A DNA stretch of 58,022 bases from the NCBI GenBank assembly GCA_016934715.1, contig JAFGSI010000021.1, forward strand, positions 1 to 58,022, given 5' to 3'. The translations under genes and the position numbers were made by a program. This document shows positions 1-58,022 of this stretch, piece by piece (positions within the stretch are counted from its first letter, which is position 1; each line of letters starts with the position of its first letter). The notes below the pieces were generated by a model. That model did not search any database, was not told the origin of the DNA, and saw nothing but the letters and a program-made list of their open reading frames with translations. The DNA is from Anaerolineales bacterium (GTDB lineage Bacteria > Chloroflexota > Anaerolineae > Anaerolineales > Villigracilaceae).

Positions 1-71
1 GCCTGCCCAGTCGGTCCAGGAGAAGATCGATCCATACCCGGATGATGGACCTCGTGTATGGATATCCCTTT

Positions 72-239
72 TTACAGAGGGTAGCCCCTGCGCACCTCGA
101 TGGCCCGCTCGAGGCCGGCTTCATCCAGGGAAGCCCGGTGGGCTTCAGGACGGGCATGGGTCTCGGGCAGGATTCCCCTGTCCGCCAAATTGCTGGAGCC
201 GGCCTCGCGCGGGTATCCGCCTGGCCAATCCACCGTCAC
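72..239 (-). CDS. possible 55-aa translationally coupled small protein
   Basis: A GTG-started frame whose start codon overlaps the TGA stop of the upstream RNA methyltransferase gene in a GTGA arrangement, and which runs 55 codons to a TAA. The overlap is what coupled genes look like, and the predicted product is charged and fairly ordinary in composition (it ends ERAIEVRRGYPL). I recognise no family and it has no separate ribosome binding site. It may be a real short gene, a remnant, or chance. Confidence 0.25.
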   Translation of the reverse strand: MTVDWPGGYPREAGSSNLADRGILPETHARPEAHRASLDEAGLERAIEVRRGYPL

Positions 240-1012
240 AACGTTCTCCTCTGTCTTACCACCTCGAACATCAACACCGCTCCCGCCACCCCGGCATTGA
301 GCGACTCGCTCCCTCCGGGCATGGGGATGCTGATCTTAACATTCGCCAGTTCGCTGGCCTGCACGCTTGCCCCTTCCGCCTCGCCGCCGACGATCAAGGC
401 CAGCGGCGAACGCAGGTCGATTTCCCAACAGGCAGTACCTTGCATGTCAGCCAGAAACACATGCAGCCCCACTGATCCGCTGATTCGACGAATCGCATCC
501 CAGGCAAGGGGCTGGATTGGCAAACGAAAATGCGCCCCCATCCCGGCCCGCACCACCTTGGGGGCAAAGGGATCGGTGGTCTCGGGCGGGATCAGAGCCG
601 CCTGGACACCGGCGGCGGCAGCGGTGCGCAGCAGCGTTCCCAGGTTGCCAGGATCACGGATCTGGTCTGGAATGATAACGAAATTCAGCGTTTGGGGGAG
701 GGGCAGCAGGGCAAGGTCCAGCACGGCGACAAGGCCCTGAGAGTTACCGGTGTCGCTCAACGACTGGAGCAGGTGTTCGGCCACCAGTTCGCACTCGGTT
801 CCCCTTGATCGAAGCTTGCTGACGAGCTCCTGCCCCCGCTCGCTCAGGCTTTCGGAATACAGCCCAAAACGGAACGGCCAGCCGCTCGCGGCGGCCTCCT
901 CCACCAGCCGGATGCCCTCGGCCACGAAGGCCTCCCCCTGGCGGCGCTCCTTCGGGCGGCCGAGCAGAGCCCGGGCCAGTTTCACCTTAGGATTCTGCGC
1001 CGAAGTGATCAT
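236..1012 (-). CDS. TrmH/SpoU family RNA 2'-O-methyltransferase
   Basis: Transfers a methyl group from S-adenosylmethionine to a ribose 2'-OH in rRNA or tRNA. The 258-aa protein has an N-terminal substrate-binding part (residues 1-100, with NPKVKLARALLGRPKER typical of 23S rRNA G2251-like enzymes) and a C-terminal SPOUT knot. The SPOUT motifs are visible: DPGNLGTLLRTA near 120-131, IVGGEAEG near 207 and IPMPGGSESLNAGVAGAV near 229. The start overlaps the end of the macrodomain gene by 26 bases, so the two are probably co-transcribed. The exact target nucleotide cannot be told from sequence. Confidence 0.9.
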   Translation of the reverse strand: MITSAQNPKVKLARALLGRPKERRQGEAFVAEGIRLVEEAAASGWPFRFGLYSESLSERGQELVSKLRSRGTECELVAEHLLQSLSDTGNSQGLVAVLDLALLPLPQTLNFVIIPDQIRDPGNLGTLLRTAAAAGVQAALIPPETTDPFAPKVVRAGMGAHFRLPIQPLAWDAIRRISGSVGLHVFLADMQGTACWEIDLRSPLALIVGGEAEGASVQASELANVKISIPMPGGSESLNAGVAGAVLMFEVVRQRRTL

Positions 1013-1559
1013 GCCATATCCTCTGAAAGAGATCCACCGATGACCCGTCGAACAGCACCAGCCGGACCAGGGTGAGGCCTGAGTCCGGGGTGGCTGTAAA
1101 ATAGGATTTCAAAGCGCTGAAAATAACCTCTGCGGCACGGTCCCTGGGAAAACCGAAGGTGCCGGTCGAGAGGGCTGGCAGGGCCAGGGAGACCAGCCCG
1201 AGCCGGTCGGCAACGCGCAGGGATCCGGTCACCGCGGCAGCCAGTTTGACGTCCTCTTCCCCCGCGCCCCACACCGGTCCGACGGCGTGGATGACGTAGC
1301 GGCAGGGCAGGTCTCCGCCCGAGGTCCAGGCCGGTTCGGCGTGGCTGACGGGGCCATGCCCGCGCACCCAGGTATTCGACTCGCACTGGATCGTCGCTCC
1401 GCCGCGCCGGACGATCGCCCCGGCCACCCCTGCGCCGTGGGCCAGGTCCGCGTTGGCAGCGTTGACGATCGCCCCGGTCATTTCGGAGGTGATATCGCCC
1501 TGGACGAGTTGGATGATCTGTCCGGCTGGCAGGCTGGTTTCGATCAACAGGGTGTTCAC
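987..1559 (-). CDS. macrodomain protein (ADP-ribose / O-acetyl-ADP-ribose hydrolase type)
   Basis: A 190-aa single macrodomain. The ADP-ribose binding signatures are GDIT at 21-24, VNAANADLAHGAGVAGAI at 32-49 and PALSTGTFGFP at 128-138. Relatives (YmdB/MacroD class) remove ADP-ribose from proteins or deacetylate O-acetyl-ADP-ribose, but activity here is inferred. The start is a GTG with no Shine-Dalgarno. A TACAAT hexamer (1566-1571) lies only 6 nt upstream, so the mRNA is probably leaderless. It is the first gene of a small minus-strand unit with the RNA methyltransferase. Confidence 0.88.
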   Translation of the reverse strand: MNTLLIETSLPAGQIIQLVQGDITSEMTGAIVNAANADLAHGAGVAGAIVRRGGATIQCESNTWVRGHGPVSHAEPAWTSGGDLPCRYVIHAVGPVWGAGEEDVKLAAAVTGSLRVADRLGLVSLALPALSTGTFGFPRDRAAEVIFSALKSYFTATPDSGLTLVRLVLFDGSSVDLFQRIWHDHFGAES

Positions 1560-1577
1560 AGGGATATTGTACCCCCG

Positions 1578-2294
1578 TTATAAGAGTGCCCTCAACTCCG
1601 CCAGCGCCCGGACGATCCTTCCCGGGACGGCTGGGCTCTCGGCGGACAGGCTGTTCCCTTCGAAGTCGACCCAGACTGTGTCCAGGCCGAGTTCGCCAGC
1701 CGGCAGGATATCGCGCTCGAGATCATCGCCCACCATCCAGGTTTCAGCTGGAGAGGCGTCCAGCGCCTGCAGAGCTGCCTGGAAGACGCGCCGATCCGGC
1801 TTGCCCGTGCCGAATTCGCCCTCGATGAGGGTCGTTTCGAAGTAGCGCGCCAGGTCGAAGCGGCGGATCTTGCTGCGCTGGAATTCAGAACTGCCGTTCG
1901 TGACCAGCCCCATGCGGATGCCTCGCTGCTGGAAGGCCTGCAGCGCCTCGATCGCGCCCGGGAAAGGTGTGACCCACTCCTCCCGTCGCAGGGTAAAGGC
2001 ATCGGCGATCTCGTCTCCCAGGGCGGTCTGCTGGACCTGCAGTTCGGCCAGTGCCTGCCGCAGGACGTCGCGGCGGGCAGTCGGGAGGTCCAACCGGCCC
2101 AGGCGGTGCCGTTCGGGGTCCGACCAGTAATCGTCGGACGAGCGGCGAATGGCCGCCCGCAACAGGGCGGCCTCCACGCCAATGCGGGGGGCATAATCCT
2201 GGCACAATTCCCGCCAGCAGCAGCGACCGCTTGCGGTGTAATCCAGGATTGTGTCATCGAGGTCGAGCAGCAGGCAGGGAGGCAGGGTCGTCAT
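1578..2294 (-). CDS. HAD-superfamily hydrolase (YjjG/phosphoglycolate phosphatase-like)
   Basis: A phosphatase of the haloacid dehalogenase fold, 238 aa. The nucleophile motif DLDDT is at 11-15, preceded by a hydrophobic strand. Motif II is VTNGSS, motif III is the Lys in GTGKPDRRVF, and motif IV is VGDDLERDI. The helical cap lies between motifs I and II, as in class C1 nucleotidases. The likely substrate is a small phosphomonoester such as a nucleotide. ATG 2294 is preferred over the adjacent GTG: TAGAAT (2301-2306) sits 6 nt upstream and there is no Shine-Dalgarno, so it is probably leaderless. Confidence 0.85.
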   Translation of the reverse strand: MTTLPPCLLLDLDDTILDYTASGRCCWRELCQDYAPRIGVEAALLRAAIRRSSDDYWSDPERHRLGRLDLPTARRDVLRQALAELQVQQTALGDEIADAFTLRREEWVTPFPGAIEALQAFQQRGIRMGLVTNGSSEFQRSKIRRFDLARYFETTLIEGEFGTGKPDRRVFQAALQALDASPAETWMVGDDLERDILPAGELGLDTVWVDFEGNSLSAESPAVPGRIVRALAELRALL

Positions 2295-2321
2295 CACAGG
2301 ATTCTAGCATCAATCCACAGA

Positions 2322-2359
2322 CAAGAAAACGTCCCGCAGATCCAACCCTGCGGGACGTT
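2322..2359 (-). terminator. Rho-independent terminator of the rplT operon
   Basis: A perfect 12-bp stem (AACGTCCCGCAG with CTGCGGGACGTT) and an 8-nt loop, followed on the minus strand by TTCTTGT. It lies directly after the rplT stop and before the HAD gene. Confidence 0.8.
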
Positions 2360-2376
2360 CCATGACAATTCGTGTT

Positions 2377-2727
2377 TTATGCTTGACTGGCTTGCGCCAC
2401 GACTGCAGCAAAAGCCTGCGGGTCGCGCACGGCCAGGTCGGCCAGCATCTTGCGGTTGAGGGCGATATTGGCCTTCTTCATGGCCGCCACCAGGCGGCTG
2501 TAGGTCGTGCCGTTCAGGCGGGCGGCGGCGTTGATGCGCGCAATCCACAACCTGCGCAGGTCACGCCGGCGCACGCGGCGGTCACGCGAGGAATACCACA
2601 TGCTCTTGAGCATCGCCTCGTTGGCGCGCCGGAAGAGCAGGTGCTTGGTGCCCCGCTGACCCTTGGTGTATTTCAAGACTTTCTTGTGACGGCGGTAGCC
2701 GTACGGGCCACTCTTTACTCTTGCCAT
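2377..2727 (-). CDS. rplT: 50S ribosomal protein L20
   Basis: Binds 23S rRNA early in large-subunit assembly. At 116 aa it is the usual length. Recognisable by the N-terminus MARVKSGPYGYRRHKKVLK and by the stretch RRDLRRLWIARINAAARLNG. A good Shine-Dalgarno (GGAGG) precedes the ATG. It is last in the infC-rpmI-rplT cluster. In Bacillus and E. coli L20 represses its own operon by binding the leader mRNA; a hairpin in the infC leader (3733-3753) could serve here, which is inference. Confidence 0.98.
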   Translation of the reverse strand: MARVKSGPYGYRRHKKVLKYTKGQRGTKHLLFRRANEAMLKSMWYSSRDRRVRRRDLRRLWIARINAAARLNGTTYSRLVAAMKKANIALNRKMLADLAVRDPQAFAAVVAQASQA

Positions 2728-2852
2728 GTTCTACCTCCTGCGAACCGCCGGGCGTCGGTGCAAGGATTCTCCCTGCGCTCCAGTTGTGTACACCCGTTAG
2801 CCGCAAACCAAAATGGATACGAACTGGTGAAGATCGTGGTTTCGTCTGGAAA

Positions 2853-3083
2853 CTACGACTTCATGTACGGCGCCATGCGCCGGATGCGCTTGATGATCCC
2901 GCGTCCCTGGACGGGAATCATCTTCGGGAACAGGGCCTTCACCCGCTTGGACGTTTTCCGTCGCAGGTGGGCCTTGCCGCCCTTGGTGCGCACGACCATG
3001 CCCGAGCCGGTGACGCCAAAACGTTTCGACGTCGCCTTGTGGGTCTTGAGTTTGAATTTACCAACTCGTTGCTTGCGTGGCAC
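2853..3083 (-). CDS. rpmI: 50S ribosomal protein L35
   Basis: A small basic ribosomal protein of 76 aa, identified by KLKTHKATSKRFGVTGSG. I start it at the GTG codon at 3083, giving VPRKQRVGKFKLKTHK, because AAGGAG lies 8 nt upstream. The longer frame from 3104 would place the Shine-Dalgarno inside the gene and add residues not found in L35. It sits between infC and rplT, with about 125 bp of untranslated sequence before rplT. Confidence 0.95.
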   Translation of the reverse strand: MPRKQRVGKFKLKTHKATSKRFGVTGSGMVVRTKGGKAHLRRKTSKRVKALFPKMIPVQGRGIIKRIRRMAPYMKS

Positions 3084-3108
3084 AGCAATTACTCCTTTAC
3101 ACATGATT

Positions 3109-3130
3109 CCGCGGGAGTGACCTCCCGCGG
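3109..3130 (-). other. strong GC hairpin between infC and rpmI
   Basis: A 22-nt inverted repeat: CCGCGGGAG, 4-nt loop region, CTCCCGCGG. It lies in the infC-rpmI junction without a U-tract, so it is more likely an mRNA processing or stability structure than a terminator. Confidence 0.6.
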
Positions 3131-3134
3131 TGTT

Positions 3135-3707
3135 TCACTGTTCCTCGGCCTGCTCCTCGGCGCCTTCCTCGGGGGTTGCGGGTTTCTTCTTACTTGCTTT
3201 GGAAGGTGCTAGCATCATGGACATGCCTCGGCCTTCGATGGCGGGGGCCTGCTCCACGACGCTCACGTCGCTGAGTGCCTGGGCGATTTCTCTCAGATCT
3301 TCGAGTGCAATCTCCGGATATGTGATCTCGCGGCCGCGGAAGCGGATGGTCACCCGGACCTTCATGTTATGATCGAGCCAGCGGCGGGCGTCATCAACCT
3401 TGAAATCCCGGTGGTGTTCGGTGGTCTTGGGGCGCAGGCGAATCTCCTTGATCTCCACCTTCGTCTGTGCCCGGCGGGCTTCACGGTCTTTCTTCTCCCG
3501 CTCGTACAGGAACTTGCCAAAGTCCATCACCCGGCAAACCGGAGGGCTGGAATTGGGGGCCACCTCGACCAGGTCAAGTTCCGCTTCGCGGGCGATGCGC
3601 AGGGCCTCACGTGTCACCACGACACCGACATTCTCACCCTTGGCATCGATCAACCGCACTTCGGGAACCCGGATTCCTTCGTTGACTCGAAAATCGTTGG
3701 CGCTGAT
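3135..3707 (-). CDS. infC: translation initiation factor IF-3, probable ATC start codon
   Basis: Keeps 30S and 50S subunits apart and checks start codon-anticodon pairing. Both domains are present: the N-domain from residues 1-75 (NDFRVNEGIRVPEVRLID, GKFLYEREKK) and the C-domain from about 85 (EIRLRPKTTEHHRDFK, RFRGREI), with an acidic/lysine tail. The conserved N-terminus is encoded upstream of every ATG, GTG or TTG in the frame, and a TGA closes the frame at 3723-3725. The only plausible initiator is ATC at 3705-3707, 6 nt after GAGGAG. Rare infC starts (AUU in E. coli) underlie IF3 autoregulation. The product is 190 aa. Confidence 0.93.
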   Translation of the reverse strand: MSANDFRVNEGIRVPEVRLIDAKGENVGVVVTREALRIAREAELDLVEVAPNSSPPVCRVMDFGKFLYEREKKDREARRAQTKVEIKEIRLRPKTTEHHRDFKVDDARRWLDHNMKVRVTIRFRGREITYPEIALEDLREIAQALSDVSVVEQAPAIEGRGMSMMLAPSKASKKKPATPEEGAEEQAEEQ

Positions 3708-3732
3708 AAGCTTCTCCTCGTTTCAATAACGC

Positions 3733-3753
3733 AAACCCAGCACGAGGCTGGTT
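3733..3753 (-). promoter_or_regulatory. infC leader hairpin
   Basis: An inverted repeat (AAACCAGC with GCTGGGTTT around CTCGT) lies in the short 5' leader of infC, just upstream of the Shine-Dalgarno. It could be an L20 or IF3 autoregulatory target. The structure is seen; the role is inferred. Confidence 0.45.
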
Positions 3754-3766
3754 TTTAGCGGGGGTG

Positions 3767-3796
3767 ATGATACCATAACCCTATGCGAATCGTCAA
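3767..3796 (-). promoter_or_regulatory. promoter of infC-rpmI-rplT
   Basis: The -35 TTGACG (3791-3796) and -10 TATCAT (3767-3772) are separated by 18 bp. It lies directly after the thrS terminator, so infC can be transcribed independently of thrS. Confidence 0.7.
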
Positions 3797-3807
3797 TGAA
3801 ATGATGC

Positions 3808-3853
3808 AAAAAAGCGCTGTGGGGGACAGTTTTAAGCCATTTGTCCTCCACAG
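3808..3853 (-). terminator. Rho-independent terminator of thrS
   Basis: A 13-bp stem with one mismatch (GCTGTGGAGGACA with TGTCCCCCACAGC), followed by GCTTTTTT on the minus strand, immediately after the thrS stop. Confidence 0.8.
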
Positions 3854-3861
3854 CATTGAAA

Positions 3862-5673
3862 TTACAGCTGGGCTGACCGCGTGCTGATGCGTTCCCTTGC
3901 CCGGGTGATGAATTCGGCCAGCGGGATATTGTCCTGGCGCGAACCATCCCGAACCCGCAGCGAGACCATCCCAGCGCTGGCTTCGTTCTCGCCGACTACC
4001 AGCATGTAAGGCACTTTCATCAGTTGCGCTTCGCGGATCTTGGCATTCATGCGTTGGGAACTGATATCCACGCTGGCCCGGATGCCCTGCTCGCGCAATT
4101 GGGCAACGATCGCCGCCCCGTACGCGTTCTGGTTATCGGTGATCGGGATGACCCGCACGTGCTCCGGGCTGAGCCAGACCGGGAAGGCTCCGGCGTAGTG
4201 CTCGATCAGGAATCCGATCATGCGCTCGTGGGTCGAGAGCGGGGCACGGTGGATGCACAGTGGCGTCTCCTCGACCCCGTCCCTGTTCATGAAGACCAGG
4301 TCGAAGCGCTCGGGGACAGCAAAGTCCACCTGGTTGGTCGCCAGGGTGAATTCCTTCCCGATCGCCGACCAGATCTGGACGTCGATCTTGGGTCCGTAGA
4401 AGGCCGCCTCATCCTGGGCTTCGACGAACGGTACGCCTCCGTTCTGCATCGCCCGCCGGACCATCTCTTCTGTCTTGAGCCACAGGCGCTCGTTATCAAC
4501 ATACTTCTTGCCCAGGCCGGCCTTGCCATGCAGGCTGAAGCGCATGCTGTACTTCCCGATCCCAAACAGATCGAAGTACTTCTTGTACAGGTCGATGACG
4601 CCCATGAACTCCTGTTCAAACTGGTCCTCCGAACAGTAAATGTGGGCATCGTTCATCTGCATGGAACGGACGCGCATCAGGCCGAACAACTCGCCCGATT
4701 TCTCATAGCGGTAGCAGGTGCCGTACTCGGCCAGGCGAACCGGCAGGTCGCGGTAGGAACGCGGCTTGGAACTGAAAATCTTGTGATGCATCGGGCAGTT
4801 CATCGGCTTGACGTAATACTTGATGCCCTCGATCTCCATTGGCGGGTACATCGACTCGGCATAGTATGGCAGGTGGCCGGAGCGCACAAACAGGTCCTCC
4901 TTCGTCAGGTGTGGGGTCCGGACGCGTACGTAGCCGGCCTTATCTTCCATCTCTTTCGCCAGGGCCTCGAGCTCATCGATTATGACAGCGCCGCGCGGCA
5001 GCCACAGGGGCAGGCCCGGACCGACCTCGTCCTCATAGAAGAAGATCTCCAGTTCCTTGCCCAGCTTGCGGTGATCGCGCGCCTTGGCTTCCTCAAGCAT
5101 GTGCAGGTACTCTTCCAGTTCCTTGGAAGTGGACCAGGCCGTGCCATAGATGCGGGTCAGCATCGGGTTGTGTTCGTCGCCGCGCCAGTAAGCCCCGGCG
5201 ATCGACATCAACTTGACCGCCGACGGGTTGATCTGGCGGGTGCTCTCGACGTGCGGGCCGCGGCACAGGTCCGTGAAGGAGTCATGCTGGTAGATCGAGA
5301 TCTCCGGCTTCTCCTCCAGCGGATTGCCGTACTCGTCGAAGCCGCCCTGCTCCAGCCCCTCGATCAACTCGAGTTTATAGGGCTGCTCCTTGAAAACCTG
5401 GCGCGCCTCGTCAGCGGAGAGCACCTTCTTGACAAAGGGGTGTCCGCCGGCGATGATCTGGCGCATACGTTTCTCGATCTTCTCCAGGTCGTCTTCCTTG
5501 ATCGGCTCGGGCAGTTCGAAGTCGTAATAGAAGCCGTTCTCAACCGGCGGACCAATCGTGTACCTGGCCCCCGGATAGAAGTCCAGCACGGCCTGGGCCA
5601 TCACGTGGGCCGCCGAGTGACGGATGCGGTAGAGTAGCGTATCCTCGTAACGCTCTTCCGGTTGTTGAGACAT
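3862..5673 (-). CDS. thrS: threonyl-tRNA synthetase, form without the TGS domain
   Basis: Charges tRNA-Thr in the cytoplasm. The 603-aa protein begins directly with the editing domain. HSAAH near residue 20 and CRGPHV near 135 supply the four editing residues (H, H, C, H). The class II catalytic core follows, with the zinc Cys in MNCPMHH, motif 2 RYEKSGELFGLMRVR, and IHRAPLSTHERM. The anticodon-binding domain is at the end (VRVIPITDNQNAYG). The N-terminal TGS domain of the E. coli enzyme is absent. The ATG at 5673 was chosen because GGAGGTGA precedes it. A T-box leader lies upstream. Confidence 0.97.
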   Translation of the reverse strand: MSQQPEERYEDTLLYRIRHSAAHVMAQAVLDFYPGARYTIGPPVENGFYYDFELPEPIKEDDLEKIEKRMRQIIAGGHPFVKKVLSADEARQVFKEQPYKLELIEGLEQGGFDEYGNPLEEKPEISIYQHDSFTDLCRGPHVESTRQINPSAVKLMSIAGAYWRGDEHNPMLTRIYGTAWSTSKELEEYLHMLEEAKARDHRKLGKELEIFFYEDEVGPGLPLWLPRGAVIIDELEALAKEMEDKAGYVRVRTPHLTKEDLFVRSGHLPYYAESMYPPMEIEGIKYYVKPMNCPMHHKIFSSKPRSYRDLPVRLAEYGTCYRYEKSGELFGLMRVRSMQMNDAHIYCSEDQFEQEFMGVIDLYKKYFDLFGIGKYSMRFSLHGKAGLGKKYVDNERLWLKTEEMVRRAMQNGGVPFVEAQDEAAFYGPKIDVQIWSAIGKEFTLATNQVDFAVPERFDLVFMNRDGVEETPLCIHRAPLSTHERMIGFLIEHYAGAFPVWLSPEHVRVIPITDNQNAYGAAIVAQLREQGIRASVDISSQRMNAKIREAQLMKVPYMLVVGENEASAGMVSLRVRDGSRQDNIPLAEFITRARERISTRSAQL

Positions 5674-5883
5674 GATCACCTCCAAATCGCCTAAATTTTC
5701 GCTTCAATATTCTGGCGGGCCTTTTCATGGAAATTCTCCAACGCCATGGGACCAGAATTCTCACCCGGGCGCTGACGTAGTGCCACGCCGTTACCTTCCA
5801 TATTCCATATCCCCGACGATGAGCATAGAGGGGAACTTTTCCAGTGGAACGTCCTCTCTCTTTTCATCGACCTGGCAGTCCGC

Positions 5884-6188
5884 TAAAACAAAAACTCTCG
5901 CCCGAATTTCGGGGCGAGAGACGTTCAACGCTCACGCGGTTCCACCCGACTTTGCCCCGAGCGAAGCGAGGGATCTCCTCGCCCGGGACTTCTCCTTGGG
6001 GGCCGCTAACGGGGCCAGCCGTTCGGCTTACTTGTGCGGGCGAATCAGACTTCGCCTTTACGTTCGGCTTCACGCTCGCGGGTGGTTTTCAGCAGTGGAC
6101 CCGTCCGGGGCAGGTTCTCAGTCGTGACCTGCTCTTCCTGTCGGGGGTGCTCCGCTTACTCGTCCCGGTCAGTGCGTTTGGAAGGAAT
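5884..6188 (-). promoter_or_regulatory. T-box riboswitch controlling thrS
   Basis: The leader binds uncharged tRNA-Thr and lets transcription continue. The T-box core GGGTGGAACCGCG is at 5935-5947. It is followed by a terminator stem (CTCTCGCCC and its complement, 5895-5920) and TTTTTGTTTT. Upstream are the stem III-type CCGTTA element and an AGTA element near the 5' end. Two adjacent ACC codons at 6081-6086 are candidate threonine specifiers; I could not fold stem I to choose between them. About 210 nt separate the terminator from the thrS start. Confidence 0.9.
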
Positions 6189-6194
6189 GGGACA

Positions 6195-6222
6195 ATTATA
6201 TGCCGCTTTCAGGGCTTGTCAA
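6195..6222 (-). promoter_or_regulatory. consensus sigma-70 promoter of the thrS T-box transcript
   Basis: TTGACA (6217-6222) and TATAAT (6195-6200) with a 16-bp spacer; both hexamers match consensus exactly. The predicted transcript start is near 6188. Confidence 0.9.
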
Positions 6223-6232
6223 GCGCCGCGTA

Positions 6233-6277
6233 GATCGAAAAACCGGAAAGGACAGGTGCCTATCCGGTTTTTCGATC
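6233..6277. terminator. bidirectional terminator
   Basis: A perfect 15-bp inverted repeat (GATCGAAAAACCGGA with its complement), 15-nt loop, and A/T runs on both arms. It ends the DUF981 gene and insulates the thrS promoter beside it. Confidence 0.8.
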
Positions 6278-6287
6278 CTGAATGCTC

Positions 6288-6860
6288 CTATTTCATGGTG
6301 GGGGGCAGCCAAACCTGGAAACTTTCCATATGGCCCCACAGGGCATTGTAGAAGGTGAACGCCCACAACAGGGCGGTGATCAGGAGCACAATGGCTGCGA
6401 TCAGGCGAAAGGTCCTGTTCTTCAACAGGCCGAAGACCGGATAGGCCAGCACACCGCCCAGACCGGCCAAGATGAATCCGATGCCGGAGAAGAGGGGTTC
6501 CTTGGTAATCTGAAGCGAGATGATGCGCACACCGACGACTACAGCGTAGACGCCAGCAAAGAAGGCGTAGATGGTGATCGGGCGCAGATCCCAGCGCTGG
6601 CTGAGGGCGAGGCCAGTGGCCAGGAAGACCGCCCCGAACAGGGTGGTAGCTTCGCCGTATGCGATGTTATAACTGCCGGGCAGTGGCCAGGTGAAGGTGA
6701 GCACCAGCCCGAGCACCACGCCGAGCAGGCCGGTGATGCCGAAACCAGCCGCATAAGGGCGCTGGTCGTCCGCCTCGTAGCCCTTGTAGAGATAGTGGGC
6801 CAACAGGGCTGTACCGGCTACCAAGTTGATCATGATGATGGTCAAGTAATCAATGAACAT
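6288..6860 (-). CDS. DUF981-like integral membrane protein
   Basis: A 190-aa hydrophobic protein with about six or seven predicted membrane segments and short loops. It begins MFIDYLTIIMINLVAGTA and contains YAAGFGITGLLGVVLGLVLT. It resembles DUF981 membrane proteins, whose function is unknown. ATG 6860 was chosen because AGGAG is 8-9 nt upstream; the longer frame starts inside the promoter area (a TATAAT lies at 6901-6906). It is a single-gene unit between two terminators. Confidence 0.7.
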   Translation of the reverse strand: MFIDYLTIIMINLVAGTALLAHYLYKGYEADDQRPYAAGFGITGLLGVVLGLVLTFTWPLPGSYNIAYGEATTLFGAVFLATGLALSQRWDLRPITIYAFFAGVYAVVVGVRIISLQITKEPLFSGIGFILAGLGGVLAYPVFGLLKNRTFRLIAAIVLLITALLWAFTFYNALWGHMESFQVWLPPTMK

Positions 6861-6956
6861 TGATGGGGCTCCTTTTGGGTTGCAAAAATATAATCTCCTT
6901 ATTATAACCCAATTTGTCCCATTAATATCTGGTTGGTGGCCCAGATGACCCAAACG

Positions 6957-6977
6957 AAAAAGCCCCGCGAGGGGCTT
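6957..6977 (-). terminator. terminator of tRNA-Val
   Basis: The hairpin AGCCCC-TCGC-GGGGCT followed by TTTTTCG on the minus strand, 6 nt after the tRNA 3' end. Confidence 0.8.
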
Positions 6978-6982
6978 TCCTG

Positions 6983-7056
6983 TGGGCGGAATAGGACTCG
7001 AACCTACGACCTCTGCGATGTCAACGCAGTGCTCTAACCAACTGAGCTATCCGCCC
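6983..7056 (-). tRNA. tRNA-Val (anticodon GAC)
   Basis: A full cloverleaf of 74 nt. The acceptor pairs GGGCGGA with TCCGCCC, discriminator A. The D arm is GCTC/GAGC, the anticodon stem CTGCG/CGCAG around TTGACAT, and the T arm GTAGG-TTCGAGT-CCTAT. Anticodon GAC reads valine GUC/GUU. CCA is not encoded. It matches the GTC specifier candidate of the valS T-box in this window. Confidence 0.97.
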
Positions 7057-7149
7057 GATAAGAGGGGCATATTATAACGAGTGTATTTGGATTTGGCAAT
7101 AGAAAAAGCTCCCGTTGCCAGGAGCTTCTGCGTGCGGAGTGTTGCTGCG

Positions 7150-7344
7150 CTAGGCTTTCTTCAGCACCGGCAGACCGTTGGCGGTCTCAGCCACCTGGTA
7201 GCCCTGGGGAACGGCGTCCAGCGTCCCGGCCTTCGGTTCCTTGGCAAAGAAGTACAGGGTCTGGGTCTTTCCGCTTTTGAGGGTCGTGACTTTAGAATGC
7301 AGATAGTAGGTCACACCTTTTTTATTAGTATAGCTGAATGCCAT
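7150..7344 (-). CDS. 64-aa conserved-looking small protein
   Basis: A small soluble basic protein beginning MAFSYTNKKGVTYYLHSK and continuing with a TLKSGKTQTLYFFAK segment, apparently a compact beta-rich fold. Similar short proteins appear, from memory, in Chloroflexota genomes without assigned function. The ATG at 7344 is supported by AAAGGAG 6 nt upstream; an earlier in-frame start at 7374 lacks one. It stands alone between the tRNA gene and the divergent sortase gene. Confidence 0.75.
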   Translation of the reverse strand: MAFSYTNKKGVTYYLHSKVTTLKSGKTQTLYFFAKEPKAGTLDAVPQGYQVAETANGLPVLKKA

Positions 7345-7472
7345 TTCATGCTCCTTTCGGGTTGTTGAATTCATTATACAGCAAATGCCGGACCTGACAA
7401 GTACAAATCTGGAAGTCCGCGGGGCTCCAAACGAAGCAGGAAACGACGATCAGTCGCGGTATAATCGCCTTC

Positions 7473-8414
7473 GTGAGCAAGCCCAAGCGCACCGAAGATC
7501 TCTCGGAGCAGGAACTCCGCCGCCTGTTGCTGGAAAAGCGCCGTTTAATCCGCCAGGAACGCCTGGAACGCTTCCGCCGCACCGGCAGGGCCCTGACCCT
7601 CTCTCCCGATCTGCCGAACGAGGCGGACGAGACGTGGCACCCTGCACCCCGGGTCAAGGTCGAAACGCCTGTCACTCCAGAAGGGGCCGAGATTTCCGAA
7701 AACGTCCACCAAACCATGCACCAGCGGCGCCGGCGAATGATGGACCGCATCCTGGTCGGTGTGGAGATCCTGGCCCTGGTCGGCCTGCTGGGTGTTCTGG
7801 CCAATGGCTTCGGCCTGCTGCAAACCCTCAACCAGGAAGTTCTGTCAGCTCTGCAGCAGGAAACACTGACCCCCACGCCACTGATCACAGCGGTAGTCTT
7901 ACCCGGCGGGCACACCCCGCCGACCTCCGTCGGCGGCGCCCAGTTCAACGAGGCTGAGATTCCCGAACACCTGCGCCCGCTGGTCCAGTCGCTGGCCAAT
8001 GTGCCAGTCCCGACTGCCAGCCCGGGGCAGGCCGTTCGCATCCAGATCCCGGCGATCAACGTCGACGCACCCGTTGTCCAGGGTGACAACTGGGAAGCCT
8101 TGAAGAAAGGCGTCGGTCAGGCGTTCGGGACGGCCAATCCGGGCGAGAATGGCAACGTGGTCCTCTCAGCCCACAACGACATCTTCGGCGAGATTTTCCG
8201 CGACCTCGACCGGCTGCACCCCGGCGATCTGGTGATCCTCTACACCATGCAGCGCCAGTATGTCTACGTGGTCACCGAGACCCGCATCGTCGAGCCAACA
8301 GCCGTGGAAGTCATGAGCCAGACCGCCAACCCGACCATCACGCTGATCTCGTGTTATCCTTACATGGTCGACAGACAACGCATCGTCGTGTTTGCGAATT
8401 TACAGAATCCCTAG
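7473..8414 (+). CDS. sortase with long N-terminal cytoplasmic region
   Basis: A membrane-bound transpeptidase of the sortase superfamily, 313 aa. Residues 1-90 are charged, rich in Arg/Glu and probably coiled coil in the cytoplasm. A single membrane segment spans about 92-112, and a Pro/Thr-rich linker leads to the catalytic barrel (about 185-310). The triad is His234 (LSAHND), Cys294 (TLISCYP) and Arg303 (QRIVVFA). Start GTG 7473 has no Shine-Dalgarno; TATAAT at 7460-7465 is 7 nt upstream, so the transcript is probably leaderless. No LPXTG-type substrate was recognised in the window. Confidence 0.88.
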   Translation: MSKPKRTEDLSEQELRRLLLEKRRLIRQERLERFRRTGRALTLSPDLPNEADETWHPAPRVKVETPVTPEGAEISENVHQTMHQRRRRMMDRILVGVEILALVGLLGVLANGFGLLQTLNQEVLSALQQETLTPTPLITAVVLPGGHTPPTSVGGAQFNEAEIPEHLRPLVQSLANVPVPTASPGQAVRIQIPAINVDAPVVQGDNWEALKKGVGQAFGTANPGENGNVVLSAHNDIFGEIFRDLDRLHPGDLVILYTMQRQYVYVVTETRIVEPTAVEVMSQTANPTITLISCYPYMVDRQRIVVFANLQNP

Positions 8415-8424
8415 GAGACTCTCC

Positions 8425-8610
8425 ATGAGCAAGAAACGTCAACGTACCCGCCCGGCCGCCGCAACCAGTAAGTCCTTTGAGTTCAACCCCAACTACAGTC
8501 TGGTCAAGCGCGACCTTGCCCGCATCGGCATTCTGGCCGGAACATTCCTGGCCATCCTGGTCGGCCTGTCCTTCTTCCAGGACCAGCTCCTGGCGCTGTT
8601 CGTTAAATAG
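8425..8610 (+). CDS. 61-aa single-span membrane protein
   Basis: Starts at ATG 8425 behind AGGAG, 10 nt after the sortase stop, so it is probably in the same operon. The first 35 residues are basic (MSKKRQRTRPAAATSK); one hydrophobic segment (GILAGTFLAILVGLSFF) follows near residues 37-55. Function is unknown. The layout recalls small membrane partners of envelope enzymes, but there is no direct evidence for that. Confidence 0.7.
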   Translation: MSKKRQRTRPAAATSKSFEFNPNYSLVKRDLARIGILAGTFLAILVGLSFFQDQLLALFVK

Positions 8611-8633
8611 ACTCGGTGCCAGACCACTCCCGG

Positions 8634-8664
8634 AGAGCACGGAGGACACGCCGTGCTCTTTGTG
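8634..8664 (+). terminator. probable terminator after the small membrane protein gene
   Basis: A 9-bp stem AGAGCACGG/CCGTGCTCT (8634-8659) followed by TTGTG. The T-tract is weak, so it may be partial. Confidence 0.5.
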
Positions 8665-8686
8665 TCCCCTCTGCAGGAGATGTCGC

Positions 8687-9415
8687 ATGGACCAAGATTG
8701 TTTCGACATTCTGCTGTTAATTGGCCGTCCGGCTTCGGGCAAGAGCGAGATCATTGATTACCTGACCCACGCGCCGGCCGAAAGACGCCGCCGTGCCTGC
8801 CATGTCGGCGATTTGGACGTCATGGACGACTTCCCGATGTTGTGGACCTGGTTCGAAGAGGACGCCCTGCTGGTCGAGAAGTTCGGCCTGCCGCGCCTGC
8901 ACACCGACGAACAGGGATACTTCAAGTACCCCGAGTTGTGGCACTTGTTGATCGAGCGCCTCAGTCTGGACTACGGCAAACGCGTGCGTGACCACCCCGA
9001 CTATCACGACCGATCGACTGTCCTGATCGAATTCTCACGCGGAACCCAGCAGGGCGGCTACCGGGAGGCCTTTGAGCACCTGTCCGACGAGATTCTCTCC
9101 CGGGCAGTCATCCTGTACGTACGCGTTTCCTTCGAGGAATCGCTGCGCAAGAACCGCCGCCGATTCAATCCCAACCGGCCCGACAGCATCCTCGAGCACG
9201 GCCTGTCAGACGAGAAAATGGAACGCCTGTACCGCCAGGACGACTGGTCCGAACTGGTCCCCGATCCGCACGGCTTCCTGCAGATCAGGGAGCACGCCGT
9301 CCCGTACACCATCTTCGAGAACGAGGATGACGTGACTACTGGCCGGCCGGACCAACTGGCTACCCGCCTGCAGACGAGGCTGGAACAACTCTGGGAACTG
9401 CACCAGCAGCGATGA
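8687..9415 (+). CDS. P-loop NTPase of unknown role
   Basis: A 242-aa soluble protein with a Walker A motif GRPASGKS near residues 11-18 and otherwise kinase-like spacing. It contains IEFSRGTQQGGYREAF near the middle and a basic RKNRRRFNPNRP segment that could be a lid. It may be a small-molecule kinase or adenylate-kinase-like enzyme; the substrate is not evident. ATG 8687 has AGGAGA upstream. Its stop overlaps the ATG of the next gene in ATGA, so translation of the methyltransferase is coupled to it. Confidence 0.75.
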   Translation: MDQDCFDILLLIGRPASGKSEIIDYLTHAPAERRRRACHVGDLDVMDDFPMLWTWFEEDALLVEKFGLPRLHTDEQGYFKYPELWHLLIERLSLDYGKRVRDHPDYHDRSTVLIEFSRGTQQGGYREAFEHLSDEILSRAVILYVRVSFEESLRKNRRRFNPNRPDSILEHGLSDEKMERLYRQDDWSELVPDPHGFLQIREHAVPYTIFENEDDVTTGRPDQLATRLQTRLEQLWELHQQR

Positions 9416-10644
9416 CCGCCCGCGTTCCCGACCTGCTGACCGCCAAACTGGATAAACTCGCTTACGGAGGCGAGGCCCTTGGTCGCCTCCCCGATGGGCG
9501 GGTGGTCTTCGTCCCCCTGGCCCTGCCCGGCGAGACGGTCCGCCTGCGGATCCTGGAAGAGAAGCGCGGCCACGTGCGCGCTGCCCTGGTTGAGGTGCTC
9601 GAAGCCGCACCCGAACGGATCCTGCCGAAATGCAGGCATTTCGGGGTCTGCGGCGGATGTCATTACCAGCACATGGCCTACCCGGACCAGCTGCGGGTCA
9701 AGACCGGGATCCTGATCGACCAGTTGCGGCGCATCGGTAAGATCGACAAGCCGCCGGTCCGACCGATCGTCGAATCCTCAAAGGAATGGAACTACCGCAA
9801 CCACGTGCAGTTCCACCTGTCAGACAACGGAAATGTGGGCTTCATCGGCATGGATGGCCAGATCGTTCCCATTCAGGAGTGCCACCTGCCCGAGCAATTG
9901 CTCAACGACCTGTGGCCCATACTGGCCTTTGAGCCCGAGCTGGAGCTGGAGCGCATCGGACTACGTCTGGATTCGAATGGCGAAGCGCTGTTGATCCTCG
10001 AGTCGGAAGAAGCACCCGAAATGGAGATCGAAACCGATCTGTCTGTGGTCCACCTGCGCGGGGAGGATACAGTAGTCGTGGCTGGTGAGGAAGCCCAGAG
10101 GATGCTGGTGAACGGGCGGCCGTTCCGCCTCTCGGCGGCTGCGTTCTTCCAGATCAATACGCCGATGGCCGAAAAGATGGTGACCCACCTGCTGGAAATA
10201 CTACCGGTAAATGAGAAGACGACCCTGCTGGACATCTACTGCGGGGTTGGGCTGTTCTCGGCCTTCTTCGCCCCGCGTACCGGGCGGGTAATCGGGATCG
10301 AGCTCTCGCCGTCGGCATGCGAGGATTTCGCCGTCAACCTGGACGAATTCGAGAACGTGGAACTGTATCAGGCCCCGGCCGAAGACGTGCTCCCCCACCT
10401 GGAGGTCCGGGCCGGAGTCGCCCTGGTTGACCCACCGCGCAGTGGGTTGGAGCGGCGCGTCCTGGAGGCGCTGCTATCGATGAGGCCGGAGTGGATCGCC
10501 TACGTTTCATGCGACCCGTCCACGCTGGCCCGCGACGCCCGGCGCTTGATCGAAGGGGGCTACCGGCTGGTCGAGGTCACACCGTTCGATCTCTTCCCCC
10601 AGACGTATCACATCGAATCGATCTCCTTGTTCAAAGTGAAGTAG
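9412..10644 (+). CDS. 23S rRNA (uracil-C5)-methyltransferase, RlmD/TrmA family
   Basis: Methylates C5 of a uridine in rRNA or tRNA using S-adenosylmethionine. The 410-aa protein has an N-terminal TRAM domain (1-65) and [4Fe-4S] ligands Cys74, Cys80, Cys83 and Cys157. The SAM motif DIYCGVGLF is near 274-282, DPPRSG near 340, and the nucleophile is Cys367 in YVSCDPSTLARD. The length and cluster fit RlmD, RlmCD or related enzymes; the exact site is not predictable. The start overlaps the P-loop gene by 4 bases. Confidence 0.93.
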   Translation: MTARVPDLLTAKLDKLAYGGEALGRLPDGRVVFVPLALPGETVRLRILEEKRGHVRAALVEVLEAAPERILPKCRHFGVCGGCHYQHMAYPDQLRVKTGILIDQLRRIGKIDKPPVRPIVESSKEWNYRNHVQFHLSDNGNVGFIGMDGQIVPIQECHLPEQLLNDLWPILAFEPELELERIGLRLDSNGEALLILESEEAPEMEIETDLSVVHLRGEDTVVVAGEEAQRMLVNGRPFRLSAAAFFQINTPMAEKMVTHLLEILPVNEKTTLLDIYCGVGLFSAFFAPRTGRVIGIELSPSACEDFAVNLDEFENVELYQAPAEDVLPHLEVRAGVALVDPPRSGLERRVLEALLSMRPEWIAYVSCDPSTLARDARRLIEGGYRLVEVTPFDLFPQTYHIESISLFKVK

Positions 10645-10674
10645 AACGGAACGGCTTTCCCGTCCTACTTCGAA

Positions 10675-12603
10675 TCAATATTCTGCCACGACGATGATCT
10701 TGTCGTCGGGGGCAAAAGTCACCATCTCGGACTTCTTGGGATTGGTGTGTACCCCGTAGGACCGGGCGGCATTCCTGGCCTCACACGCCAGCCGGTAGCC
10801 GATGGCCGTCTCGCCGCGCCGGCGGGCCGCCTCGACCAGTGTGTAGAAATTGACCGGCTGACCGGTGGCCACATAATCCCCGACCGACTTGAGGTAGATC
10901 TCCGCTCCTTCAGGGTCGAAGATGTCACCGAAGACGGCGAACAGGCCGGCATTCTCCGATAACTGGGCCAGCATCAGGCTGATCAGGTGATCGCTGACGA
11001 TGAAGTCGTCCACCCTGGCGACTTCGGCCAGCAGGCGGTTGCGCAGGTCAAGCATCTCGCTAACGATCGAGAAGGGGGTCGCGTCGCGCTCGGAAATGTC
11101 ACGCAGGTGCAGCAGGGTGACCAGCGTCTTGGCATCGGCTTCCTGAACCCCCAGGCCGGCGTAGCTCAGGGCAATGACGTGGTCGTAGTCGACAACCTTG
11201 ACTTCCTCGAGCAGGTGGCGGTCAGTGGTGTCGCCTTCCAGAAAGATAACCTTCTGATTGGACAAACGGCTACAGGACTGTTTGATCTGCTTCTGGACCG
11301 CTTTGACATCGGCGCTGACCTCGGTATCGGCCACCACCAGGACCTTTGACCCTTTGGCCACGTAGTTGTCCAGTTCGCGGATGATGGTCGCTGCGTATCG
11401 ATTCCAGCCCAGTACCAGGCAGGCCTCCGAGCGAGGGGCAGCAGTCCTGTCTTGGGTTCGAAGCGCGGCCTCATCGAACGGGATGGAGTCCAACCCGGAC
11501 ACGCACACCGTATCGTCGTCCTCCGAGAGGGCGAAGAGGTGGTCGTCCGGGGCAAGGACGGTTTCCATGGGCGGGTTGAGGGCAGCAGACCCATCGGCCT
11601 TGCGGATGCCCAAGATGGTCGAATCTTCATAGGCCAGCAAGATCTCGCCGTAGGTCTTGCCGATCAGGGACGGTTCCTGGCTGAAATAGATCTCGTCGCC
11701 TCCAAAATTGAGCAGTTCGGTGTAGATCACTGAGAGACCTGACTGGCGCGAAGTCTGGGCCGTGAACCGGGCGATCAGGTCGCCCATCAGCACCGCCTGA
11801 ACGTTGTCCCGTTCCCCGATCATCTGGATTACGTCCATGTTCTTGGCATCCTGGATCTGGGTGACGATGTGATACGGTTCGGGGCGGCGGTTGGGGTTGT
11901 TGGTGATCGCCAGGAGGGACTTGATGATATAGGTATCGGGGTCGTCGTTTTCGGGCGGCAGGACGATGATCGACTTGGCCGTGTGTGGGCCGACGATCTC
12001 GAGGTCGGTCAGGTCGAGAGGGTTGCCCGAACGGCAGATAATCCTCGTGCTGCCGACCGTCTCGACGCGTTCGCGCAGCTCGTCCTCCATCGCGACCTTG
12101 TCCCTGCCAGCCAGGATGACGATCCGGGCCTTCTTCTGGTTTACGTTGGCGACCATCAACTCGGACAGGATCGTGAAGATCTGCGGCGACCATCCCAAGA
12201 TGAGTGTATGCCCGTTCTCGAGGACCCGCGAACGTCCCTTGCGCAATTCTTCAAGTTTGGAATCCACACCGGCGGTAAGGACACCGATAAGCGTGCTGAC
12301 GATCAGGATACCGCCGATGGTGACCAGCAGCATCATGATCCGGAATCCCCAGCCCTCGTCGCCGCCCATCGTGCCGGGATCGAGGGTGCGCATCAGGCTG
12401 CCCCAGGTGGCCTCGGTAAAGGAGAGTGTATCCGCACCTCCCGGCGCCAGCAGACGCCCCCCGAGAGCGACCAACCCCCCGGCGGCGACGATGATCAGCA
12501 AGGTGACAAAAGCCAGACCACCGATCAGGGCGCCGGTACCGCGCGACATGAAATTATCGAAAAAATACTGAACCCGCTGATTGAAAGTCGGCTTCCTAAG
12601 CAT
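10675..12603 (-). CDS. CASTOR/POLLUX-like ion channel with RCK/TrkA-N domains
   Basis: A 642-aa membrane protein. Two membrane segments (about 22-45 and 75-105) flank a pore-like region, and two nucleotide-binding RCK/TrkA-N-like regions follow. The first begins LENGHTLILGWSPQ and the second SEACLVLGWNRYA. Plant CASTOR/POLLUX relatives conduct cations at the nuclear envelope; bacterial versions are thought to be potassium or calcium channels gated through the RCK ring. ATG 12603 has GGAGG upstream and a good promoter; the frame can be read further upstream but that crosses the promoter. It is convergent with the methyltransferase gene. Confidence 0.88.
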   Translation of the reverse strand: MLRKPTFNQRVQYFFDNFMSRGTGALIGGLAFVTLLIIVAAGGLVALGGRLLAPGGADTLSFTEATWGSLMRTLDPGTMGGDEGWGFRIMMLLVTIGGILIVSTLIGVLTAGVDSKLEELRKGRSRVLENGHTLILGWSPQIFTILSELMVANVNQKKARIVILAGRDKVAMEDELRERVETVGSTRIICRSGNPLDLTDLEIVGPHTAKSIIVLPPENDDPDTYIIKSLLAITNNPNRRPEPYHIVTQIQDAKNMDVIQMIGERDNVQAVLMGDLIARFTAQTSRQSGLSVIYTELLNFGGDEIYFSQEPSLIGKTYGEILLAYEDSTILGIRKADGSAALNPPMETVLAPDDHLFALSEDDDTVCVSGLDSIPFDEAALRTQDRTAAPRSEACLVLGWNRYAATIIRELDNYVAKGSKVLVVADTEVSADVKAVQKQIKQSCSRLSNQKVIFLEGDTTDRHLLEEVKVVDYDHVIALSYAGLGVQEADAKTLVTLLHLRDISERDATPFSIVSEMLDLRNRLLAEVARVDDFIVSDHLISLMLAQLSENAGLFAVFGDIFDPEGAEIYLKSVGDYVATGQPVNFYTLVEAARRRGETAIGYRLACEARNAARSYGVHTNPKKSEMVTFAPDDKIIVVAEY

Positions 12604-12631
12604 ACAAACCTCCAGTCTGATCAGATACCAA

Positions 12632-12660
12632 ATTATAGATTCGATTGTTTGTCTTGCCAA
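12632..12660 (-). promoter_or_regulatory. promoter of the CASTOR/POLLUX-like gene
   Basis: TTGGCA (12655-12660) and TATAAT (12632-12637) with a 17-bp spacer, about 30 nt ahead of the start codon. Confidence 0.8.
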
Positions 12661-13033
12661 CTCCTGCGGGATTCTGCCATCTGCCGGGATGCCATAAGGC
12701 AACTCAAATGGACAGACTGCGGAGAAGCATTGGACCCAGCTTTCGGGTTTCGCCCTATCCAGTGCTTTGCTCGCGCTCTGTTGCGAAAGTGCTTTCCTTA
12801 CGCTACTATATCGTCGGTGGTTGTCGCGCATGCTTCGCTCCTCACTCCGTGATGGCAGCTTAAGCTTACCCGACTTCAACCACTCCTTTTGTCCGGTAGA
12901 GAATCCGATTCTTTTGGGCTCACTTCATGCTTTTCTGTATTGCGCCGCCACATATCTGGCAACTTTGGATTGATGGGGGGCCTTTTTCGCCAGATTTTGG
13001 CGTTCACGGGCTACCCTGTGCGTAGAGAAGAAA
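12661..13033. other. gene-free intergenic stretch
   Basis: About 370 bp between divergent genes. I see no protein with family features, no tRNA-like fold and no clear repeat. Short open frames here have poor composition and no ribosome binding sites. It could carry a small RNA or the promoter of the UPF0173 gene, but nothing specific supports that. Confidence 0.5.
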
Positions 13034-13046
13034 CAACGGAGGCAGT

Positions 13047-13727
13047 ATGACCATATTCACCTGGTATGGGCACGCCACCCACGGCCTTGAAACCGACGGC
13101 TACAAGATCCTGGTCGACCCCTTTTTCAGCGGCAATCCGGTCGCCTCAACCGCGCTCGAGGAGGTCGCGGCGGATTTCATCCTGATCACCCATGGGCACG
13201 ACGACCACCTCGGCGACACGATCTCCATCGCTAATCGAACCGGGGCGCTGGTCATCAGCAACTTCGAGATTTGCGAATGGTTGGCCAACCGGGTACCACT
13301 GACCCACGGGCAACACCTGGGCGGCGGTTTCAAGCATCCCTTCGGCTATCTTAAACTGACCCTGGCCTTGCATGGCTCCGCCCTGCCCGACGGCTCATAT
13401 GGCGGCAATCCGGCCGGCTTCCTGCTGACCACCAACCTCGGGAAGAAGATCTACCTGGCCGGCGACACCGGCCTGTTCGGCGACATGCAATTGATCGGTG
13501 AGGAAGGATTGGACCTGGCCGTCATCCCGATCGGAGACAACTACACGATGGGACCCGACGATGCCCTGCGGGCGGTCAAACTGCTCAACTCCAAAACCGT
13601 CATCCCGATCCATTTCGGGACCTGGGACCTGATCGATCAGGACCCAGCTGCCTGGGCTGCCCGGGTGGAAAAGGAAACGACTACCAAGGTGGTCGTCCTG
13701 AAACCGGGCGAAACATACAATCTTTGA
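13047..13727 (+). CDS. UPF0173-type metal-dependent hydrolase (metallo-beta-lactamase fold)
   Basis: A 226-aa single-domain hydrolase. The metal motif HGHDDH lies near residues 50-55 (LITHGHDDHLGD), and later ligands are visible in LAGDTGLFGD and IPIHFGTWD. It starts at ATG 13047 behind GGAGG. The family (YtkL-like) is widespread with unknown physiological substrates. It is a single-gene unit convergent with the btu operon. Confidence 0.9.
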   Translation: MTIFTWYGHATHGLETDGYKILVDPFFSGNPVASTALEEVAADFILITHGHDDHLGDTISIANRTGALVISNFEICEWLANRVPLTHGQHLGGGFKHPFGYLKLTLALHGSALPDGSYGGNPAGFLLTTNLGKKIYLAGDTGLFGDMQLIGEEGLDLAVIPIGDNYTMGPDDALRAVKLLNSKTVIPIHFGTWDLIDQDPAAWAARVEKETTTKVVVLKPGETYNL

Positions 13728-13773
13728 CCGTCCTCCAATCTCCATTGCCCTCGCCGCAGCACACCAATTCCAA

Positions 13774-14565
13774 TCACCGGCGCCGGGGGCTGGCTGGGGA
13801 GGCCGGAAGGACCAGCAGCGCATCTTCGAATGGATGTGGGACCACCTGGACCGGCAGGTTGTAGGCAACTGAGATCAATTCTGGGGTCAGAACCTGCTGC
13901 GGGGTCCCAGATGCTTTGACTTCCCCATCCACCAACAGGACCAGCCTGTCGGCAAACCGGGCCGCCAGGTTGAGGTCATGGAGGGCGATCAGCACGGCCA
14001 GGTCGTCCTGGCGAGCCAAGGCCTGGATCGTCTCCATGAAACTGACCTGGTAATGCAGGTCCAGGTTCGAAGTCGGTTCGTCGAGAAGCAGGATGGGAGT
14101 CGCCTGAGCCAGGGCCCGTGCCAGAAGGACACGCTGCTGTTCTCCACCCGAAAGTTCCCCGACCCTGCGCCCGGCCAGTTCGAGGGCATCCACTTTTGCC
14201 AGGGCCCGGCAGGCAATGGCCTCATCCGCGGCCGAAACCTGGCCAAGGAAATTCAGATACGGTGTGCGTCCCAGCAGGACCGTCTCCCAGACGGTGAAGG
14301 CAGCCGGCATGCTCACTGCCTGCGGGACGACTGCCAGATGGCGGGCGCGCTGCATACTCGGCAGGGTCAGCAGGTCATCCCCATTGGTGCGCACGATCCC
14401 CACCTCGGCCGGGACGATCCCGCTGGCGACCCGCACCAGGGTCGACTTGCCCGCCCCGTTCGGGCCGATCAGCGCCACCACCTCACCAGATTGCACATCC
14501 AGCGAGACCGAATGCAGGACGCGGCGCGGGCCGTAGGAGACTGTCAGGTTTTCAATTCGCAGCAT
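13774..14565 (-). CDS. btuD: ABC transporter ATPase, vitamin B12 importer (BtuD-type)
   Basis: The cytoplasmic ATPase of a type II importer, 263 aa. Walker A GPNGAGKST is at 34-42, the signature LSGGEQQR near 138 and Walker B LLLDEPTSNLDL after it, with a switch His in ALHDL. It is third in the operon, 3 nt after the permease gene. By family alone it could serve a siderophore or cobalamin; the cobalamin riboswitch ahead of the operon makes B12 or a precursor the likely cargo. Confidence 0.88.
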   Translation of the reverse strand: MLRIENLTVSYGPRRVLHSVSLDVQSGEVVALIGPNGAGKSTLVRVASGIVPAEVGIVRTNGDDLLTLPSMQRARHLAVVPQAVSMPAAFTVWETVLLGRTPYLNFLGQVSAADEAIACRALAKVDALELAGRRVGELSGGEQQRVLLARALAQATPILLLDEPTSNLDLHYQVSFMETIQALARQDDLAVLIALHDLNLAARFADRLVLLVDGEVKASGTPQQVLTPELISVAYNLPVQVVPHPFEDALLVLPASPASPRRR

Positions 14566-14568
14566 CGC

Positions 14569-15573
14569 TTACCAGTATCCTTGATTCTTGGCCCTGCGCA
14601 GAACCCACAGGAAGAACGGCACGCCAAACAGGGCCGTGATGATGCCCACCGGCAGTTCCTGTGGGGCCATCACTGCTCGAGCCAGCACGTCAGCCACAAG
14701 CAGGGCAGCCGCCCCACCGATGGCCGATAGCGGCAGCAAACGGCGATAGTCCGGTCCGAACCACATGCGCATGACGTGCGGCAGGATCAGGCCGATGAAA
14801 CCGATGATGCCCGAAAAGGCCACCGCGGCGGCCGTGGTCAGCGAAGCAGCCAGAAGGACGATCACCTTGGTGCGCATCACCGGCAGGCCCATCTGGGCAG
14901 CCTGATCATCACCGAACTGCAGCAGGTTGAGGGCATGCCCGCTCAACAGCAGGGTGCCCAGACCCAGGAGGACAAAGGGCAAGACGATCAGCACCGGGTC
15001 CCAGCCGGCAAAGGCGGCCCCGCCCAGCAGCCAGGCGAGCGCCCGCCGCAGTTCCCCCGTCGAACGCAGCATCAGGGAAGAGGTCAGGCCGGTGGCGAAC
15101 GCACTGACCGCCACGCCTGCCAGGATCAGGTTCGTCGTCGGGACCGTCTTGCCCACCCGGGCGAGGAGGTAGACGGTCGCGACGGTCAGCAGTGCCCCAA
15201 CGAAGGCCGCCACCGGGATCGCCAGCAGACCGGCAGGCGTATAGGGCCACTGGATGCTCATCGCCAGCACGGCCCCCAGCCCGGCCCCTGAGGCCACTCC
15301 GATCAGGTACGGATCCGCCAGCGGGTTGCGGAAGACGCCCTGGTAGGCCGCCCCCGATCCGCCCAGGGCCGCTCCGGTCAGTGCCACCAGGGCGGTGCGC
15401 GGCAGGCGCAGGGTGAGCACGATGATCGCCGCCTGGGCCACAGCCTGCGCCGGGCGGCCGGTCAGCACCCGCCACAGGTCGGAGGGTGGAATGAAGACCG
15501 AGCCGATGGCGATCGACAGGCTAATCGCCAGCAGCAGAAAGAGCAGGGTCAGGAGGTAGGGACGAAGTCTCAT
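14569..15573 (-). CDS. btuC: FecCD-family permease, vitamin B12 importer (BtuC-type)
   Basis: A 334-aa integral membrane protein with about ten membrane segments and the family signatures GAALGGSGAAYQGVFRNPLA and ISGIIGFIGLILPHVMRMW (here FSGIIGF). It forms the homodimeric channel that pairs with the ATPase. It is the second gene in the operon. The start codon has only a weak ribosome binding site, so it may depend on translation of upstream btuF or on the hairpin just before it. Confidence 0.9.
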   Translation of the reverse strand: MRLRPYLLTLLFLLLAISLSIAIGSVFIPPSDLWRVLTGRPAQAVAQAAIIVLTLRLPRTALVALTGAALGGSGAAYQGVFRNPLADPYLIGVASGAGLGAVLAMSIQWPYTPAGLLAIPVAAFVGALLTVATVYLLARVGKTVPTTNLILAGVAVSAFATGLTSSLMLRSTGELRRALAWLLGGAAFAGWDPVLIVLPFVLLGLGTLLLSGHALNLLQFGDDQAAQMGLPVMRTKVIVLLAASLTTAAAVAFSGIIGFIGLILPHVMRMWFGPDYRRLLPLSAIGGAAALLVADVLARAVMAPQELPVGIITALFGVPFFLWVLRRAKNQGYW

Positions 15574-15581
15574 GAGATGAT

Positions 15582-15613
15582 CGTTGGGGGCAGGTTGTAT
15601 CGTGCCCCCAACG
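15582..15613 (-). other. intercistronic hairpin between btuF and btuC
   Basis: An 11-bp stem (CGTTGGGGGCA with TGCCCCCAACG). No T-tract follows in the direction of transcription, so it may be an mRNA stability element that raises binding-protein levels over permease. On the plus strand it is followed by TTTTTAT and could terminate antisense transcription. Confidence 0.6.
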
Positions 15614-15616
15614 TTT

Positions 15617-16597
15617 TTATTCGAACAGGTCCGGATGCAGCAGGCGGGCCAGGGCCTCGAGTCCGTCCACCAGGCGCGGGCCCGGGCGGCTGACCAGGTT
15701 GTCGTCGAAGGGGAAGATCATCCCGGTCTGGACCGCGCTCAGCGCATCCCAGCCCGGGCGGGCAGCGACCGTCCCGGGTGACTCGCCCCAGGCAGCATCG
15801 CCCAGGATGATGATCTGCGGATCGATCACCAGCAGGGTCTCGGCGGGCATCTGCACCCACAGGCCGTCCAGTTGGCCGCCAGCATTGCTGCCACCAGCAC
15901 GCCGGATCAACAGGTCTCCGAATGTTCCGGGGCCGTAGGTGTAGGGCAGGGCGGGATCACTGGCATCAAACTCGTAGAACACTGTCGGGCGATCGGATTC
16001 GGGCACAGTGGCGACCAGGTCATCCACCGCGGCGACGCGCCTGTGAAGCGACTCGACCAGGCTGGCCGTCTCGGCCTCATGCCCGGTCAGGGCGGCGATA
16101 ATCTCCAGGTTGGTGTACATTTCCTCCAGCGTGATCGGATTGGCCAGGAAATAGACCGTCAGGCCGAGGCCCTCGAGCGCGGCGACCAGCTCGGGGGAAT
16201 TGATCTCACCTGCCAGGACCAGGTCCGGTTCAAGGGCCACGATGGTCTCGGTGCTGAAACCGCTCCAGCCGCCGACGGTGGGCAGGTCGAGTGCTTCCGG
16301 CGGATAGTCGGACACCTCGTCACGCCCGATCAGCTGGGTGCCCGCGCCGACGTAGAACAGGATTTCTGTATTGGAGGGAGCCAGCGAGATGATCCGCTGC
16401 GCCGGGCCGGGCAGCCTGACCTCCCGGCCGAGGCCGTCGGTCAGGGTAATCGAGCTATCGATCGGGAATTCGGTGACAATCTCTTCGGTAACCACCGGCT
16501 CGGTGACGACCGGGACCGACTCAGGTGTGGCGGCCGCACCGCAGGCAGCCAGCAGCAGGGAAAACACCAGCAATCCGAAAGAAATTTTGCGAAACAT
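15617..16597 (-). CDS. btuF: cobalamin-type ABC substrate-binding lipoprotein (BtuF-like)
   Basis: A 326-aa extracytoplasmic binding protein tethered by a lipid. The signal peptide ends at LLAACG (lipobox Cys near 19). A Thr/Val linker is followed by the helical-backbone metal-receptor fold: RIISLAPSNTEILFYVGAG, DYPPEAL, VGGWSGFSTETIVALEPDLVLA. These match B12 and siderophore binding proteins. SD GAGGAG is upstream. As the first gene after a cobalamin riboswitch, cobalamin is the probable ligand. Confidence 0.9.
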   Translation of the reverse strand: MFRKISFGLLVFSLLLAACGAAATPESVPVVTEPVVTEEIVTEFPIDSSITLTDGLGREVRLPGPAQRIISLAPSNTEILFYVGAGTQLIGRDEVSDYPPEALDLPTVGGWSGFSTETIVALEPDLVLAGEINSPELVAALEGLGLTVYFLANPITLEEMYTNLEIIAALTGHEAETASLVESLHRRVAAVDDLVATVPESDRPTVFYEFDASDPALPYTYGPGTFGDLLIRRAGGSNAGGQLDGLWVQMPAETLLVIDPQIIILGDAAWGESPGTVAARPGWDALSAVQTGMIFPFDDNLVSRPGPRLVDGLEALARLLHPDLFE

Positions 16598-16699
16598 GGT
16601 TTCTCCTCAAAAGAATAGGTCAGAACCAAAATCCCCTGCCGCGTAGCAGGGGAGGGAGGAGTGGCAGTCCAGCAGCCGTTCCCCACCTCCTTTCCGCGA

Positions 16700-16832
16700 G
16701 AGTGTGGTAGAACCGGTCAGGGCGGGCGGCCTGGCTCGTCAGCTGGAGGCTGACTTACAGTTGCGGGACAGCGCCGGACTCGCACCGGCTTCGCCATTGG
16801 GCCTTCCCATCCGGGGGAACAGGCACCCTGAC
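16700..16832 (-). promoter_or_regulatory. cobalamin riboswitch upstream of btuF
   Basis: Read on the minus strand, the RNA has GGTGCCTGTTCC at its 5' side, then GGTGCGAGTCCGGCG, CTGTCCCGCAACTGTAAG, and the B12-box-like AGCCAGGCCGCC (16725-16736). These are the conserved core elements of the cobalamin (AdoCbl) riboswitch in order. About 100 nt remain before the btuF start, including a small GC hairpin near 16645. Binding of B12 would be expected to shut down the importer. Confidence 0.93.
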
Positions 16833-16851
16833 TCTGATCAATTGTACTTGT

Positions 16852-16880
16852 ATTGTATGCGCACCAGGGAAAACCGTCAA
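16852..16880 (-). promoter_or_regulatory. promoter of the cobalamin-riboswitch transcript
   Basis: TTGACG (16875-16880) and TACAAT (16852-16857), spacer 17 bp. Confidence 0.8.
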
Positions 16881-16889
16881 TAGAAAACC

Positions 16890-16918
16890 TTGCCTCCATC
16901 TCCCGGAACCTGTACAAT
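16890..16918 (+). promoter_or_regulatory. promoter of the comEC-like gene
   Basis: TTGCCT (16890-16895) and TACAAT (16913-16918), spacer 17 bp. It is back to back with the btu promoter, and the predicted start lies about 10 nt before the ATG. Confidence 0.7.
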
Positions 16919-16933
16919 CGAACCGAGCAGCCC

Positions 16934-19345
16934 ATGCCGACTCCCGATCCGACCTTACCCTCCAAACGCTTCGAGACCCTGTTTTCCTGGCAGCCACTGC
17001 TGTGGCTATCGCTGGCCTTCCTGGCTGGCATCCTGCTGGCCAGCTGGCTCAACCTGCCTTTCGTCGTGTGGCTGATCCTGGCCGGGCTGGCGGCGGTCCT
17101 GGCAGGTCTCCTGCGCTATCTGCTGACCCGGACGATCGGCCTTCCGCCACAGACCTGGTTCCTGATCGCCCTGTCGCTGGTAGCCATCGGCCTTGGAGCG
17201 GCGCGCTATCAGGCTGCTATTCCCCGGGCGAACGTTCACCACGTCAGCTGGTTCAACGACCGACCGGGCGACATGCTGGTCACCGGGGTGATCGCCGGCC
17301 CGCCCGATTATCTCGACACGTACACCAACCTGCGCATCGAAGTCGCCGCCGTGGATACCGGTTCCGGCTATGGAGATGTCAGGACCAGCGACCTTATCCT
17401 GGCACAGGTGGATGCCGGCGAGACCTACCTCTACGGCGAGTTGGTTCGCCTGCGCGGCAGCCTGGAGACGCCCCCGGAAGACGAAGTTTTTTCCTACCGT
17501 GACTACCTGGCCCGTCGGGGGATCTACGCCTACATGCCCGCGGCCACGGTCACCCGCCTGCCCTATCCCAGCTGGGGAGACCCGTTCCTGAGAACGCTCT
17601 TCGCGTTCAAACAGGCCTCGCTTGAGCAGATCTACCTGCTCTTTCCCGACCCGGAGGCCTCGCTGCTGGCCGGGATCCTGCTGGGGGTGGACACCGGCCT
17701 GGCAGTCGACCTGCAGGAGGCCTTCAAGAACACCGGCACGGCCCACATCATCGCCATCTCGGCCTTCAATATCACGATCATCGCTGGCTTGTTCGCCACC
17801 GTCTTCAGCCGCCTGCTCGGCCCGCGCCGCGGGGCGCTGGCGGCTGTGGTCGGGATCGCGGCCTGTACCCTCCTGGTCGGTGTTGAACCGGCAGTCGTTC
17901 GGGCAGTCCTCATGGGCGGGTTGGGGCTCTTTGCCCGCCAGATCGGTCACCGCCAGTCGGCCCTCAATACCCTGGCCTTCACAGGCGCCATCATGGCGCT
18001 CCTCACTCCTCACATCCCGTGGGATGTCGGCTTCCAGCTCTCGTTCTTCGCCACACTGGGATTGATCCTGTATGCCAGCCCGTTCGAGCAATGGGCGGCC
18101 AGGCTGTTCGAACGGGGCCTGTCGTCCGAGATCGCCCGCCGGGTCGCCACTTTCCTGGCCGCCTACGTGCTCTTCACCCTGGCCGCCCAGCTGACCACGC
18201 TGCCGATCATGGCCTATCATTTCCAGCGCATCCCGCTGGTAACGCTGATCGCCAGTCCCTTCATCCTGCCGGCCCAGCCGGCGGTGATGCTGCTCGGCGG
18301 ATTGGCCGTCCTGCTCAGTTTCATCTATTTCCCCATCGGACAGCTGGCCGCCTGGGCCGCCTGGCCCTTTCCAGCCTACACCATCCGGGTGGTGGAATTC
18401 TTCGACCGCCTGCCGCACGGGATGATCGTCCTGGGGGATTTCTCGCTGTTGTTCGTGCTCCTGTTCTATGGGCTCCTTTTCGGCTGGACCTTCAGCCAGG
18501 GAACGGTCAAAGCGTTCCTGCGCCAGGTGTTTACCCCTTCCATCGTCCTGGCCAGCCTGGGAATCGTGGCCTTCCTGCTCTGGCGCGGGGCCTTTGCCGC
18601 ACCAGACGGCTACCTGCATATCACCTTCCTCGACGTCGGCACGGGCGAGGCCGTCCTGATCCAGACCCCCTCCGGGCGCAACGTGCTGGTCAACGGTGGC
18701 CCAAGCGTCACCCTGCTTTCAGACAGCCTGGGACGGCGCATTTCGCCTTTCAACCGCCAGATCGACTTCCTGGTTATCGCCTCGACCCGGGAACAACACG
18801 TCGCCTCCCTGGTGCGCACACTGGACCGTTTCCCCCCCGCTCAAGTCCTGTGGAGTGGGCAGGTCGAGGCCTCTTCCTCGGCCCGCCAGCTGGACCGCTG
18901 GCTGGCGGACCACGGCACCCCGGTCCACTTCGCCGCGGCTGGCGATGCTCTCGACCTGGGCGCGGGCGCCCGGCTCCGGGTCCTGAGCGTGACGCCGCGC
19001 GGGGCAGTCCTGCTGCTCGAGTGGGGGGAGTTCCGGCTGCTGCTGCCCAGCGGAGCCAACTTCGACTCTCTGGCCGCCCTGGATGACGGTGCGGCGGTCG
19101 GGCCGGTCTCGGTCCTGTTGCTGGCCGATTCGGGTTACGCCCCGGTCAACCCGATCACCTGGATCGACAACCTGCAGCCACAGGTCATCGTGCTCAGCGG
19201 TGCGGCCGGCAATCCCGATGGCCTGCCCGACCCCGAGACGCTGGTAGCGCTGGAAGGACGCAGCCTGCTGCGCACCGACCGCCACGGCTGGATCGAGATC
19301 TCAACCAACGGCCTGGAATTCTGGGTGGACGTCGAAAGGCCTTAA
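16934..19345 (+). CDS. comEC: ComEC/Rec2-type DNA uptake channel with degenerate beta-lactamase domain
   Basis: ComEC carries single-stranded DNA across the membrane in natural transformation. The 803-aa protein has an N-terminal membrane and OB-like region (1-225), the multi-span competence domain (about 235-535, LLAGILLGVDTGL, FKNTGTAHIIAISAFNITI) and a C-terminal metallo-beta-lactamase-like domain (562-803, HITFLDVGTGEAVLIQ). In the last, the metal-binding HxHxDH motif is replaced by STREQH (617-622), and the usual DGG is NGG, so nuclease activity is unlikely. I chose ATG 16934 downstream of the -10; an earlier in-frame ATG precedes the promoter. Confidence 0.88.
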   Translation: MPTPDPTLPSKRFETLFSWQPLLWLSLAFLAGILLASWLNLPFVVWLILAGLAAVLAGLLRYLLTRTIGLPPQTWFLIALSLVAIGLGAARYQAAIPRANVHHVSWFNDRPGDMLVTGVIAGPPDYLDTYTNLRIEVAAVDTGSGYGDVRTSDLILAQVDAGETYLYGELVRLRGSLETPPEDEVFSYRDYLARRGIYAYMPAATVTRLPYPSWGDPFLRTLFAFKQASLEQIYLLFPDPEASLLAGILLGVDTGLAVDLQEAFKNTGTAHIIAISAFNITIIAGLFATVFSRLLGPRRGALAAVVGIAACTLLVGVEPAVVRAVLMGGLGLFARQIGHRQSALNTLAFTGAIMALLTPHIPWDVGFQLSFFATLGLILYASPFEQWAARLFERGLSSEIARRVATFLAAYVLFTLAAQLTTLPIMAYHFQRIPLVTLIASPFILPAQPAVMLLGGLAVLLSFIYFPIGQLAAWAAWPFPAYTIRVVEFFDRLPHGMIVLGDFSLLFVLLFYGLLFGWTFSQGTVKAFLRQVFTPSIVLASLGIVAFLLWRGAFAAPDGYLHITFLDVGTGEAVLIQTPSGRNVLVNGGPSVTLLSDSLGRRISPFNRQIDFLVIASTREQHVASLVRTLDRFPPAQVLWSGQVEASSSARQLDRWLADHGTPVHFAAAGDALDLGAGARLRVLSVTPRGAVLLLEWGEFRLLLPSGANFDSLAALDDGAAVGPVSVLLLADSGYAPVNPITWIDNLQPQVIVLSGAAGNPDGLPDPETLVALEGRSLLRTDRHGWIEISTNGLEFWVDVERP

Positions 19346-19447
19346 GCGCGCCGACCTTTAAAACAATACTGGGGTAGGTTGTCGGCAAAATAGACGCCTG
19401 ATACGATTCACCAGAAGCGATATAATTCACCCCCTGGAGTTGTTTTG

Positions 19448-20161
19448 ATGAAAAAGTCCCTTCGCTTTATCAGTGTTCTGCTCTTTTCCATCGGCACCCT
19501 GCTCGGGGTCGGCTTCTTCGGAGCCACGACCTGGGCGGATGTCGAATCGACCTTCTACGGATTTGCCAGATATGGCAAGCGGGCCACGACCGCCCTCCAC
19601 TGTCCCCTGGTCGTCACGACGCAGGAAATTGGAACCATCACCTTTGGCCTGCACAATTCAAGCGAACGAAGCATCCAACCGACCGTTCGTTTTCAGGCCA
19701 GCAGTGAGGGTGTGTTCCGCGATGAGTCAACCTCCCTGCCGCTCGAGCCTGGGGAAACCGGGCATCTGCAATGGGAGGTCTCTTCAGAAAATGTCGACCT
19801 TGAGCGTTTCATCTTCGCCAAGGTGTTCACCTTTGCTTCCTATCCACTAACAGATGTAGAACAGACTTGCGGCATTCTCGTGTTGGACCTGCCCATTCTC
19901 AACGGACAGCAAGTCACCATCCTGACCCTGGTCGTCAGTTTTGCCTGCCTGTCCGGCGGCATAGCCCTGTGGATCCGGGCGAACAGCCCCCTGCGCGAGA
20001 AATCACTGGACACCGCCCGTGCCATGGGTACGTTGCTCGTGACGATCATCGTTGGTCTGGTATCCATCTTACTGGCATGGTGGTTGCTGGGGATTCTCAC
20101 CTTCATGGTTGCGATTCTGCTGATCGGCGTGATCATCGCCAATACCATCCAGTCGCGCTAA
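19448..20161 (+). CDS. unrecognised membrane-anchored protein
   Basis: A 237-aa protein with an N-terminal membrane segment (about 5-28), an extracytoplasmic beta-rich domain (30-150) that looks Ig-like (TFGLHNSSERSIQPTVRFQ, PLEPGETGHLQWEV), and three or four membrane segments at the C-terminus (from 155). The two Cys (about 58 and 141) could form a disulphide. ATG 19448 has GGAG 8 nt upstream; TATAAT is at 19421-19426. Function is unknown; the neighbouring DsbA-like gene may act on such proteins. Confidence 0.75.
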   Translation: MKKSLRFISVLLFSIGTLLGVGFFGATTWADVESTFYGFARYGKRATTALHCPLVVTTQEIGTITFGLHNSSERSIQPTVRFQASSEGVFRDESTSLPLEPGETGHLQWEVSSENVDLERFIFAKVFTFASYPLTDVEQTCGILVLDLPILNGQQVTILTLVVSFACLSGGIALWIRANSPLREKSLDTARAMGTLLVTIIVGLVSILLAWWLLGILTFMVAILLIGVIIANTIQSR

Positions 20162-20195
20162 GCCAGCTGCAACCCAAGCCACTCCGAGGTTTTGT

Positions 20196-20233
20196 TTGCC
20201 CCGAATCGATTCGGGGCAATTTTCTTGTTTTTG
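20196..20233 (+). terminator. Rho-independent terminator
   Basis: A 24-nt perfect palindrome with TTGCCCCGA on its left arm (20196-20219), followed by TTTTCTTGTTTTT. It closes the preceding membrane-protein gene. Confidence 0.8.
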
Positions 20234-20279
20234 ATCCAGAATCCAGCCTAAAAAAAACTGTTCTGTTATAATCGCCCGC

Positions 20280-20972
20280 ATGCCCAGAAAACAGAAATCA
20301 GAAAATTCGCTGGCTTTTGTCATCCTGTTGCCAGTCGTGTTCCTGCTCGGGGTTGCTTTTGGTTTTCTCGTGTGGGGCCATGACAGGACAACCCTGCCTG
20401 CCGCCCAGGCGCAGGCCGGAAACGCCCCGACGGAGGAGGTGCGTATTTACGACGTTTCGTCCGACGACGACCCCGCCCTGGGCCCCGAGGACGCCCCGAT
20501 CACGATCATCGAGTTCAGCGATTACCAGTGTCCCTTTTGCGCAAGGTGGCACTCGGAGGTCTTCGACCGGCTGATGGCCAACTACCCCGGACAGATCCGC
20601 TTCGTGTACCGCGATTTTCCCCTGACCTCGATCCACCCGGGCGCCATGCCTGCCGCGGAGGCGGCCAACTGCGCCAATGAACAGGGCGCCTTCTGGGCCT
20701 ACCACGAAGCGCTCTTCAGCTACCAGTATGAGTTCTCAAATGCGGGCTTGCTGCAGTACGCCGTCGACCTGGGCCTTGACAGCGAGGCCTTCAGTGCCTG
20801 TCTGGAAAGCCACCGCTACCAGGACGAAGTTCAGGCTGATGCCCAGTACGCCCTGATGGTGGGCGTGCAATCGACCCCGACCTTTTTCATCAACGGCAGA
20901 ATAGTGATCGGTGCGCAGCCCTACGAAATCTTCAAACAAATCATCGACGAGGAAATGGCCGGTGGAAATTAG
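20280..20972 (+). CDS. membrane-anchored DsbA/BdbD-like thiol-disulphide oxidoreductase
   Basis: Forms or isomerises disulphides in exported proteins. The 230-aa protein has one N-terminal membrane anchor (about 10-32), then a DsbA-type thioredoxin fold. The redox motif CPFC is at 84-87 and the cis-Pro is Pro200 (QSTPTFF). An extra Cys pair (131, 174) is present in the helical insertion. Start ATG 20280 has TATAAT (20267-20272) 7 nt upstream and no Shine-Dalgarno, so a leaderless transcript is likely. Confidence 0.9.
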   Translation: MPRKQKSENSLAFVILLPVVFLLGVAFGFLVWGHDRTTLPAAQAQAGNAPTEEVRIYDVSSDDDPALGPEDAPITIIEFSDYQCPFCARWHSEVFDRLMANYPGQIRFVYRDFPLTSIHPGAMPAAEAANCANEQGAFWAYHEALFSYQYEFSNAGLLQYAVDLGLDSEAFSACLESHRYQDEVQADAQYALMVGVQSTPTFFINGRIVIGAQPYEIFKQIIDEEMAGGN

Positions 20973-20993
20973 GTCATCCTGCGGGAGGAAGCC

Positions 20994-21659
20994 ATGAAAA
21001 AATTCGTCGCGATTGCCGGCAACATCGGGGTGGGGAAATCTACACTGGTCGAACTGCTGTGTGCCAAGCTTGGCTGGACTCCCTTCTTTGAACCGGTGGC
21101 CGAGAATCCTTACCTGGCTGATTTCTACCGCGACATGCAATCCTGGGCTTTCCATTCGCAGATCTTCTTCCTTACCCATCGCTTGCGGGCGCACCATCAA
21201 CTGGCACAATTCCCATCCTCTGCCATCCAGGACCGCTCGGTCTACGAAGATGCTGAGATCTTCGCTCATAATCTTTTCCTGCAGGGCCACATCCAGCCGC
21301 GCGATTACCAGACTTACCGTGAACTCTATTTGACCCTGGTCGAATTCCTGCCCCCTCCCGACCTGGTCATCTACCTGCGCGCCTCGGTCCCCACATTGAT
21401 CGCCCGCATCGGCCGCCGCGGGCGCGACTATGAACGGACCATCCCGGCGGACTATCTTTCCAGTTTGAATAATCTCTATGAATCCTGGATCATCAATTTC
21501 ACCCTCTGCCCGGTGTTGACCGTCCCCTCCGACGACCTCGATTATGTGGCCCACCCCGGCCACCTGGAACTGATCGGCCACAAGGTGGAAGAAAAATTGA
21601 CCGGCAAGGAAGAGGTGGTCTTCGAACCGGAGGAAGTCGCCCGGGCGGCCCTCGACTGA
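20994..21659 (+). CDS. deoxynucleoside kinase (dGK/dAK family), copy 1
   Basis: Phosphorylates a deoxynucleoside in the salvage route to dNTPs. 221 aa; P-loop GNIGVGKST at 9-17, the catalytic/substrate segment QDRSVYEDAEIFA, and an Arg-rich lid RIGRRGRDYE. A second kinase of the same family lies at 25371-26012 on the other side of the origin. Bacilli and lactobacilli use such pairs with split purine/pyrimidine specificity, so a dAK/dGK division is plausible but not proven. It follows the DsbA-like gene by about 20 nt and has its own GGGAGG. Confidence 0.88.
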   Translation: MKKFVAIAGNIGVGKSTLVELLCAKLGWTPFFEPVAENPYLADFYRDMQSWAFHSQIFFLTHRLRAHHQLAQFPSSAIQDRSVYEDAEIFAHNLFLQGHIQPRDYQTYRELYLTLVEFLPPPDLVIYLRASVPTLIARIGRRGRDYERTIPADYLSSLNNLYESWIINFTLCPVLTVPSDDLDYVAHPGHLELIGHKVEEKLTGKEEVVFEPEEVARAALD

Positions 21660-21676
21660 AGCGCACCCCGTGTCGT

Positions 21677-23545
21677 TCAGTGCACGAAAATATCCCACTT
21701 GTCCTGGCCTTGCAGCCAGACCTCCCCATTGCCCAGGAAATCAGGATTCCAGATGCCCGGGTTCCAATCGGCACATTCGGCCTGGCGGATATCCGGGGGA
21801 ATGGAATCCGGCAATGGGCAGGGCGGAACATTCGCTGCAGGGGTTGCAGTGCCGAGGGTGATCTCGGCCAGGGCGTTGGGGCGGCCTGGGGTCGGCCGGC
21901 AGGTAAAACGCCAGAGCGCATCCCCGTCCGGGTAACGGCACCAGGTGCGGTCGAAGGCGGTGACCACCGGATAGGTAAAGGCGTCGGCGATCTGGCCTCC
22001 CGGCCTGAGCAGGCGGACTGAATCTCCCCCATCATTAAGCAGGATGCCGGTCTGCGATCCGTAGAAGCGGATGATCTGGCGCGGCTGAAGGGTGATGTCA
22101 GGCAGGGAATAGGGATTGGAACCACCATCGCCGTCATCCAGCCGCCAGTTGTAGATGGTGACCGATTGGGTTCCGCGGTTGATGATCTCGATGTATTCGT
22201 CGCCTACGTCAACCAATCCGTCTGCGTTCCAGTCGGTGCTGGCGTGCGGGAGGAATTCATTAATGATCAGCACCCCGGGAATGGGTGTGCGGGTCTGGGT
22301 GGGGGTACGGGTGATGGTGGGGGTCGCGGTGCCGGTGGGAGTCCACAGGGACACACCGGTGCACATCGTCGGCGGCGTGGCCCGGCCCTGGGGGAGCGCT
22401 GGCGAGATCAACACGAAATCATAGGCATTGCTGTTCAGGTCATAACAACTCGTGGCGCCCCCCGGCCTGCGTTCGTAACTCTGGTCGGCATTGACGTTGA
22501 GCGGCGTCAGGGTCAGGCCCTCACGGTACCGGGTGCTGGCACACAGCCCCACCTGATCGACAACCGCACTGCGGTTCGTCACCAGGGCTATTCCTCCATC
22601 GTCAGCGATCGTCGAGGAGAAGAGCCGGTCGGCGATCCCCACGTAACTGGACGCATCTCCGGCTGCCAGGTAATGCTGTCCCGGCTGGAGGATGGTATTG
22701 GCCGGGAAGCTTACCAGGGTGGAGTAGCTGGTGCTGCACCCGCCCGACACGCGGATCGTCCAGTTCCCAATGTCGACCGCTGCTCCGGTGGGGTTGTAGA
22801 GCTCGACGAATTCGTCGCTCGTCCCACCCTGGCCGCGGGTGCGGAACTCGCTGATGACCACGTACGCCGGAGCGGCCGGCGTGGGGGTGGCGGTCGCAGC
22901 AGCGGCACAACTCGTATATGGACTGGCCCGGTTCTGCGGATCGCTTGGAATTAAATACGCAAAATCAGCGTAATTGTTGTCTGTATCATAACAGCTTCCA
23001 CTCCCCCCTCCTAATCCGCGTTCGTAACTCTGGTCGCCATCGATGTCGAGCGGAGTTAATCGCGTTCCTTCCCCATACGCAGAACCTACACCCATACCAA
23101 CCTGATCGATAATCGTGCTTCCATCAGCAGCAAATAACGCAATTCCCCTATCGTCTGGAATACCTGTCGGGTAGGTACCATCTGCTGGTACAATGCCGCT
23201 ATACCCCCCGCTGTTGGCGATCAAATAATGTTGTCCGGGGGCCAAAACAACAGGCTCCAAGATCCAGAAAAGCGGAGAGGTGTGTCCAAAATTATCTGCC
23301 CCATGAATCTGCCAATTGGTAATTTCAATTGGTGTGGAGGTGGGATTGAACAATTCGACGAATTCGTCATTTTCACCGCCCGGCCCTAGCAGCCGAAACT
23401 CACTGATTACGATATGAGTAGCAGGACTCGCCTGTCGAGGCGGCGCAGCGCTTACCGCTCCAGCCAGGGAGGCCGCCAGCATGGCCCCCAGCAGGAACAG
23501 GGTCAGGATGGCCCAGGGACGATGGATGCGATGGAATGACATCAT
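21677..23545 (-). CDS. secreted protein with three lamin-tail domains
   Basis: A 622-aa exported protein. The signal peptide (WAILTLFLLGAMLAASLAGA) is near residues 12-32. Three lamin-tail (LTD) beta-sandwich domains begin at about 42 (ISEFRLLGPGGENDEFVEL), 222 (ISEFRTRGQGGTSDEFVEL) and 420 (INEFLPHAST). They are joined by Thr/Pro-rich linkers of TPT repeats. No LPXTG or membrane anchor is seen at the C-terminus. LTDs in bacterial surface proteins are thought to bind DNA, polysaccharide or protein. The exact start is uncertain (ATG 23545 or 23542, or GTG 23563). Confidence 0.82.
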   Translation of the reverse strand: MMSFHRIHRPWAILTLFLLGAMLAASLAGAVSAAPPRQASPATHIVISEFRLLGPGGENDEFVELFNPTSTPIEITNWQIHGADNFGHTSPLFWILEPVVLAPGQHYLIANSGGYSGIVPADGTYPTGIPDDRGIALFAADGSTIIDQVGMGVGSAYGEGTRLTPLDIDGDQSYERGLGGGSGSCYDTDNNYADFAYLIPSDPQNRASPYTSCAAAATATPTPAAPAYVVISEFRTRGQGGTSDEFVELYNPTGAAVDIGNWTIRVSGGCSTSYSTLVSFPANTILQPGQHYLAAGDASSYVGIADRLFSSTIADDGGIALVTNRSAVVDQVGLCASTRYREGLTLTPLNVNADQSYERRPGGATSCYDLNSNAYDFVLISPALPQGRATPPTMCTGVSLWTPTGTATPTITRTPTQTRTPIPGVLIINEFLPHASTDWNADGLVDVGDEYIEIINRGTQSVTIYNWRLDDGDGGSNPYSLPDITLQPRQIIRFYGSQTGILLNDGGDSVRLLRPGGQIADAFTYPVVTAFDRTWCRYPDGDALWRFTCRPTPGRPNALAEITLGTATPAANVPPCPLPDSIPPDIRQAECADWNPGIWNPDFLGNGEVWLQGQDKWDIFVH

Positions 23546-23638
23546 CAACTCGATAAGAATCACGAACCCGCTTCGTGAGCCCGTCTCACGGAGCGCGCTG
23601 CAGTGGCTCTAATTCTATTGTAAAGCCAAATGCAAGAT

Positions 23639-23899
23639 TCAGCGGGGATCAATGACCATCTTGATTGCCGTACGCACCTTGCCATCAATTTCGACATCGA
23701 CGAACTCAGGCCGGCAAACGACATGAATTCCGTCGTTGTCAAGATAGCCAGTAGCCAGCACCAAAGCCTTGATCGCCTGATTTACTGCCCCTGCCCCGAT
23801 AGCCTGCACTTCCGCACGTTTGTGTTCGCGGACCACGCCCGCGATCGCCCCAGCCACAGCGGAGGTACGGGAGGTTGCGGACACCTTGATCATCTCCAT
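23639..23899 (-). CDS. spoVS: stage V sporulation protein S-like protein
   Basis: An 86-aa Alba-like small protein of the SpoVS family: MEMIKVSATSRTSAVAGAI, AIGAGAVNQAIKALVLA, GKVRTAIKMVI. In Bacillus it affects septation and sporulation; in non-sporulating relatives its role is unknown and may be nucleic-acid binding. It is a single gene with GAGGGAGA upstream of the ATG. It is the immediate left neighbour of the replication origin, transcribed away from it. Confidence 0.93.
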   Translation of the reverse strand: MEMIKVSATSRTSAVAGAIAGVVREHKRAEVQAIGAGAVNQAIKALVLATGYLDNDGIHVVCRPEFVDVEIDGKVRTAIKMVIDPR

Positions 23900-24011
23900 A
23901 GCATTTCTCCCTCGAGAACAACATCGATTTGAAAGGGGCCTCGTTCTCTCAAGAAGATTGTACTGTATTTGTTAATCCGTTTCAAGACACTTATTTTCTC
24001 TAAGGATATGT

Positions 24012-24050
24012 TAATAGTAGTCTTAGTAGGGCCTGTGGAAAAGTGGAAAA
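24012..24050 (-). other. DnaA box plus DnaA-trio (basal unwinding element)
   Basis: On the minus strand a near-box TTTTCCACT (24042-24050) abuts TTTTCCACA (24034-24042). A GC-rich 4-nt spacer GGCC follows, then six triplets CTA, CTA, AGA, CTA, CTA, TTA (24012-24029), then AT-rich DNA. This order (box, GC spacer, DnaA-trios, AT region) is the basal unwinding system described for Bacillus subtilis, where DnaA filaments open the duplex. Confidence 0.85.
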
Positions 24051-24220
24051 GCAGGCTGGGGCACCCGCACATCCCCAAGATGTGGGCCGGGCAGACGGCA
24101 GGCCACTGCATATGCTCCTTTCGGGTTGGAAAAAGATACACACCTGCTGTGGAAAGAGAGCGTGATCAAGCGGGGGCTTTTTTGGGCGCTTCGAAGCCAA
24201 AGCGCTATTTGGGATTGTCA

Positions 24221-24253
24221 AAGAAAAGACCCCCAGATGTGGGGGCCTTTTTT
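24221..24253. terminator. terminator inside the origin region
   Basis: CCCCC-AGATGT-GGGGG (24230-24245), with T-rich sequence on both sides (CCTTTTTT to the right; TCTTTTCTT on the minus strand). It likely ends transcripts of the nucleotidyltransferase gene coming leftward and keeps them out of the unwinding element. Confidence 0.7.
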
Positions 24254-24269
24254 AGAACAATTGCGCGGG

Positions 24270-24319
24270 TTCTCCACAGACCGCGCGAGTTATCCACAGT
24301 TTTAGGGCAGTTATCCACA
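24270..24319 (+). other. tandem DnaA boxes
   Basis: TTCTCCACA (24270-24278, one mismatch), TTATCCACA (24290-24298) and TTATCCACA (24311-24319), all in the same orientation at 20 and 21 bp steps, i.e. on one face of the helix. The last two match the E. coli R1-type consensus exactly. Confidence 0.88.
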
Positions 24320-24365
24320 GCCCGGACGGATCCCTGTCCAGGTCGGACCCCAAGATATGGGCTGC

Positions 24366-25361
24366 TCACAGGCCGTGTGCGGCGGCCATATTTTCGAGCA
24401 ACTCCTCGATGGTATCCAGAAAAGTATCCAGCCCGGCCAGGCGCTCTTCGAAGGGCTCGCCAGCCAGTTCGAGTTGGACGCAGGCCGCCAGCCATTTCGC
24501 CTGACGGGTGGCTGGCAGGACGGCCGCACACAGGGTCCAGGTGTGGAGCAGAGGCCACAGGATTGCCTGTGGACTTTCGCTGGAAAGCAGGGCCTCGAAG
24601 GCCAGTTTGTAGTAGTTCAGTCGTGCGGGATGGATGCGGGTTTCGATCTTCGGCCGGTCGGCAGCATCGACAAAGGCCGTCTCCCATTCGGAGACCAATG
24701 CTGCCAGCAGGGGGGCCTCGGCCTGGGGCGCGCCGAGCAGGATGAACAATTGGTCGATCAGTTCCGGGACCCCGGCTGACTCGGCCCGCCCGGGGAATTC
24801 CAGCAGGAAGCGCCGCTCGGCCAGCGGACCGCCGTTCAATACGGCAACGGCGTTGGCGGCGTGGTTGACGGCTTTCAAGTAGGTGAGCATCAGTTCTGGC
24901 CCGTTGGCGTCGCTGAGTTGCAGGTCGCTCCAGATCTGGCGGGCGTGGCTTGCATTGTGCCTCGAGCGGGCGATGACGTTGAACGGTTCGTCGAACTTGT
25001 CGCGCACCCCGGCCTGGACGAATTCGAGAAAGTGCTGGCTTTCGTAGAGCCACATCGGGTTGTACATCTCCGGACCAAGCCAGGGGTTCATGCGCAGTTC
25101 ACGCGGTCGCGTGAACTCGGCGCGCGAGTGATGGCAGATGTCGATGTGGATCTCGGGGGTGAGGGCCTCGATCTCACGACGGACCTCAGGCTGGCCGGGA
25201 TGGACCAGGACCAGGTCGATGTCGGTCGCGCCGGCCAGGAAGGGATCCTCCCTCAGCAGGGAGCCGGTCAGGTAGGCAGCGACCAGATCGGGGGTCGAGA
25301 GGTTTCGCTTCTGGACGGTCTCTTTGGCAATCCGGATGAGGAAGTCACGCGTGATGCGCAT
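24366..25361 (-). CDS. nucleotidyltransferase-domain protein
   Basis: A 331-aa soluble protein. The N-terminal ~100 residues carry a polymerase-beta-type nucleotidyltransferase signature: Gly33-Ser34 (LTGSLL) followed by Asp47 and Asp49 (TDIDLVLV). The remaining helical part (120-331) is unassigned. It could be an adenylyl/nucleotidyl transferase for a small molecule or protein. ATG 25361 is preceded by AAGGAG. It lies 9 nt after the deoxynucleoside kinase gene, so the two form an operon transcribed leftward toward the origin, ending at the terminator near 24230. Confidence 0.75.
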   Translation of the reverse strand: MRITRDFLIRIAKETVQKRNLSTPDLVAAYLTGSLLREDPFLAGATDIDLVLVHPGQPEVRREIEALTPEIHIDICHHSRAEFTRPRELRMNPWLGPEMYNPMWLYESQHFLEFVQAGVRDKFDEPFNVIARSRHNASHARQIWSDLQLSDANGPELMLTYLKAVNHAANAVAVLNGGPLAERRFLLEFPGRAESAGVPELIDQLFILLGAPQAEAPLLAALVSEWETAFVDAADRPKIETRIHPARLNYYKLAFEALLSSESPQAILWPLLHTWTLCAAVLPATRQAKWLAACVQLELAGEPFEERLAGLDTFLDTIEELLENMAAAHGL

Positions 25362-25370
25362 GGGTGCTCC

Positions 25371-26012
25371 TTAATCCCCGTCCATGGGCAGGCCTGGCTG
25401 GTAGGGGCTCAGGCCGAGGGCCTCTTGGATGCGGTTCTCGATTTGCTTGCGGTGCTCGGGGTGACGGACGAAGTCGAGTGGATCGGTGTCGATCACCAGC
25501 ACCGCTGTGTCGCCGTAGGGCTGCGAGAAGAACTCCTCATAGGTCTGGTTGAGGCTGGCGATGTACCCGCGGTCCATGTTGCGTTCGTAGGATCGGTCGC
25601 GCATGGCGATCCGCTGCATCAGGGTTTCGGTGCTGGCCCGCAGGTAGACGAGCAGATCGGGGAGGGTGATCTTCTCAGCCAAGGCCTCGTGGACCCGGAA
25701 GTACATGTCCAGCTCGTCTCCCTGCAGGTTGATGCGGGCGAAGAGGGCGTCCTTGGCGAAAGTGTAGTCGGAGATCAGGGACCGCCCGCCGGCCAGGATC
25801 TCGGAGACGGCGCGGCGCTGCTGATGGTAGCGGCTGAGCAGGAAGAAGATCTGGGTCTGGAAGGCGTAGCGCTCCCGGTCGGCATAGAAATCGGACAGGA
25901 AGGGGTTTTCCTCGAAGACCTCGAGCAGGATGTCCGCCTCAAAGCGGGACTGGAGCAGCCGGGCCAGGGTGGTCTTGCCGACGCCGATGACGCCTTCGAT
26001 GGCGATGTACAT
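25371..26012 (-). CDS. deoxynucleoside kinase (dGK/dAK family), copy 2
   Basis: A 213-aa kinase with P-loop GVIGVGKTT at 7-15, catalytic segment ISDYTFAKDALFA and lid RDRSYERNM. It is homologous to the kinase at 20994 but clearly divergent, e.g. SDYTF in place of QDRSVYED, so the substrate probably differs. GGAG precedes the ATG. It is the first gene of a two-gene leftward operon; the valS T-box promoter lies divergently about 80 bp away. Confidence 0.88.
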   Translation of the reverse strand: MYIAIEGVIGVGKTTLARLLQSRFEADILLEVFEENPFLSDFYADRERYAFQTQIFFLLSRYHQQRRAVSEILAGGRSLISDYTFAKDALFARINLQGDELDMYFRVHEALAEKITLPDLLVYLRASTETLMQRIAMRDRSYERNMDRGYIASLNQTYEEFFSQPYGDTAVLVIDTDPLDFVRHPEHRKQIENRIQEALGLSPYQPGLPMDGD

Positions 26013-26093
26013 GCAAATCTCCCACGACGACGATGTGGGTTAAGGATACCATAAAAGAGAAAAGGTGAAGCCTGCGCCATCCTCAATCCGCGC

Positions 26094-26122
26094 TTGACTC
26101 CCTCTCTCGGACTCTGTATAAT
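26094..26122 (+). promoter_or_regulatory. promoter of the valS T-box transcript
   Basis: TTGACT (26094-26099) and TATAAT (26117-26122), 17-bp spacer. Confidence 0.88.
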
Positions 26123-26127
26123 CTGAA

Positions 26128-26405
26128 CACCAACACCGTGAGGAGTAGGCGGTCTGAAACGCTGATAGAGAAGGAAGGCCAGGGCTGGAAGCCTCCGCAG
26201 CAAGTCCCTGCCGAAGTCGCACGGTTATTCTGCTGAAGAAATCTTCGTGAGAGTAGAACAGCACGGGGAGGTCCCGTTACAGACCCGCCGGATGATGGTC
26301 CGGACAGAGTGCGTGATTTTCCACGAAGGCAACATAGTGGGAAAGAGCGAAATGAGGTGGTACCGCGGCACCCGCCGTCCTCAGCAGGAGGCGGGTGTTT
26401 TTGTT
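26128..26405 (+). promoter_or_regulatory. T-box riboswitch controlling valS
   Basis: The core GAGGTGGTACCGCG (26354-26367) sits directly before the terminator stem CACCCGCC/GGCGGGTG (26369-26397) and TTTTTGTTT. Upstream are the AGTA element near 26144 and a stem III-type CCCGTTA element near 26275. GTC at 26216-26218, in the context GCCGAAGTCGCAC, is the best specifier candidate. It would pair with tRNA-Val(GAC), a gene for which lies at 6983-7056. About 150 nt separate the terminator from valS. Confidence 0.92.
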
Positions 26406-26556
26406 TGGAGGCGGATTGAGCGCGGTCGAGGTTTTTCGCCGTGCAACAAGAACCTTACCGATGGAGGTTCCACCTGAACCAGGGTCACGAATCCCGCCGG
26501 ACTTCGCCGGATCACTTGCAAAAGCGATGAACTTCATCCCTGCACAAGGAGCACGC

Positions 26557-29253
26557 ATGACCGAATACCAGTTACCCAAGACCTATGACTTCGCCTCCAT
26601 CGAGCCGTCCATCTACGCGATGTGGGAGCAGGGCGGCTTTTTCCGACCGTCCAATGACCCACAGCGGCCGGACTTCGACCCTGCGAAGAAGCCCTTCGTC
26701 ATCTCCATCCCGCCGCCCAACGTGACCGGCGAACTGCACCTCGGCCACCCGTTGTTCGTCTCGCTGGAAGACCTGATGATCCGCTACCAGCGCATGAAGG
26801 GTGTCCCGACTCTGTGGGTCCCGGGTACCGACCACGCTGGGATCGCCACCCAGCTGCAGGTCGAGAAGGACCTGCTGCGTACGGAAGAGGTGACCCGTGA
26901 AGAGCTCGGGCGCGAGCAGTTCCTGGAGCGGGCCTGGGCCTGGAAGGTCAAGTACCACAGCATCATCACCGAACAGATCCGCCGCATGGGCGCCTCCTGC
27001 GACTGGAGCCGCGAGCGTTTTACCCTCGATGACGGATTGAGTCGCGCAGTGCGCGAGGCCTTTGTCCACCTGTACGAAAAGGGATTGATCTACCGCGGCC
27101 CGAGATTGGTCAACTGGTCGCCGGGGCTCAAGACGGCCGTCTCGGACCTGGAGGTGGAGTACACCGAAGAGCCCGGCACGCTGTACTACTTCAAGTACAT
27201 GCTGACCGACGGCTCCGGCGCGTACATCCCTGTGGCGACCACCCGGCCGGAGACGATCCTGGGTGACACGGCCGTTGCCGTCCATCCCGAGGATAAGCGC
27301 TATAAGAAGTATGTTGGCCAACAGGCGATCGTCCCGATTCTGGGACGTGAGATCCCGGTGATCGCCGACGACTACGTGGATCGCGAATTCGGCACTGGGG
27401 CGCTTAAGATCACCCCTGGGCACGACCCCAATGACTACGAGATCGGGCAGCGCCACAACCTGCAGATGTTGTCGGTGCTCGACCGGGAGGCGAAGGTGAC
27501 CGAGGTCGGCGGGTTGTATGCGGGACTGGACCGGTTCGAGTGCCGCAAACGACTATGGGCCGACATGCGGGCCGCCGGCCTGACGATCAAGGAAGAGGCC
27601 TATACGCTGAACGTGCCGCGTTCACAGCGCGGCGGCGAGATCGTCGAGCCGATGATCTCCGAGCAGTGGTTCGTCAAGATCCAGCCGCTGGCCGATGTGG
27701 CCATGGAAGCTGTTCGCGACGGACGCATCCGCATCATCCCCGAGCGCTTCGAAAAGGTCTACTTCAACTGGTTGGAAAACATCAAGGACTGGTGCATCTC
27801 GCGGCAGTTGTGGTGGGGGCACCGCATTCCGGTCTGGTACTGTCTCGACTGCGGTGGCCAGACCTGCACCCGCACCGACCCGCAGCGATGCGCCCACTGT
27901 GGAGGCAAGAATATCCAGCAGGACCCGGATGTGCTCGATACCTGGTTCTCCTCCGGCCTGTGGCCGTTCTCTACCCTTGGCTGGCCCGTTGAGACCGCCG
28001 ACCTGAAATACTTCTACCCGACCACTGTGATGGAGACGGGGTATGACATCCTGTTCTTCTGGGTGGCGCGTATGATCATGCTGGGGCTGGAGTTCACCGG
28101 GCAGGTGCCCTTCGACACGGTCTACCTGCACGGGCTGGTGCGCGACGAGCACGGGCGCAAGATGTCCAAGTCCTACGGCAACGTGATCGACCCGCGCACG
28201 GTCATGGATGAGTATGGCACCGATGCCCTGCGCTTCACCCTGCTGGTCGGCTCAACGCCCGGCAACGACATGAACATCAGCGTCAAGAAGGTGGAAGCCA
28301 ACCGTAACTTTGCCAACAAGGTCTGGAATGCCGGAAGATTCGTGATCTCTGCCATCAACGCCCAGACGGCCGAGGTCGGCAGCAAGGATGAATGGACCTT
28401 GGCCGATTCCTGGATCTGGGCCCGCCTGCAGCAGCTCGTCCGGGACGTGGAGCGCTTGTTCCAGTCCTACCAGTTCGGCGAGGCCGGACGCCAGATCTAC
28501 GAGTTCTTCTGGAGCGATTTCGCGGACTGGTACGTCGAAGTGGCCAAGTTGCAACTGCAGGAAGGTGGAAGGCGTGCCTTCCTGACCGCCCAGACCCTGG
28601 CGCGGGTCCTCGACAGTTCCCTGCGCCTGCTGCACCCCTTCACGCCTTATGTGACCGAAGAGTTGTGGGGTCACCTGCGCAAGGCGTTGCTCGGCTCACC
28701 GCTGGCAGAGGTGGCTGCCAATTGGCCCGAGGCGTTGATCGTGGCCTCCTGGCCCGAACCGCGTGCGCCCGAAGGCTGGGAAGAGGCCAGACTGGACGAC
28801 TTCAGCCTGCTGCAGGAGATGGTCCGTTCGGTCCGCAACCTGCGGGCCGAGAAGACCGTCCAACCAGCCCGCCGCATTCCAGCGATCGTGGCGGGCGGAG
28901 ACAGGACCGCGCTGGTCCGCGAGCAGGCCGGGATCCTGGCCGCGCTGGCCGGGCTGGACGAGGCCCAGGTCTCGATCCAGGAAACCCTGGCCGAGAAACC
29001 GGGCGACAGCGTGGCCCTGGTCGTCGGTCCGGTGGAGATCCACATCCCGCTGGCGGGCGTGGTCGACCTGGAAGAGGAACGCACCCGCCTGACCCGGGAA
29101 CTGACGAACACCGAGGCCCAGATCGTGCGCCTGAAGAACCTGCTGGCCAGCGACTTCACCAAGAGGGCCCCCGAGACAGTGGTTCAGAAAGAGCGCGAGA
29201 AACTGGAGGCCTATAAAGAGACTGCCCGAAAGCTGAAATCCCAACTGGGATAG
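26557..29253 (+). CDS. valS: valyl-tRNA synthetase
   Basis: Charges tRNA-Val. At 898 aa it is the normal length. The HIGH motif appears as HLGHP after PPPNVTGEL, and the KMSKS motif is in GRKMSKSYGN. The CP1 editing domain lies between them, followed by the anticodon-binding domain and a C-terminal coiled coil (about 830-898, EEERTRLTRELTNTEAQIV). ATG 26557 has AAGGAG 5 nt upstream; the frame extends further upstream but only into the T-box leader. Expression should rise when tRNA-Val is uncharged. Confidence 0.97.
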   Translation: MTEYQLPKTYDFASIEPSIYAMWEQGGFFRPSNDPQRPDFDPAKKPFVISIPPPNVTGELHLGHPLFVSLEDLMIRYQRMKGVPTLWVPGTDHAGIATQLQVEKDLLRTEEVTREELGREQFLERAWAWKVKYHSIITEQIRRMGASCDWSRERFTLDDGLSRAVREAFVHLYEKGLIYRGPRLVNWSPGLKTAVSDLEVEYTEEPGTLYYFKYMLTDGSGAYIPVATTRPETILGDTAVAVHPEDKRYKKYVGQQAIVPILGREIPVIADDYVDREFGTGALKITPGHDPNDYEIGQRHNLQMLSVLDREAKVTEVGGLYAGLDRFECRKRLWADMRAAGLTIKEEAYTLNVPRSQRGGEIVEPMISEQWFVKIQPLADVAMEAVRDGRIRIIPERFEKVYFNWLENIKDWCISRQLWWGHRIPVWYCLDCGGQTCTRTDPQRCAHCGGKNIQQDPDVLDTWFSSGLWPFSTLGWPVETADLKYFYPTTVMETGYDILFFWVARMIMLGLEFTGQVPFDTVYLHGLVRDEHGRKMSKSYGNVIDPRTVMDEYGTDALRFTLLVGSTPGNDMNISVKKVEANRNFANKVWNAGRFVISAINAQTAEVGSKDEWTLADSWIWARLQQLVRDVERLFQSYQFGEAGRQIYEFFWSDFADWYVEVAKLQLQEGGRRAFLTAQTLARVLDSSLRLLHPFTPYVTEELWGHLRKALLGSPLAEVAANWPEALIVASWPEPRAPEGWEEARLDDFSLLQEMVRSVRNLRAEKTVQPARRIPAIVAGGDRTALVREQAGILAALAGLDEAQVSIQETLAEKPGDSVALVVGPVEIHIPLAGVVDLEEERTRLTRELTNTEAQIVRLKNLLASDFTKRAPETVVQKEREKLEAYKETARKLKSQLG

Positions 29254-29288
29254 TCTCCTGGAAGCGGGCCAGAATTTCCCGGACGGTG

Positions 29289-29320
29289 TACAATGGTCGT
29301 GACAGAGCGTCACGACCATT
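29289..29320 (+). promoter_or_regulatory. perfect inverted repeat overlapping a -10 hexamer
   Basis: AATGGTCGTGA and TCACGACCATT (29292-29320, 11-bp arms, 7-nt gap) overlap a TACAAT hexamer (29289-29294) upstream of the M32 peptidase gene. It could be a repressor operator or a 5' mRNA hairpin. I see no good -35. Confidence 0.5.
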
Positions 29321-29337
29321 TCTCAAGGAGAAGGTGG

Positions 29338-30843
29338 ATGGAGAAGAAACTTGAAGAACTGAAGACCCGGTTGCTCGAGATCGGTGACCTGAACAGCGCC
29401 GGGGCTGTCCTGGCCTGGGACCAGATGACCTACATGCCGCCGGGCGGGGCGCCGGCGCGCGGCCGCCAGATGGCATCCCTGGCAAAGTTAGCGCAGGAGA
29501 AGCTCATCGACCCGGCGCTTGGCAGACTGCTCGACGATCTGCAGCCCTATGCGGAAGGCATGCCGTATGATGACGATGATGCCAGCCTGATCCGCGTGAC
29601 CCGCCGCGATTTCGAACGCGCCACCAAGGTCCCGCCGGAATTCCTGGCGCGCTTCAATGCCCACTCCTCCGAGGCCTACATGGTCTGGGCCGCGGCGCGC
29701 CCGGCCAATGATTTTGCCAAGGTCCTGCCCTATCTGGAGAAGACCCTCGACCTGAGCCGTGAACTGGCCAATTACTTCCCCGGGTATGAGCACATCGCCG
29801 ACCCGCTGATTGACTTTGCCGACTACGGCATGAAAGCGGCCTCGGTACGTACACTGTTCGCCGATCTGCGCGCCCGGCAGGTTCCTCTCGTGCAGGCGAT
29901 CACCTCCCAGGAGGAGGCGGACGACTCCTGCATCCGCAAGCATTTCCCCGAGCAGGAGCAGTTGAAATTCTGTGAAGAGGTCGTCCGTCAGATCGGCTAT
30001 GATTTCGAACGAGGGCGTATCGACAAGACCCACCATCCCTTTACGATCGCCTTCGCGGTCGGCGATGTGCGTATCACCACCCGGGTCCAGGAGGAATTCC
30101 TTGGAGAGTGTCTGTTCAGCAACATCCACGAGGCCGGGCATGCCCTCTACGAACAGGGCTGCGATCCGAAATACGATGGCACCCCGCTGCAGGGTGGAAC
30201 CTCGGCCGGGGTTCATGAAAGCCAGTCACGGCTGTGGGAGAACGTTGTTGGGCGCAGTCGCGGCTTCTGGGAGTTCTTCTTCCCCAAACTGCAGCAGGTC
30301 TTCCCAGAGCAGCTCAAGGGTGTCTCGCTGGAGGCTTTCCACCGGGCGGCCAACAAGGTCGAGCGCTCGTTGATCCGCACCGATGCCGACGAGGTGACCT
30401 ACAACCTGCACGTCATGCTGCGCTTCGAATTCGAACTGGCCATGCTGGAGGGTAGCCTGGCGGTCAGGGATCTGCCCGCTGCCTGGCGCGAACGTTTCAA
30501 GGCCGACCTGGGGATCGAGCCACCCGACGACAAGGACGGCTGCATGCAGGACATCCACTGGTATGCCGGCAACATTGGCGGCGTGTTCCAGGGTTACACC
30601 CTCGGCAACGTGATGGGGGCCCAGTTCTTTGACGCCGCTCTCCAGGCCCATCCCGGCATCCCGGACGAGATCCGGCAGGGCAAGTTCGATACCCTGCACA
30701 ACTGGCTGAAGGAGAACATCTACCGTCACGGCCGCAAGTTCACCGCCCCCGAGCTGGTCCAGAACGTCACCGGGGGAGAGGTCTCGATCGAGCCGTACAT
30801 CAAGTACCTGCGCGCCAAGTACGGCGAGCTGTATCAGCTCTAG
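29338..30843 (+). CDS. M32-family metallocarboxypeptidase (carboxypeptidase Taq type)
   Basis: Removes C-terminal amino acids from peptides using zinc. The 501-aa helical protein has the HEAGH motif at 264-268 and later conserved segments HESQSRLWEN and DADEVTYNLHVMLRFE, as in the Thermus enzyme. Start ATG 29338 follows AAGGAGAAGGTGG; an in-frame GTG at 29293 lies inside the inverted repeat and is less likely. It is monocistronic between valS and the ferredoxin gene. Confidence 0.95.
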   Translation: MEKKLEELKTRLLEIGDLNSAGAVLAWDQMTYMPPGGAPARGRQMASLAKLAQEKLIDPALGRLLDDLQPYAEGMPYDDDDASLIRVTRRDFERATKVPPEFLARFNAHSSEAYMVWAAARPANDFAKVLPYLEKTLDLSRELANYFPGYEHIADPLIDFADYGMKAASVRTLFADLRARQVPLVQAITSQEEADDSCIRKHFPEQEQLKFCEEVVRQIGYDFERGRIDKTHHPFTIAFAVGDVRITTRVQEEFLGECLFSNIHEAGHALYEQGCDPKYDGTPLQGGTSAGVHESQSRLWENVVGRSRGFWEFFFPKLQQVFPEQLKGVSLEAFHRAANKVERSLIRTDADEVTYNLHVMLRFEFELAMLEGSLAVRDLPAAWRERFKADLGIEPPDDKDGCMQDIHWYAGNIGGVFQGYTLGNVMGAQFFDAALQAHPGIPDEIRQGKFDTLHNWLKENIYRHGRKFTAPELVQNVTGGEVSIEPYIKYLRAKYGELYQL

Positions 30844-30894
30844 AACGGCTCTCGAGTCAGTGATAAAGTCATCCAAACGCGAGACATTTGTCAT

Positions 30895-30923
30895 TTGACA
30901 GGCCGCCCCCGATACAGTAATTT
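30895..30923 (+). promoter_or_regulatory. promoter of the ferredoxin gene
   Basis: A perfect TTGACA (30895-30900), 17-bp spacer, TAATTT (30918-30923). Confidence 0.75.
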
Positions 30924-30972
30924 AAACACAAAGTTTGTCCGAATTCCATAATTTCACCAAGGAGTGATGACC

Positions 30973-31167
30973 ATGGCTCTAAAGATCACTGAAGAATGCA
31001 TCGCCTGCGGCGCCTGTCTGCCGGAATGCCCGACCAACTCGATTACTGAAGGCACCCCCATCTACATTATTGATGCCAGCACCTGTGTCGAATGCGAAGG
31101 CCACTTCGACAGCCCGCAGTGCCAGGCGGTCTGCCCGGTTGCCGACGTGGCGATCGTCAAGGCCTAA
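30973..31167 (+). CDS. 2[4Fe-4S] ferredoxin
   Basis: A small electron carrier of 64 aa. The first cluster set is Cys9, 12, 15 and 19 (CIACGACLPECP) and the second Cys38, 41, 50 and 54 (CVECEGHFDSPQCQAVCP). The 8-residue gap between the second and third Cys of the second set is the extended spacing seen in Allochromatium-type ferredoxins. ATG 30973 was chosen because AAGGAG lies 8 nt upstream; an in-frame GTG at 30964 overlaps that site. Confidence 0.96.
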   Translation: MALKITEECIACGACLPECPTNSITEGTPIYIIDASTCVECEGHFDSPQCQAVCPVADVAIVKA

Positions 31168-31184
31168 AAACGGTATTTTGGGAA

Positions 31185-31213
31185 AGAAGCCCTCGCATAG
31201 GGGGCTTCTTTTT
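31185..31213 (+). terminator. terminator of the ferredoxin gene
   Basis: AAGAAGCCC and GGGCTTCTT arms with a short loop, followed by TTTTTCG. Confidence 0.85.
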
Positions 31214-31245
31214 CGTCCGGGGCATGCTGCAATGTCGGTGTTAGA

Positions 31246-31274
31246 TTGACGCTTGTCCTCGGGTAGGATATAAT
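31246..31274 (+). promoter_or_regulatory. promoter of the FMN-riboswitch transcript
   Basis: TTGACG (31246-31251) and TATAAT (31269-31274), spacer 17 bp, about 20 nt before the riboswitch. Confidence 0.85.
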
Positions 31275-31294
31275 CCTTGACAATTGAATAGCAA

Positions 31295-31460
31295 CCTTCG
31301 GGGCAGGGTGACACCTGGATTGTAATGCAGGTGAATTCCCGATCGGCGGTACAGCCCGCGAGTGCCGAGCGGAGGTCCGAACGAAAGTGAGGACCGCAGA
31401 CGAGGCACAGGATTCGGTGAGACTCCGGAGCCGACGGTTATAGTCCGGATAGAAGAAGGT
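31295..31460 (+). promoter_or_regulatory. FMN riboswitch (RFN element)
   Basis: The conserved blocks occur in order: CTTCGGGGCAGGGTG, ATTCCCGATCGGCGGT, CAGCCCGCGAG, GATTCGGTGAGACTCCG, GAGCCGACGGTTATAGTC, CGGATAGAAGAAGG. An extra stem is inserted between 31370 and 31405, as allowed in the variable arm. FMN binding is known to favour termination or block translation; a terminator lies about 100 nt downstream, immediately before the first transporter gene. Confidence 0.96.
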
Positions 31461-31556
31461 GACCTGGTCGAGGCGGCCAGGGATGTTCCATGCGCCCTGG
31501 AAACAGCTGTTTTCAGGGCTTCGATTGAACTGACCGCGTGCCTCGATCACCCATGC

Positions 31557-31585
31557 CCCGCAGGATTTTCTGCAGGGTATTTTTT
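31557..31585 (+). terminator. riboswitch expression-platform terminator
   Basis: CCCGCAG, loop GATTTT, CTGCAGGG (one bulged A), then TATTTTTT ending at the base before the ATG. The right arm also holds AGGG, the only Shine-Dalgarno-like bases for the permease, so the same hairpin could block translation too. Confidence 0.75.
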
Positions 31586-32383
31586 ATGGACCTGAAGGCA
31601 CTTCTCAAAACCGCCCGGATCCCACGCCGGTCACCCTCCTGGACGATGCTCGTCTCGCTGGCTGCTGCGCTGCTGGCCTGGGAACTGGTCAGCCGCTATG
31701 CCGGCCTGCCGGCCTTCATCCTGCCCTCGCCGGGATGGGTGGTGGTCCGCTTTTGGCGAGCGCTGACCGGCGGCAGCCTGCTTCTGCACACCGGCGTGAC
31801 CCTCCTTGAGGTCCTGCTCGGGCTGCTGGCCGGGACGGCGAGCGCTGTCGGGCTGGGGTATGCGGTCGCCAAGTCGCGGCTGTTCGAGCGGCTGGTAGCC
31901 CCTTACCTGGTCGCCACCCAGGCGATCCCAATCGTGGCCATCGCCCCGCTGTTGGTGATCTGGTTCGGGCCGGGGATGTTCTCGAAGGTGCTGATTTGCG
32001 CCCTGATCGTCTTCTTCCCGGTGCTGGTCAACACGGTGGTGGGAGTGCGGGCGGTGCCGCGTTCCTTGCGCGATCTGATGGTTTCGCTGCGGGCCCGGCG
32101 CGGGCAGATCCTTGGCAAGCTCGAGGTACCGGCGGCGCTGCCGATCCTGCTTGGTGGACTGCGCATCGGGGCGACGCTCTCGGTCATCGGGGCGGTGGTC
32201 GGGGAACTGGTCGGCGCCGACCGCGGCCTGGGCTTCCTCATTAACGCGGCGCGCGGCCAGTACGACACCGCCCTGGTCTTCGTGGCAGTCTTCGTGTTGA
32301 TCGCCCTGGCACTGACCCTGTATGGCCTTGTTTCGTTCATGGAAACAAAATTCTTGAGATGGCAGGAGACAAATCTAAAATGA
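31586..32383 (+). CDS. riboflavin-type ABC importer permease
   Basis: A 265-aa membrane protein with about six segments and the BPD_transp_1/SsuC-TauC-type EAA-like loop (LRDLMVSLRARRGQILGKLEVPAALP). It belongs to the NMT1-linked permease group. As the first gene after an FMN riboswitch it most likely imports riboflavin or a flavin precursor, like RibXY systems predicted in Chloroflexota. ATG 31586 directly follows the terminator; a longer GTG start at 31538 would encode through the hairpin and is less likely. Confidence 0.85.
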   Translation: MDLKALLKTARIPRRSPSWTMLVSLAAALLAWELVSRYAGLPAFILPSPGWVVVRFWRALTGGSLLLHTGVTLLEVLLGLLAGTASAVGLGYAVAKSRLFERLVAPYLVATQAIPIVAIAPLLVIWFGPGMFSKVLICALIVFFPVLVNTVVGVRAVPRSLRDLMVSLRARRGQILGKLEVPAALPILLGGLRIGATLSVIGAVVGELVGADRGLGFLINAARGQYDTALVFVAVFVLIALALTLYGLVSFMETKFLRWQETNLK

Positions 32384-33345
32384 AAAGAATGATCCTTGTT
32401 CTGCTTTTTGCAGCCCTCCTCTTGGCCGCCTGCGGCGGTGCTCCTTCCGGCGCGAGCACTCCCATCCGGCTGGCCCTTGGGTACATTCCCAACATCCAGT
32501 TTGCGCCGATCTACGTGGCGGTGGAGAAGGGCTATTTTACCGACCGGGGAATCGACTTGGAGATCGTCCATATGGATGAGAATCAGGCGACGGCCCTGGT
32601 CGGGGCGAACGAACTGCAGTTCGCTGTCGTGTCGGGCGAGCAGGTCCTGCTGGCGCGCGAACAGGGGCTGCCGGTGGTCTACGCGGCGGCCTGGTACCAG
32701 CAGTATCCGGTTTCGGTGATCTCGGCGGCTGCGTTGGACATTCATGCTCCGGCTGACCTGGCCGGTCACACGATCGGCCTGCCGGGTCTGTACGGGGCCA
32801 ACTACATCGGCCTGCGGGCCCTGCTCCATGCCGGCGGACTGGGCGAGGCCGACGTGGCACTCGATTCGATCGGTTATGCCCAGGTCGAGGCCTTCGTCAG
32901 TGGGCGCAACCCGGTCATCGCCGTCTATACGGCCAACGAACCGGTCCAGTTGCGCGCCCAGGGCTACGCGGTGAACGAGATGCGCGTCGCCGACTACGTT
33001 CAGCTGGCCTCCAACGGTCTGTTGACGAGCGAGACGGTCATTGCCGAGAATCCGGACCTGGTCGAAGACATGGTGGCTGCCCTGGTGGCCGGCATCGAAG
33101 AGACGATTGCCGACCCTGACGGGGCTTACGAGATCAGTGCCAGCTTCGTCGAGAACCTGGACCTCTCCCCCGAGGCAGTCCAGCGGCAGGTGCTGGCGAC
33201 GTCGATCGAACTGTGGCGTGCCGAGCGGATCGGTCATTCCGACCCGCAGGCCTGGGAGAACATGCAGGCGGTTCTGCTGGAGATGGAACTGCTCAGCGCC
33301 CCGCAGGACCTGTCGCAGGCCTTCACCAACGAGTTCGTGCCGTAA
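32380..33345 (+). CDS. NMT1/THI5-like substrate-binding lipoprotein, probable riboflavin binder
   Basis: A 321-aa extracytoplasmic receptor. The lipoprotein signal ends LLLAAC (Cys18). The mature part begins with PIRLALGYIPNIQFAPIYVAVEKGYF, the hallmark of NMT1/SsuA-like receptors. ATGA overlap couples it to the permease gene, and AGGAG is upstream. The family also binds thiamine precursors and sulfonates; the FMN riboswitch argues for a flavin ligand. Confidence 0.88.
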   Translation: MKRMILVLLFAALLLAACGGAPSGASTPIRLALGYIPNIQFAPIYVAVEKGYFTDRGIDLEIVHMDENQATALVGANELQFAVVSGEQVLLAREQGLPVVYAAAWYQQYPVSVISAAALDIHAPADLAGHTIGLPGLYGANYIGLRALLHAGGLGEADVALDSIGYAQVEAFVSGRNPVIAVYTANEPVQLRAQGYAVNEMRVADYVQLASNGLLTSETVIAENPDLVEDMVAALVAGIEETIADPDGAYEISASFVENLDLSPEAVQRQVLATSIELWRAERIGHSDPQAWENMQAVLLEMELLSAPQDLSQAFTNEFVP

Positions 33346-33489
33346 AAGGCTGCGGCTTGTTTGGGGGAGTGGATTCGGGCGAGAGGCGAAGCCCGGTTGA
33401 AGAACCGGGACAGCCATTTCCGCACCGGTCCGCCTCCAAGGCCTGCACCTCTCGGGTAGCCAGGAACTGTGTTTCTCCATGGTGAGTGA

Positions 33490-34281
33490 ATGATCGATCC
33501 GATCCTGACCGTGCGTGACCTGACCGTCACCTTCCCTGACGACAACGGCGGACTGGAGGCCCTTGACGGGGCGACCTTCTCGGTTTACCCGCAGGAGTTC
33601 GTCTGCCTGCTGGGGCCATCGGGAAGTGGCAAGTCGACCCTGCTGCGCATCCTGGCCGGGCTGCTCGCGCCGACCTCCGGGACGTTCACCTATATCGCCG
33701 GCCCGCCCCGCATCGGGATGGTCTTCCAACAGGCCAACCTCATGCCCTGGCGGACGGTGCGCGAGAACATCACCCTGCCGCTCGAACTGGAGGGTGTCCC
33801 GGCGCTGGAGGCGGACAGGAGAGCGGAAGATTTGATCGATCTGGTCGGGTTGCAGGGCTTTGAACATACCTGGCCGCGCGACCTGTCGGGCGGGATGGCC
33901 CAACGGGTGGCGATCGCTCGGGCCCTGGTTCACGATCCCGACATCTTGCTGCTCGATGAGCCCTTCGGCTCGCTGGACGCCCTGACGCGGGAGCGCATGT
34001 GGGCCGAACTGTCACACGTCTGGCAGGTCCGCCGCAAGACGGTGCTGATGGTGACCCACTCGATTGGCGAGTCGCTCTTCCTGGCCGACCGGGTCCTGGT
34101 GATGAGCCAGCGCCCTGGCCGGATCAAACTGGACCTGGCTGTTGACCTGCCTCGCCCGCGGGCGGACGAGATGCGCTACACGGCGGCATTTGGAAAACTG
34201 GCAAGGCAACTGAAGGATGCAATCGGCTTCCCTACCGGTATTGGATCAGATAGTAGATCAGTTTTAGATACTCGTTATTGA
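33490..34281 (+). CDS. riboflavin-type ABC importer ATPase
   Basis: 263 aa. Walker A GPSGSGKST is at 42-50, signature LSGGMAQR near 135 and Walker B DILLLDEPFGSLD near 150. It is the SsuB/TauB-type ATPase that completes the permease-receptor pair. A 144-bp gap after the receptor gene contains small GC hairpins but no recognised regulatory element. Its 3' end overlaps the convergent YdcF-like gene by 50 bp, so the two transcripts are complementary at their ends. Confidence 0.88.
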   Translation: MIDPILTVRDLTVTFPDDNGGLEALDGATFSVYPQEFVCLLGPSGSGKSTLLRILAGLLAPTSGTFTYIAGPPRIGMVFQQANLMPWRTVRENITLPLELEGVPALEADRRAEDLIDLVGLQGFEHTWPRDLSGGMAQRVAIARALVHDPDILLLDEPFGSLDALTRERMWAELSHVWQVRRKTVLMVTHSIGESLFLADRVLVMSQRPGRIKLDLAVDLPRPRADEMRYTAAFGKLARQLKDAIGFPTGIGSDSRSVLDTRY

Positions 34282-34891
34282 GTGTGATCAGACCCCCTTC
34301 GCTCTGCCACCAGTCGGTTTCGTCGAACCCTCTCGCCGGGACGGCAGCCATTTCGATCGTGACTGCCAGGCCGTCCAGTTCCTTGGCGATGATCCAGTGT
34401 GCCCGGCGGGTGTGGAAGGCCGAGGTGACGACGATGATATGGTCGACACCGTGCGCGACGACGTACTGGCGCAGCAGGCTGGCCTCGTCGAAGGTGCTGG
34501 TGACGCCGCCCTCCACGGTGAGCAGATGGATGGCCTCGGGTGGGACGCCGCGTGCTTGCAGGACATCCAGGGCCACGGCCGTCTCGTTGGGGGCCAGGGC
34601 CAGGCTTTCGGCTGGCTGTAGTTCCGACTGAGCGATCACGATCCGCGGGGCCAGCCCCTGGTGGTAGAGCTCCGCGGCCTGGAAGGGTCGGGTGTTGTAA
34701 TCCCCGTTCAGCAGGAAGATGATGTCGGCCGGGTGCAGCGCGTCGTCGACGATCAAGTTACTGCCAAGACCGGTCAGGATCGGGATCCGGAAGGCGTAAA
34801 CCAGCAGGCACGCGGCGAGCAGGATGCTCAGCGTGATGCCCGGACCCCGCCAGCGGCGCCCGGTGCGGGTGGGGGGAAGGGACGCGCTCAA
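34232..34891 (-). CDS. YdcF/DUF218-family membrane-anchored protein
   Basis: A 219-aa protein with one N-terminal membrane segment (about 19-40) and an extracytoplasmic DUF218 domain: ADIIFLLNGDYNTRPFQAAELY, NETAVALDVL, and VVTSAFHTRRAHWI. DUF218 proteins (SanA, YdcF) act in envelope functions of unclear chemistry. The start is TTG 34891, 13 nt after the rhomboid stop, with AGGG upstream. It belongs to the leftward rhomboid unit. Confidence 0.82.
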   Translation of the reverse strand: MSASLPPTRTGRRWRGPGITLSILLAACLLVYAFRIPILTGLGSNLIVDDALHPADIIFLLNGDYNTRPFQAAELYHQGLAPRIVIAQSELQPAESLALAPNETAVALDVLQARGVPPEAIHLLTVEGGVTSTFDEASLLRQYVVAHGVDHIIVVTSAFHTRRAHWIIAKELDGLAVTIEMAAVPARGFDETDWWQSEGGLITLNNEYLKLIYYLIQYR

Positions 34892-34904
34892 GGGGATCGC
34901 CCTG

Positions 34905-35657
34905 CTAGGAGAGCGGCCAAATCCAGCCCATGAGGGTCAGGGGGATGAAGAACAGCAGCACAGCAATCGCCCCGGACAGGGCGCCGTGGCCCTGGCGTTC
35001 GTCGACCAGGCGGTAAGCAGGGTAGATTCCTTCCACCCGCAGGCGCGGGCCGCCGAACCAGGTGAAGAGCAGTCCGCCGAGCAGCCCGCCGATGTGGCCC
35101 CAGTTGTCGATCCCGCTGCCGAGGAAACCGTAGAGCAGGTTGTACCCTGCGACAAGCAGGATGCTCCCGATCTGGGAGCGGCCGCGATCGGTGAGCAGTT
35201 CCCGGTTCTGGACCAGGAACATGCCCTCGGCCGCCAGCATGCCGAAGATGGCCGTCGAGGCGCCCAGCGACGGGTTGGGGGTGAGCAGGAAGGACATTAC
35301 GTTGCCGGCATAGGCGCTCAGCAAGTAGAGCAGCGAGAAGCGCCAGCGCCCGAAGCGGGTCTCCAGCCGCGGGCCGAAGAGGACCAGGCCATACATGTTC
35401 ATGGCGATGTGCACGATCGATCCATGTAAGAAGACTGGTGTGATCAACCGCCAGAGCTGGCCGGAACGGATCAGGGGGCCGAACTTGATCCCGAACAGAG
35501 AGGGCAGGTCGATGCCGACCAGGCTTTCGGTGATCATCTGAACCAGGTATACGGCGACGGTCACGCCGAGCAAGATATAGGTCAGGTATGGTTTGACCGG
35601 GGTAGACCGGACGAGCGGCTGCTGGGGGGTGGGTTGAGAGGGGGGATACTGATTCAT
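34905..35657 (-). CDS. rhomboid-family intramembrane serine protease
   Basis: Cleaves membrane-spanning substrates. The 250-aa protein has about six or seven membrane segments. The catalytic Ser134 is in GASTAIFG, with His188 (NWGHIGGLLGG) as partner, and the oxyanion-side HxxxN is at 83-87 (HIAMNMYG). The catalytic loop has GAST where GxSG is usual (GxSx variant). The N-terminal 20 residues are Pro/Gln-rich and cytoplasmic. AAGGAAG precedes the ATG. It sits just downstream of gmk. Confidence 0.92.
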   Translation of the reverse strand: MNQYPPSQPTPQQPLVRSTPVKPYLTYILLGVTVAVYLVQMITESLVGIDLPSLFGIKFGPLIRSGQLWRLITPVFLHGSIVHIAMNMYGLVLFGPRLETRFGRWRFSLLYLLSAYAGNVMSFLLTPNPSLGASTAIFGMLAAEGMFLVQNRELLTDRGRSQIGSILLVAGYNLLYGFLGSGIDNWGHIGGLLGGLLFTWFGGPRLRVEGIYPAYRLVDERQGHGALSGAIAVLLFFIPLTLMGWIWPLS

Positions 35658-35675
35658 CGTCTTCCTTCTTGGAAA

Positions 35676-36299
35676 CTATAAATTTACCTTGCGCGGGTTG
35701 ACGCGATGGTGTTCGGCGTCGATGATTGCCATGACCGTTGCCACGGTTTGGTCGAGTTGGCCATCTGCATTGACGACGACATAATCGAACTCGGCGGCGC
35801 GCTTGAGTTCCTGGCGGGCGGTGGCGATGCGCAGGCTCAGGTCCTCGGCGGTGTCGGTCTTGCGGCCTTTCAGCCGCTGGACCAGCTCCTCCTCCGATTC
35901 AGTCATCAGGAAGATCAAGACCGCTTCCGCAGCCAGCTTGCGGACCGTGGCCGCACCCTGCACGTCCAGGCGCATGACCGCGTCCTTGCCGGAGGCGAGC
36001 GCCTGGCGGACTTGTTGCTTGGGGATGCCCTTGTAGTCGCTGTAGACGATGGCGTATTCGATCAATTCGTCCTGTTCGATCATGCGGGCGAACTCTTCCT
36101 TGGAGACAAAGAAATAATCTTTCCCATGGACCTCGTTCTCACGGCGGGCCCGGGTGGTGGCGGTGACGACAAAGTGGAACGGCAGGCCGCGCGTCTTCAT
36201 GCGCTCCACCACGCTGTCCTTGCCCACGCCCGAGGGCCCGGAGATGACGATCAACAGCGGCTGGGGATTGTAGATGTTGTAGTCTGGATCGAAGGTCAT
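35676..36299 (-). CDS. gmk: guanylate kinase
   Basis: Converts GMP or dGMP to the diphosphate. 207 aa: P-loop GPSGVGKDS from residue 21, TATTRARRENEVHGKDYFF (GMP-binding), and RLDVQGAATVRKL. A long extra N-terminal reading frame exists, but ATG 36299 matches the family start. There is no Shine-Dalgarno; TTTAAT (36306-36311) is 6 nt upstream, so it is probably leaderless. It is divergent from fmdB, with the two promoters inside the same 60 bp. Confidence 0.95.
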   Translation of the reverse strand: MTFDPDYNIYNPQPLLIVISGPSGVGKDSVVERMKTRGLPFHFVVTATTRARRENEVHGKDYFFVSKEEFARMIEQDELIEYAIVYSDYKGIPKQQVRQALASGKDAVMRLDVQGAATVRKLAAEAVLIFLMTESEEELVQRLKGRKTDTAEDLSLRIATARQELKRAAEFDYVVVNADGQLDQTVATVMAIIDAEHHRVNPRKVNL

Positions 36300-36359
36300 G
36301 GGCGTATTAAACCACAGAAGCGGGACCGTGAACGGATGATTTTCGATTAAAATTCTCCT

Positions 36360-36758
36360 ATGCCAATCTATGAATACATCTGTCTGGACTGCAACCAGCG
36401 CTTCGAGATCTTCATGACCTTTGCCGAATACGGCACCCGCCCCGTGGCCTGTCCCGCCTGTCGGAGCAAGCGCACCCGCCGGCGGCTGCCGCGCGTCCGG
36501 GTGGCCCGCTCGGAGGAGAGCAGGATGGAATCGCTGGCCGGGGATCTCTCCGATCCGGCTGCCCTGGAGGGTCTGGAGGATGACCCCCGCGCCCTCGGGC
36601 GGATGATGCGCCAAATGGGCAGTGACCTTGGCGAGGAGATTCCCCCTGAATTCAACGAAGTCGTCGACCGGCTGGAGAAGGGCCAGAGCCCGCAGGAGAT
36701 CGAGAAGGAGTTGCCCGACCTGGATGCCGGGCTGGACTCCGGCTGGGATGAGACCTGA
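36360..36758 (+). CDS. FmdB-family zinc ribbon protein
   Basis: A 132-aa protein with an N-terminal zinc ribbon: Cys8/Cys11 and Cys31/Cys34 (MPIYEYICLDCNQRFEIF, ACPACRSK). This is the FmdB/CxxC-regulatory family, often with unclear targets. The C-terminal half is acidic, helical and unassigned. TAAAAT (36348-36353) lies 6 nt ahead of the ATG without a Shine-Dalgarno, a leaderless arrangement mirroring gmk. Confidence 0.88.
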   Translation: MPIYEYICLDCNQRFEIFMTFAEYGTRPVACPACRSKRTRRRLPRVRVARSEESRMESLAGDLSDPAALEGLEDDPRALGRMMRQMGSDLGEEIPPEFNEVVDRLEKGQSPQEIEKELPDLDAGLDSGWDET

Positions 36759-36767
36759 TCGACCAAT

Positions 36768-36796
36768 GAGGCGGATGAAAGGGCGCCTCCTTTTTT
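36768..36796 (+). terminator. terminator after the FmdB-family gene
   Basis: GAGGCG/CGCCTC with a short loop, then CTTTTTT (36790-36796), touching the stop of the convergent S51 gene. Confidence 0.75.
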
Positions 36797-37472
36797 ATAC
36801 GGGGATGGTTTTCCCCTCTTCGAGTTCCTGCTTAGCGTACCCCTTGCGCAGGATCCAGGCCGGGCCGCGCACCAGGGTCGCCTTTTTCCCGGAGACACGA
36901 ACGTAAGCCCCGTCTGACAACAAGAGTACTGGGTTGTCGTGAAAGGTGTGGTATTCGCTCAGCCATTCGTCGCGTGTGGCACGGGCGAGCGGATCTGCGG
37001 GATAATGGACGTTGAAGTTGAAGGGGACTGCGGCCAGGCCCTTAAAATAGGTGGTCGGGACGATGTTGAGATTGTTGGAGGTCAGGATGTTCGGCCCGCA
37101 CAGGACCGTCCCGGCGCTGAAGGCCACCACCGGCAGTCCGGCGACAACTTTCCTGCGCAGCGGATCGATGATCTTGCACAGCTGCAGGCGGTGACTGAGA
37201 AGATAGGTGTTTCCTCCGGGGATGTAGACCTGGGCGGCGCACCGCAGGAGCGTCTCCATCTCCGGCAGGGTCATCATTTCGGTGTCAAGCGTTTCCACCC
37301 TGCCCAGCCCGCGGAAGGCCTCGACCGTGTATTCATGCCAACGATTGTCCAGGGACCCGGCCGGTATGTAAACGATGATCGGATCCCGCTTGCCTTCCAG
37401 GTAGGAGCGGCTGGCGTCGAGAACGTAGTGCGTGTCGTCCTGGCCGGGGGTTGAAAAGAGATCGAGGTTCAT
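36795..37472 (-). CDS. peptidase E-like protein (S51 family)
   Basis: A 225-aa class-I-glutamine-amidotransferase-fold protein resembling dipeptidase E and cyanophycinase. The nucleophile elbow FSAGTVL has Ser119; PGGNTYLL (85-92) is the family's glycine-rich segment, and a His (HTFHD near 175) could complete the site. Substrates may be Asp-X dipeptides. The start overlaps the tmk stop (ATGA), so it is translated with tmk. Confidence 0.82.
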   Translation of the reverse strand: MNLDLFSTPGQDDTHYVLDASRSYLEGKRDPIIVYIPAGSLDNRWHEYTVEAFRGLGRVETLDTEMMTLPEMETLLRCAAQVYIPGGNTYLLSHRLQLCKIIDPLRRKVVAGLPVVAFSAGTVLCGPNILTSNNLNIVPTTYFKGLAAVPFNFNVHYPADPLARATRDEWLSEYHTFHDNPVLLLSDGAYVRVSGKKATLVRGPAWILRKGYAKQELEEGKTIPV

Positions 37473-38095
37473 TGCGTTTGGGCAGGCGGCAGGCAGGCCA
37501 GGATCTTGTTCCGCAGCGCCGCCTGGACGTCAGCCCATGTTTGACCAGCGTCGACCACGATCCAGCGCCCGGGTTCCTGCTTCACCATTTCCAGGTATCC
37601 GGCCCGGACGCGCTGGTGGAACTCGACGGTATAGGCGTCCATGCGGTTCCACTCGTCGGCTTTCTGCTTGCGCTGCAGGCCGACCTGCACGTCAATGTCG
37701 AGCAGTACGGTCAGGTCGGGGACCAGGCTGCCGGTGGCGTAGCGGATCAGGAGGCGCACCTGCTCCAGGTCCTGCTGGTGGCCGTAACCCTGGTAGGCCA
37801 GGGTCGAGTCGGCGTAGCGGTCGGAGAGCACGATCTCGCCCAGGGTCAGCCGCGGTCGGACGACCTGTTCGACGAACTGGGCCCGCGCCGCCTGGTAGAG
37901 CAGGGTCTCGGCTCGCGGGTGCATCTCGGTGTTCTTCAAACTGTGCAGCACATCGCGGATCTGCTCGCCGATCGACGTCCCGCCGGGCTCGCGCGTGGGA
38001 AAGACGGTGTAGCCCCGCTCACGCAAGTACTCGACCAGGTAGGGGATATGGGAGGTCTTGCCGGAGCCTTCTGGGCCTTCAAGGGTGATGAACAT
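37469..38095 (-). CDS. tmk: thymidylate kinase
   Basis: Phosphorylates dTMP to dTDP. 208 aa: P-loop GPEGSGKT (7-14), the DR motif VLSDRYADSTLAYQG and the helix/lid REPGGTSIGE. ATG 38095 (MFITLEGPEG) is the family start; a TTG 24 nt upstream gives extra residues and is unlikely. With gmk and the two deoxynucleoside kinases, the window is rich in dNTP-supply genes. Confidence 0.96.
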   Translation of the reverse strand: MFITLEGPEGSGKTSHIPYLVEYLRERGYTVFPTREPGGTSIGEQIRDVLHSLKNTEMHPRAETLLYQAARAQFVEQVVRPRLTLGEIVLSDRYADSTLAYQGYGHQQDLEQVRLLIRYATGSLVPDLTVLLDIDVQVGLQRKQKADEWNRMDAYTVEFHQRVRAGYLEMVKQEPGRWIVVDAGQTWADVQAALRNKILACLPPAQTQ

Positions 38096-38140
38096 AATCG
38101 TCCATGATCGTTGCGGCACGATCGCTCGCGCCCCAACGGA

Positions 38141-39769
38141 TTATTCGCGAAATATCCTCACATGTCTTCTCGGCTCTTTGCCATAGGAATGGGAGACAAG
38201 TTCAGCATCGCGCGCCATCTCGTGCTGCAGGCGCCGGACGGTGGCCGGGCCGGGGGGCAGGTCGACCCAGCGTTCACCGTTCAAAACGGCCGAGATGGCA
38301 GCCTGGGTCTGGTTCTGGATGGATTCTATTTCTGAAGCAGCCGGGATAACCTCCGACAGATTGAACAGGTCGCTGAGGAAGCGTTCCATCTGGCTGACCG
38401 TGTTGGTGCGCAGGACGTAGATCGGCATGCCGCGGTGTTCGGCCTGCATGACCGGCTGCTGTCGGTCCCGGTAATGGGCCCGCAGGGTCACCAGCACATC
38501 GGCCTCAGCCTGGTCCTTGACGATCATCGCCGGGATGCCCATCCGTTTGGCGGCCAGCATCAACTTGTCACGCGCCACGCCGTAGGGGTAGACCCGCACC
38601 GGCTTCAGCGGGGTGCGGAGGATGGGTTCCGCTGTCGGGAAGGCGGTAGCCTGGACCGGGGCTGCTTCAAGCGGGCTGGACCCTTGTCGCGTCCCCCGGC
38701 CGCGCCGCGGGCCGGCTGTCGTACCATTCTCGATGCGAAATTCTGAGTCGGGCCTGGCCAGTGGGGTGGGGGCGGTTTTCTCGATCTGGATCCTGCCCTC
38801 AACGTCACGCCAGCGGATCTCGGGCGGGAGCGGGTAGCCGCGCAGCAGCGAGTCGACTGCCGCGGCGATGTCCATGTGGACGGCGAAACGGTCGCGCTGC
38901 TGGATCTCGACCAGCACATCGAAGGTCGGCGGCGCGCGGCGCTCGAGGACCGTCTTCTGGGTTCCGCGCCGGCGCGCTTCCTCGTCCGAGAGGGTCACGG
39001 CCTCGATGCCGCCGACCAGGTCGGAGAGGGTCGGGTTGAGCAGCAGGTTATCGAGGGTCTGCCCGTGGGCGGTGCCAATCAGCTGGACGCCGCGCTCAGC
39101 GATCGTTCGGGCAGCGGCAGCCTCCAGTTCACGCCCGATCTCGTCGATGACGATCACCTCGGGGTTGTGGTTCTCCACCGCCTCGATCATCACCTCGTGC
39201 TGGAGCATCGGTTCGCGCACCTGCATGCGGCGGGCCTTGCCGACTGCCGGGTGGGGCACATCACCGTCGCCGCCGATCTCGTTGGAGGTGTCGACGATTA
39301 CAACCCGTTTGGACTCCGCCAAGATGCGGGCGGCCTCGCGCAACAGGGTCGTCTTGCCGACGCCTGGGCGGCCCAGGATCAGCAGGGATTTGCCCGATTC
39401 GACGATGTCCTGGATGATGTCGACCGTGCCATAAACGGCCCGCCCGACGCGGCAGGTCAGCCCGACGATGTGGCTGCGCCGGTTGCGGATGGCCGAGATA
39501 CGGTGCAGGGTGCGCTCGAGGCCGGCGCGGTTGTCGGCGTCGAACTCGCCGATGCGTTCGGTCACGTGGTCGATCTCGATGCGGGTCACCTCGACCTCGC
39601 GCAGGATGATCTCGCGGTCGACAAAGCGGGCGGTTGGCACGCGGCCCAGGTCGAGAATCACCTCGAGCAGGTTGTCGCTGTCGTTTGCTTTCTGGACGGC
39701 CTTGGCGACTTCGGGGGGCATCACGCCCAGCAGGGCATCCATGTCGTCGGTAATTCGCAGTTGAGTCAT
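38141..39769 (-). CDS. SpoIIIAA-like ATPase with C-terminal R3H domain
   Basis: A 542-aa protein like cyanobacterial/plastid Ycf45. The ATPase half has Walker A GRPGVGKTT (133-141), Walker B VIVIDEIG near 198-205 and GTAHGQTLDNLLLN, as in type II/IV secretion and SpoIIIAA ATPases. A low-complexity linker (about 350-380) follows. The last 60 residues contain an R3H motif (RRLQH, then HSYGKEPRRHV), which binds single-stranded nucleic acid. Function is unknown. The start overlaps the previous gene's stop in ATGA. Confidence 0.88.
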   Translation of the reverse strand: MTQLRITDDMDALLGVMPPEVAKAVQKANDSDNLLEVILDLGRVPTARFVDREIILREVEVTRIEIDHVTERIGEFDADNRAGLERTLHRISAIRNRRSHIVGLTCRVGRAVYGTVDIIQDIVESGKSLLILGRPGVGKTTLLREAARILAESKRVVIVDTSNEIGGDGDVPHPAVGKARRMQVREPMLQHEVMIEAVENHNPEVIVIDEIGRELEAAAARTIAERGVQLIGTAHGQTLDNLLLNPTLSDLVGGIEAVTLSDEEARRRGTQKTVLERRAPPTFDVLVEIQQRDRFAVHMDIAAAVDSLLRGYPLPPEIRWRDVEGRIQIEKTAPTPLARPDSEFRIENGTTAGPRRGRGTRQGSSPLEAAPVQATAFPTAEPILRTPLKPVRVYPYGVARDKLMLAAKRMGIPAMIVKDQAEADVLVTLRAHYRDRQQPVMQAEHRGMPIYVLRTNTVSQMERFLSDLFNLSEVIPAASEIESIQNQTQAAISAVLNGERWVDLPPGPATVRRLQHEMARDAELVSHSYGKEPRRHVRIFRE

Positions 39770-40719
39770 ACAGTTCCACTATCGAATGTTTCGGTTTGGG
39801 CGTCATCCTTCAGCACGGCCCGGGCGATCGGCGCAGCCGGCTTGACCAGGACCTTTTCGGGGCCGGTGATCGGCTGGACCTCGCGCTGCAGGACGGTCAG
39901 GCGCTTGACCATGACGGCCTGCAGCGGCCCCGGTTCGGCGCCGATTTCCTCCAGGACAGATTCCAGCCAGGCCTGGTATGAGCGCACGCACATGTGGACG
40001 GGTCCTCGTCTGCGCCCGGACAGGCTGGCAGCCAGGCCGCCGATCTGCTCGGGAACGCAGGGCGAGTCGGGATGGATGAGCGGCCAGATCCAGATCCCGG
40101 TCGGACCGCTCGACAGGGAGGTATAGGCCTGCAGTTCCTCCCCGGGGCGACAGACCAGTCCAGCGACCTGGTCAGGCAGCCGTTCCACCGGCTGGAGCAG
40201 GGCTGGGACAATCTGGTTGTGCAGGGATTGTACGGCCGGCCATTCCGGCTCCTCGACTGGCCGCCAGGCGTTCTCGGGCGCGCGCTCAATTTTTGTGGGG
40301 AGTCGCCAGACCCGCTGCCAGGCATACATGGCGAAGCCGGCTTTACGCAGCGACTTGAAGGCCGGGTGTCCTTCTTCCACTTCGGCGACCAGGTTGAGCA
40401 CCCCCCAACTCCCGGCATGGGCGGCCAGGTGCTCGAGCAGGGGAATCGCGGATTCATCCAATCTGGAGGCCGGGACCAGGAATGTCAGCCGGCCTGTCCG
40501 GTCATCTTCGAGGTGGGTGACCTGTCCGATGACCTTATTCCCATCCCGCTCATTGACCGCCGTGTAGATCTGGCGGCGGGGGTTGAGGTAGGAGAGCAAC
40601 GCCATCGCACCCAGCGGGTTGCCGCGTGTCAGCAGACGGGCGCTGTCGAGAGGCAGCACGTCGTGCTGGTAACGAGGCAGGAAAGGCAGGTCGAGCAGGT
40701 CAAGCGGTCGGACAGGCAT
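39766..40719 (-). CDS. GNAT-like hypothetical protein
   Basis: A 317-aa soluble protein. The first half resembles a GNAT acetyltransferase in layout (VIGQVTHLEDDRTGRLTFLVPAS, EEGHPAFKSLRKAGFAMYAW), but I could not confirm a clear acetyl-CoA loop. The second half (180-317) is unassigned. It lies in a minus-strand run with pdxS, pdxT and the R3H ATPase and overlaps the latter by 4 bases, so it is probably part of that operon. Confidence 0.65.
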   Translation of the reverse strand: MPVRPLDLLDLPFLPRYQHDVLPLDSARLLTRGNPLGAMALLSYLNPRRQIYTAVNERDGNKVIGQVTHLEDDRTGRLTFLVPASRLDESAIPLLEHLAAHAGSWGVLNLVAEVEEGHPAFKSLRKAGFAMYAWQRVWRLPTKIERAPENAWRPVEEPEWPAVQSLHNQIVPALLQPVERLPDQVAGLVCRPGEELQAYTSLSSGPTGIWIWPLIHPDSPCVPEQIGGLAASLSGRRRGPVHMCVRSYQAWLESVLEEIGAEPGPLQAVMVKRLTVLQREVQPITGPEKVLVKPAAPIARAVLKDDAQTETFDSGTV

Positions 40720-40726
40720 GGGGGCC

Positions 40727-41305
40727 TCATTTTGACAGCGAGAGGAAGTAGCGGTGGAAACGGTCGTCGTCGGTCAGTTCCGGGTGGAACGAGGTGGCCA
40801 GCAGGTGGCCCTGCCGGGCGGCGACGATGCGTCCGTCGGGCAGGGCGGAGAGCACTTCGGCCGTTCCGTGGACCGCTTCGATGATCGGCGCACGGATGAA
40901 GATGGCGTGGTAGGGGGCCGGAGAACTGCCATCCTGCTGGAGCGCTGCGATCTCAAGATCGGCCTCGAAGGAGGCGACCTGGCGGCCGAAGGCATTACGG
41001 GCGACGGTGATGTCCATCAATCCAAGCAGGGGCTGGTTGCGGCTGGCGTCCTTGGATAGGAAAATCGCTCCAGCGCAGGTGCCCCAGATGGCGTGGGTCT
41101 TGCCGAACTGGCGCAGCGGCTCGAGCAGGGCGAAATCGACCGCCAGCTTGCCGATGGTGGTCGATTCGCCGCCGGGGATGATCAGGCCATTCAGACCGTC
41201 GAGCTGGTCGGGCAGGCGCACCTCGCAGGTCTCGACCTCGAGGCGCCTGAGCAAGACGATGTGTTCGGCGAAGTCACCTTGGATGGCAAGGACACCGATC
41301 TTCAT
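40727..41305 (-). CDS. pdxT: pyridoxal 5'-phosphate synthase glutaminase subunit
   Basis: Hydrolyses glutamine and passes ammonia to PdxS. 192 aa: GGES oxyanion strand (PGGESTTIGKL near 44-54), nucleophile Cys77 (WGTCAGAI) and His174/Glu176 (SFHPEL). It follows pdxS by 27 bp in the same direction, the normal order for the DXP-independent vitamin B6 pathway. Confidence 0.97.
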   Translation of the reverse strand: MKIGVLAIQGDFAEHIVLLRRLEVETCEVRLPDQLDGLNGLIIPGGESTTIGKLAVDFALLEPLRQFGKTHAIWGTCAGAIFLSKDASRNQPLLGLMDITVARNAFGRQVASFEADLEIAALQQDGSSPAPYHAIFIRAPIIEAVHGTAEVLSALPDGRIVAARQGHLLATSFHPELTDDDRFHRYFLSLSK

Positions 41306-41332
41306 AGGTGTTGGGGCAGCGCTATCCGGCCC

Positions 41333-42220
41333 TTACCAACCCCGCCCGGCGATCTTCTCGCTTTCGGGCATCTGCGAGATGTTCCGCCCGACCATCGGCT
41401 CACCCAGGTTCATGCTGACCTCGGCCAGGATGGCCGGGTCATTGTAGTGGGTCACGGCCTTGACGATGGCTGCCGCGCGCCGGGCCGGGTCGCCGGACTT
41501 GAAGATTCCCGAGCCGACGAAGACACCGTCCACGCCGAGCTGCATCATCAGGGCCGCGTCGGCAGGGGTGGCCACGCCGCCGGCGGCGAAGTTGACCACC
41601 GGCATGCGGCCCAGTTCTTTGGTCTCCTTGACCAGTTCGTAGGGTGCACCGATCTCCTTGGCGTAACGCATCAGCTCCTCGTCAGCCATGGTGGTCAGGC
41701 GGCGGATCTCGCCCATCACCGTTCGGGCGTGCCGGACGGCCTCCACCACATCGCCGGTTCCGGCTTCGCCCTTGGTGCGGATCATCGCCGCCCCCTCACC
41801 GACACGCCGCAGGGCCTCGCCCAGGTTGCGGCAGCCGCAGACAAACGGGACCTTGAAATTGTGCTTCAGGATGTGATGCTCCTCGTCGGCCGGGGTCAGG
41901 ACCTCCGACTCATCAATGTAGTCGACGCCGAGCGATTCGAGGATCTGGGCCTCCACGAAGTGCCCGATGCGGCACTTGGCCATGACCGGGATGGAGACCG
42001 AGTCCATGATCTTGCGGATTAGATCGGGGTCTGACATGCGGGCCACGCCGCCCTGGGCACGGATGTCGGCCGGGACGCGTTCGAGGGCCATGACGGCGCA
42101 GGCGCCGGCGTCTTCCGCGATCTTGGCGTGTTCGGGGGTGACGACGTCCATGATAACGCCGCCCTTTAACATTTGCGCCAGACCTTTCTTGACGGTAAAT
42201 GTACCGGTTTGCTGTTCCAT
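41333..42220 (-). CDS. pdxS: pyridoxal 5'-phosphate synthase lyase subunit
   Basis: Makes PLP from ribose 5-phosphate, glyceraldehyde 3-phosphate and ammonia. 295 aa: Asp25 (GGVIMDVV), catalytic Lys82 ([15 protein letters not shown]), the second Lys in [13 protein letters not shown], and [22 protein letters not shown] lies upstream of the ATG. It is the first of at least four genes running left, and divergent from a GntR-type regulator. Confidence 0.98.
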
Positions 42221-42285
42221 ATAACTTTCTCCTTATTTGGATTGGCACGCCGATTCTACCACGTTGGGAGAGGGGAAAGGGGGGC

Positions 42286-42313
42286 TTGACAAAATCAAAA
42301 AACGGCATACAAT
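42286..42313 (+). promoter_or_regulatory. promoter of the GntR-type regulator gene
   Basis: TTGACA (42286-42291) and TACAAT (42308-42313) with a 16-bp spacer. The -10 is the first unit of the repeat array that follows. Confidence 0.8.
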
Positions 42314-42356
42314 TAGTACAATGATACAATTATACAATGAGACAATGATACAATTC
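42308..42356 (+). repeat. 8-bp tandem repeat array in the regulator promoter
   Basis: Six copies of a TACAAT/GACAAT hexamer start at 42308, 42317, 42325, 42333, 42341 and 42349, i.e. an 8-bp repeat (TACAATGA or TACAATTA) with one 9-bp step. Each unit resembles a -10 box. The last copy ends 6 nt before the regulator ATG. Confidence 0.9.
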
Positions 42357-42360
42357 GACC

Positions 42361-42765
42361 ATGAATCTTGAACTCGATTTTCGCTCCGGGATCCCGATTT
42401 ACCTGCAGGTCGTCGACCGCATCAAGGAGATGATCGCTGATGGACGGCTTGAACCTGGGAACCAGTTGCCCACCGTGCGGGCGCTGGCGTTTGCGCTACG
42501 GATCAACTTCAACACCGTCGCCCGGGCCTACCGGATCCTGGATGAGAGCGGCATCATCTCGACCCAGCAGGGACGCGGCACCTATATCATGGAGACGCCC
42601 CAGCCGGAAGTCTCGATGGCGCTACGGCGCGAGGTGGTCGAGGCCCTTACCGAACGCTACCTGGCGGATGTCTTCCGCCTGGGGCTCGATCCCGAGGAAA
42701 TCCTGAGGACCATTGACCAACAGGTAAAAAAGCAATTCCCCGAAAAGGAGGAAGGGAAGCAATGA
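42361..42765 (+). CDS. GntR-family regulator, YtrA subfamily
   Basis: A 134-aa repressor-type protein. The winged helix (8-78) reads SGIPIYLQVVDRIKEMIADG, LPTVRALA and NFNTVARAYRIL, followed by a short helical dimerisation tail rather than an effector domain. YtrA proteins usually repress adjacent ABC transporter operons and themselves; a transporter lies 2 kb downstream. There is no Shine-Dalgarno, and the -10-like TACAAT 6 nt upstream allows a leaderless mRNA. ATGA overlap joins it to the lipoprotein gene. Confidence 0.9.
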   Translation: MNLELDFRSGIPIYLQVVDRIKEMIADGRLEPGNQLPTVRALAFALRINFNTVARAYRILDESGIISTQQGRGTYIMETPQPEVSMALRREVVEALTERYLADVFRLGLDPEEILRTIDQQVKKQFPEKEEGKQ

Positions 42766-43187
42766 AGAAGTCAAATCTGTACCTAACCGTGAGCGGCCTG
42801 GTCATCATTTTGCTCTTGATCAGTGGCTGTTCCGCCGAGCCGGCCGGACTGTCTGATGACCAGGTTGGCGAGGTGACCACCAGTATCCTGCAGGCGATCA
42901 GCGCTGACAATTATCAAGCCTTCACGCCTGATCTTAGTCCCCAGATGTTGGCGGCTATTCCGGAAGATCAGTTCCATGCGATGAGCACGATGCTGCAGGC
43001 GACCAGTGGGGATTTCGTCTCCCTTGGCGAACTGCGCATGGTCAACAATCAGGGCTACGCGGTCTATGTTTACACCTGTGTGTATGAACAGGAACAGGTC
43101 GTCGTGACAATCACCTTCGCGATAGGCGGCACGCAGGTCGAGGGTCTGTTCTTCGACTCGCCTAATCTCCGTGAAGCAAACCAATAA
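42762..43187 (+). CDS. small lipoprotein, DUF3887-like
   Basis: A 141-aa exported lipoprotein. The signal segment runs VSGLVIILLLISGC, with the lipobox Cys near 23, and the mature part is a small alpha/beta domain (ITTSILQAISADNYQAF-like helix; here VTTSILQAIS) similar to DUF3887/NTF2-like folds. Function is unknown. AAGGAGG precedes the start, and translation is coupled to the regulator gene. Confidence 0.75.
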   Translation: MKKSNLYLTVSGLVIILLLISGCSAEPAGLSDDQVGEVTTSILQAISADNYQAFTPDLSPQMLAAIPEDQFHAMSTMLQATSGDFVSLGELRMVNNQGYAVYVYTCVYEQEQVVVTITFAIGGTQVEGLFFDSPNLREANQ

Positions 43188-43210
43188 CTGACCTACCCAA
43201 GGAGGATGCA

Positions 43211-44155
43211 ATGACACACAAATCTGCGCAAGAACTGATCAAGCGTTCCAAGGCCCAGCCCGACCTCCACATTCCCGGGATGGCTGGATTCCTGTTTACC
43301 CTCTTCATGATCGCGGCCGTGATCTGCGCCCTGGTTCTGGATTCGATGAACGTCCCGGACCTGTGGATCGGCGTACCGGTCCTTGGCCTGATCCTGATCG
43401 CGACCTACCTGCTGCTGGCCCTGAAGATCGCCTCCCAGTGGGAGAAGGCCATCATTCTGCGCCTGGGAAAATTTCTCAAGCTGGCCGGGCCCGGGGCCTT
43501 CTGGATCATCCCGATCGTTGACAGCACCCCAAGCTGGATCGACCATCGCGTCATGGTCACACCTTTCTCGGCCGAGAAGACCCTGACCAAGGACACCGTT
43601 CCGGTGGATGTGGATGCGGTCCTGTTCTGGGTCGTATGGGATGCCGAGAAGGCCGCCCTTGAAGTGGCCGACTACCATGCTGCCATTGCCTGGGCTGCCC
43701 AGACCGCCCTGCGTGAGGTCATCGGCCAGAGCATGCTGGCCGACATCCTGGTCGGGCGGGCCAGGATGGATGCTGACCTGCAGAAGATCATTGACGAGCG
43801 CACCGCCCCATGGGGCATCACCGTCCAGTCGGTGGAGATTCGCGACGTGGTCATTCCGCCGGATCTGGAGGATGCCATGTCGCGTCAGGCGCAGGCCGAA
43901 CGCGAGCGGCAGGCGCGCGTCATCCTGGGCGAGTCCGAGAAGCAGATCGCCGAGTCGTTCGCCGAAGCCTCCAAGGCGTATACCAATAACCCCACGGCCC
44001 TGCACCTGCGGGCCATGAATATGCTCTTCGAAGGGCTGAAGGAAAAGGGCGCCCTGGTTATCGTTCCCAGCAGCGCTGTTGATACGATGAATCTGGGCGG
44101 GATCAGCGGCGTCGTCTCGCTGGCTCAGCAAAACCTGCCCACGGAGAAGAAGTAG
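43211..44155 (+). CDS. SPFH-domain (slipin/stomatin-like) membrane protein
   Basis: A 314-aa membrane scaffold protein. Two hydrophobic segments (about 25-70) are followed by the SPFH/band 7 domain: EKAIILRLGKFLKLAGPG, VDVDAVLFW, REVIGQSMLADIL and WGITVQSVEIRDVVIP, then a coiled-coil tail (AQAERERQARVILGESEKQI). Such proteins organise membrane microdomains. AAGGAGG precedes the ATG. It probably shares an operon with the regulator and lipoprotein. Confidence 0.93.
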   Translation: MTHKSAQELIKRSKAQPDLHIPGMAGFLFTLFMIAAVICALVLDSMNVPDLWIGVPVLGLILIATYLLLALKIASQWEKAIILRLGKFLKLAGPGAFWIIPIVDSTPSWIDHRVMVTPFSAEKTLTKDTVPVDVDAVLFWVVWDAEKAALEVADYHAAIAWAAQTALREVIGQSMLADILVGRARMDADLQKIIDERTAPWGITVQSVEIRDVVIPPDLEDAMSRQAQAERERQARVILGESEKQIAESFAEASKAYTNNPTALHLRAMNMLFEGLKEKGALVIVPSSAVDTMNLGGISGVVSLAQQNLPTEKK

Positions 44156-44164
44156 CCTCCCGCT

Positions 44165-44180
44165 GGTTTCACGTGAAACA
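44165..44180. other. parS-like centromere site 1
   Basis: GGTTTCACGTGAAACA matches the ParB-binding consensus TGTTTCACGTGAAACA at 15 of 16 positions. It lies 10 bp after the SPFH gene. Confidence 0.88.
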
Positions 44181-44231
44181 TCGAGCCGGCCTTGCAGGCA
44201 ATTCCATGCAGGCTGCGGTCTGAAGCGGTAT

Positions 44232-44247
44232 TGTTTCACGTGAAACA
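44232..44247. other. parS centromere site 2
   Basis: TGTTTCACGTGAAACA, a perfect 16-bp match to the bacterial parS consensus, 67 bp from site 1. ParB loading sites usually cluster near oriC; this pair is 20 kb from the candidate origin. Confidence 0.93.
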
Positions 44248-44330
44248 GCCCTCCCGGACGGCATAACAGCCTCTGAAATGGCCCAGGTTAAAAATAACTG
44301 AGTCCCCGCGCGAAATATTTGGAGGAAACG

Positions 44331-44549
44331 ATGTCAGAAACAATCCAGTGGGAATACCGGATCGAAAGCTTTGGGACGTTCTTCTCCTCCCCCAAGGATG
44401 AGGACATGGCCGAAATCCTGAACGAATGGGGCGAGGAAGGTTGGGAGGTCGTCCATGTGCACAGCTATCCCAACACCAGCAAGGCGCTGGTGATCGCCAA
44501 GCGACCACTGGATCTGTCCACCCGCCGCCGGCGCTCCATGCCTCGCTAA
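44331..44549 (+). CDS. DUF4177-like small protein
   Basis: A 72-aa soluble protein with WEYRIESFG at the N-terminus and the LNEWGEEGWEVVHV segment characteristic of DUF4177. The C-terminus is basic (STRRRRSMPR). ATG 44331 has GGAGG 6 nt upstream. Function is unknown. It is the first gene after the parS pair and may begin the ABC operon. Confidence 0.8.
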   Translation: MSETIQWEYRIESFGTFFSSPKDEDMAEILNEWGEEGWEVVHVHSYPNTSKALVIAKRPLDLSTRRRRSMPR

Positions 44550-44590
44550 GGCTGACGGTTGCCGCCAAGGTTTTATGAGGAGTGTGCAAT

Positions 44591-44794
44591 ATGCCCTTCG
44601 CAGATTTCCAGCAATACATCCCCTTCCTGATCCCGGTCGTCATCATCCAGTTGATCCTGATGATCGCGGCCCTGGTCGACCTGCTTCGCCGCGAGAAAAC
44701 CCGCGGTCCGAAATGGCTCTGGGCGCTGATCATCGTGCTGGTGAACTATATCGGCCCAATCATCTACTTTGTTGCAGGCAGGCAGGACGCATGA
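44591..44794 (+). CDS. PLDc_N-domain small membrane protein
   Basis: A 67-aa protein with two membrane segments (about 10-32 and 45-62). The second carries KWLWALIIVLVNYIGPIIYF, the PLDc_N signature also found at the N-terminus of cardiolipin synthases and beside ABC-2 exporters. Its stop overlaps the ATPase start in ATGA, so it belongs to that operon. A second PLDc_N-like protein is encoded at 54804-55025. Confidence 0.85.
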   Translation: MPFADFQQYIPFLIPVVIIQLILMIAALVDLLRREKTRGPKWLWALIIVLVNYIGPIIYFVAGRQDA

Positions 44795-45720
44795 TTCAAA
44801 TTACCGCTCTCCACAAGTATTATGGCAGCGTGCATGCCCTCGACGGCCTTGACATGACGGTTGAGGCAGGGACCGTCTATGGCTTTCTTGGTCCCAACGG
44901 GGCCGGCAAGACAACTGCCCTGCGCATCCTGACCGGATTGGCGCGCCCGACCGCGGGTCGCGCCTCGGTTGCCGGCGTGGACCTGGTCGCGGACGGTCGG
45001 GTACTGTCGCGTCGCGTCGGCTACCTGCCCGAGGAACCGGCCTTCTATCCCTGGATGACCCCCTCCGAGTTGCTCGACCATCTGGGCCGGTTGCACGGCC
45101 TCTCCAGTGCGGAACGATCACGCCAGACCCGCGAACTACTTGACCTGGTTCACATGGCGGAGGCCGGGAAACGTCGCATCGGTGGCTTTTCGCGCGGCAT
45201 GCGCCAGCGCCTGGGACTGGCCGCCGCGCTCGTCCACAATCCGGAAGTTCTGCTGCTGGACGAACCGGTCAGCGCGCTCGATCCCCTCGGACGCAAAGAG
45301 ATCCTCGACCTGATCGAAGACCTGCGCGACCAGTGCACCGTGCTGATGTCCTCGCACATCCTGGCTGACGTGGAACGCGTTTGTGGTGTGGTCGGGATCA
45401 TTGCCAGAGGCAGGATGATCATCCAATCGCCGCGCGAGAAATTGATGGAATCCTACGCCCGGCCAGCCTTCGAGTTCGAAACCGTGGACGCCGCGTCAGC
45501 CTTGCGTTGGGCGGACTGGCTTAAGGTCCAACCGTGGGCCGCGGCCGTCAGATTGGAGAAGGTGGTCGTGCGCATCACTGTCAACGATATCGCCCGCGCC
45601 CGCCAGGAACTGCTCGCTTCTGCTGTGGCACAGGAAATCCCCCTGCGCCGCTTCGAAGAGGTCCGCCCTTCGCTTGAGGACATATTCCTGCAATTGACAG
45701 ACCGGGAGACGACACTATGA
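44791..45720 (+). CDS. ABC-2 type exporter ATPase
   Basis: 309 aa. Walker A GPNGAGKTT is at 36-44, signature FSRGMRQR near 133 and Walker B VLLLDEPVSALDP, with a C-terminal DUF4162-like extension after residue 215. This is the CcmA/NatA type that drives export of drugs, antibiotics or lipids. The permease follows with a 4-base overlap. The cargo is unknown. Confidence 0.9.
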   Translation: MIQITALHKYYGSVHALDGLDMTVEAGTVYGFLGPNGAGKTTALRILTGLARPTAGRASVAGVDLVADGRVLSRRVGYLPEEPAFYPWMTPSELLDHLGRLHGLSSAERSRQTRELLDLVHMAEAGKRRIGGFSRGMRQRLGLAAALVHNPEVLLLDEPVSALDPLGRKEILDLIEDLRDQCTVLMSSHILADVERVCGVVGIIARGRMIIQSPREKLMESYARPAFEFETVDAASALRWADWLKVQPWAAAVRLEKVVVRITVNDIARARQELLASAVAQEIPLRRFEEVRPSLEDIFLQLTDRETTL

Positions 45721-46478
45721 ACTTCTTCATCGTGCTCCGCAAGGAACTCATGGAACAGTGGCGTACCAAACGCCTGCTGGTCATCCTGGCCGTCATGGCA
45801 ATATTTGGTCTGATTTCTCCGCTTTTGGCCAAGCTGACGCCGGACCTGTTAAAATCCATTCCTGACATGCCAGCCGGGCTGGCCGATCTGATCCCCGAGC
45901 CGACCCTGACGGACGCCGTCCTCCAGTATGTCAAGAACCTGGAGCAGTTCGGCATCCTGCTGGCCCTGCTGATGAGCATGGGTAGCGTAGCCCAGGAAAA
46001 GGAACGCGGCACGGCGGCGATGATGCTGACCCATCCGCTCTCGCGGGCGGCCTTCCTGCTGGCCAAGTTCGCTGCCCTGGCAGTGACCTTCACGCTCAGC
46101 CTGACGGTGGCTGCCCTTGCATGCTGGTATTACACCCTGCTCCTGTTTGAGGCGCTGCCGTGGGATTCCTTCCTGGCGCTCAACGGCTTGATGCTGGTTG
46201 GCTTCTTCGTCTATATCGCGGCGACGATCTTGTGCAGCACCCTCGTCCGTTCGCAGGGGGCGGCGGCCGGGCTGGCGTTCGGCGCGTTGGTCTTGATCGC
46301 CGGCATTGGGTCCCTGCCGCGCATCGGGACCTACTTCCCCGGCCAGTTGTTCAACTGGGGGGTGGGACTGGCATTGGGTGCCGCTGACCCGGCCTGGCCA
46401 GCCCTGTGGGTCAGCCTGGGCTTGATCGTAACCTTCCTGGGGATCGCCTGGCTGGTCTTCCGCCGTCAGGAATTGTAG
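45717..46478 (+). CDS. ABC-2 type exporter permease
   Basis: A 253-aa integral membrane protein with about six membrane segments: RKELMEQWRTKRLLVILAVM at the N-terminus, and a conserved EKERGTAAMMLTHPLSRAAFL loop after the second segment. It pairs with the upstream ATPase, probably as a homodimer. The operon continues into the CPBP gene 9 nt downstream. Confidence 0.88.
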   Translation: MNFFIVLRKELMEQWRTKRLLVILAVMAIFGLISPLLAKLTPDLLKSIPDMPAGLADLIPEPTLTDAVLQYVKNLEQFGILLALLMSMGSVAQEKERGTAAMMLTHPLSRAAFLLAKFAALAVTFTLSLTVAALACWYYTLLLFEALPWDSFLALNGLMLVGFFVYIAATILCSTLVRSQGAAAGLAFGALVLIAGIGSLPRIGTYFPGQLFNWGVGLALGAADPAWPALWVSLGLIVTFLGIAWLVFRRQEL

Positions 46479-46486
46479 CTTACACC

Positions 46487-47377
46487 ATGATTCAGAAAAA
46501 ATCACTCATCTGGTTCCTGGCGATCACGTTCGTCTTCTCGTGGATCCTGTTCCTGATCCCGTTGCTCTACCGTGACAGTGGGCCAATTTTCTATGGCAGG
46601 GTGACTCAGATCTGCTTCGCCCTGGCGATGGGGGGGCCTGGGATCGCCGCCCTTGTCGTGACCCTGTTCGTCGACCGCCAGCCGTTCCGGACCCTGGGCC
46701 TGGGCAGACTGGGCCCGAAGCGTTTCTACCTGTGGGCTCTGTTCCTGCCCCCGCTGCTGGCGCTCCTGGCCGGCCTGTTCACGATCCTGTTCGGCGTGGG
46801 CGAGTTCGACCCCGCGTTCACCCTCATGCGGCAGTTGACGATCGGAACGCCGGAGGGCCTCAGCTTTGAATTGATGCTCATCCTCCAGCTGGCTTTTACA
46901 CTGCTCCTCGCTCCCATTGTCAACCTCCCCTTCGCACTCGGGGAGGAACTCGGCTGGCGTGGGTACCTGCTGCCGAAACTGCTCCCCCTGGGGCAATGGC
47001 CGGCCATCCTGATCAGTGGCGCCATCTGGGGTTTCTGGCATGCCCCGGCGATCCTGCAGGGCCTCAATTACCCTGAACATCCCGTTGCCGGCGTTTTTCT
47101 GATGGTCCTGTTTTGCGTGCTGCTGGGTGCGCTCTTCTCCTGGCTGTATCTGAACACGCGCAGCCCGTGGGTGGCTGCTCTGGGACACGGATCGGTCAAT
47201 GCAACAGCTGCACTCTCTCTTTATCTGTTCCTCAAACCCGATGTCGCGCTCACCTATGGCGGAACTCTCGCCAGTCTCTCCGGTTTGGCTGCATTGGCGC
47301 TGGGGGTCGGCCTGCTGGTCCTGACCCGGCGTCTGCCGGTCCGATTGCGCGAAGAGATTCCCGTCCCCGAGTCGTGA
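46487..47377 (+). CDS. CPBP-family intramembrane metalloprotease
   Basis: A 296-aa protein with about eight membrane segments. The active site signatures are EELGWRGYLLP (EEXXXR), a His in WGFWHAP and HGSVNA. Type II CAAX/CPBP proteases process prenylated proteins or bacteriocin peptides and often sit beside ABC exporters, as here. The first ATG after the permease stop (46487) is the likely start. A terminator follows the gene. Confidence 0.9.
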   Translation: MIQKKSLIWFLAITFVFSWILFLIPLLYRDSGPIFYGRVTQICFALAMGGPGIAALVVTLFVDRQPFRTLGLGRLGPKRFYLWALFLPPLLALLAGLFTILFGVGEFDPAFTLMRQLTIGTPEGLSFELMLILQLAFTLLLAPIVNLPFALGEELGWRGYLLPKLLPLGQWPAILISGAIWGFWHAPAILQGLNYPEHPVAGVFLMVLFCVLLGALFSWLYLNTRSPWVAALGHGSVNATAALSLYLFLKPDVALTYGGTLASLSGLAALALGVGLLVLTRRLPVRLREEIPVPES

Positions 47378-47385
47378 GACCAGGC

Positions 47386-47422
47386 AACAGGGAGCAGGTT
47401 AGGCGCTCCCTGTTTTCTTGTT
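47386..47422 (+). terminator. terminator of the ABC-CPBP operon
   Basis: AACAGGGAGC/GCTCCCTGTT (10-bp stem) followed by TTCTTGTTC. Confidence 0.8.
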
Positions 47423-47431
47423 CTTTTGCCG

Positions 47432-47445
47432 AGAACATATGTTCT
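47432..47445. promoter_or_regulatory. LexA-box-like palindrome upstream of the histidine kinase gene
   Basis: AGAACATATGTTCT is a perfect 14-bp palindrome whose core GAACATATGTTC is identical to the core of the Bacillus-type SOS box (CGAACATATGTTCG). It ends 4 bp before the -35 of the kinase promoter, a place where a repressor could act. Confidence 0.55.
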
Positions 47446-47448
47446 ATA

Positions 47449-47477
47449 TTGCCTTCGCCTTGATTCGCGGCTACACT
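47449..47477 (+). promoter_or_regulatory. promoter of the GAF histidine kinase gene
   Basis: TTGCCT (47449-47454) and TACACT (47472-47477), 17-bp spacer; the -10 ends 6 nt before ATG 47484. Confidence 0.7.
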
Positions 47478-47483
47478 GAGTAT

Positions 47484-48743
47484 ATGGACACTTCTGAGAC
47501 GAGTTCAGTCGAACCTTCCCTGCGTCAGATGGCCGAGCAGCTGGCCCGGCTGATCGAGATCAGTGTCACCCTCAACTCGACACTGGACGAGGAAGAACTC
47601 CTGCAGTTCATCATCAACACGGCGACCGAACTTCTCGACTGCGAGACGGTTTCCATTCTGCTGTACGACGAGACCCAGGGACGCCTGGTCTTTTCGGCGG
47701 CCACAGGGTCCGATCCGCAGCGGCTGGCCGAGATCCCGGTCCCGATCGATAGCAGCATTGCCGGATTGATCTTTCGCGAGAATCGAGCGATTGTCCTGAA
47801 TGACGTTCAGAACGATCCCCGGCACTTTCCCCTGGTCGCCCGGCATGTCGACTTCGAGACCCGCTCTCTGATCGGCGTCCCGATGCGAATCAAGGATCAG
47901 CTGATCGGTGTCCTGGAAGCGCTCAACAAGAAAAGCGGCGGGTTCACCGATTCGGATGTTGACCTGCTCAACATCATCGCCTCGCAGGCGGCGGTCTCGA
48001 TCTACAATGCTCGCCTGGTCAGCGATCTACGTGACGCTTATGCGGAGATCAATGCTGCCAACCAGTTGAAAACGAACTTCCTTGCCCTGGCCTCTCATGA
48101 GTTGCGTACACCGCTGGGGATCATCATCGGTTATGCCACCTTTCTGCAGGAGGAGGCGCAGGGCGAACTCTCCGACCATGCCCGCCAGGTGCTCAATGCT
48201 GCCCTGCAGATGCGGTCGTTGGTCGATGCGATGACCAACCTCAACATGCTGCGTGCCCGCGAGATGGTGCTGCATCGCCTGACCCTTCCCATCCAGAAGA
48301 TCCTGCAGAAGGCTTATCAAGATAGCAAACTGCTGGCCGAGGCCAAGAACCAGAAGGTCACCCTGGCCTTACCAGGACCCGCCTTGTTGGTCGATGTCGA
48401 TCCAGAGAAGCTCAACCTGGTTCTCGTCAACCTGATGCACAATGCGGCCCGATTCACACCGGAGAACGGGCACATCACGCTCGGGGCGATGGAGGACGAG
48501 GGCAAGGTCCTGGTCTGGGTTCAGGATGATGGGATCGGGATTCCCGTCAAAGACGTGAAGAAGATTTTCCAGGAGTTCTATCAGGCTGATTCGCACATGA
48601 CCCGACGCTATGGCGGACTGGGTCTCGGCCTGACCATCGCCCAGGGCATTATTGAATCCCATGCGGGCCATATCTGGGCCGAGAGTGAGGGTGCCGGGAA
48701 GGGCGCCTGTTTCAAGGTCACGCTCCCCCTCATACGCGGATGA
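47484..48743 (+). CDS. GAF-domain sensor histidine kinase
   Basis: A 419-aa soluble kinase. A coiled-coil start (10-45) is followed by a GAF domain (about 35-175, VSILLYDETQGRLVF) and the HisKA phosphoacceptor His205 (ASHELRTPLG). The ATPase follows, with N box NLMHNAARFT, G1 DDGIGI and G2 GLGLGLTI. No transmembrane segment or partner response regulator is adjacent, so it is an orphan cytoplasmic sensor. I start it at ATG 47484 because the -10 lies 6 nt upstream; an earlier ATG at 47439 would lie within the promoter. Confidence 0.9.
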   Translation: MDTSETSSVEPSLRQMAEQLARLIEISVTLNSTLDEEELLQFIINTATELLDCETVSILLYDETQGRLVFSAATGSDPQRLAEIPVPIDSSIAGLIFRENRAIVLNDVQNDPRHFPLVARHVDFETRSLIGVPMRIKDQLIGVLEALNKKSGGFTDSDVDLLNIIASQAAVSIYNARLVSDLRDAYAEINAANQLKTNFLALASHELRTPLGIIIGYATFLQEEAQGELSDHARQVLNAALQMRSLVDAMTNLNMLRAREMVLHRLTLPIQKILQKAYQDSKLLAEAKNQKVTLALPGPALLVDVDPEKLNLVLVNLMHNAARFTPENGHITLGAMEDEGKVLVWVQDDGIGIPVKDVKKIFQEFYQADSHMTRRYGGLGLGLTIAQGIIESHAGHIWAESEGAGKGACFKVTLPLIRG

Positions 48744-48746
48744 AAA

Positions 48747-48768
48747 CAGGCCGCTTCCAGGCGGCCTG
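48747..48768 (-). terminator. terminator of the PEP/pyruvate-binding protein gene
   Basis: CAGGCCGC/GCGGCCTG with a 6-nt loop and TTTTC on the minus strand. It serves as a boundary for both convergent genes. Confidence 0.65.
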
Positions 48769-48773
48769 AACCA

Positions 48774-51095
48774 TTAGTCCTCCCGGGCTTTCAGAAATGC
48801 GACCGCCCGGCCTTCTTCATCATCCATGATCAGGGTCATCCGGTGGCCCGGGCGGAAGTCGTCCACGCAGATGAGGCGCAGACAACGCAACAGGGTTTTG
48901 TCGGCTGGGAGCCAGTCTGTCAGGCGGTTGGGGGGGGTGTAGAAGAAATCCCGGTTAAAGACCATGTCCTGGTCATCCAGGCAGATGGCCAGGGGGTAGA
49001 TGTGCGCCTCCATCAGGTCCTGGAAAAAATGGGTGCCGAAGGACGGTTCGAGTTCCAGCCCGATCCCCTGTCCGGCCAGTTCGACCAGAGCCCGGGTGTT
49101 GTAGATGTCCCCATAGCCGATGTGCACCCCGAGATCTGGCGTGGAGGTACCCCAGCGCCCCGGACCGACGCAGATGAAGCGTTGATCCTTTAACAGGGCG
49201 TTGAGGCTGCCAATGGCGCGTTCCAGCTTGGCGCGCTGGTCGTGTGACTTCAAGCTGAAGTATCCCTCCGGCGGGACAAAGACGACGTAGTCGATGTTCT
49301 CGACCAGGCCGCGCGGGACCATCCGGCGGGTTGCCAGAACGATGTCCTTCTCGGGCAGGTTCTCCGGAATGTGAGCCTCCTGTTCCTCGATCCGGCTCTG
49401 GGGGCGGCACTGGAGCAGGGTAATCTTGACATCCGGCTGGGCAGACTGTGGAGCGGTCACCTGGACCGTGAATTCGGTATCCACAGGTGAGGCGTAACTT
49501 CGTTCCAGCAGCGAAAGCAGGCTTTGCATCCGGCGGGCGAAGGGGGTGCGTCGCAACAGGTCGTCGAAGGTGATGACCAGTTGATTGACGTCGACCATGC
49601 TGGTGCGCAGGGAACTGAGATATCCTTCTTCTTCGAACTGGGCAATGTAACGCAGGGGTGGGTAGCGCGCCTCAAGCACAGCTGCGATGGGTAAAGTGGC
49701 CGGTTCGTTCATCTCCAGATCGATCACGTCGACATATTTTTGCGAGTGCCTGCGGATCTGCTTGATCGAGGTCCCCGGGTAGAGCGTGGGATGGCTCAGA
49801 GCCACCAACCGGGGATGGTCATCCCCGATCTGGTCCACAGCGCGGGTCCCCAGGCCCCAGACGAGACGCAGGAAACCGGCCTCCTTGCGGATCTGCGGAG
49901 ACCAGCGGTACAGATTGCGGCTGAAGCCCACCCCCGCCGCGTGGGGGAGATAGTAGCGGCCGAATCGCTCGCCTTCCACGAGCTGGATCAGGATGGCCAT
50001 CCGTTCATCGTAGTCGATCAGGCCCTTCTCGCGACGGTAGAGCAGGGCATCGGGATTCAGGCCGCTGGCATAGATGAGGGCAACCGCCCGGATCAGGGCA
50101 GTCAGGTTCGATTCAAGGTCGGCCTGATTGGGCAGGAAGTAGCTTTCGTATTTCCCGGCGAAGGAGGTGTTAAAATTGTCCTCCAGAAGGCTCGACGAGC
50201 GGACGATGATCGGCTGCTGGCCGATCTCGTAGAGGGTGGTGCGCAGGGCGGCCAGGATATCATCGGGGAATTTGCCGGTGGCAAAATCGGCCCGCAACTG
50301 GGGATAATCGTCCCGGATCTCGGCCTCGTCCTTGTATTTCTGGTCGCCCCAGTGCATCAATCCATTGCTTGACATGAAGGCGTACATCACGTCGGAACTG
50401 AGGTAGTACGACTCGGGAATGCGAACGCAGCAACGGACGTCCTCCTCGGCCACATCTTTCAAAACGCGTGCAGCCAGCAGCATCCCGGCCGACTTGCCGC
50501 CGATCTTGCCCTGGCCGATCTTGCGCTGATGGATGCGCTTCAGGTCGTCGATCGTGAACCAGCGGCGGGCCAGGTTGATGTAGGCCAGGTGGTCGCTGAT
50601 CATGGTCCGGATGAGCACCGCCTTGATTTCTTGCAGGCGGGCCTCGTAACGCCCGCGCTCGTCGGGCGGCATCTGTTCGATGGCTTCGGCCTGGTCGAAG
50701 AGCATATCCTGAGGTGCCAGTTCCGGATTGAAAGTGACCATGTCGGGGCGCTCGTCGCTGTGTTCGCTGATCGCCCGGCGGACGAGTTCTTCGAATTCCT
50801 CGTAAGGGAAGTTGTAGGCAAAATAGAAATCGGTCAGGTGATCGCGGACCCGGCGCAGTCGTTCCTCCCAGATCTCCGGAGCCTCCTCTCCGAATGGGTC
50901 CTGCATCCCCTCGCGGTACTGGGTGTGGATGGCCTTCTGGCGGGCCTCGGCCTCGAAAACCTCGCGGGTCACGACGCCGCGCGTGAAGAGCATCTTGCGC
51001 ATCAGATGCCGGATGCGCGTGCGCAGGATCGGATATTCACTCAGGGTGAGATAGATGTTCAGGGCGCGATCGGATGATGGATTGGGCAGGGTCAT
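48774..51095 (-). CDS. PEP/pyruvate-binding (PPDK_N) domain protein
   Basis: A 773-aa protein. The N-terminal ~200 residues are helical and unassigned. In the middle lies an ATP-grasp-like PPDK_N domain: GQGKIGGKSAGMLLAARVL, then IIVRSSSLLEDNFNTSFAGKY and LLQCRPQS closing the fold. A C-terminal region of about 200 residues (GPGRWGTSTPDLG, PSFGTHFFQDL) is unlike PEP synthase, which instead carries a phosphohistidine domain and a barrel. ATP-dependent chemistry is likely but the substrate is unknown. ATG 51095 lacks a good ribosome binding site; it is 55 bp after dnaN. Confidence 0.8.
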   Translation of the reverse strand: MTLPNPSSDRALNIYLTLSEYPILRTRIRHLMRKMLFTRGVVTREVFEAEARQKAIHTQYREGMQDPFGEEAPEIWEERLRRVRDHLTDFYFAYNFPYEEFEELVRRAISEHSDERPDMVTFNPELAPQDMLFDQAEAIEQMPPDERGRYEARLQEIKAVLIRTMISDHLAYINLARRWFTIDDLKRIHQRKIGQGKIGGKSAGMLLAARVLKDVAEEDVRCCVRIPESYYLSSDVMYAFMSSNGLMHWGDQKYKDEAEIRDDYPQLRADFATGKFPDDILAALRTTLYEIGQQPIIVRSSSLLEDNFNTSFAGKYESYFLPNQADLESNLTALIRAVALIYASGLNPDALLYRREKGLIDYDERMAILIQLVEGERFGRYYLPHAAGVGFSRNLYRWSPQIRKEAGFLRLVWGLGTRAVDQIGDDHPRLVALSHPTLYPGTSIKQIRRHSQKYVDVIDLEMNEPATLPIAAVLEARYPPLRYIAQFEEEGYLSSLRTSMVDVNQLVITFDDLLRRTPFARRMQSLLSLLERSYASPVDTEFTVQVTAPQSAQPDVKITLLQCRPQSRIEEQEAHIPENLPEKDIVLATRRMVPRGLVENIDYVVFVPPEGYFSLKSHDQRAKLERAIGSLNALLKDQRFICVGPGRWGTSTPDLGVHIGYGDIYNTRALVELAGQGIGLELEPSFGTHFFQDLMEAHIYPLAICLDDQDMVFNRDFFYTPPNRLTDWLPADKTLLRCLRLICVDDFRPGHRMTLIMDDEEGRAVAFLKARED

Positions 51096-51150
51096 CGCTG
51101 GCTGAAAATACAGGGGCAGGTCTTTGCGACCTGCCCTGATCTGGATTGCT

Positions 51151-52281
51151 TCAGCCCAGGTGCATGGGCATGATGACGTGCAGGAAGTTGTCGTCGCCGA
51201 CCGACCGGACGACTCCGGGGGCGTTCGGGGCGGAGGTCTCGATGGCCACATTGGGGGACTTGATCACCTCCAGCACCTCGCGCAGGTACTTGACGTTGAA
51301 GGCGATCAGCAGACCGACGCCATCGATCGTCGCTGCTACCACAGTCTCGTTCGATCCAGTTTCCTCCGATTGGGCGGAGATCTCCACTGAGCCGGGCTCC
51401 AGTTCTCCAGTCGTTTTGATGTTCAGGCGGGCCACGTTCGAGCCCTCACGGGCGAAGATCTCAGCCTGCTTGCAGGCCTTGAGCAGGGATGTGGTCGAGA
51501 GGATGGTACGGCTCTTGTGGGAGCGCGGAATGATCTGCTGGTAGTCGGGGAAGGTCCCGTCGATCAACTGCGAAACCACTTCCACGTCCTTCATGCGGAA
51601 GATAACCTGGCCGCGTCCCTTGGGCATGACCATCGAAATCAGCTCATTGCCATCGGTGGCCACGCGGGCCAGTTCGGCCAGGGCACGCGCCGGGATGATG
51701 GCGCTGATCGGCTGCTGAGCCGGCTGTGAGAGGGTCCCCTTGCGCACCGACAGGCGGAAGCCGTCGGCGGCAGCCATCGTGATGGTGTCCTTCTCAATTG
51801 TAACCAGGACGCCCATCAGCACCGGGCGGGCTTCATCCACCGAGGCGGCGAAGGCGACCTGCTGGATCATCTCCTTGAAGTCGGACACGTTGATCTGGAT
51901 GGCACCCTCCAGGTCCGGGACGGGTAGCGGGGGGAACTCCTGGGCGTCAATGCACTTGATGTCGGTGTTTGACGTGCCGCAGCGAACGTTGAGGGTCTGG
52001 TTGGAGGCGTTCAGGTGGAGGTTTACCTGTTCGAGCGGGAGGGTGGCCACCAGGTCCACGAAGGTACGGGCCGGCACGGTAGTCGAACCATCCTCCTCGA
52101 TCTTGGCACCGATCCAGCAGGTGATGCCCAGCTCCAGGTTGGTGGCCGAAAGGCGCATTCGGCCCTCGTCGGTGGCAACCAGTACGTTGGCCAGTACCGG
52201 CAGGGTGCTACGGGGCGAAACCGCCCGGGATACGATGCTCAGTCCGTGAGCCAGGGTCTCTTGCAGTACGGTAACTTTCAT
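51151..52281 (-). CDS. dnaN: DNA polymerase III beta subunit (sliding clamp)
   Basis: The ring-shaped processivity clamp of the replicative polymerase. At 376 aa it has the usual three-domain length. Signatures include MKVTVLQETLAHGLSIVSRA, TLPVLANVLV, DGFRLSVRKG and the C-terminal MPMHLG (MPMRL-like peptide-binding end). I begin at ATG 52281 (MKVTVLQ); the upstream extension is not clamp-like. It lies apart from dnaA, 27 kb from the predicted origin. Confidence 0.97.
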   Translation of the reverse strand: MKVTVLQETLAHGLSIVSRAVSPRSTLPVLANVLVATDEGRMRLSATNLELGITCWIGAKIEEDGSTTVPARTFVDLVATLPLEQVNLHLNASNQTLNVRCGTSNTDIKCIDAQEFPPLPVPDLEGAIQINVSDFKEMIQQVAFAASVDEARPVLMGVLVTIEKDTITMAAADGFRLSVRKGTLSQPAQQPISAIIPARALAELARVATDGNELISMVMPKGRGQVIFRMKDVEVVSQLIDGTFPDYQQIIPRSHKSRTILSTTSLLKACKQAEIFAREGSNVARLNIKTTGELEPGSVEISAQSEETGSNETVVAATIDGVGLLIAFNVKYLREVLEVIKSPNVAIETSAPNAPGVVRSVGDDNFLHVIMPMHLG

Positions 52282-52371
52282 CGCCTCAGTCCTCTCCTTC
52301 GGTAAGGGCGGCAGCATGCCGCCTCCGATTCAGATGAAGTATATCCTGAGAAGCGTAAAGTGAAAAGTGAG

Positions 52372-54312
52372 TTAGTAACCGAATAAGGAGGTGCCGGCGG
52401 AAATCAGGGCGATCAGAACCTGCAGGCCGCAGACGCTTGCCAGGATGTAGAGCAGGACCAGCCAGCCGGCCCCGCCTGTGCCGCTGGCGCGATGGATTTC
52501 CTGCCCCTCGGCCAGCTGGCGGATGGCCTGGGCGGCCAGCGCCACGCTGACGCTCTCCTTTGTTCCGCCGGGCCAGATCCAGCCAGGTGCGGCGCGCGGG
52601 ACCACGATCCGGTGACCATCATATCTGGCCAACCAGCGCCCCAGTGCTGCGGGAGGGTTGAGGGCCAGATCCCCGGGCAGGACGATCGCCTGCGGGGCGG
52701 TCTCCTTCGGAACCGGACGGTCCGCCAGCTGGACCGAGGCTGGCAGGCTGGGGGCCTGCTTGCCGATCGCCGCCAGCAGGTCCCGGCCGAAGGTCCCGTT
52801 GCCGGGGTCGAAGACCAGCACCGGGAAGGCGGCGTGGCGGGCCATCAGCGCGCCAGCTTCCCGGCGTCCATCTACCCCGAGAGTCAGGCCGTGATAGATC
52901 CCCAGCAGGGCGAACAGGACCAGGTTGCGGCTGCTGTCCAGGACGAGTTCGGCCAGTCCGCTCGGTGGGTTGCCCAGCACCGCGCGCAGCAGGTTGTAGA
53001 CCAGCACGCCGGCCGAGACCATCCCGCCGATCACTCCGGCGAACAATGCCAGGTAGAGGTAGATCTTGCGGACCAGTGACCGGCGGGCGTGGTCGCCAGC
53101 ATCACCGGCGCTCAAGGCTTCGGTCTGCATCGGCCACCAGGTCAGGATCCATAAGGGTAGGCCTGCCGCCAGGGTTGCCAGCGCGGCGGCCAGCTGGTCG
53201 CGCAGGAAGTTGTACCAGGAGCCCGAACGCAACAGGAGATCAGTAAAGAAGTTGAGCAGCATATTCAACCCGATCAGGGTGGCGCTCAAGCCCAGGGCAG
53301 CCAGGATGTAATAATACAGCCGCCGCATCCCGGCCCGGCGCGGGGCATCAGGGACGTCTTTGATTGTCCGGTTCAACCAGTAGCCATAATAAGCCCATAC
53401 GCCGGCCAGCGGGAATCCGATGGACAACGGGGAGCGCAGTTCAATCAGGAAATTGCGGGCTGTGAAATGTTCACCCAGCAGCAGGCGCAACAGGAGATCG
53501 ATGACCAGGCCGCCCGAGGTCAGGACGGTTATCACGCCGGCCAGGGCCAGCAGGTAGAGCACCCCCAGGCGCAGCAGGGAGGCGCGTTCATCTGGTTCAC
53601 TGATCGAGTCCTGGGCATTCTTCCAGGCCAGCACCCACAGGGGGACGCCGACCAGCAGCAGGGCCAGTCCATTGGCTGCCGAGGCGTGGAAGCTGGGGGT
53701 TGTCATAGCGAGGCCGTCGAAATTGCCGGTCAGTTGGAACAGGTAATACAGGATCTGTTGAATGCCTCCCACCACCATGGCCAGCCCGTAGATGACCCAG
53801 ATGTAGCAGAAGACGCGCCGACCCAGGCGCAGGGCGTCTTTGGCCTCCACGGCTTTCCAGTCACCGCGCAGGATCTGGAGGAAGTAGGCCGCGATCAGGA
53901 TGTTCATGAAAACGGCGATCAGGTTGTCGCCCAGAGTCTGCTGCCCCCCGAAGAGACCCATTCGGGCGGGGGCCTGGAAGATTGGCAACAAGGAACGGTT
54001 GATGAATGCCAGGATGTTCTGGGTTCCCGGGATCAGCGTCCCCAGCAGGACGGCGTAGAGGAAGACTGCCCGCACAGCAGACGAACGTTCGTCGTCGTCC
54101 TGAGCGACGCCCCTCTGGGCCAGCCACCAGTGGATCAGGAATACCGGCACCCCGACCAGGATCAGAGCCAGGGCCCCGGCCAGGCGCAGAACATCGCCGC
54201 CAAGACTCTGGCCGGCGAAGATCGAACGAACCAGGCCGATCATGCCCCACAGGACAACCTCAAGGCTGATGATTGCCACCGCGTATAAATAAAGACGCTT
54301 GACGGTACGCAT
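52372..54312 (-). CDS. multi-repeat DUF5671-like membrane protein
   Basis: A 646-aa membrane protein with about fifteen membrane segments. A unit of roughly 100 residues recurs, each starting with a hydrophobic segment after a basic (R)K/RxLYxY stretch (RTVKRLYLYAVAI, RRVFCYIWVIYG, LRLGVLYLLALAG, RRLYYYILAALG, RKIYLYLALFAG). The C-terminal soluble domain (about 490-620) precedes a last anchor. DUF5671 proteins have no known function. ATG 54312 has GAGGAG upstream. Confidence 0.8.
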   Translation of the reverse strand: MRTVKRLYLYAVAIISLEVVLWGMIGLVRSIFAGQSLGGDVLRLAGALALILVGVPVFLIHWWLAQRGVAQDDDERSSAVRAVFLYAVLLGTLIPGTQNILAFINRSLLPIFQAPARMGLFGGQQTLGDNLIAVFMNILIAAYFLQILRGDWKAVEAKDALRLGRRVFCYIWVIYGLAMVVGGIQQILYYLFQLTGNFDGLAMTTPSFHASAANGLALLLVGVPLWVLAWKNAQDSISEPDERASLLRLGVLYLLALAGVITVLTSGGLVIDLLLRLLLGEHFTARNFLIELRSPLSIGFPLAGVWAYYGYWLNRTIKDVPDAPRRAGMRRLYYYILAALGLSATLIGLNMLLNFFTDLLLRSGSWYNFLRDQLAAALATLAAGLPLWILTWWPMQTEALSAGDAGDHARRSLVRKIYLYLALFAGVIGGMVSAGVLVYNLLRAVLGNPPSGLAELVLDSSRNLVLFALLGIYHGLTLGVDGRREAGALMARHAAFPVLVFDPGNGTFGRDLLAAIGKQAPSLPASVQLADRPVPKETAPQAIVLPGDLALNPPAALGRWLARYDGHRIVVPRAAPGWIWPGGTKESVSVALAAQAIRQLAEGQEIHRASGTGGAGWLVLLYILASVCGLQVLIALISAGTSLFGY

Positions 54313-54337
54313 TGGAGCTCCTCTCTGCAACTGGCAA

Positions 54338-54799
54338 TTAAGGCTGGTACCAGTTCCAGCCCCAGAATTGGTAAGGCATATCCCGGATCTTCCACTGCCC
54401 ATCCTGCAGAACCAGCCTGGCGGTCCCGGTCTCGCTCCAGCCTCTCGAGAAAGGATCGCTGGCGACATGCGTAAGGATGATCTCGACCCGGGCGCGGTCT
54501 CCTGAGATCCTCGCCTCCCCAAGATCGATGACCAATGTGGTCACGTCAGGGTAGAGGTTGAGAAAATAGCGTTCGAAGGCCGCCTGGGAAGGCTTTCGGT
54601 TGCCATTGGCCAGATAAGCATAAGCGCCAGCGTAATTTTCCTGCTGCAGTGCCAGAACGTAGTTGTACACCACCCCCTCCGGTGTGTCATCGGGGATCTC
54701 GACCTGCTTTTGGCCGCGCAGCAAGAAGAGCACCACTGCGGCAACCACCATGATGCCGATGAAGGCCAGGATGGCGAGCAGGAACTTGTCCTGTTTCAT
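54338..54799 (-). CDS. membrane-anchored NTF2-like protein
   Basis: A 153-aa protein with an N-terminal membrane segment (about 7-28) and an extracytoplasmic domain resembling NTF2/DUF4878 (TPEGVVYNYVLALQQENYAGAYAYL, and a C-terminal strand of GQWKIRDMPYQFWGW). Such domains often sit in small envelope proteins of unknown role. GGAGG precedes the ATG, and it lies in a minus-strand set with its two neighbours. Confidence 0.78.
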   Translation of the reverse strand: MKQDKFLLAILAFIGIMVVAAVVLFLLRGQKQVEIPDDTPEGVVYNYVLALQQENYAGAYAYLANGNRKPSQAAFERYFLNLYPDVTTLVIDLGEARISGDRARVEIILTHVASDPFSRGWSETGTARLVLQDGQWKIRDMPYQFWGWNWYQP

Positions 54800-54803
54800 G
54801 GGA

Positions 54804-55025
54804 TTACCTCCGGAATGATCCGTGGACCCTGTGTCCCCGGCCGGGACCCCCGGGCCGGCAGAGGATTACGACGAACGGCCCCAGCAACGGGATGAGCAGG
54901 GCGAACAGCCCCCAGGCAAGGAAGTGGAGCAGGGGCAGGGGGCGACGGCGCAGGTACAGGATCGCCAGCACGTACATGGCGAGCAGGAAGACGAACAACA
55001 GAAAGCGAACCGTATCAGCAGCCAT
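54804..55025 (-). CDS. PLDc_N-like small membrane protein
   Basis: A 73-aa protein with two membrane segments (about 5-25 and 35-60) and the PLDc_N-like FLAWGLFALLIPLLGPFVVIL. The C-terminus is basic. The ATG at 55025 is preferred because the in-frame ATG at 55037 overlaps the -10 TACAAT (55036-55041). With only 10 nt between the -10 and the ATG, the mRNA has little or no leader. It heads the leftward set with the NTF2-like and DUF5671-like genes. Confidence 0.75.
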   Translation of the reverse strand: MAADTVRFLLFVFLLAMYVLAILYLRRRPLPLLHFLAWGLFALLIPLLGPFVVILCRPGGPGRGHRVHGSFRR

Positions 55026-55035
55026 CGTTGCTGTC

Positions 55036-55064
55036 ATTGTATAAGGTTTCGAGGCAAAAGGCAA
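55036..55064 (-). promoter_or_regulatory. promoter of the PLDc_N-like gene
   Basis: TTGCCT (55059-55064) and TACAAT (55036-55041), 17-bp spacer. Confidence 0.75.
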
Positions 55065-55138
55065 GCCGATGGCTTTGGACCCCCAGGCAACTGAAAGCGT
55101 AGAGTATACTTCATGAAAACCATCCTAAGGAGATGCCC

Positions 55139-56941
55139 ATGATGACCACTCCTCCCCGCTGGAATCTTTCCAACATCTATCCGTCCCTTGAATCCAAGGA
55201 ATTCGAGGCTGCAGTTGCGGCCGTGAAAAGCCAGATTGATGAACTCGAGGTTTTCACTGCCGAGAAAATTGCCGGCCTGGATGCAAGCTCCCCGGTCCCG
55301 GACCTGGCTGCGATCGTCGGCGAGGCGATCGGACGCATGAACGCCCTGTCCGAACTGGCGGGCACGGTGCGGGCCTATATCTCTTCGTTCGTGACCACCG
55401 ATTCGCATAACATGGTGGCGATGAAGAAAATGTCCGAATTTCAGATGATCGGCGTGCGCTTGCAGAAGATCAGCACCCAGTTCCAGGCCTGGGTCGGGAC
55501 GATTGCTCCGGTCTTGGAGCAGATCATTGCAGTGGACCCGACCGCTGAGGCGCATGCCTTCGGCCTGCGTGAGACGGTCGAGCAGGCCCAGTACCTTATG
55601 AGCGAGGCGGAGGAGGCCCTGGCGGCTGAACTCAACCTGAGCGGCACGAATGCCTGGTCCAAGCTGCAGGGAACGGTCACCTCGCAGTTGACTGTCGACT
55701 TCGAGCTGGACGGGCAGGTCCAGAAACTGCCCATGCCGGCCTTGATCAACCTGCACTCGCATCCCGACGAGCCTGTCCGACGACGGGCCTACGAGGCCGA
55801 GATGCGGGCCTGGAATGCGGTCCGTGAGCCCTTGGCGGCAGCCATGAACGGTGTCAAGGGCACGGCCAACACCCTCAACAAGCACCGCGGCCGGACCGAT
55901 GCCCTGCATCAGGCCATCGACATGGCCCGCATTGACCGGCCGACCCTGGAAACCATGCTGGCTGCCATGGCAGCCTCTTTCCCGGCCTTCCGCAAGTATT
56001 ACCTCGCCAAGGCCAAACGCTTGGGCAAGGAAAAACTGGCCTGGTGGGATGTCTTTGCACCGATCGGCAAGGCGGAGAAGACCTACACCTTCGATGAGGC
56101 GCGCGACTTCATCGTCGAGCACTTCGCAAAGTTCTCGCCTGAACTTGCCGCTTTTGCAAAGCGTGCCTTTGACAATCACTGGATCGACGCTGAGCAGCGT
56201 GAGGGCAAGCGCGGCGGAGCCTTCTGCATGGGCCTGCCAGCGGTCAAGGAGAGCCGCGTCCTGTGCAACTTCGACGGAACCCTCGACCAGGTCTCCACCA
56301 TCGCTCACGAACTCGGGCATGCCTTTCATAATGAGTGCGCCTACCAGGTCGGCAAGACCCCTATGCAGAAAGATACCCCCATGACCCTGGCCGAGACCGC
56401 CTCGATCATGTGCGAGACGATCGTCATGCAGGCCGTGCTGGCCCAGACGGCTGATCCACAGGAGCAGTTGGCCATCCTGGAGACCCAGTTGATCGGCGAC
56501 GCCCAGGTCATCGTCGACATCTATTCGCGCTACCTGTTCGAGAGGGAAGTCTTTGAGCACCGCGAGCAATCCGAACTCTCGGCTGACGAGCTGTGTGAAA
56601 TCATGGAGCGTGCTCAGAAGGCGACCTACGGCGAAGGCCTCGACGAGCACTATCTGCACAAATACATGTGGACATGGAAGCCTCATTACTACTATGGAGG
56701 CCTGCCGTTCTACAACTTCCCCTACGCCTTTGGCCTGCTGTTTGGCATCGGTCTGTATGCCATTTACCAGCAGCGAGGCGCCGACTTTGTGCCTGACTAC
56801 AAGGCCTTGCTGGCCTCCACCGGCGAGTATACTGCTGCTGATCTGGCGGCTCGGTTCGATATTGATATCCGCCAGCGTACATTCTGGGAAAACAGCCTGG
56901 CAGTGATTGCCGGCCGGATCGAGCGCTATTGCGAACTCTAG
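55139..56941 (+). CDS. pepF: M3-family oligoendopeptidase (PepF type)
   Basis: A zinc peptidase that cleaves short oligopeptides in the cytoplasm. The 600-aa helical protein has the HELGH zinc motif at 390-394 (TIAHELGHAFHNE), the glutamate-containing segment MTLAETASIMCET, and the C-terminal YYYGGLPFYNFPYAFG substrate-binding loop of the family. ATG 55139 sits 6 nt after AAGGAG; ATG 55133 abuts the Shine-Dalgarno and is less likely. Confidence 0.96.
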   Translation: MMTTPPRWNLSNIYPSLESKEFEAAVAAVKSQIDELEVFTAEKIAGLDASSPVPDLAAIVGEAIGRMNALSELAGTVRAYISSFVTTDSHNMVAMKKMSEFQMIGVRLQKISTQFQAWVGTIAPVLEQIIAVDPTAEAHAFGLRETVEQAQYLMSEAEEALAAELNLSGTNAWSKLQGTVTSQLTVDFELDGQVQKLPMPALINLHSHPDEPVRRRAYEAEMRAWNAVREPLAAAMNGVKGTANTLNKHRGRTDALHQAIDMARIDRPTLETMLAAMAASFPAFRKYYLAKAKRLGKEKLAWWDVFAPIGKAEKTYTFDEARDFIVEHFAKFSPELAAFAKRAFDNHWIDAEQREGKRGGAFCMGLPAVKESRVLCNFDGTLDQVSTIAHELGHAFHNECAYQVGKTPMQKDTPMTLAETASIMCETIVMQAVLAQTADPQEQLAILETQLIGDAQVIVDIYSRYLFEREVFEHREQSELSADELCEIMERAQKATYGEGLDEHYLHKYMWTWKPHYYYGGLPFYNFPYAFGLLFGIGLYAIYQQRGADFVPDYKALLASTGEYTAADLAARFDIDIRQRTFWENSLAVIAGRIERYCEL

Positions 56942-56975
56942 GGTCGCTTGTTCAAGGAGTGCCACGCCAGTATCT

Positions 56976-57240
56976 GTGATTGCCAGCCCCTCGTCCAAGG
57001 CGGCCATGTGGCGTAAATTCGCCGAAGGCGACCCGGCAGAGGACGTCTGGGCGCCCCTGCGCATCCCAACACAAGGTGCTCGGCGTGGTCTTCGGTTCGA
57101 TCACCATCGAACTGCCGGACAAAGGAGCAACGCTGGCCCTGCACATCGGCGACCGTCGCGACCTGCCGCCCGGTGTGGTCCAGGCGGCCCGGGTCGGTGA
57201 GGCCTTGTGGAGGAGGGGCACAGCGGTGATCAAAAAAATA
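56976..57240 (+). pseudogene. possible frameshifted small gene
   Basis: Two short frames that look coding join only with a shift near 57068. Frame A (56976 on) encodes VIASPSSKAAMWRKFAEGD... and ends with LRIP. Frame B encodes HKVLGVVFGSITIELPDKG and then LALHIGDRR...VIKK. Frame B has coding-like composition and a hydrophobic/acidic pattern, but I recognise no family. It could be a decaying gene, a sequencing error or chance. Confidence 0.25.
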
Positions 57241-57268
57241 AGAAAAGGGCGGGGTCGGAGACCCCGCC
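57231..57268 (-). terminator. terminator of the phosphoribosyltransferase gene
   Basis: GGCGGGGTC/GACCCCGCC with a 3-nt loop (57248-57268), and on the minus strand CCTTTTCTTATTTTTTT follows. Confidence 0.85.
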
Positions 57269-57315
57269 TGGGCGTGAACGATCAAAGGGGTCATCAACCA
57301 CATTGACCCTGATGG

Positions 57316-57870
57316 TCAGTCATCAAAAAACAAAGGCAGGTGCCCGAGCGAAATGATGTGCTCCCATTTCTCCTGGTCGCCCTCGGTGAATATTGCCGCC
57401 TCGGCCACCACGGTGGCCTCGACTTTCTCCATGATGTATTCCATTCCTCGCAGGGTCGAACCAGTGCTGATCACATCATCGAGCAGGACGACATTCTTGC
57501 CTTTGACGAGGGCGTGATCTTTCTCGTCGAGAATGAGAGTCTGTGGTTCTCCCGTGGTGATGGAAAGGGTCTCGCTGATGATCGCTGTACCCATGTAGGG
57601 CTTGTACGCTTTACGCAGGATCACGTAGGGTCTGCCGGTGACCACCGAGAGGGAGTGGGCCAGCGGGATTGACTTGGCCTCGGCGGTGAGGATGATGTCG
57701 TAGTCCACGATCTTGAGTTTCTCGGCCAGCGCCCGGGCACAGGCCTCGACCAGTTCCGTGTCGCCGAGGATGTTCAGGATGGCGATCCGCAGGCCGGGTT
57801 TGACCTCGAAGAGGGTCAGCCTGCGCTTCAGGCCGGCGATCTCGACTTCGTATGTGTCGCGTGGGGACAT
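57316..57870 (-). CDS. purine-type phosphoribosyltransferase
   Basis: A 184-aa type I phosphoribosyltransferase. The PRPP signature VVLLDDVISTGST has Asp131-Asp132, and a hood segment LTAEAKSIPLAHSLSVVTGRPYV resembles adenine or xanthine phosphoribosyltransferase. It would make a purine nucleotide from base and PRPP in salvage; which base is not determinable. GGAGG precedes the ATG. Confidence 0.88.
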   Translation of the reverse strand: MSPRDTYEVEIAGLKRRLTLFEVKPGLRIAILNILGDTELVEACARALAEKLKIVDYDIILTAEAKSIPLAHSLSVVTGRPYVILRKAYKPYMGTAIISETLSITTGEPQTLILDEKDHALVKGKNVVLLDDVISTGSTLRGMEYIMEKVEATVVAEAAIFTEGDQEKWEHIISLGHLPLFFDD

Positions 57871-57949
57871 GGCAGTTTCCTCCAGAGGGGATTCTTCGAA
57901 ATTAGTTTATCACAAAACTCTGGCCCTGCATTCGTTAGGGTGATCGCAT

Positions 57950-58022
57950 CTAAATTCCAGCTGCGAGGACCTTGAGAAGATAATCTTCTTTCCAGGCGGC
58001 CTGGAGTTGCTTGGCGTGGATA
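57950..58022 (-). CDS. 3' end of a gene entering from the right
   Basis: Partial reading frame ending QAAWKEDYLLKVLAAGI at a TAG. It runs off the window edge and upstream of the phosphoribosyltransferase gene. Only 23 residues are visible, so the family cannot be named. Confidence 0.4.
   Translation of the reverse strand, partial: IHAKQLQAAWKEDYLLKVLAAGI

Follow-up and report, generated by a model that had tools for sequence, protein, structure and literature searches.

Where does this Anaerolineales bacterium (Chloroflexota) begin to copy its chromosome, when the DNA that most resembles a replication origin lies away from dnaA, and what would NrdR-type palindromes be doing inside that DNA? 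The window analysed here is an entire 58-kb contig of a 4.09-Mb genome assembled in 88 contigs, and the region 23950-24365 within it is very probably the oriC of the source genome. Our reading, to which we assign a probability of roughly 0.8, is that this region is an oriC with interleaved NrdR-type sites that may couple dNTP supply, DnaA supply and origin firing via one sensor. An earlier note on this DNA had proposed the origin and missed the NrdR-type boxes, whose presence inside it is the most interesting point of the locus.

The DnaA boxes cluster in non-coding DNA bounded by the start of spoVS and by the stop codon of the next gene, and we agree with the earlier note that no convincing gene lies between them; every element that it had listed is present where it had placed it. 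On the plus strand, a three-box array (24270-24319) is formed by the one-mismatch box TTCTCCACA (24270-24278) and two perfect copies of TTATCCACA (24290-24298 and 24311-24319), with starts 20 and 21 bp apart. Taken in minus-strand order, from right to left, the array boxes at 24311, 24290 and 24270 are followed by a middle DnaA box CTTTCCACA (24156-24148, minus strand), which has two consensus mismatches and, in most relatives with the array, a counterpart at a comparable position. Next come tandem minus-strand boxes (24050-24034), a GGCC spacer, DnaA-trios and AT-rich DNA. The tandem boxes are TTTTCCACT (24042-24050), which was absent from the earlier note, and TTTTCCACA (24034-24042), and they share one base. 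The GGCC (24030-24033, minus strand; most relatives also have a 4-nt spacer) leads into six trios, 5'-CTA CTA AGA CTA CTA TTA-3' (24012-24029, minus strand), spacer and trios together being the reverse complement of 24012-24033. These open onto an unstranded AT-rich DNA unwinding element (23950-24011), the GC content of 23950-24029 being 30% against 61.4% for the window. The boxes, short spacer and at least three trios in register by which we recognise a basal unwinding system (BUS) are all found here, and both the DnaA-trio reading and the proposed opening toward spoVS are supported as far as sequence can tell. Among family origins with room for it, the BUS pattern with a [CT]TA start is found in 24 of 25, against 0.03 expected per scan, with at least one of these matches (L035) looking spurious.

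The arrangement resembles the BUS of Bacillus subtilis (DnaA-boxes 6 and 7 with DnaA-trios) in its tandem boxes, GC spacer of about 4 bp, CTA (3'-GAT-5') trios and AT-rich DNA (PMC8287927). Tandem boxes are reported for 57% of predicted BUS in that article, whose main text does not contain the term 'Chloroflex'. Unlike the B. subtilis system, the present origin is not beside dnaA and has NrdR-type sites between its loading array and its BUS.

The gene beside the unwinding end is spoVS (23642-23899, minus strand; SpoVS, PF04232, Pfam E 4.9e-34), which was found in 31 of 41 genomes. Its likely promoter, TTGAAA-N17-TACAAT (23958-23987, minus strand), lies at the edge of the AT-rich stretch, and a similar CTTGAA...TACAAT arrangement was seen by eye upstream of spoVS in many relatives. 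Of the neighbouring genes, SpoVS and both deoxynucleoside kinases stand on Pfam matches, including the kinase at 25371-26012 (dNK, PF01712, minus strand, E 5.2e-41). The conserved gene adjoining the array (24366-25361, minus strand), which the note had called a nucleotidyltransferase (NTase), has a product with no Pfam or NCBIfam match at E<=0.001. Among the 26 family loci examined, an NTase homologue lies beside the array in 19 and spoVS in 18, spoVS being not seen within the examined flank in 8. The distance from array to spoVS varies from 292 to 760 bp across relatives; the 760 bp of one genome (G008, locus L019), compared with about 420 bp, goes with extra DNA between BUS and spoVS, and its origin geometry is kept.

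The number of DnaA boxes does not mark this window, since one-mismatch boxes across the 58 kb show no clear excess (8 against 4.9 expected, with at least 8 in 14 of 100 shuffles). It is their clustering and arrangement in the region that is unusual and far from chance. Of the 15 copies of the perfect 9-mer across the 4.09 Mb of the genome, two stand 21 bp apart here; one other such pair exists, on contig C46. The C46 cluster (79385-79435 of that contig; L005:9386-9436) has three DnaA boxes 21 bp apart, two perfect and one TTATACACA, and is possibly a DnaA titration or regulatory site. We rejected it as an origin, as it has no NrdR pair of at least 10 bits and no trio was seen. The existence of this second, similarly spaced cluster, together with the location of our region away from dnaA, would be expected if our region were itself a DnaA titration or reactivation site of the datA/DARS kind and not an origin. 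We consider this highly improbable, given that the region combines a complete BUS and AT-rich DNA with a turning point in strand skew, that the same module lies beside dnaA in other families, and that no NrdR pair of at least 10 bits was found, and no trio seen, in the C46 cluster.

The earlier note had named cumulative skew as a check on the origin, and the outcome favours it. Within the window, cumulative GC skew drops to a minimum at about 21.8-24 kb and rises beyond it. For three relatives in single contigs, skews were sampled and not computed in full (40 stretches for G010 and 20 each for G383 and G247). In G010, T-A skew reaches its minimum at 535 kb, with the array located at 505.6 kb; on keto skew the fraction of the range is 0.002 for the array and 0.79 for dnaA (3.07 Mb), the keto minimum itself being at 905 kb in a flat stretch. 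The GC skew minimum of this genome, at 1.06 Mb, is also flat, with the array at 0.1 and dnaA at 0.865. None of 2000 segment shuffles reached its T-A or keto amplitude, and 14 reached that of GC. On keto skew, array and dnaA lie at 0.01 and 0.375 of the range in G383, where the minimum is 60 kb from the array, and at 0.041 and 0.567 in G247, where the minimum at 735 kb is 179 kb from the array at 556 kb; these keto amplitudes were reached by 0 and 1 of 2000 shuffles, respectively. On GC skew the arrays lie at 0.109 (G383) and 0.076 (G247), and the T-A skew of G383 fails to separate array (0.016) from dnaA (0.036). The module is therefore near the sampled keto bottom in all three relatives and dnaA is not; agreement is best on keto skew and less exact on GC skew, with the source genome itself in 88 contigs.

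Conservation of the boxes in relatives, on which the earlier note had also staked its proposal, holds as well. Of the 396 genomes of the class, 173 contain a three-box array with 21/20 spacing and no more than three mismatches; none contains the reversed control pattern. In the family, 40 of 42 genomes searched have the array, which is missing in G022 and G023. Boxes, BUS, skew turn and conservation all support the oriC reading, as well as the separation from dnaA that had been proposed with it. In all 40 array-bearing family genomes dnaA is on another contig (36 genomes) or at least 0.6 Mb away (G010, G149, G247 and G383). The dnaA gene of the source genome is on contig C29 (18 kb), where the only one-mismatch DnaA box sits 9.3 kb from dnaA. 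We considered a dnaA-adjacent origin in this genome and rejected it, since its dnaA locus has no perfect DnaA box, as is the case for 25 of 30 scored dnaA loci. Of 14 array-bearing genomes from the order's other families, 8 have the array and the DnaA domain no more than about 1.5 kb apart. In other orders it follows dnaA by 0.13-0.5 kb (to the protein-match end) in 11 of 17 loci examined, these 17 coming from four families, out of about 140 array-bearing genomes of those orders; in our own family 26 of the 40 array-bearing genomes were examined at the locus level. An array far from dnaA in this family and near it elsewhere indicates that the same module is dnaA-linked in other lineages and has been parted from dnaA here, and the origin module has been kept intact across the whole family despite this separation.

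NrdR is a repressor of ribonucleotide reductase (RNR), and the oriC holds 16-bp palindromes of CCCCCATATATGGGGG type that match its operator. Between the array and the middle DnaA box is box I, CCCCCAGATGTGGGGG (24230-24245; 19.0 bits), the top single match in the window. Its partner at 24200-24215 is degenerate in the source genome (-3.4 bits), which counts against our proposal there. Pair II lies between the middle box and the BUS, with boxes at 24073-24088 (10.8 bits) and 24103-24118 (4.7 bits), 30 bp apart, and a distal box, CCCCAAGATATGGGCT (24348-24363; 13.6 bits), lies beyond the array; none of these palindromes is assigned a strand. At least 12 of the 14 fixed letters of CCCCCANATNTGGGGG are matched in 14 of 16 spoVS-linked origins and in 0 of 14 array-less regions upstream of spoVS. 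The shorter exact site CCCCANATNTGGGG has from 0 to 4 copies in each of 29 genomes and 9 in G247; only G024 has the control pattern. Several of the 9 palindromes of G247 lie, by eye, inside a shared repeat element (L252-L258), and this genome was for that reason left out of the tally of sites; its exact site at 556101 coincides with its array. The 44 exact sites of the other 29 genomes fall at the array (17), before dnaA (12, about 640-700 bp ahead of the DnaA AAA domain), before nrdR (3) and elsewhere (12). In the source genome an exact site (C31:31738) precedes nrdR by about 65 bp, a class II-type RNR gene following; G036 also has one at its nrdR-RNR locus, and in G033 one lies 420 bp before nrdR. 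Some other regulator as the reader of the palindromes was set aside once the same site had appeared before nrdR.

A matrix was built from 54 boxes of the 27 readable among 30 nrdR loci, its consensus being CCCCCATATATGGGGG. The best pair is spaced by 30-32 bp in 25 of these 27 promoters (28-33 allowed), and the nrdR promoter pair of the source genome, at 32.5 bits, bears the same motif as its origin. Applied to origins, this nrdR-promoter matrix finds pairs of at least 12 bits with a 30-32-bp spacing in 25 of the 26 origins of the family. Outside the family it does so in 22 of 36, made up of 3 of 6 in the sister family, 8 of 13 in the order's remaining families and 11 of 17 in other orders; the 14 without such a pair include the remaining 3 of the sister family. 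In 800 kb of G010 there are exactly two pairs of at least 12 bits, both in its oriC (30.9 and 13.9 bits). In our own window the sole pair of at least 10 bits is 24073/24103 (15.6 bits), in the origin, where three of the four top single boxes also fall. The source genome has the two-box arrangement in pair II and has it in pair I with the degenerate partner. Another strong NrdR-type pair of this genome (26.1 bits; L246:2812-2858, near position 16812 of contig C35) lies between a hisS-like gene, so recognised by eye, and a DUF58 gene.

Because a consensus derived from oriC had guided the choice of training boxes, a bias was possible and was checked by a de novo motif and by a control on the picking. 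A palindromic motif found de novo in the nrdR regions, CCCCACATATGTGGGG, is shifted in register by about one base. The 12-bit level is reached with it by 23 of the 26 family origins and by 22 of the 36 others; of 2317 background tiles, from which the oriC tiles of G010 had been left out, 22 reach it. Under this motif, the spacing of the top two nrdR boxes falls at 30-32 bp in only 13 of 27 regions and at 28-33 bp in 26. In the picking control, 17 of 24 matches were reached by 26 of 27 nrdR regions and by 1 of 300 random stretches. Scrambled matrices found on average 1.06 of 26 family origins and 0.71 of 36 others; single scrambles reached 22 and 18, and some of these high-scoring scrambles probably leave the motif nearly unchanged.

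With any spacing from 18 to 45 bp allowed, pairs were most frequent at 30 bp (32 of 62 origins) and 31 bp (27 of 62), with 11 at 32 bp and no more than 8 at any other spacing. Relative to the array start, boxes of at least 10 bits lie at -44, -54/55, -66 or -76 on one side and at 74-75, 83-86 or 94-96 on the other, with five at 115-136, mostly partners, and further boxes from 200 to 282 in looser steps. The box offsets thus hold helical phase to the DnaA array, their jumps being mostly of about one helical turn; the Rayleigh p-values for this phase take no account of how the genomes are related and should not be read as probabilities. Among the 30 origins in which both pair II and a BUS box occur, 28 have them 22-24 or 33-35 bp apart. 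The two outlying distances (46 and 49), apparently due to a second, wrong BUS candidate, were kept in the count. Fixed phase and distance are what would be expected if a bound protein must face the DnaA complex in a set way.

This geometry bears on two other explanations of the palindromes. Box I, a perfect palindrome rich in GC, comes after both the array and the stop codon of the upstream gene. Flanked by T-runs, it could double as a terminator; the region might then be an oriC whose palindromes are intrinsic terminators or hairpins of upstream genes, unrelated to NrdR. Such an account appears improbable to us, because a motif learned only from nrdR promoters detects the boxes, often with a second box 30-31 bp away, because their offsets run in helical turns relative to both array and BUS, and because they occur whether NTase, dnaA or another gene lies upstream. 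It is somewhat less unlikely, though still doubtful, that the NrdR boxes are real and control a neighbouring gene (spoVS, the kinase operon, or an adjacent dnaA and its neighbours) and not the origin. To our knowledge NrdR is known only as a transcriptional repressor, and the flanking deoxynucleoside kinases would be sensible targets for it. The boxes, however, sit behind the kinase and NTase genes and not before them, the neighbours differ among families, and the DnaA-box and BUS geometry stays in register while the distance to spoVS changes more than twofold.

We prefer to read the palindromes as NrdR sites belonging to the origin itself. NrdR is encoded in 39 of 41 genomes, the source genome included, above the TIGR00244 cut-off, and the NrdR of the source genome has a zinc ribbon and an ATP-cone and aligns with solved NrdR structures. 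Rodionov and Gelfand, in the original NrdR-box paper of 2005, reportedly gave the consensus acaCwAtATaTwGtgt and predicted some replication genes as NrdR targets. Other NrdRs that have been studied sense dATP and ATP and need dATP plus ATP to bind, and an NrdR tetramer holds two boxes, kinks DNA by about 90 degrees per box and favours integer helix turns (PMC9110341, PMC12051234). All four NrdRs assayed in one report bound operators with 14-17-bp spacers, equal to 30-33 bp between starts, and for E. coli NrdR the binding to a single box was 530-1000-fold weaker (PMC12051234), which counts against box I with its degenerate partner in the source genome. The present sites resemble the operators of RNR promoters in Streptomyces, E. 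coli, Listeria and Streptococcus in being paired 16-bp palindromes about three helix turns apart. In published operators, GC pairs are highly conserved at box 1 positions 9 and 18 (PMC9110341), and C4 and G13 of our matrix are the same distance apart. The present sites differ from known operators in lying in oriC and not over a promoter, in their CCCC/GGGG flanks and in the protein that would read them. D15 and R17 appear to confer NrdR specificity, R17 being described for Streptomyces (PMC9110341). In the 28 readable of 30 Anaerolineales nrdR loci (L265-L294), NrdR has D at residue 15 and one of T, S, A, N, L or H, never R, at residue 17, a pattern that fits a shifted operator and goes along with the CCCC/GGGG flanks. 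In the RNR gene that follows nrdR in the source genome (L245:1-2110, cut by the locus end), two separated parts match RNR models with intein-type matches between them, and this gene probably holds an intein.

Boxes close to nrdR and dnaA lie before these genes, and at oriC no promoter is evident, by eye, at the boxes. Before dnaA, a box of at least 13 bits is present in 47 of 54 scored loci (24 of 30 and 23 of 24), which were drawn from a set of 65 genomes with the unreadable L056 left out, and a pair of at least 12 bits in only 23 of the 54 (16 and 7).

We propose that DnaA would load on the three-box array and spread via the middle box to the two BUS boxes, from which it would melt the AT-rich DNA toward spoVS along the DnaA-trios. 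The NrdR-type sites would be interposed at fixed helical phase, the middle box having one pair on its array side and another on its BUS side, and a single box lying past the array. At high dATP, NrdR carrying dATP and ATP would bind the oriC sites as a tetramer and kink the DNA, and this kink would alter the path between array and BUS and so change orisome assembly. As NrdR would also bind before dnaA and before nrdR-nrdJ, dNTP supply, DnaA supply and origin firing may share one sensor. The binding of DnaA and NrdR at oriC, its effect and its sign are all predictions from sequence. We lean, with some confidence, to the view that the NrdR of Anaerolineae is a dedicated origin-binding regulator whose dATP/ATP sensing gates initiation, such that RNR, dnaA and firing would form one regulon acting as a dNTP checkpoint. 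That NrdR brakes initiation at high dATP seems to us an even call, and likelier than a role as helper. The brake is favoured because NrdR binds at high dATP and would then repress dnaA too, and because raised dNTPs delay initiation in Caulobacter, by a mechanism called undefined in that 2025 report (PMC12186491). An IHF-like helping or licensing role, in which NrdR would fold the origin, is more tentative.

Two known regulators offer comparisons. IHF at the E. coli oriC is a DNA-bending protein that acts between the DnaA array and the unwinding site, and it is not a nucleotide sensor. NrdR likewise kinks DNA, and unlike IHF needs dATP plus ATP to bind (PMC9110341). CtrA at the Caulobacter oriC is also a non-DnaA regulator that links cell state to initiation (PMC12186491). 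CtrA is a response regulator that is phosphorylated; NrdR would be a direct reader of dATP/ATP, and we claim no sequence relation between the two. An origin built of DnaA boxes and BUS is a known type; in the open-licence literature searched we found no description of NrdR boxes in oriC, and phased NrdR operators that form part of oriC are apparently undescribed within that literature. If the proposal is true, it suggests that nucleotide supply is wired directly into the decision to start DNA copying. Here a genome sequence names both a candidate dNTP sensor and its sites inside oriC, and dNTP feedback on initiation becomes testable.

The combination of array, NrdR pairs and BUS may also serve as a marker for origins in fragmentary Anaerolineae genomes. 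We also scored 24 dnaA loci from other Chloroflexota classes: none has a pair at its box cluster, and a single pair lies elsewhere (L361); NrdR boxes at the origin are thus so far a trait of Anaerolineae, as scored with the matrix of this lineage only. Extra dnaA copies are suggested in several genomes of these other classes (G470, G478, G445, G454, G462, G428, G440, G449 and G465), each of which has two to three strong DnaA-domain matches (E 3e-60 or better).
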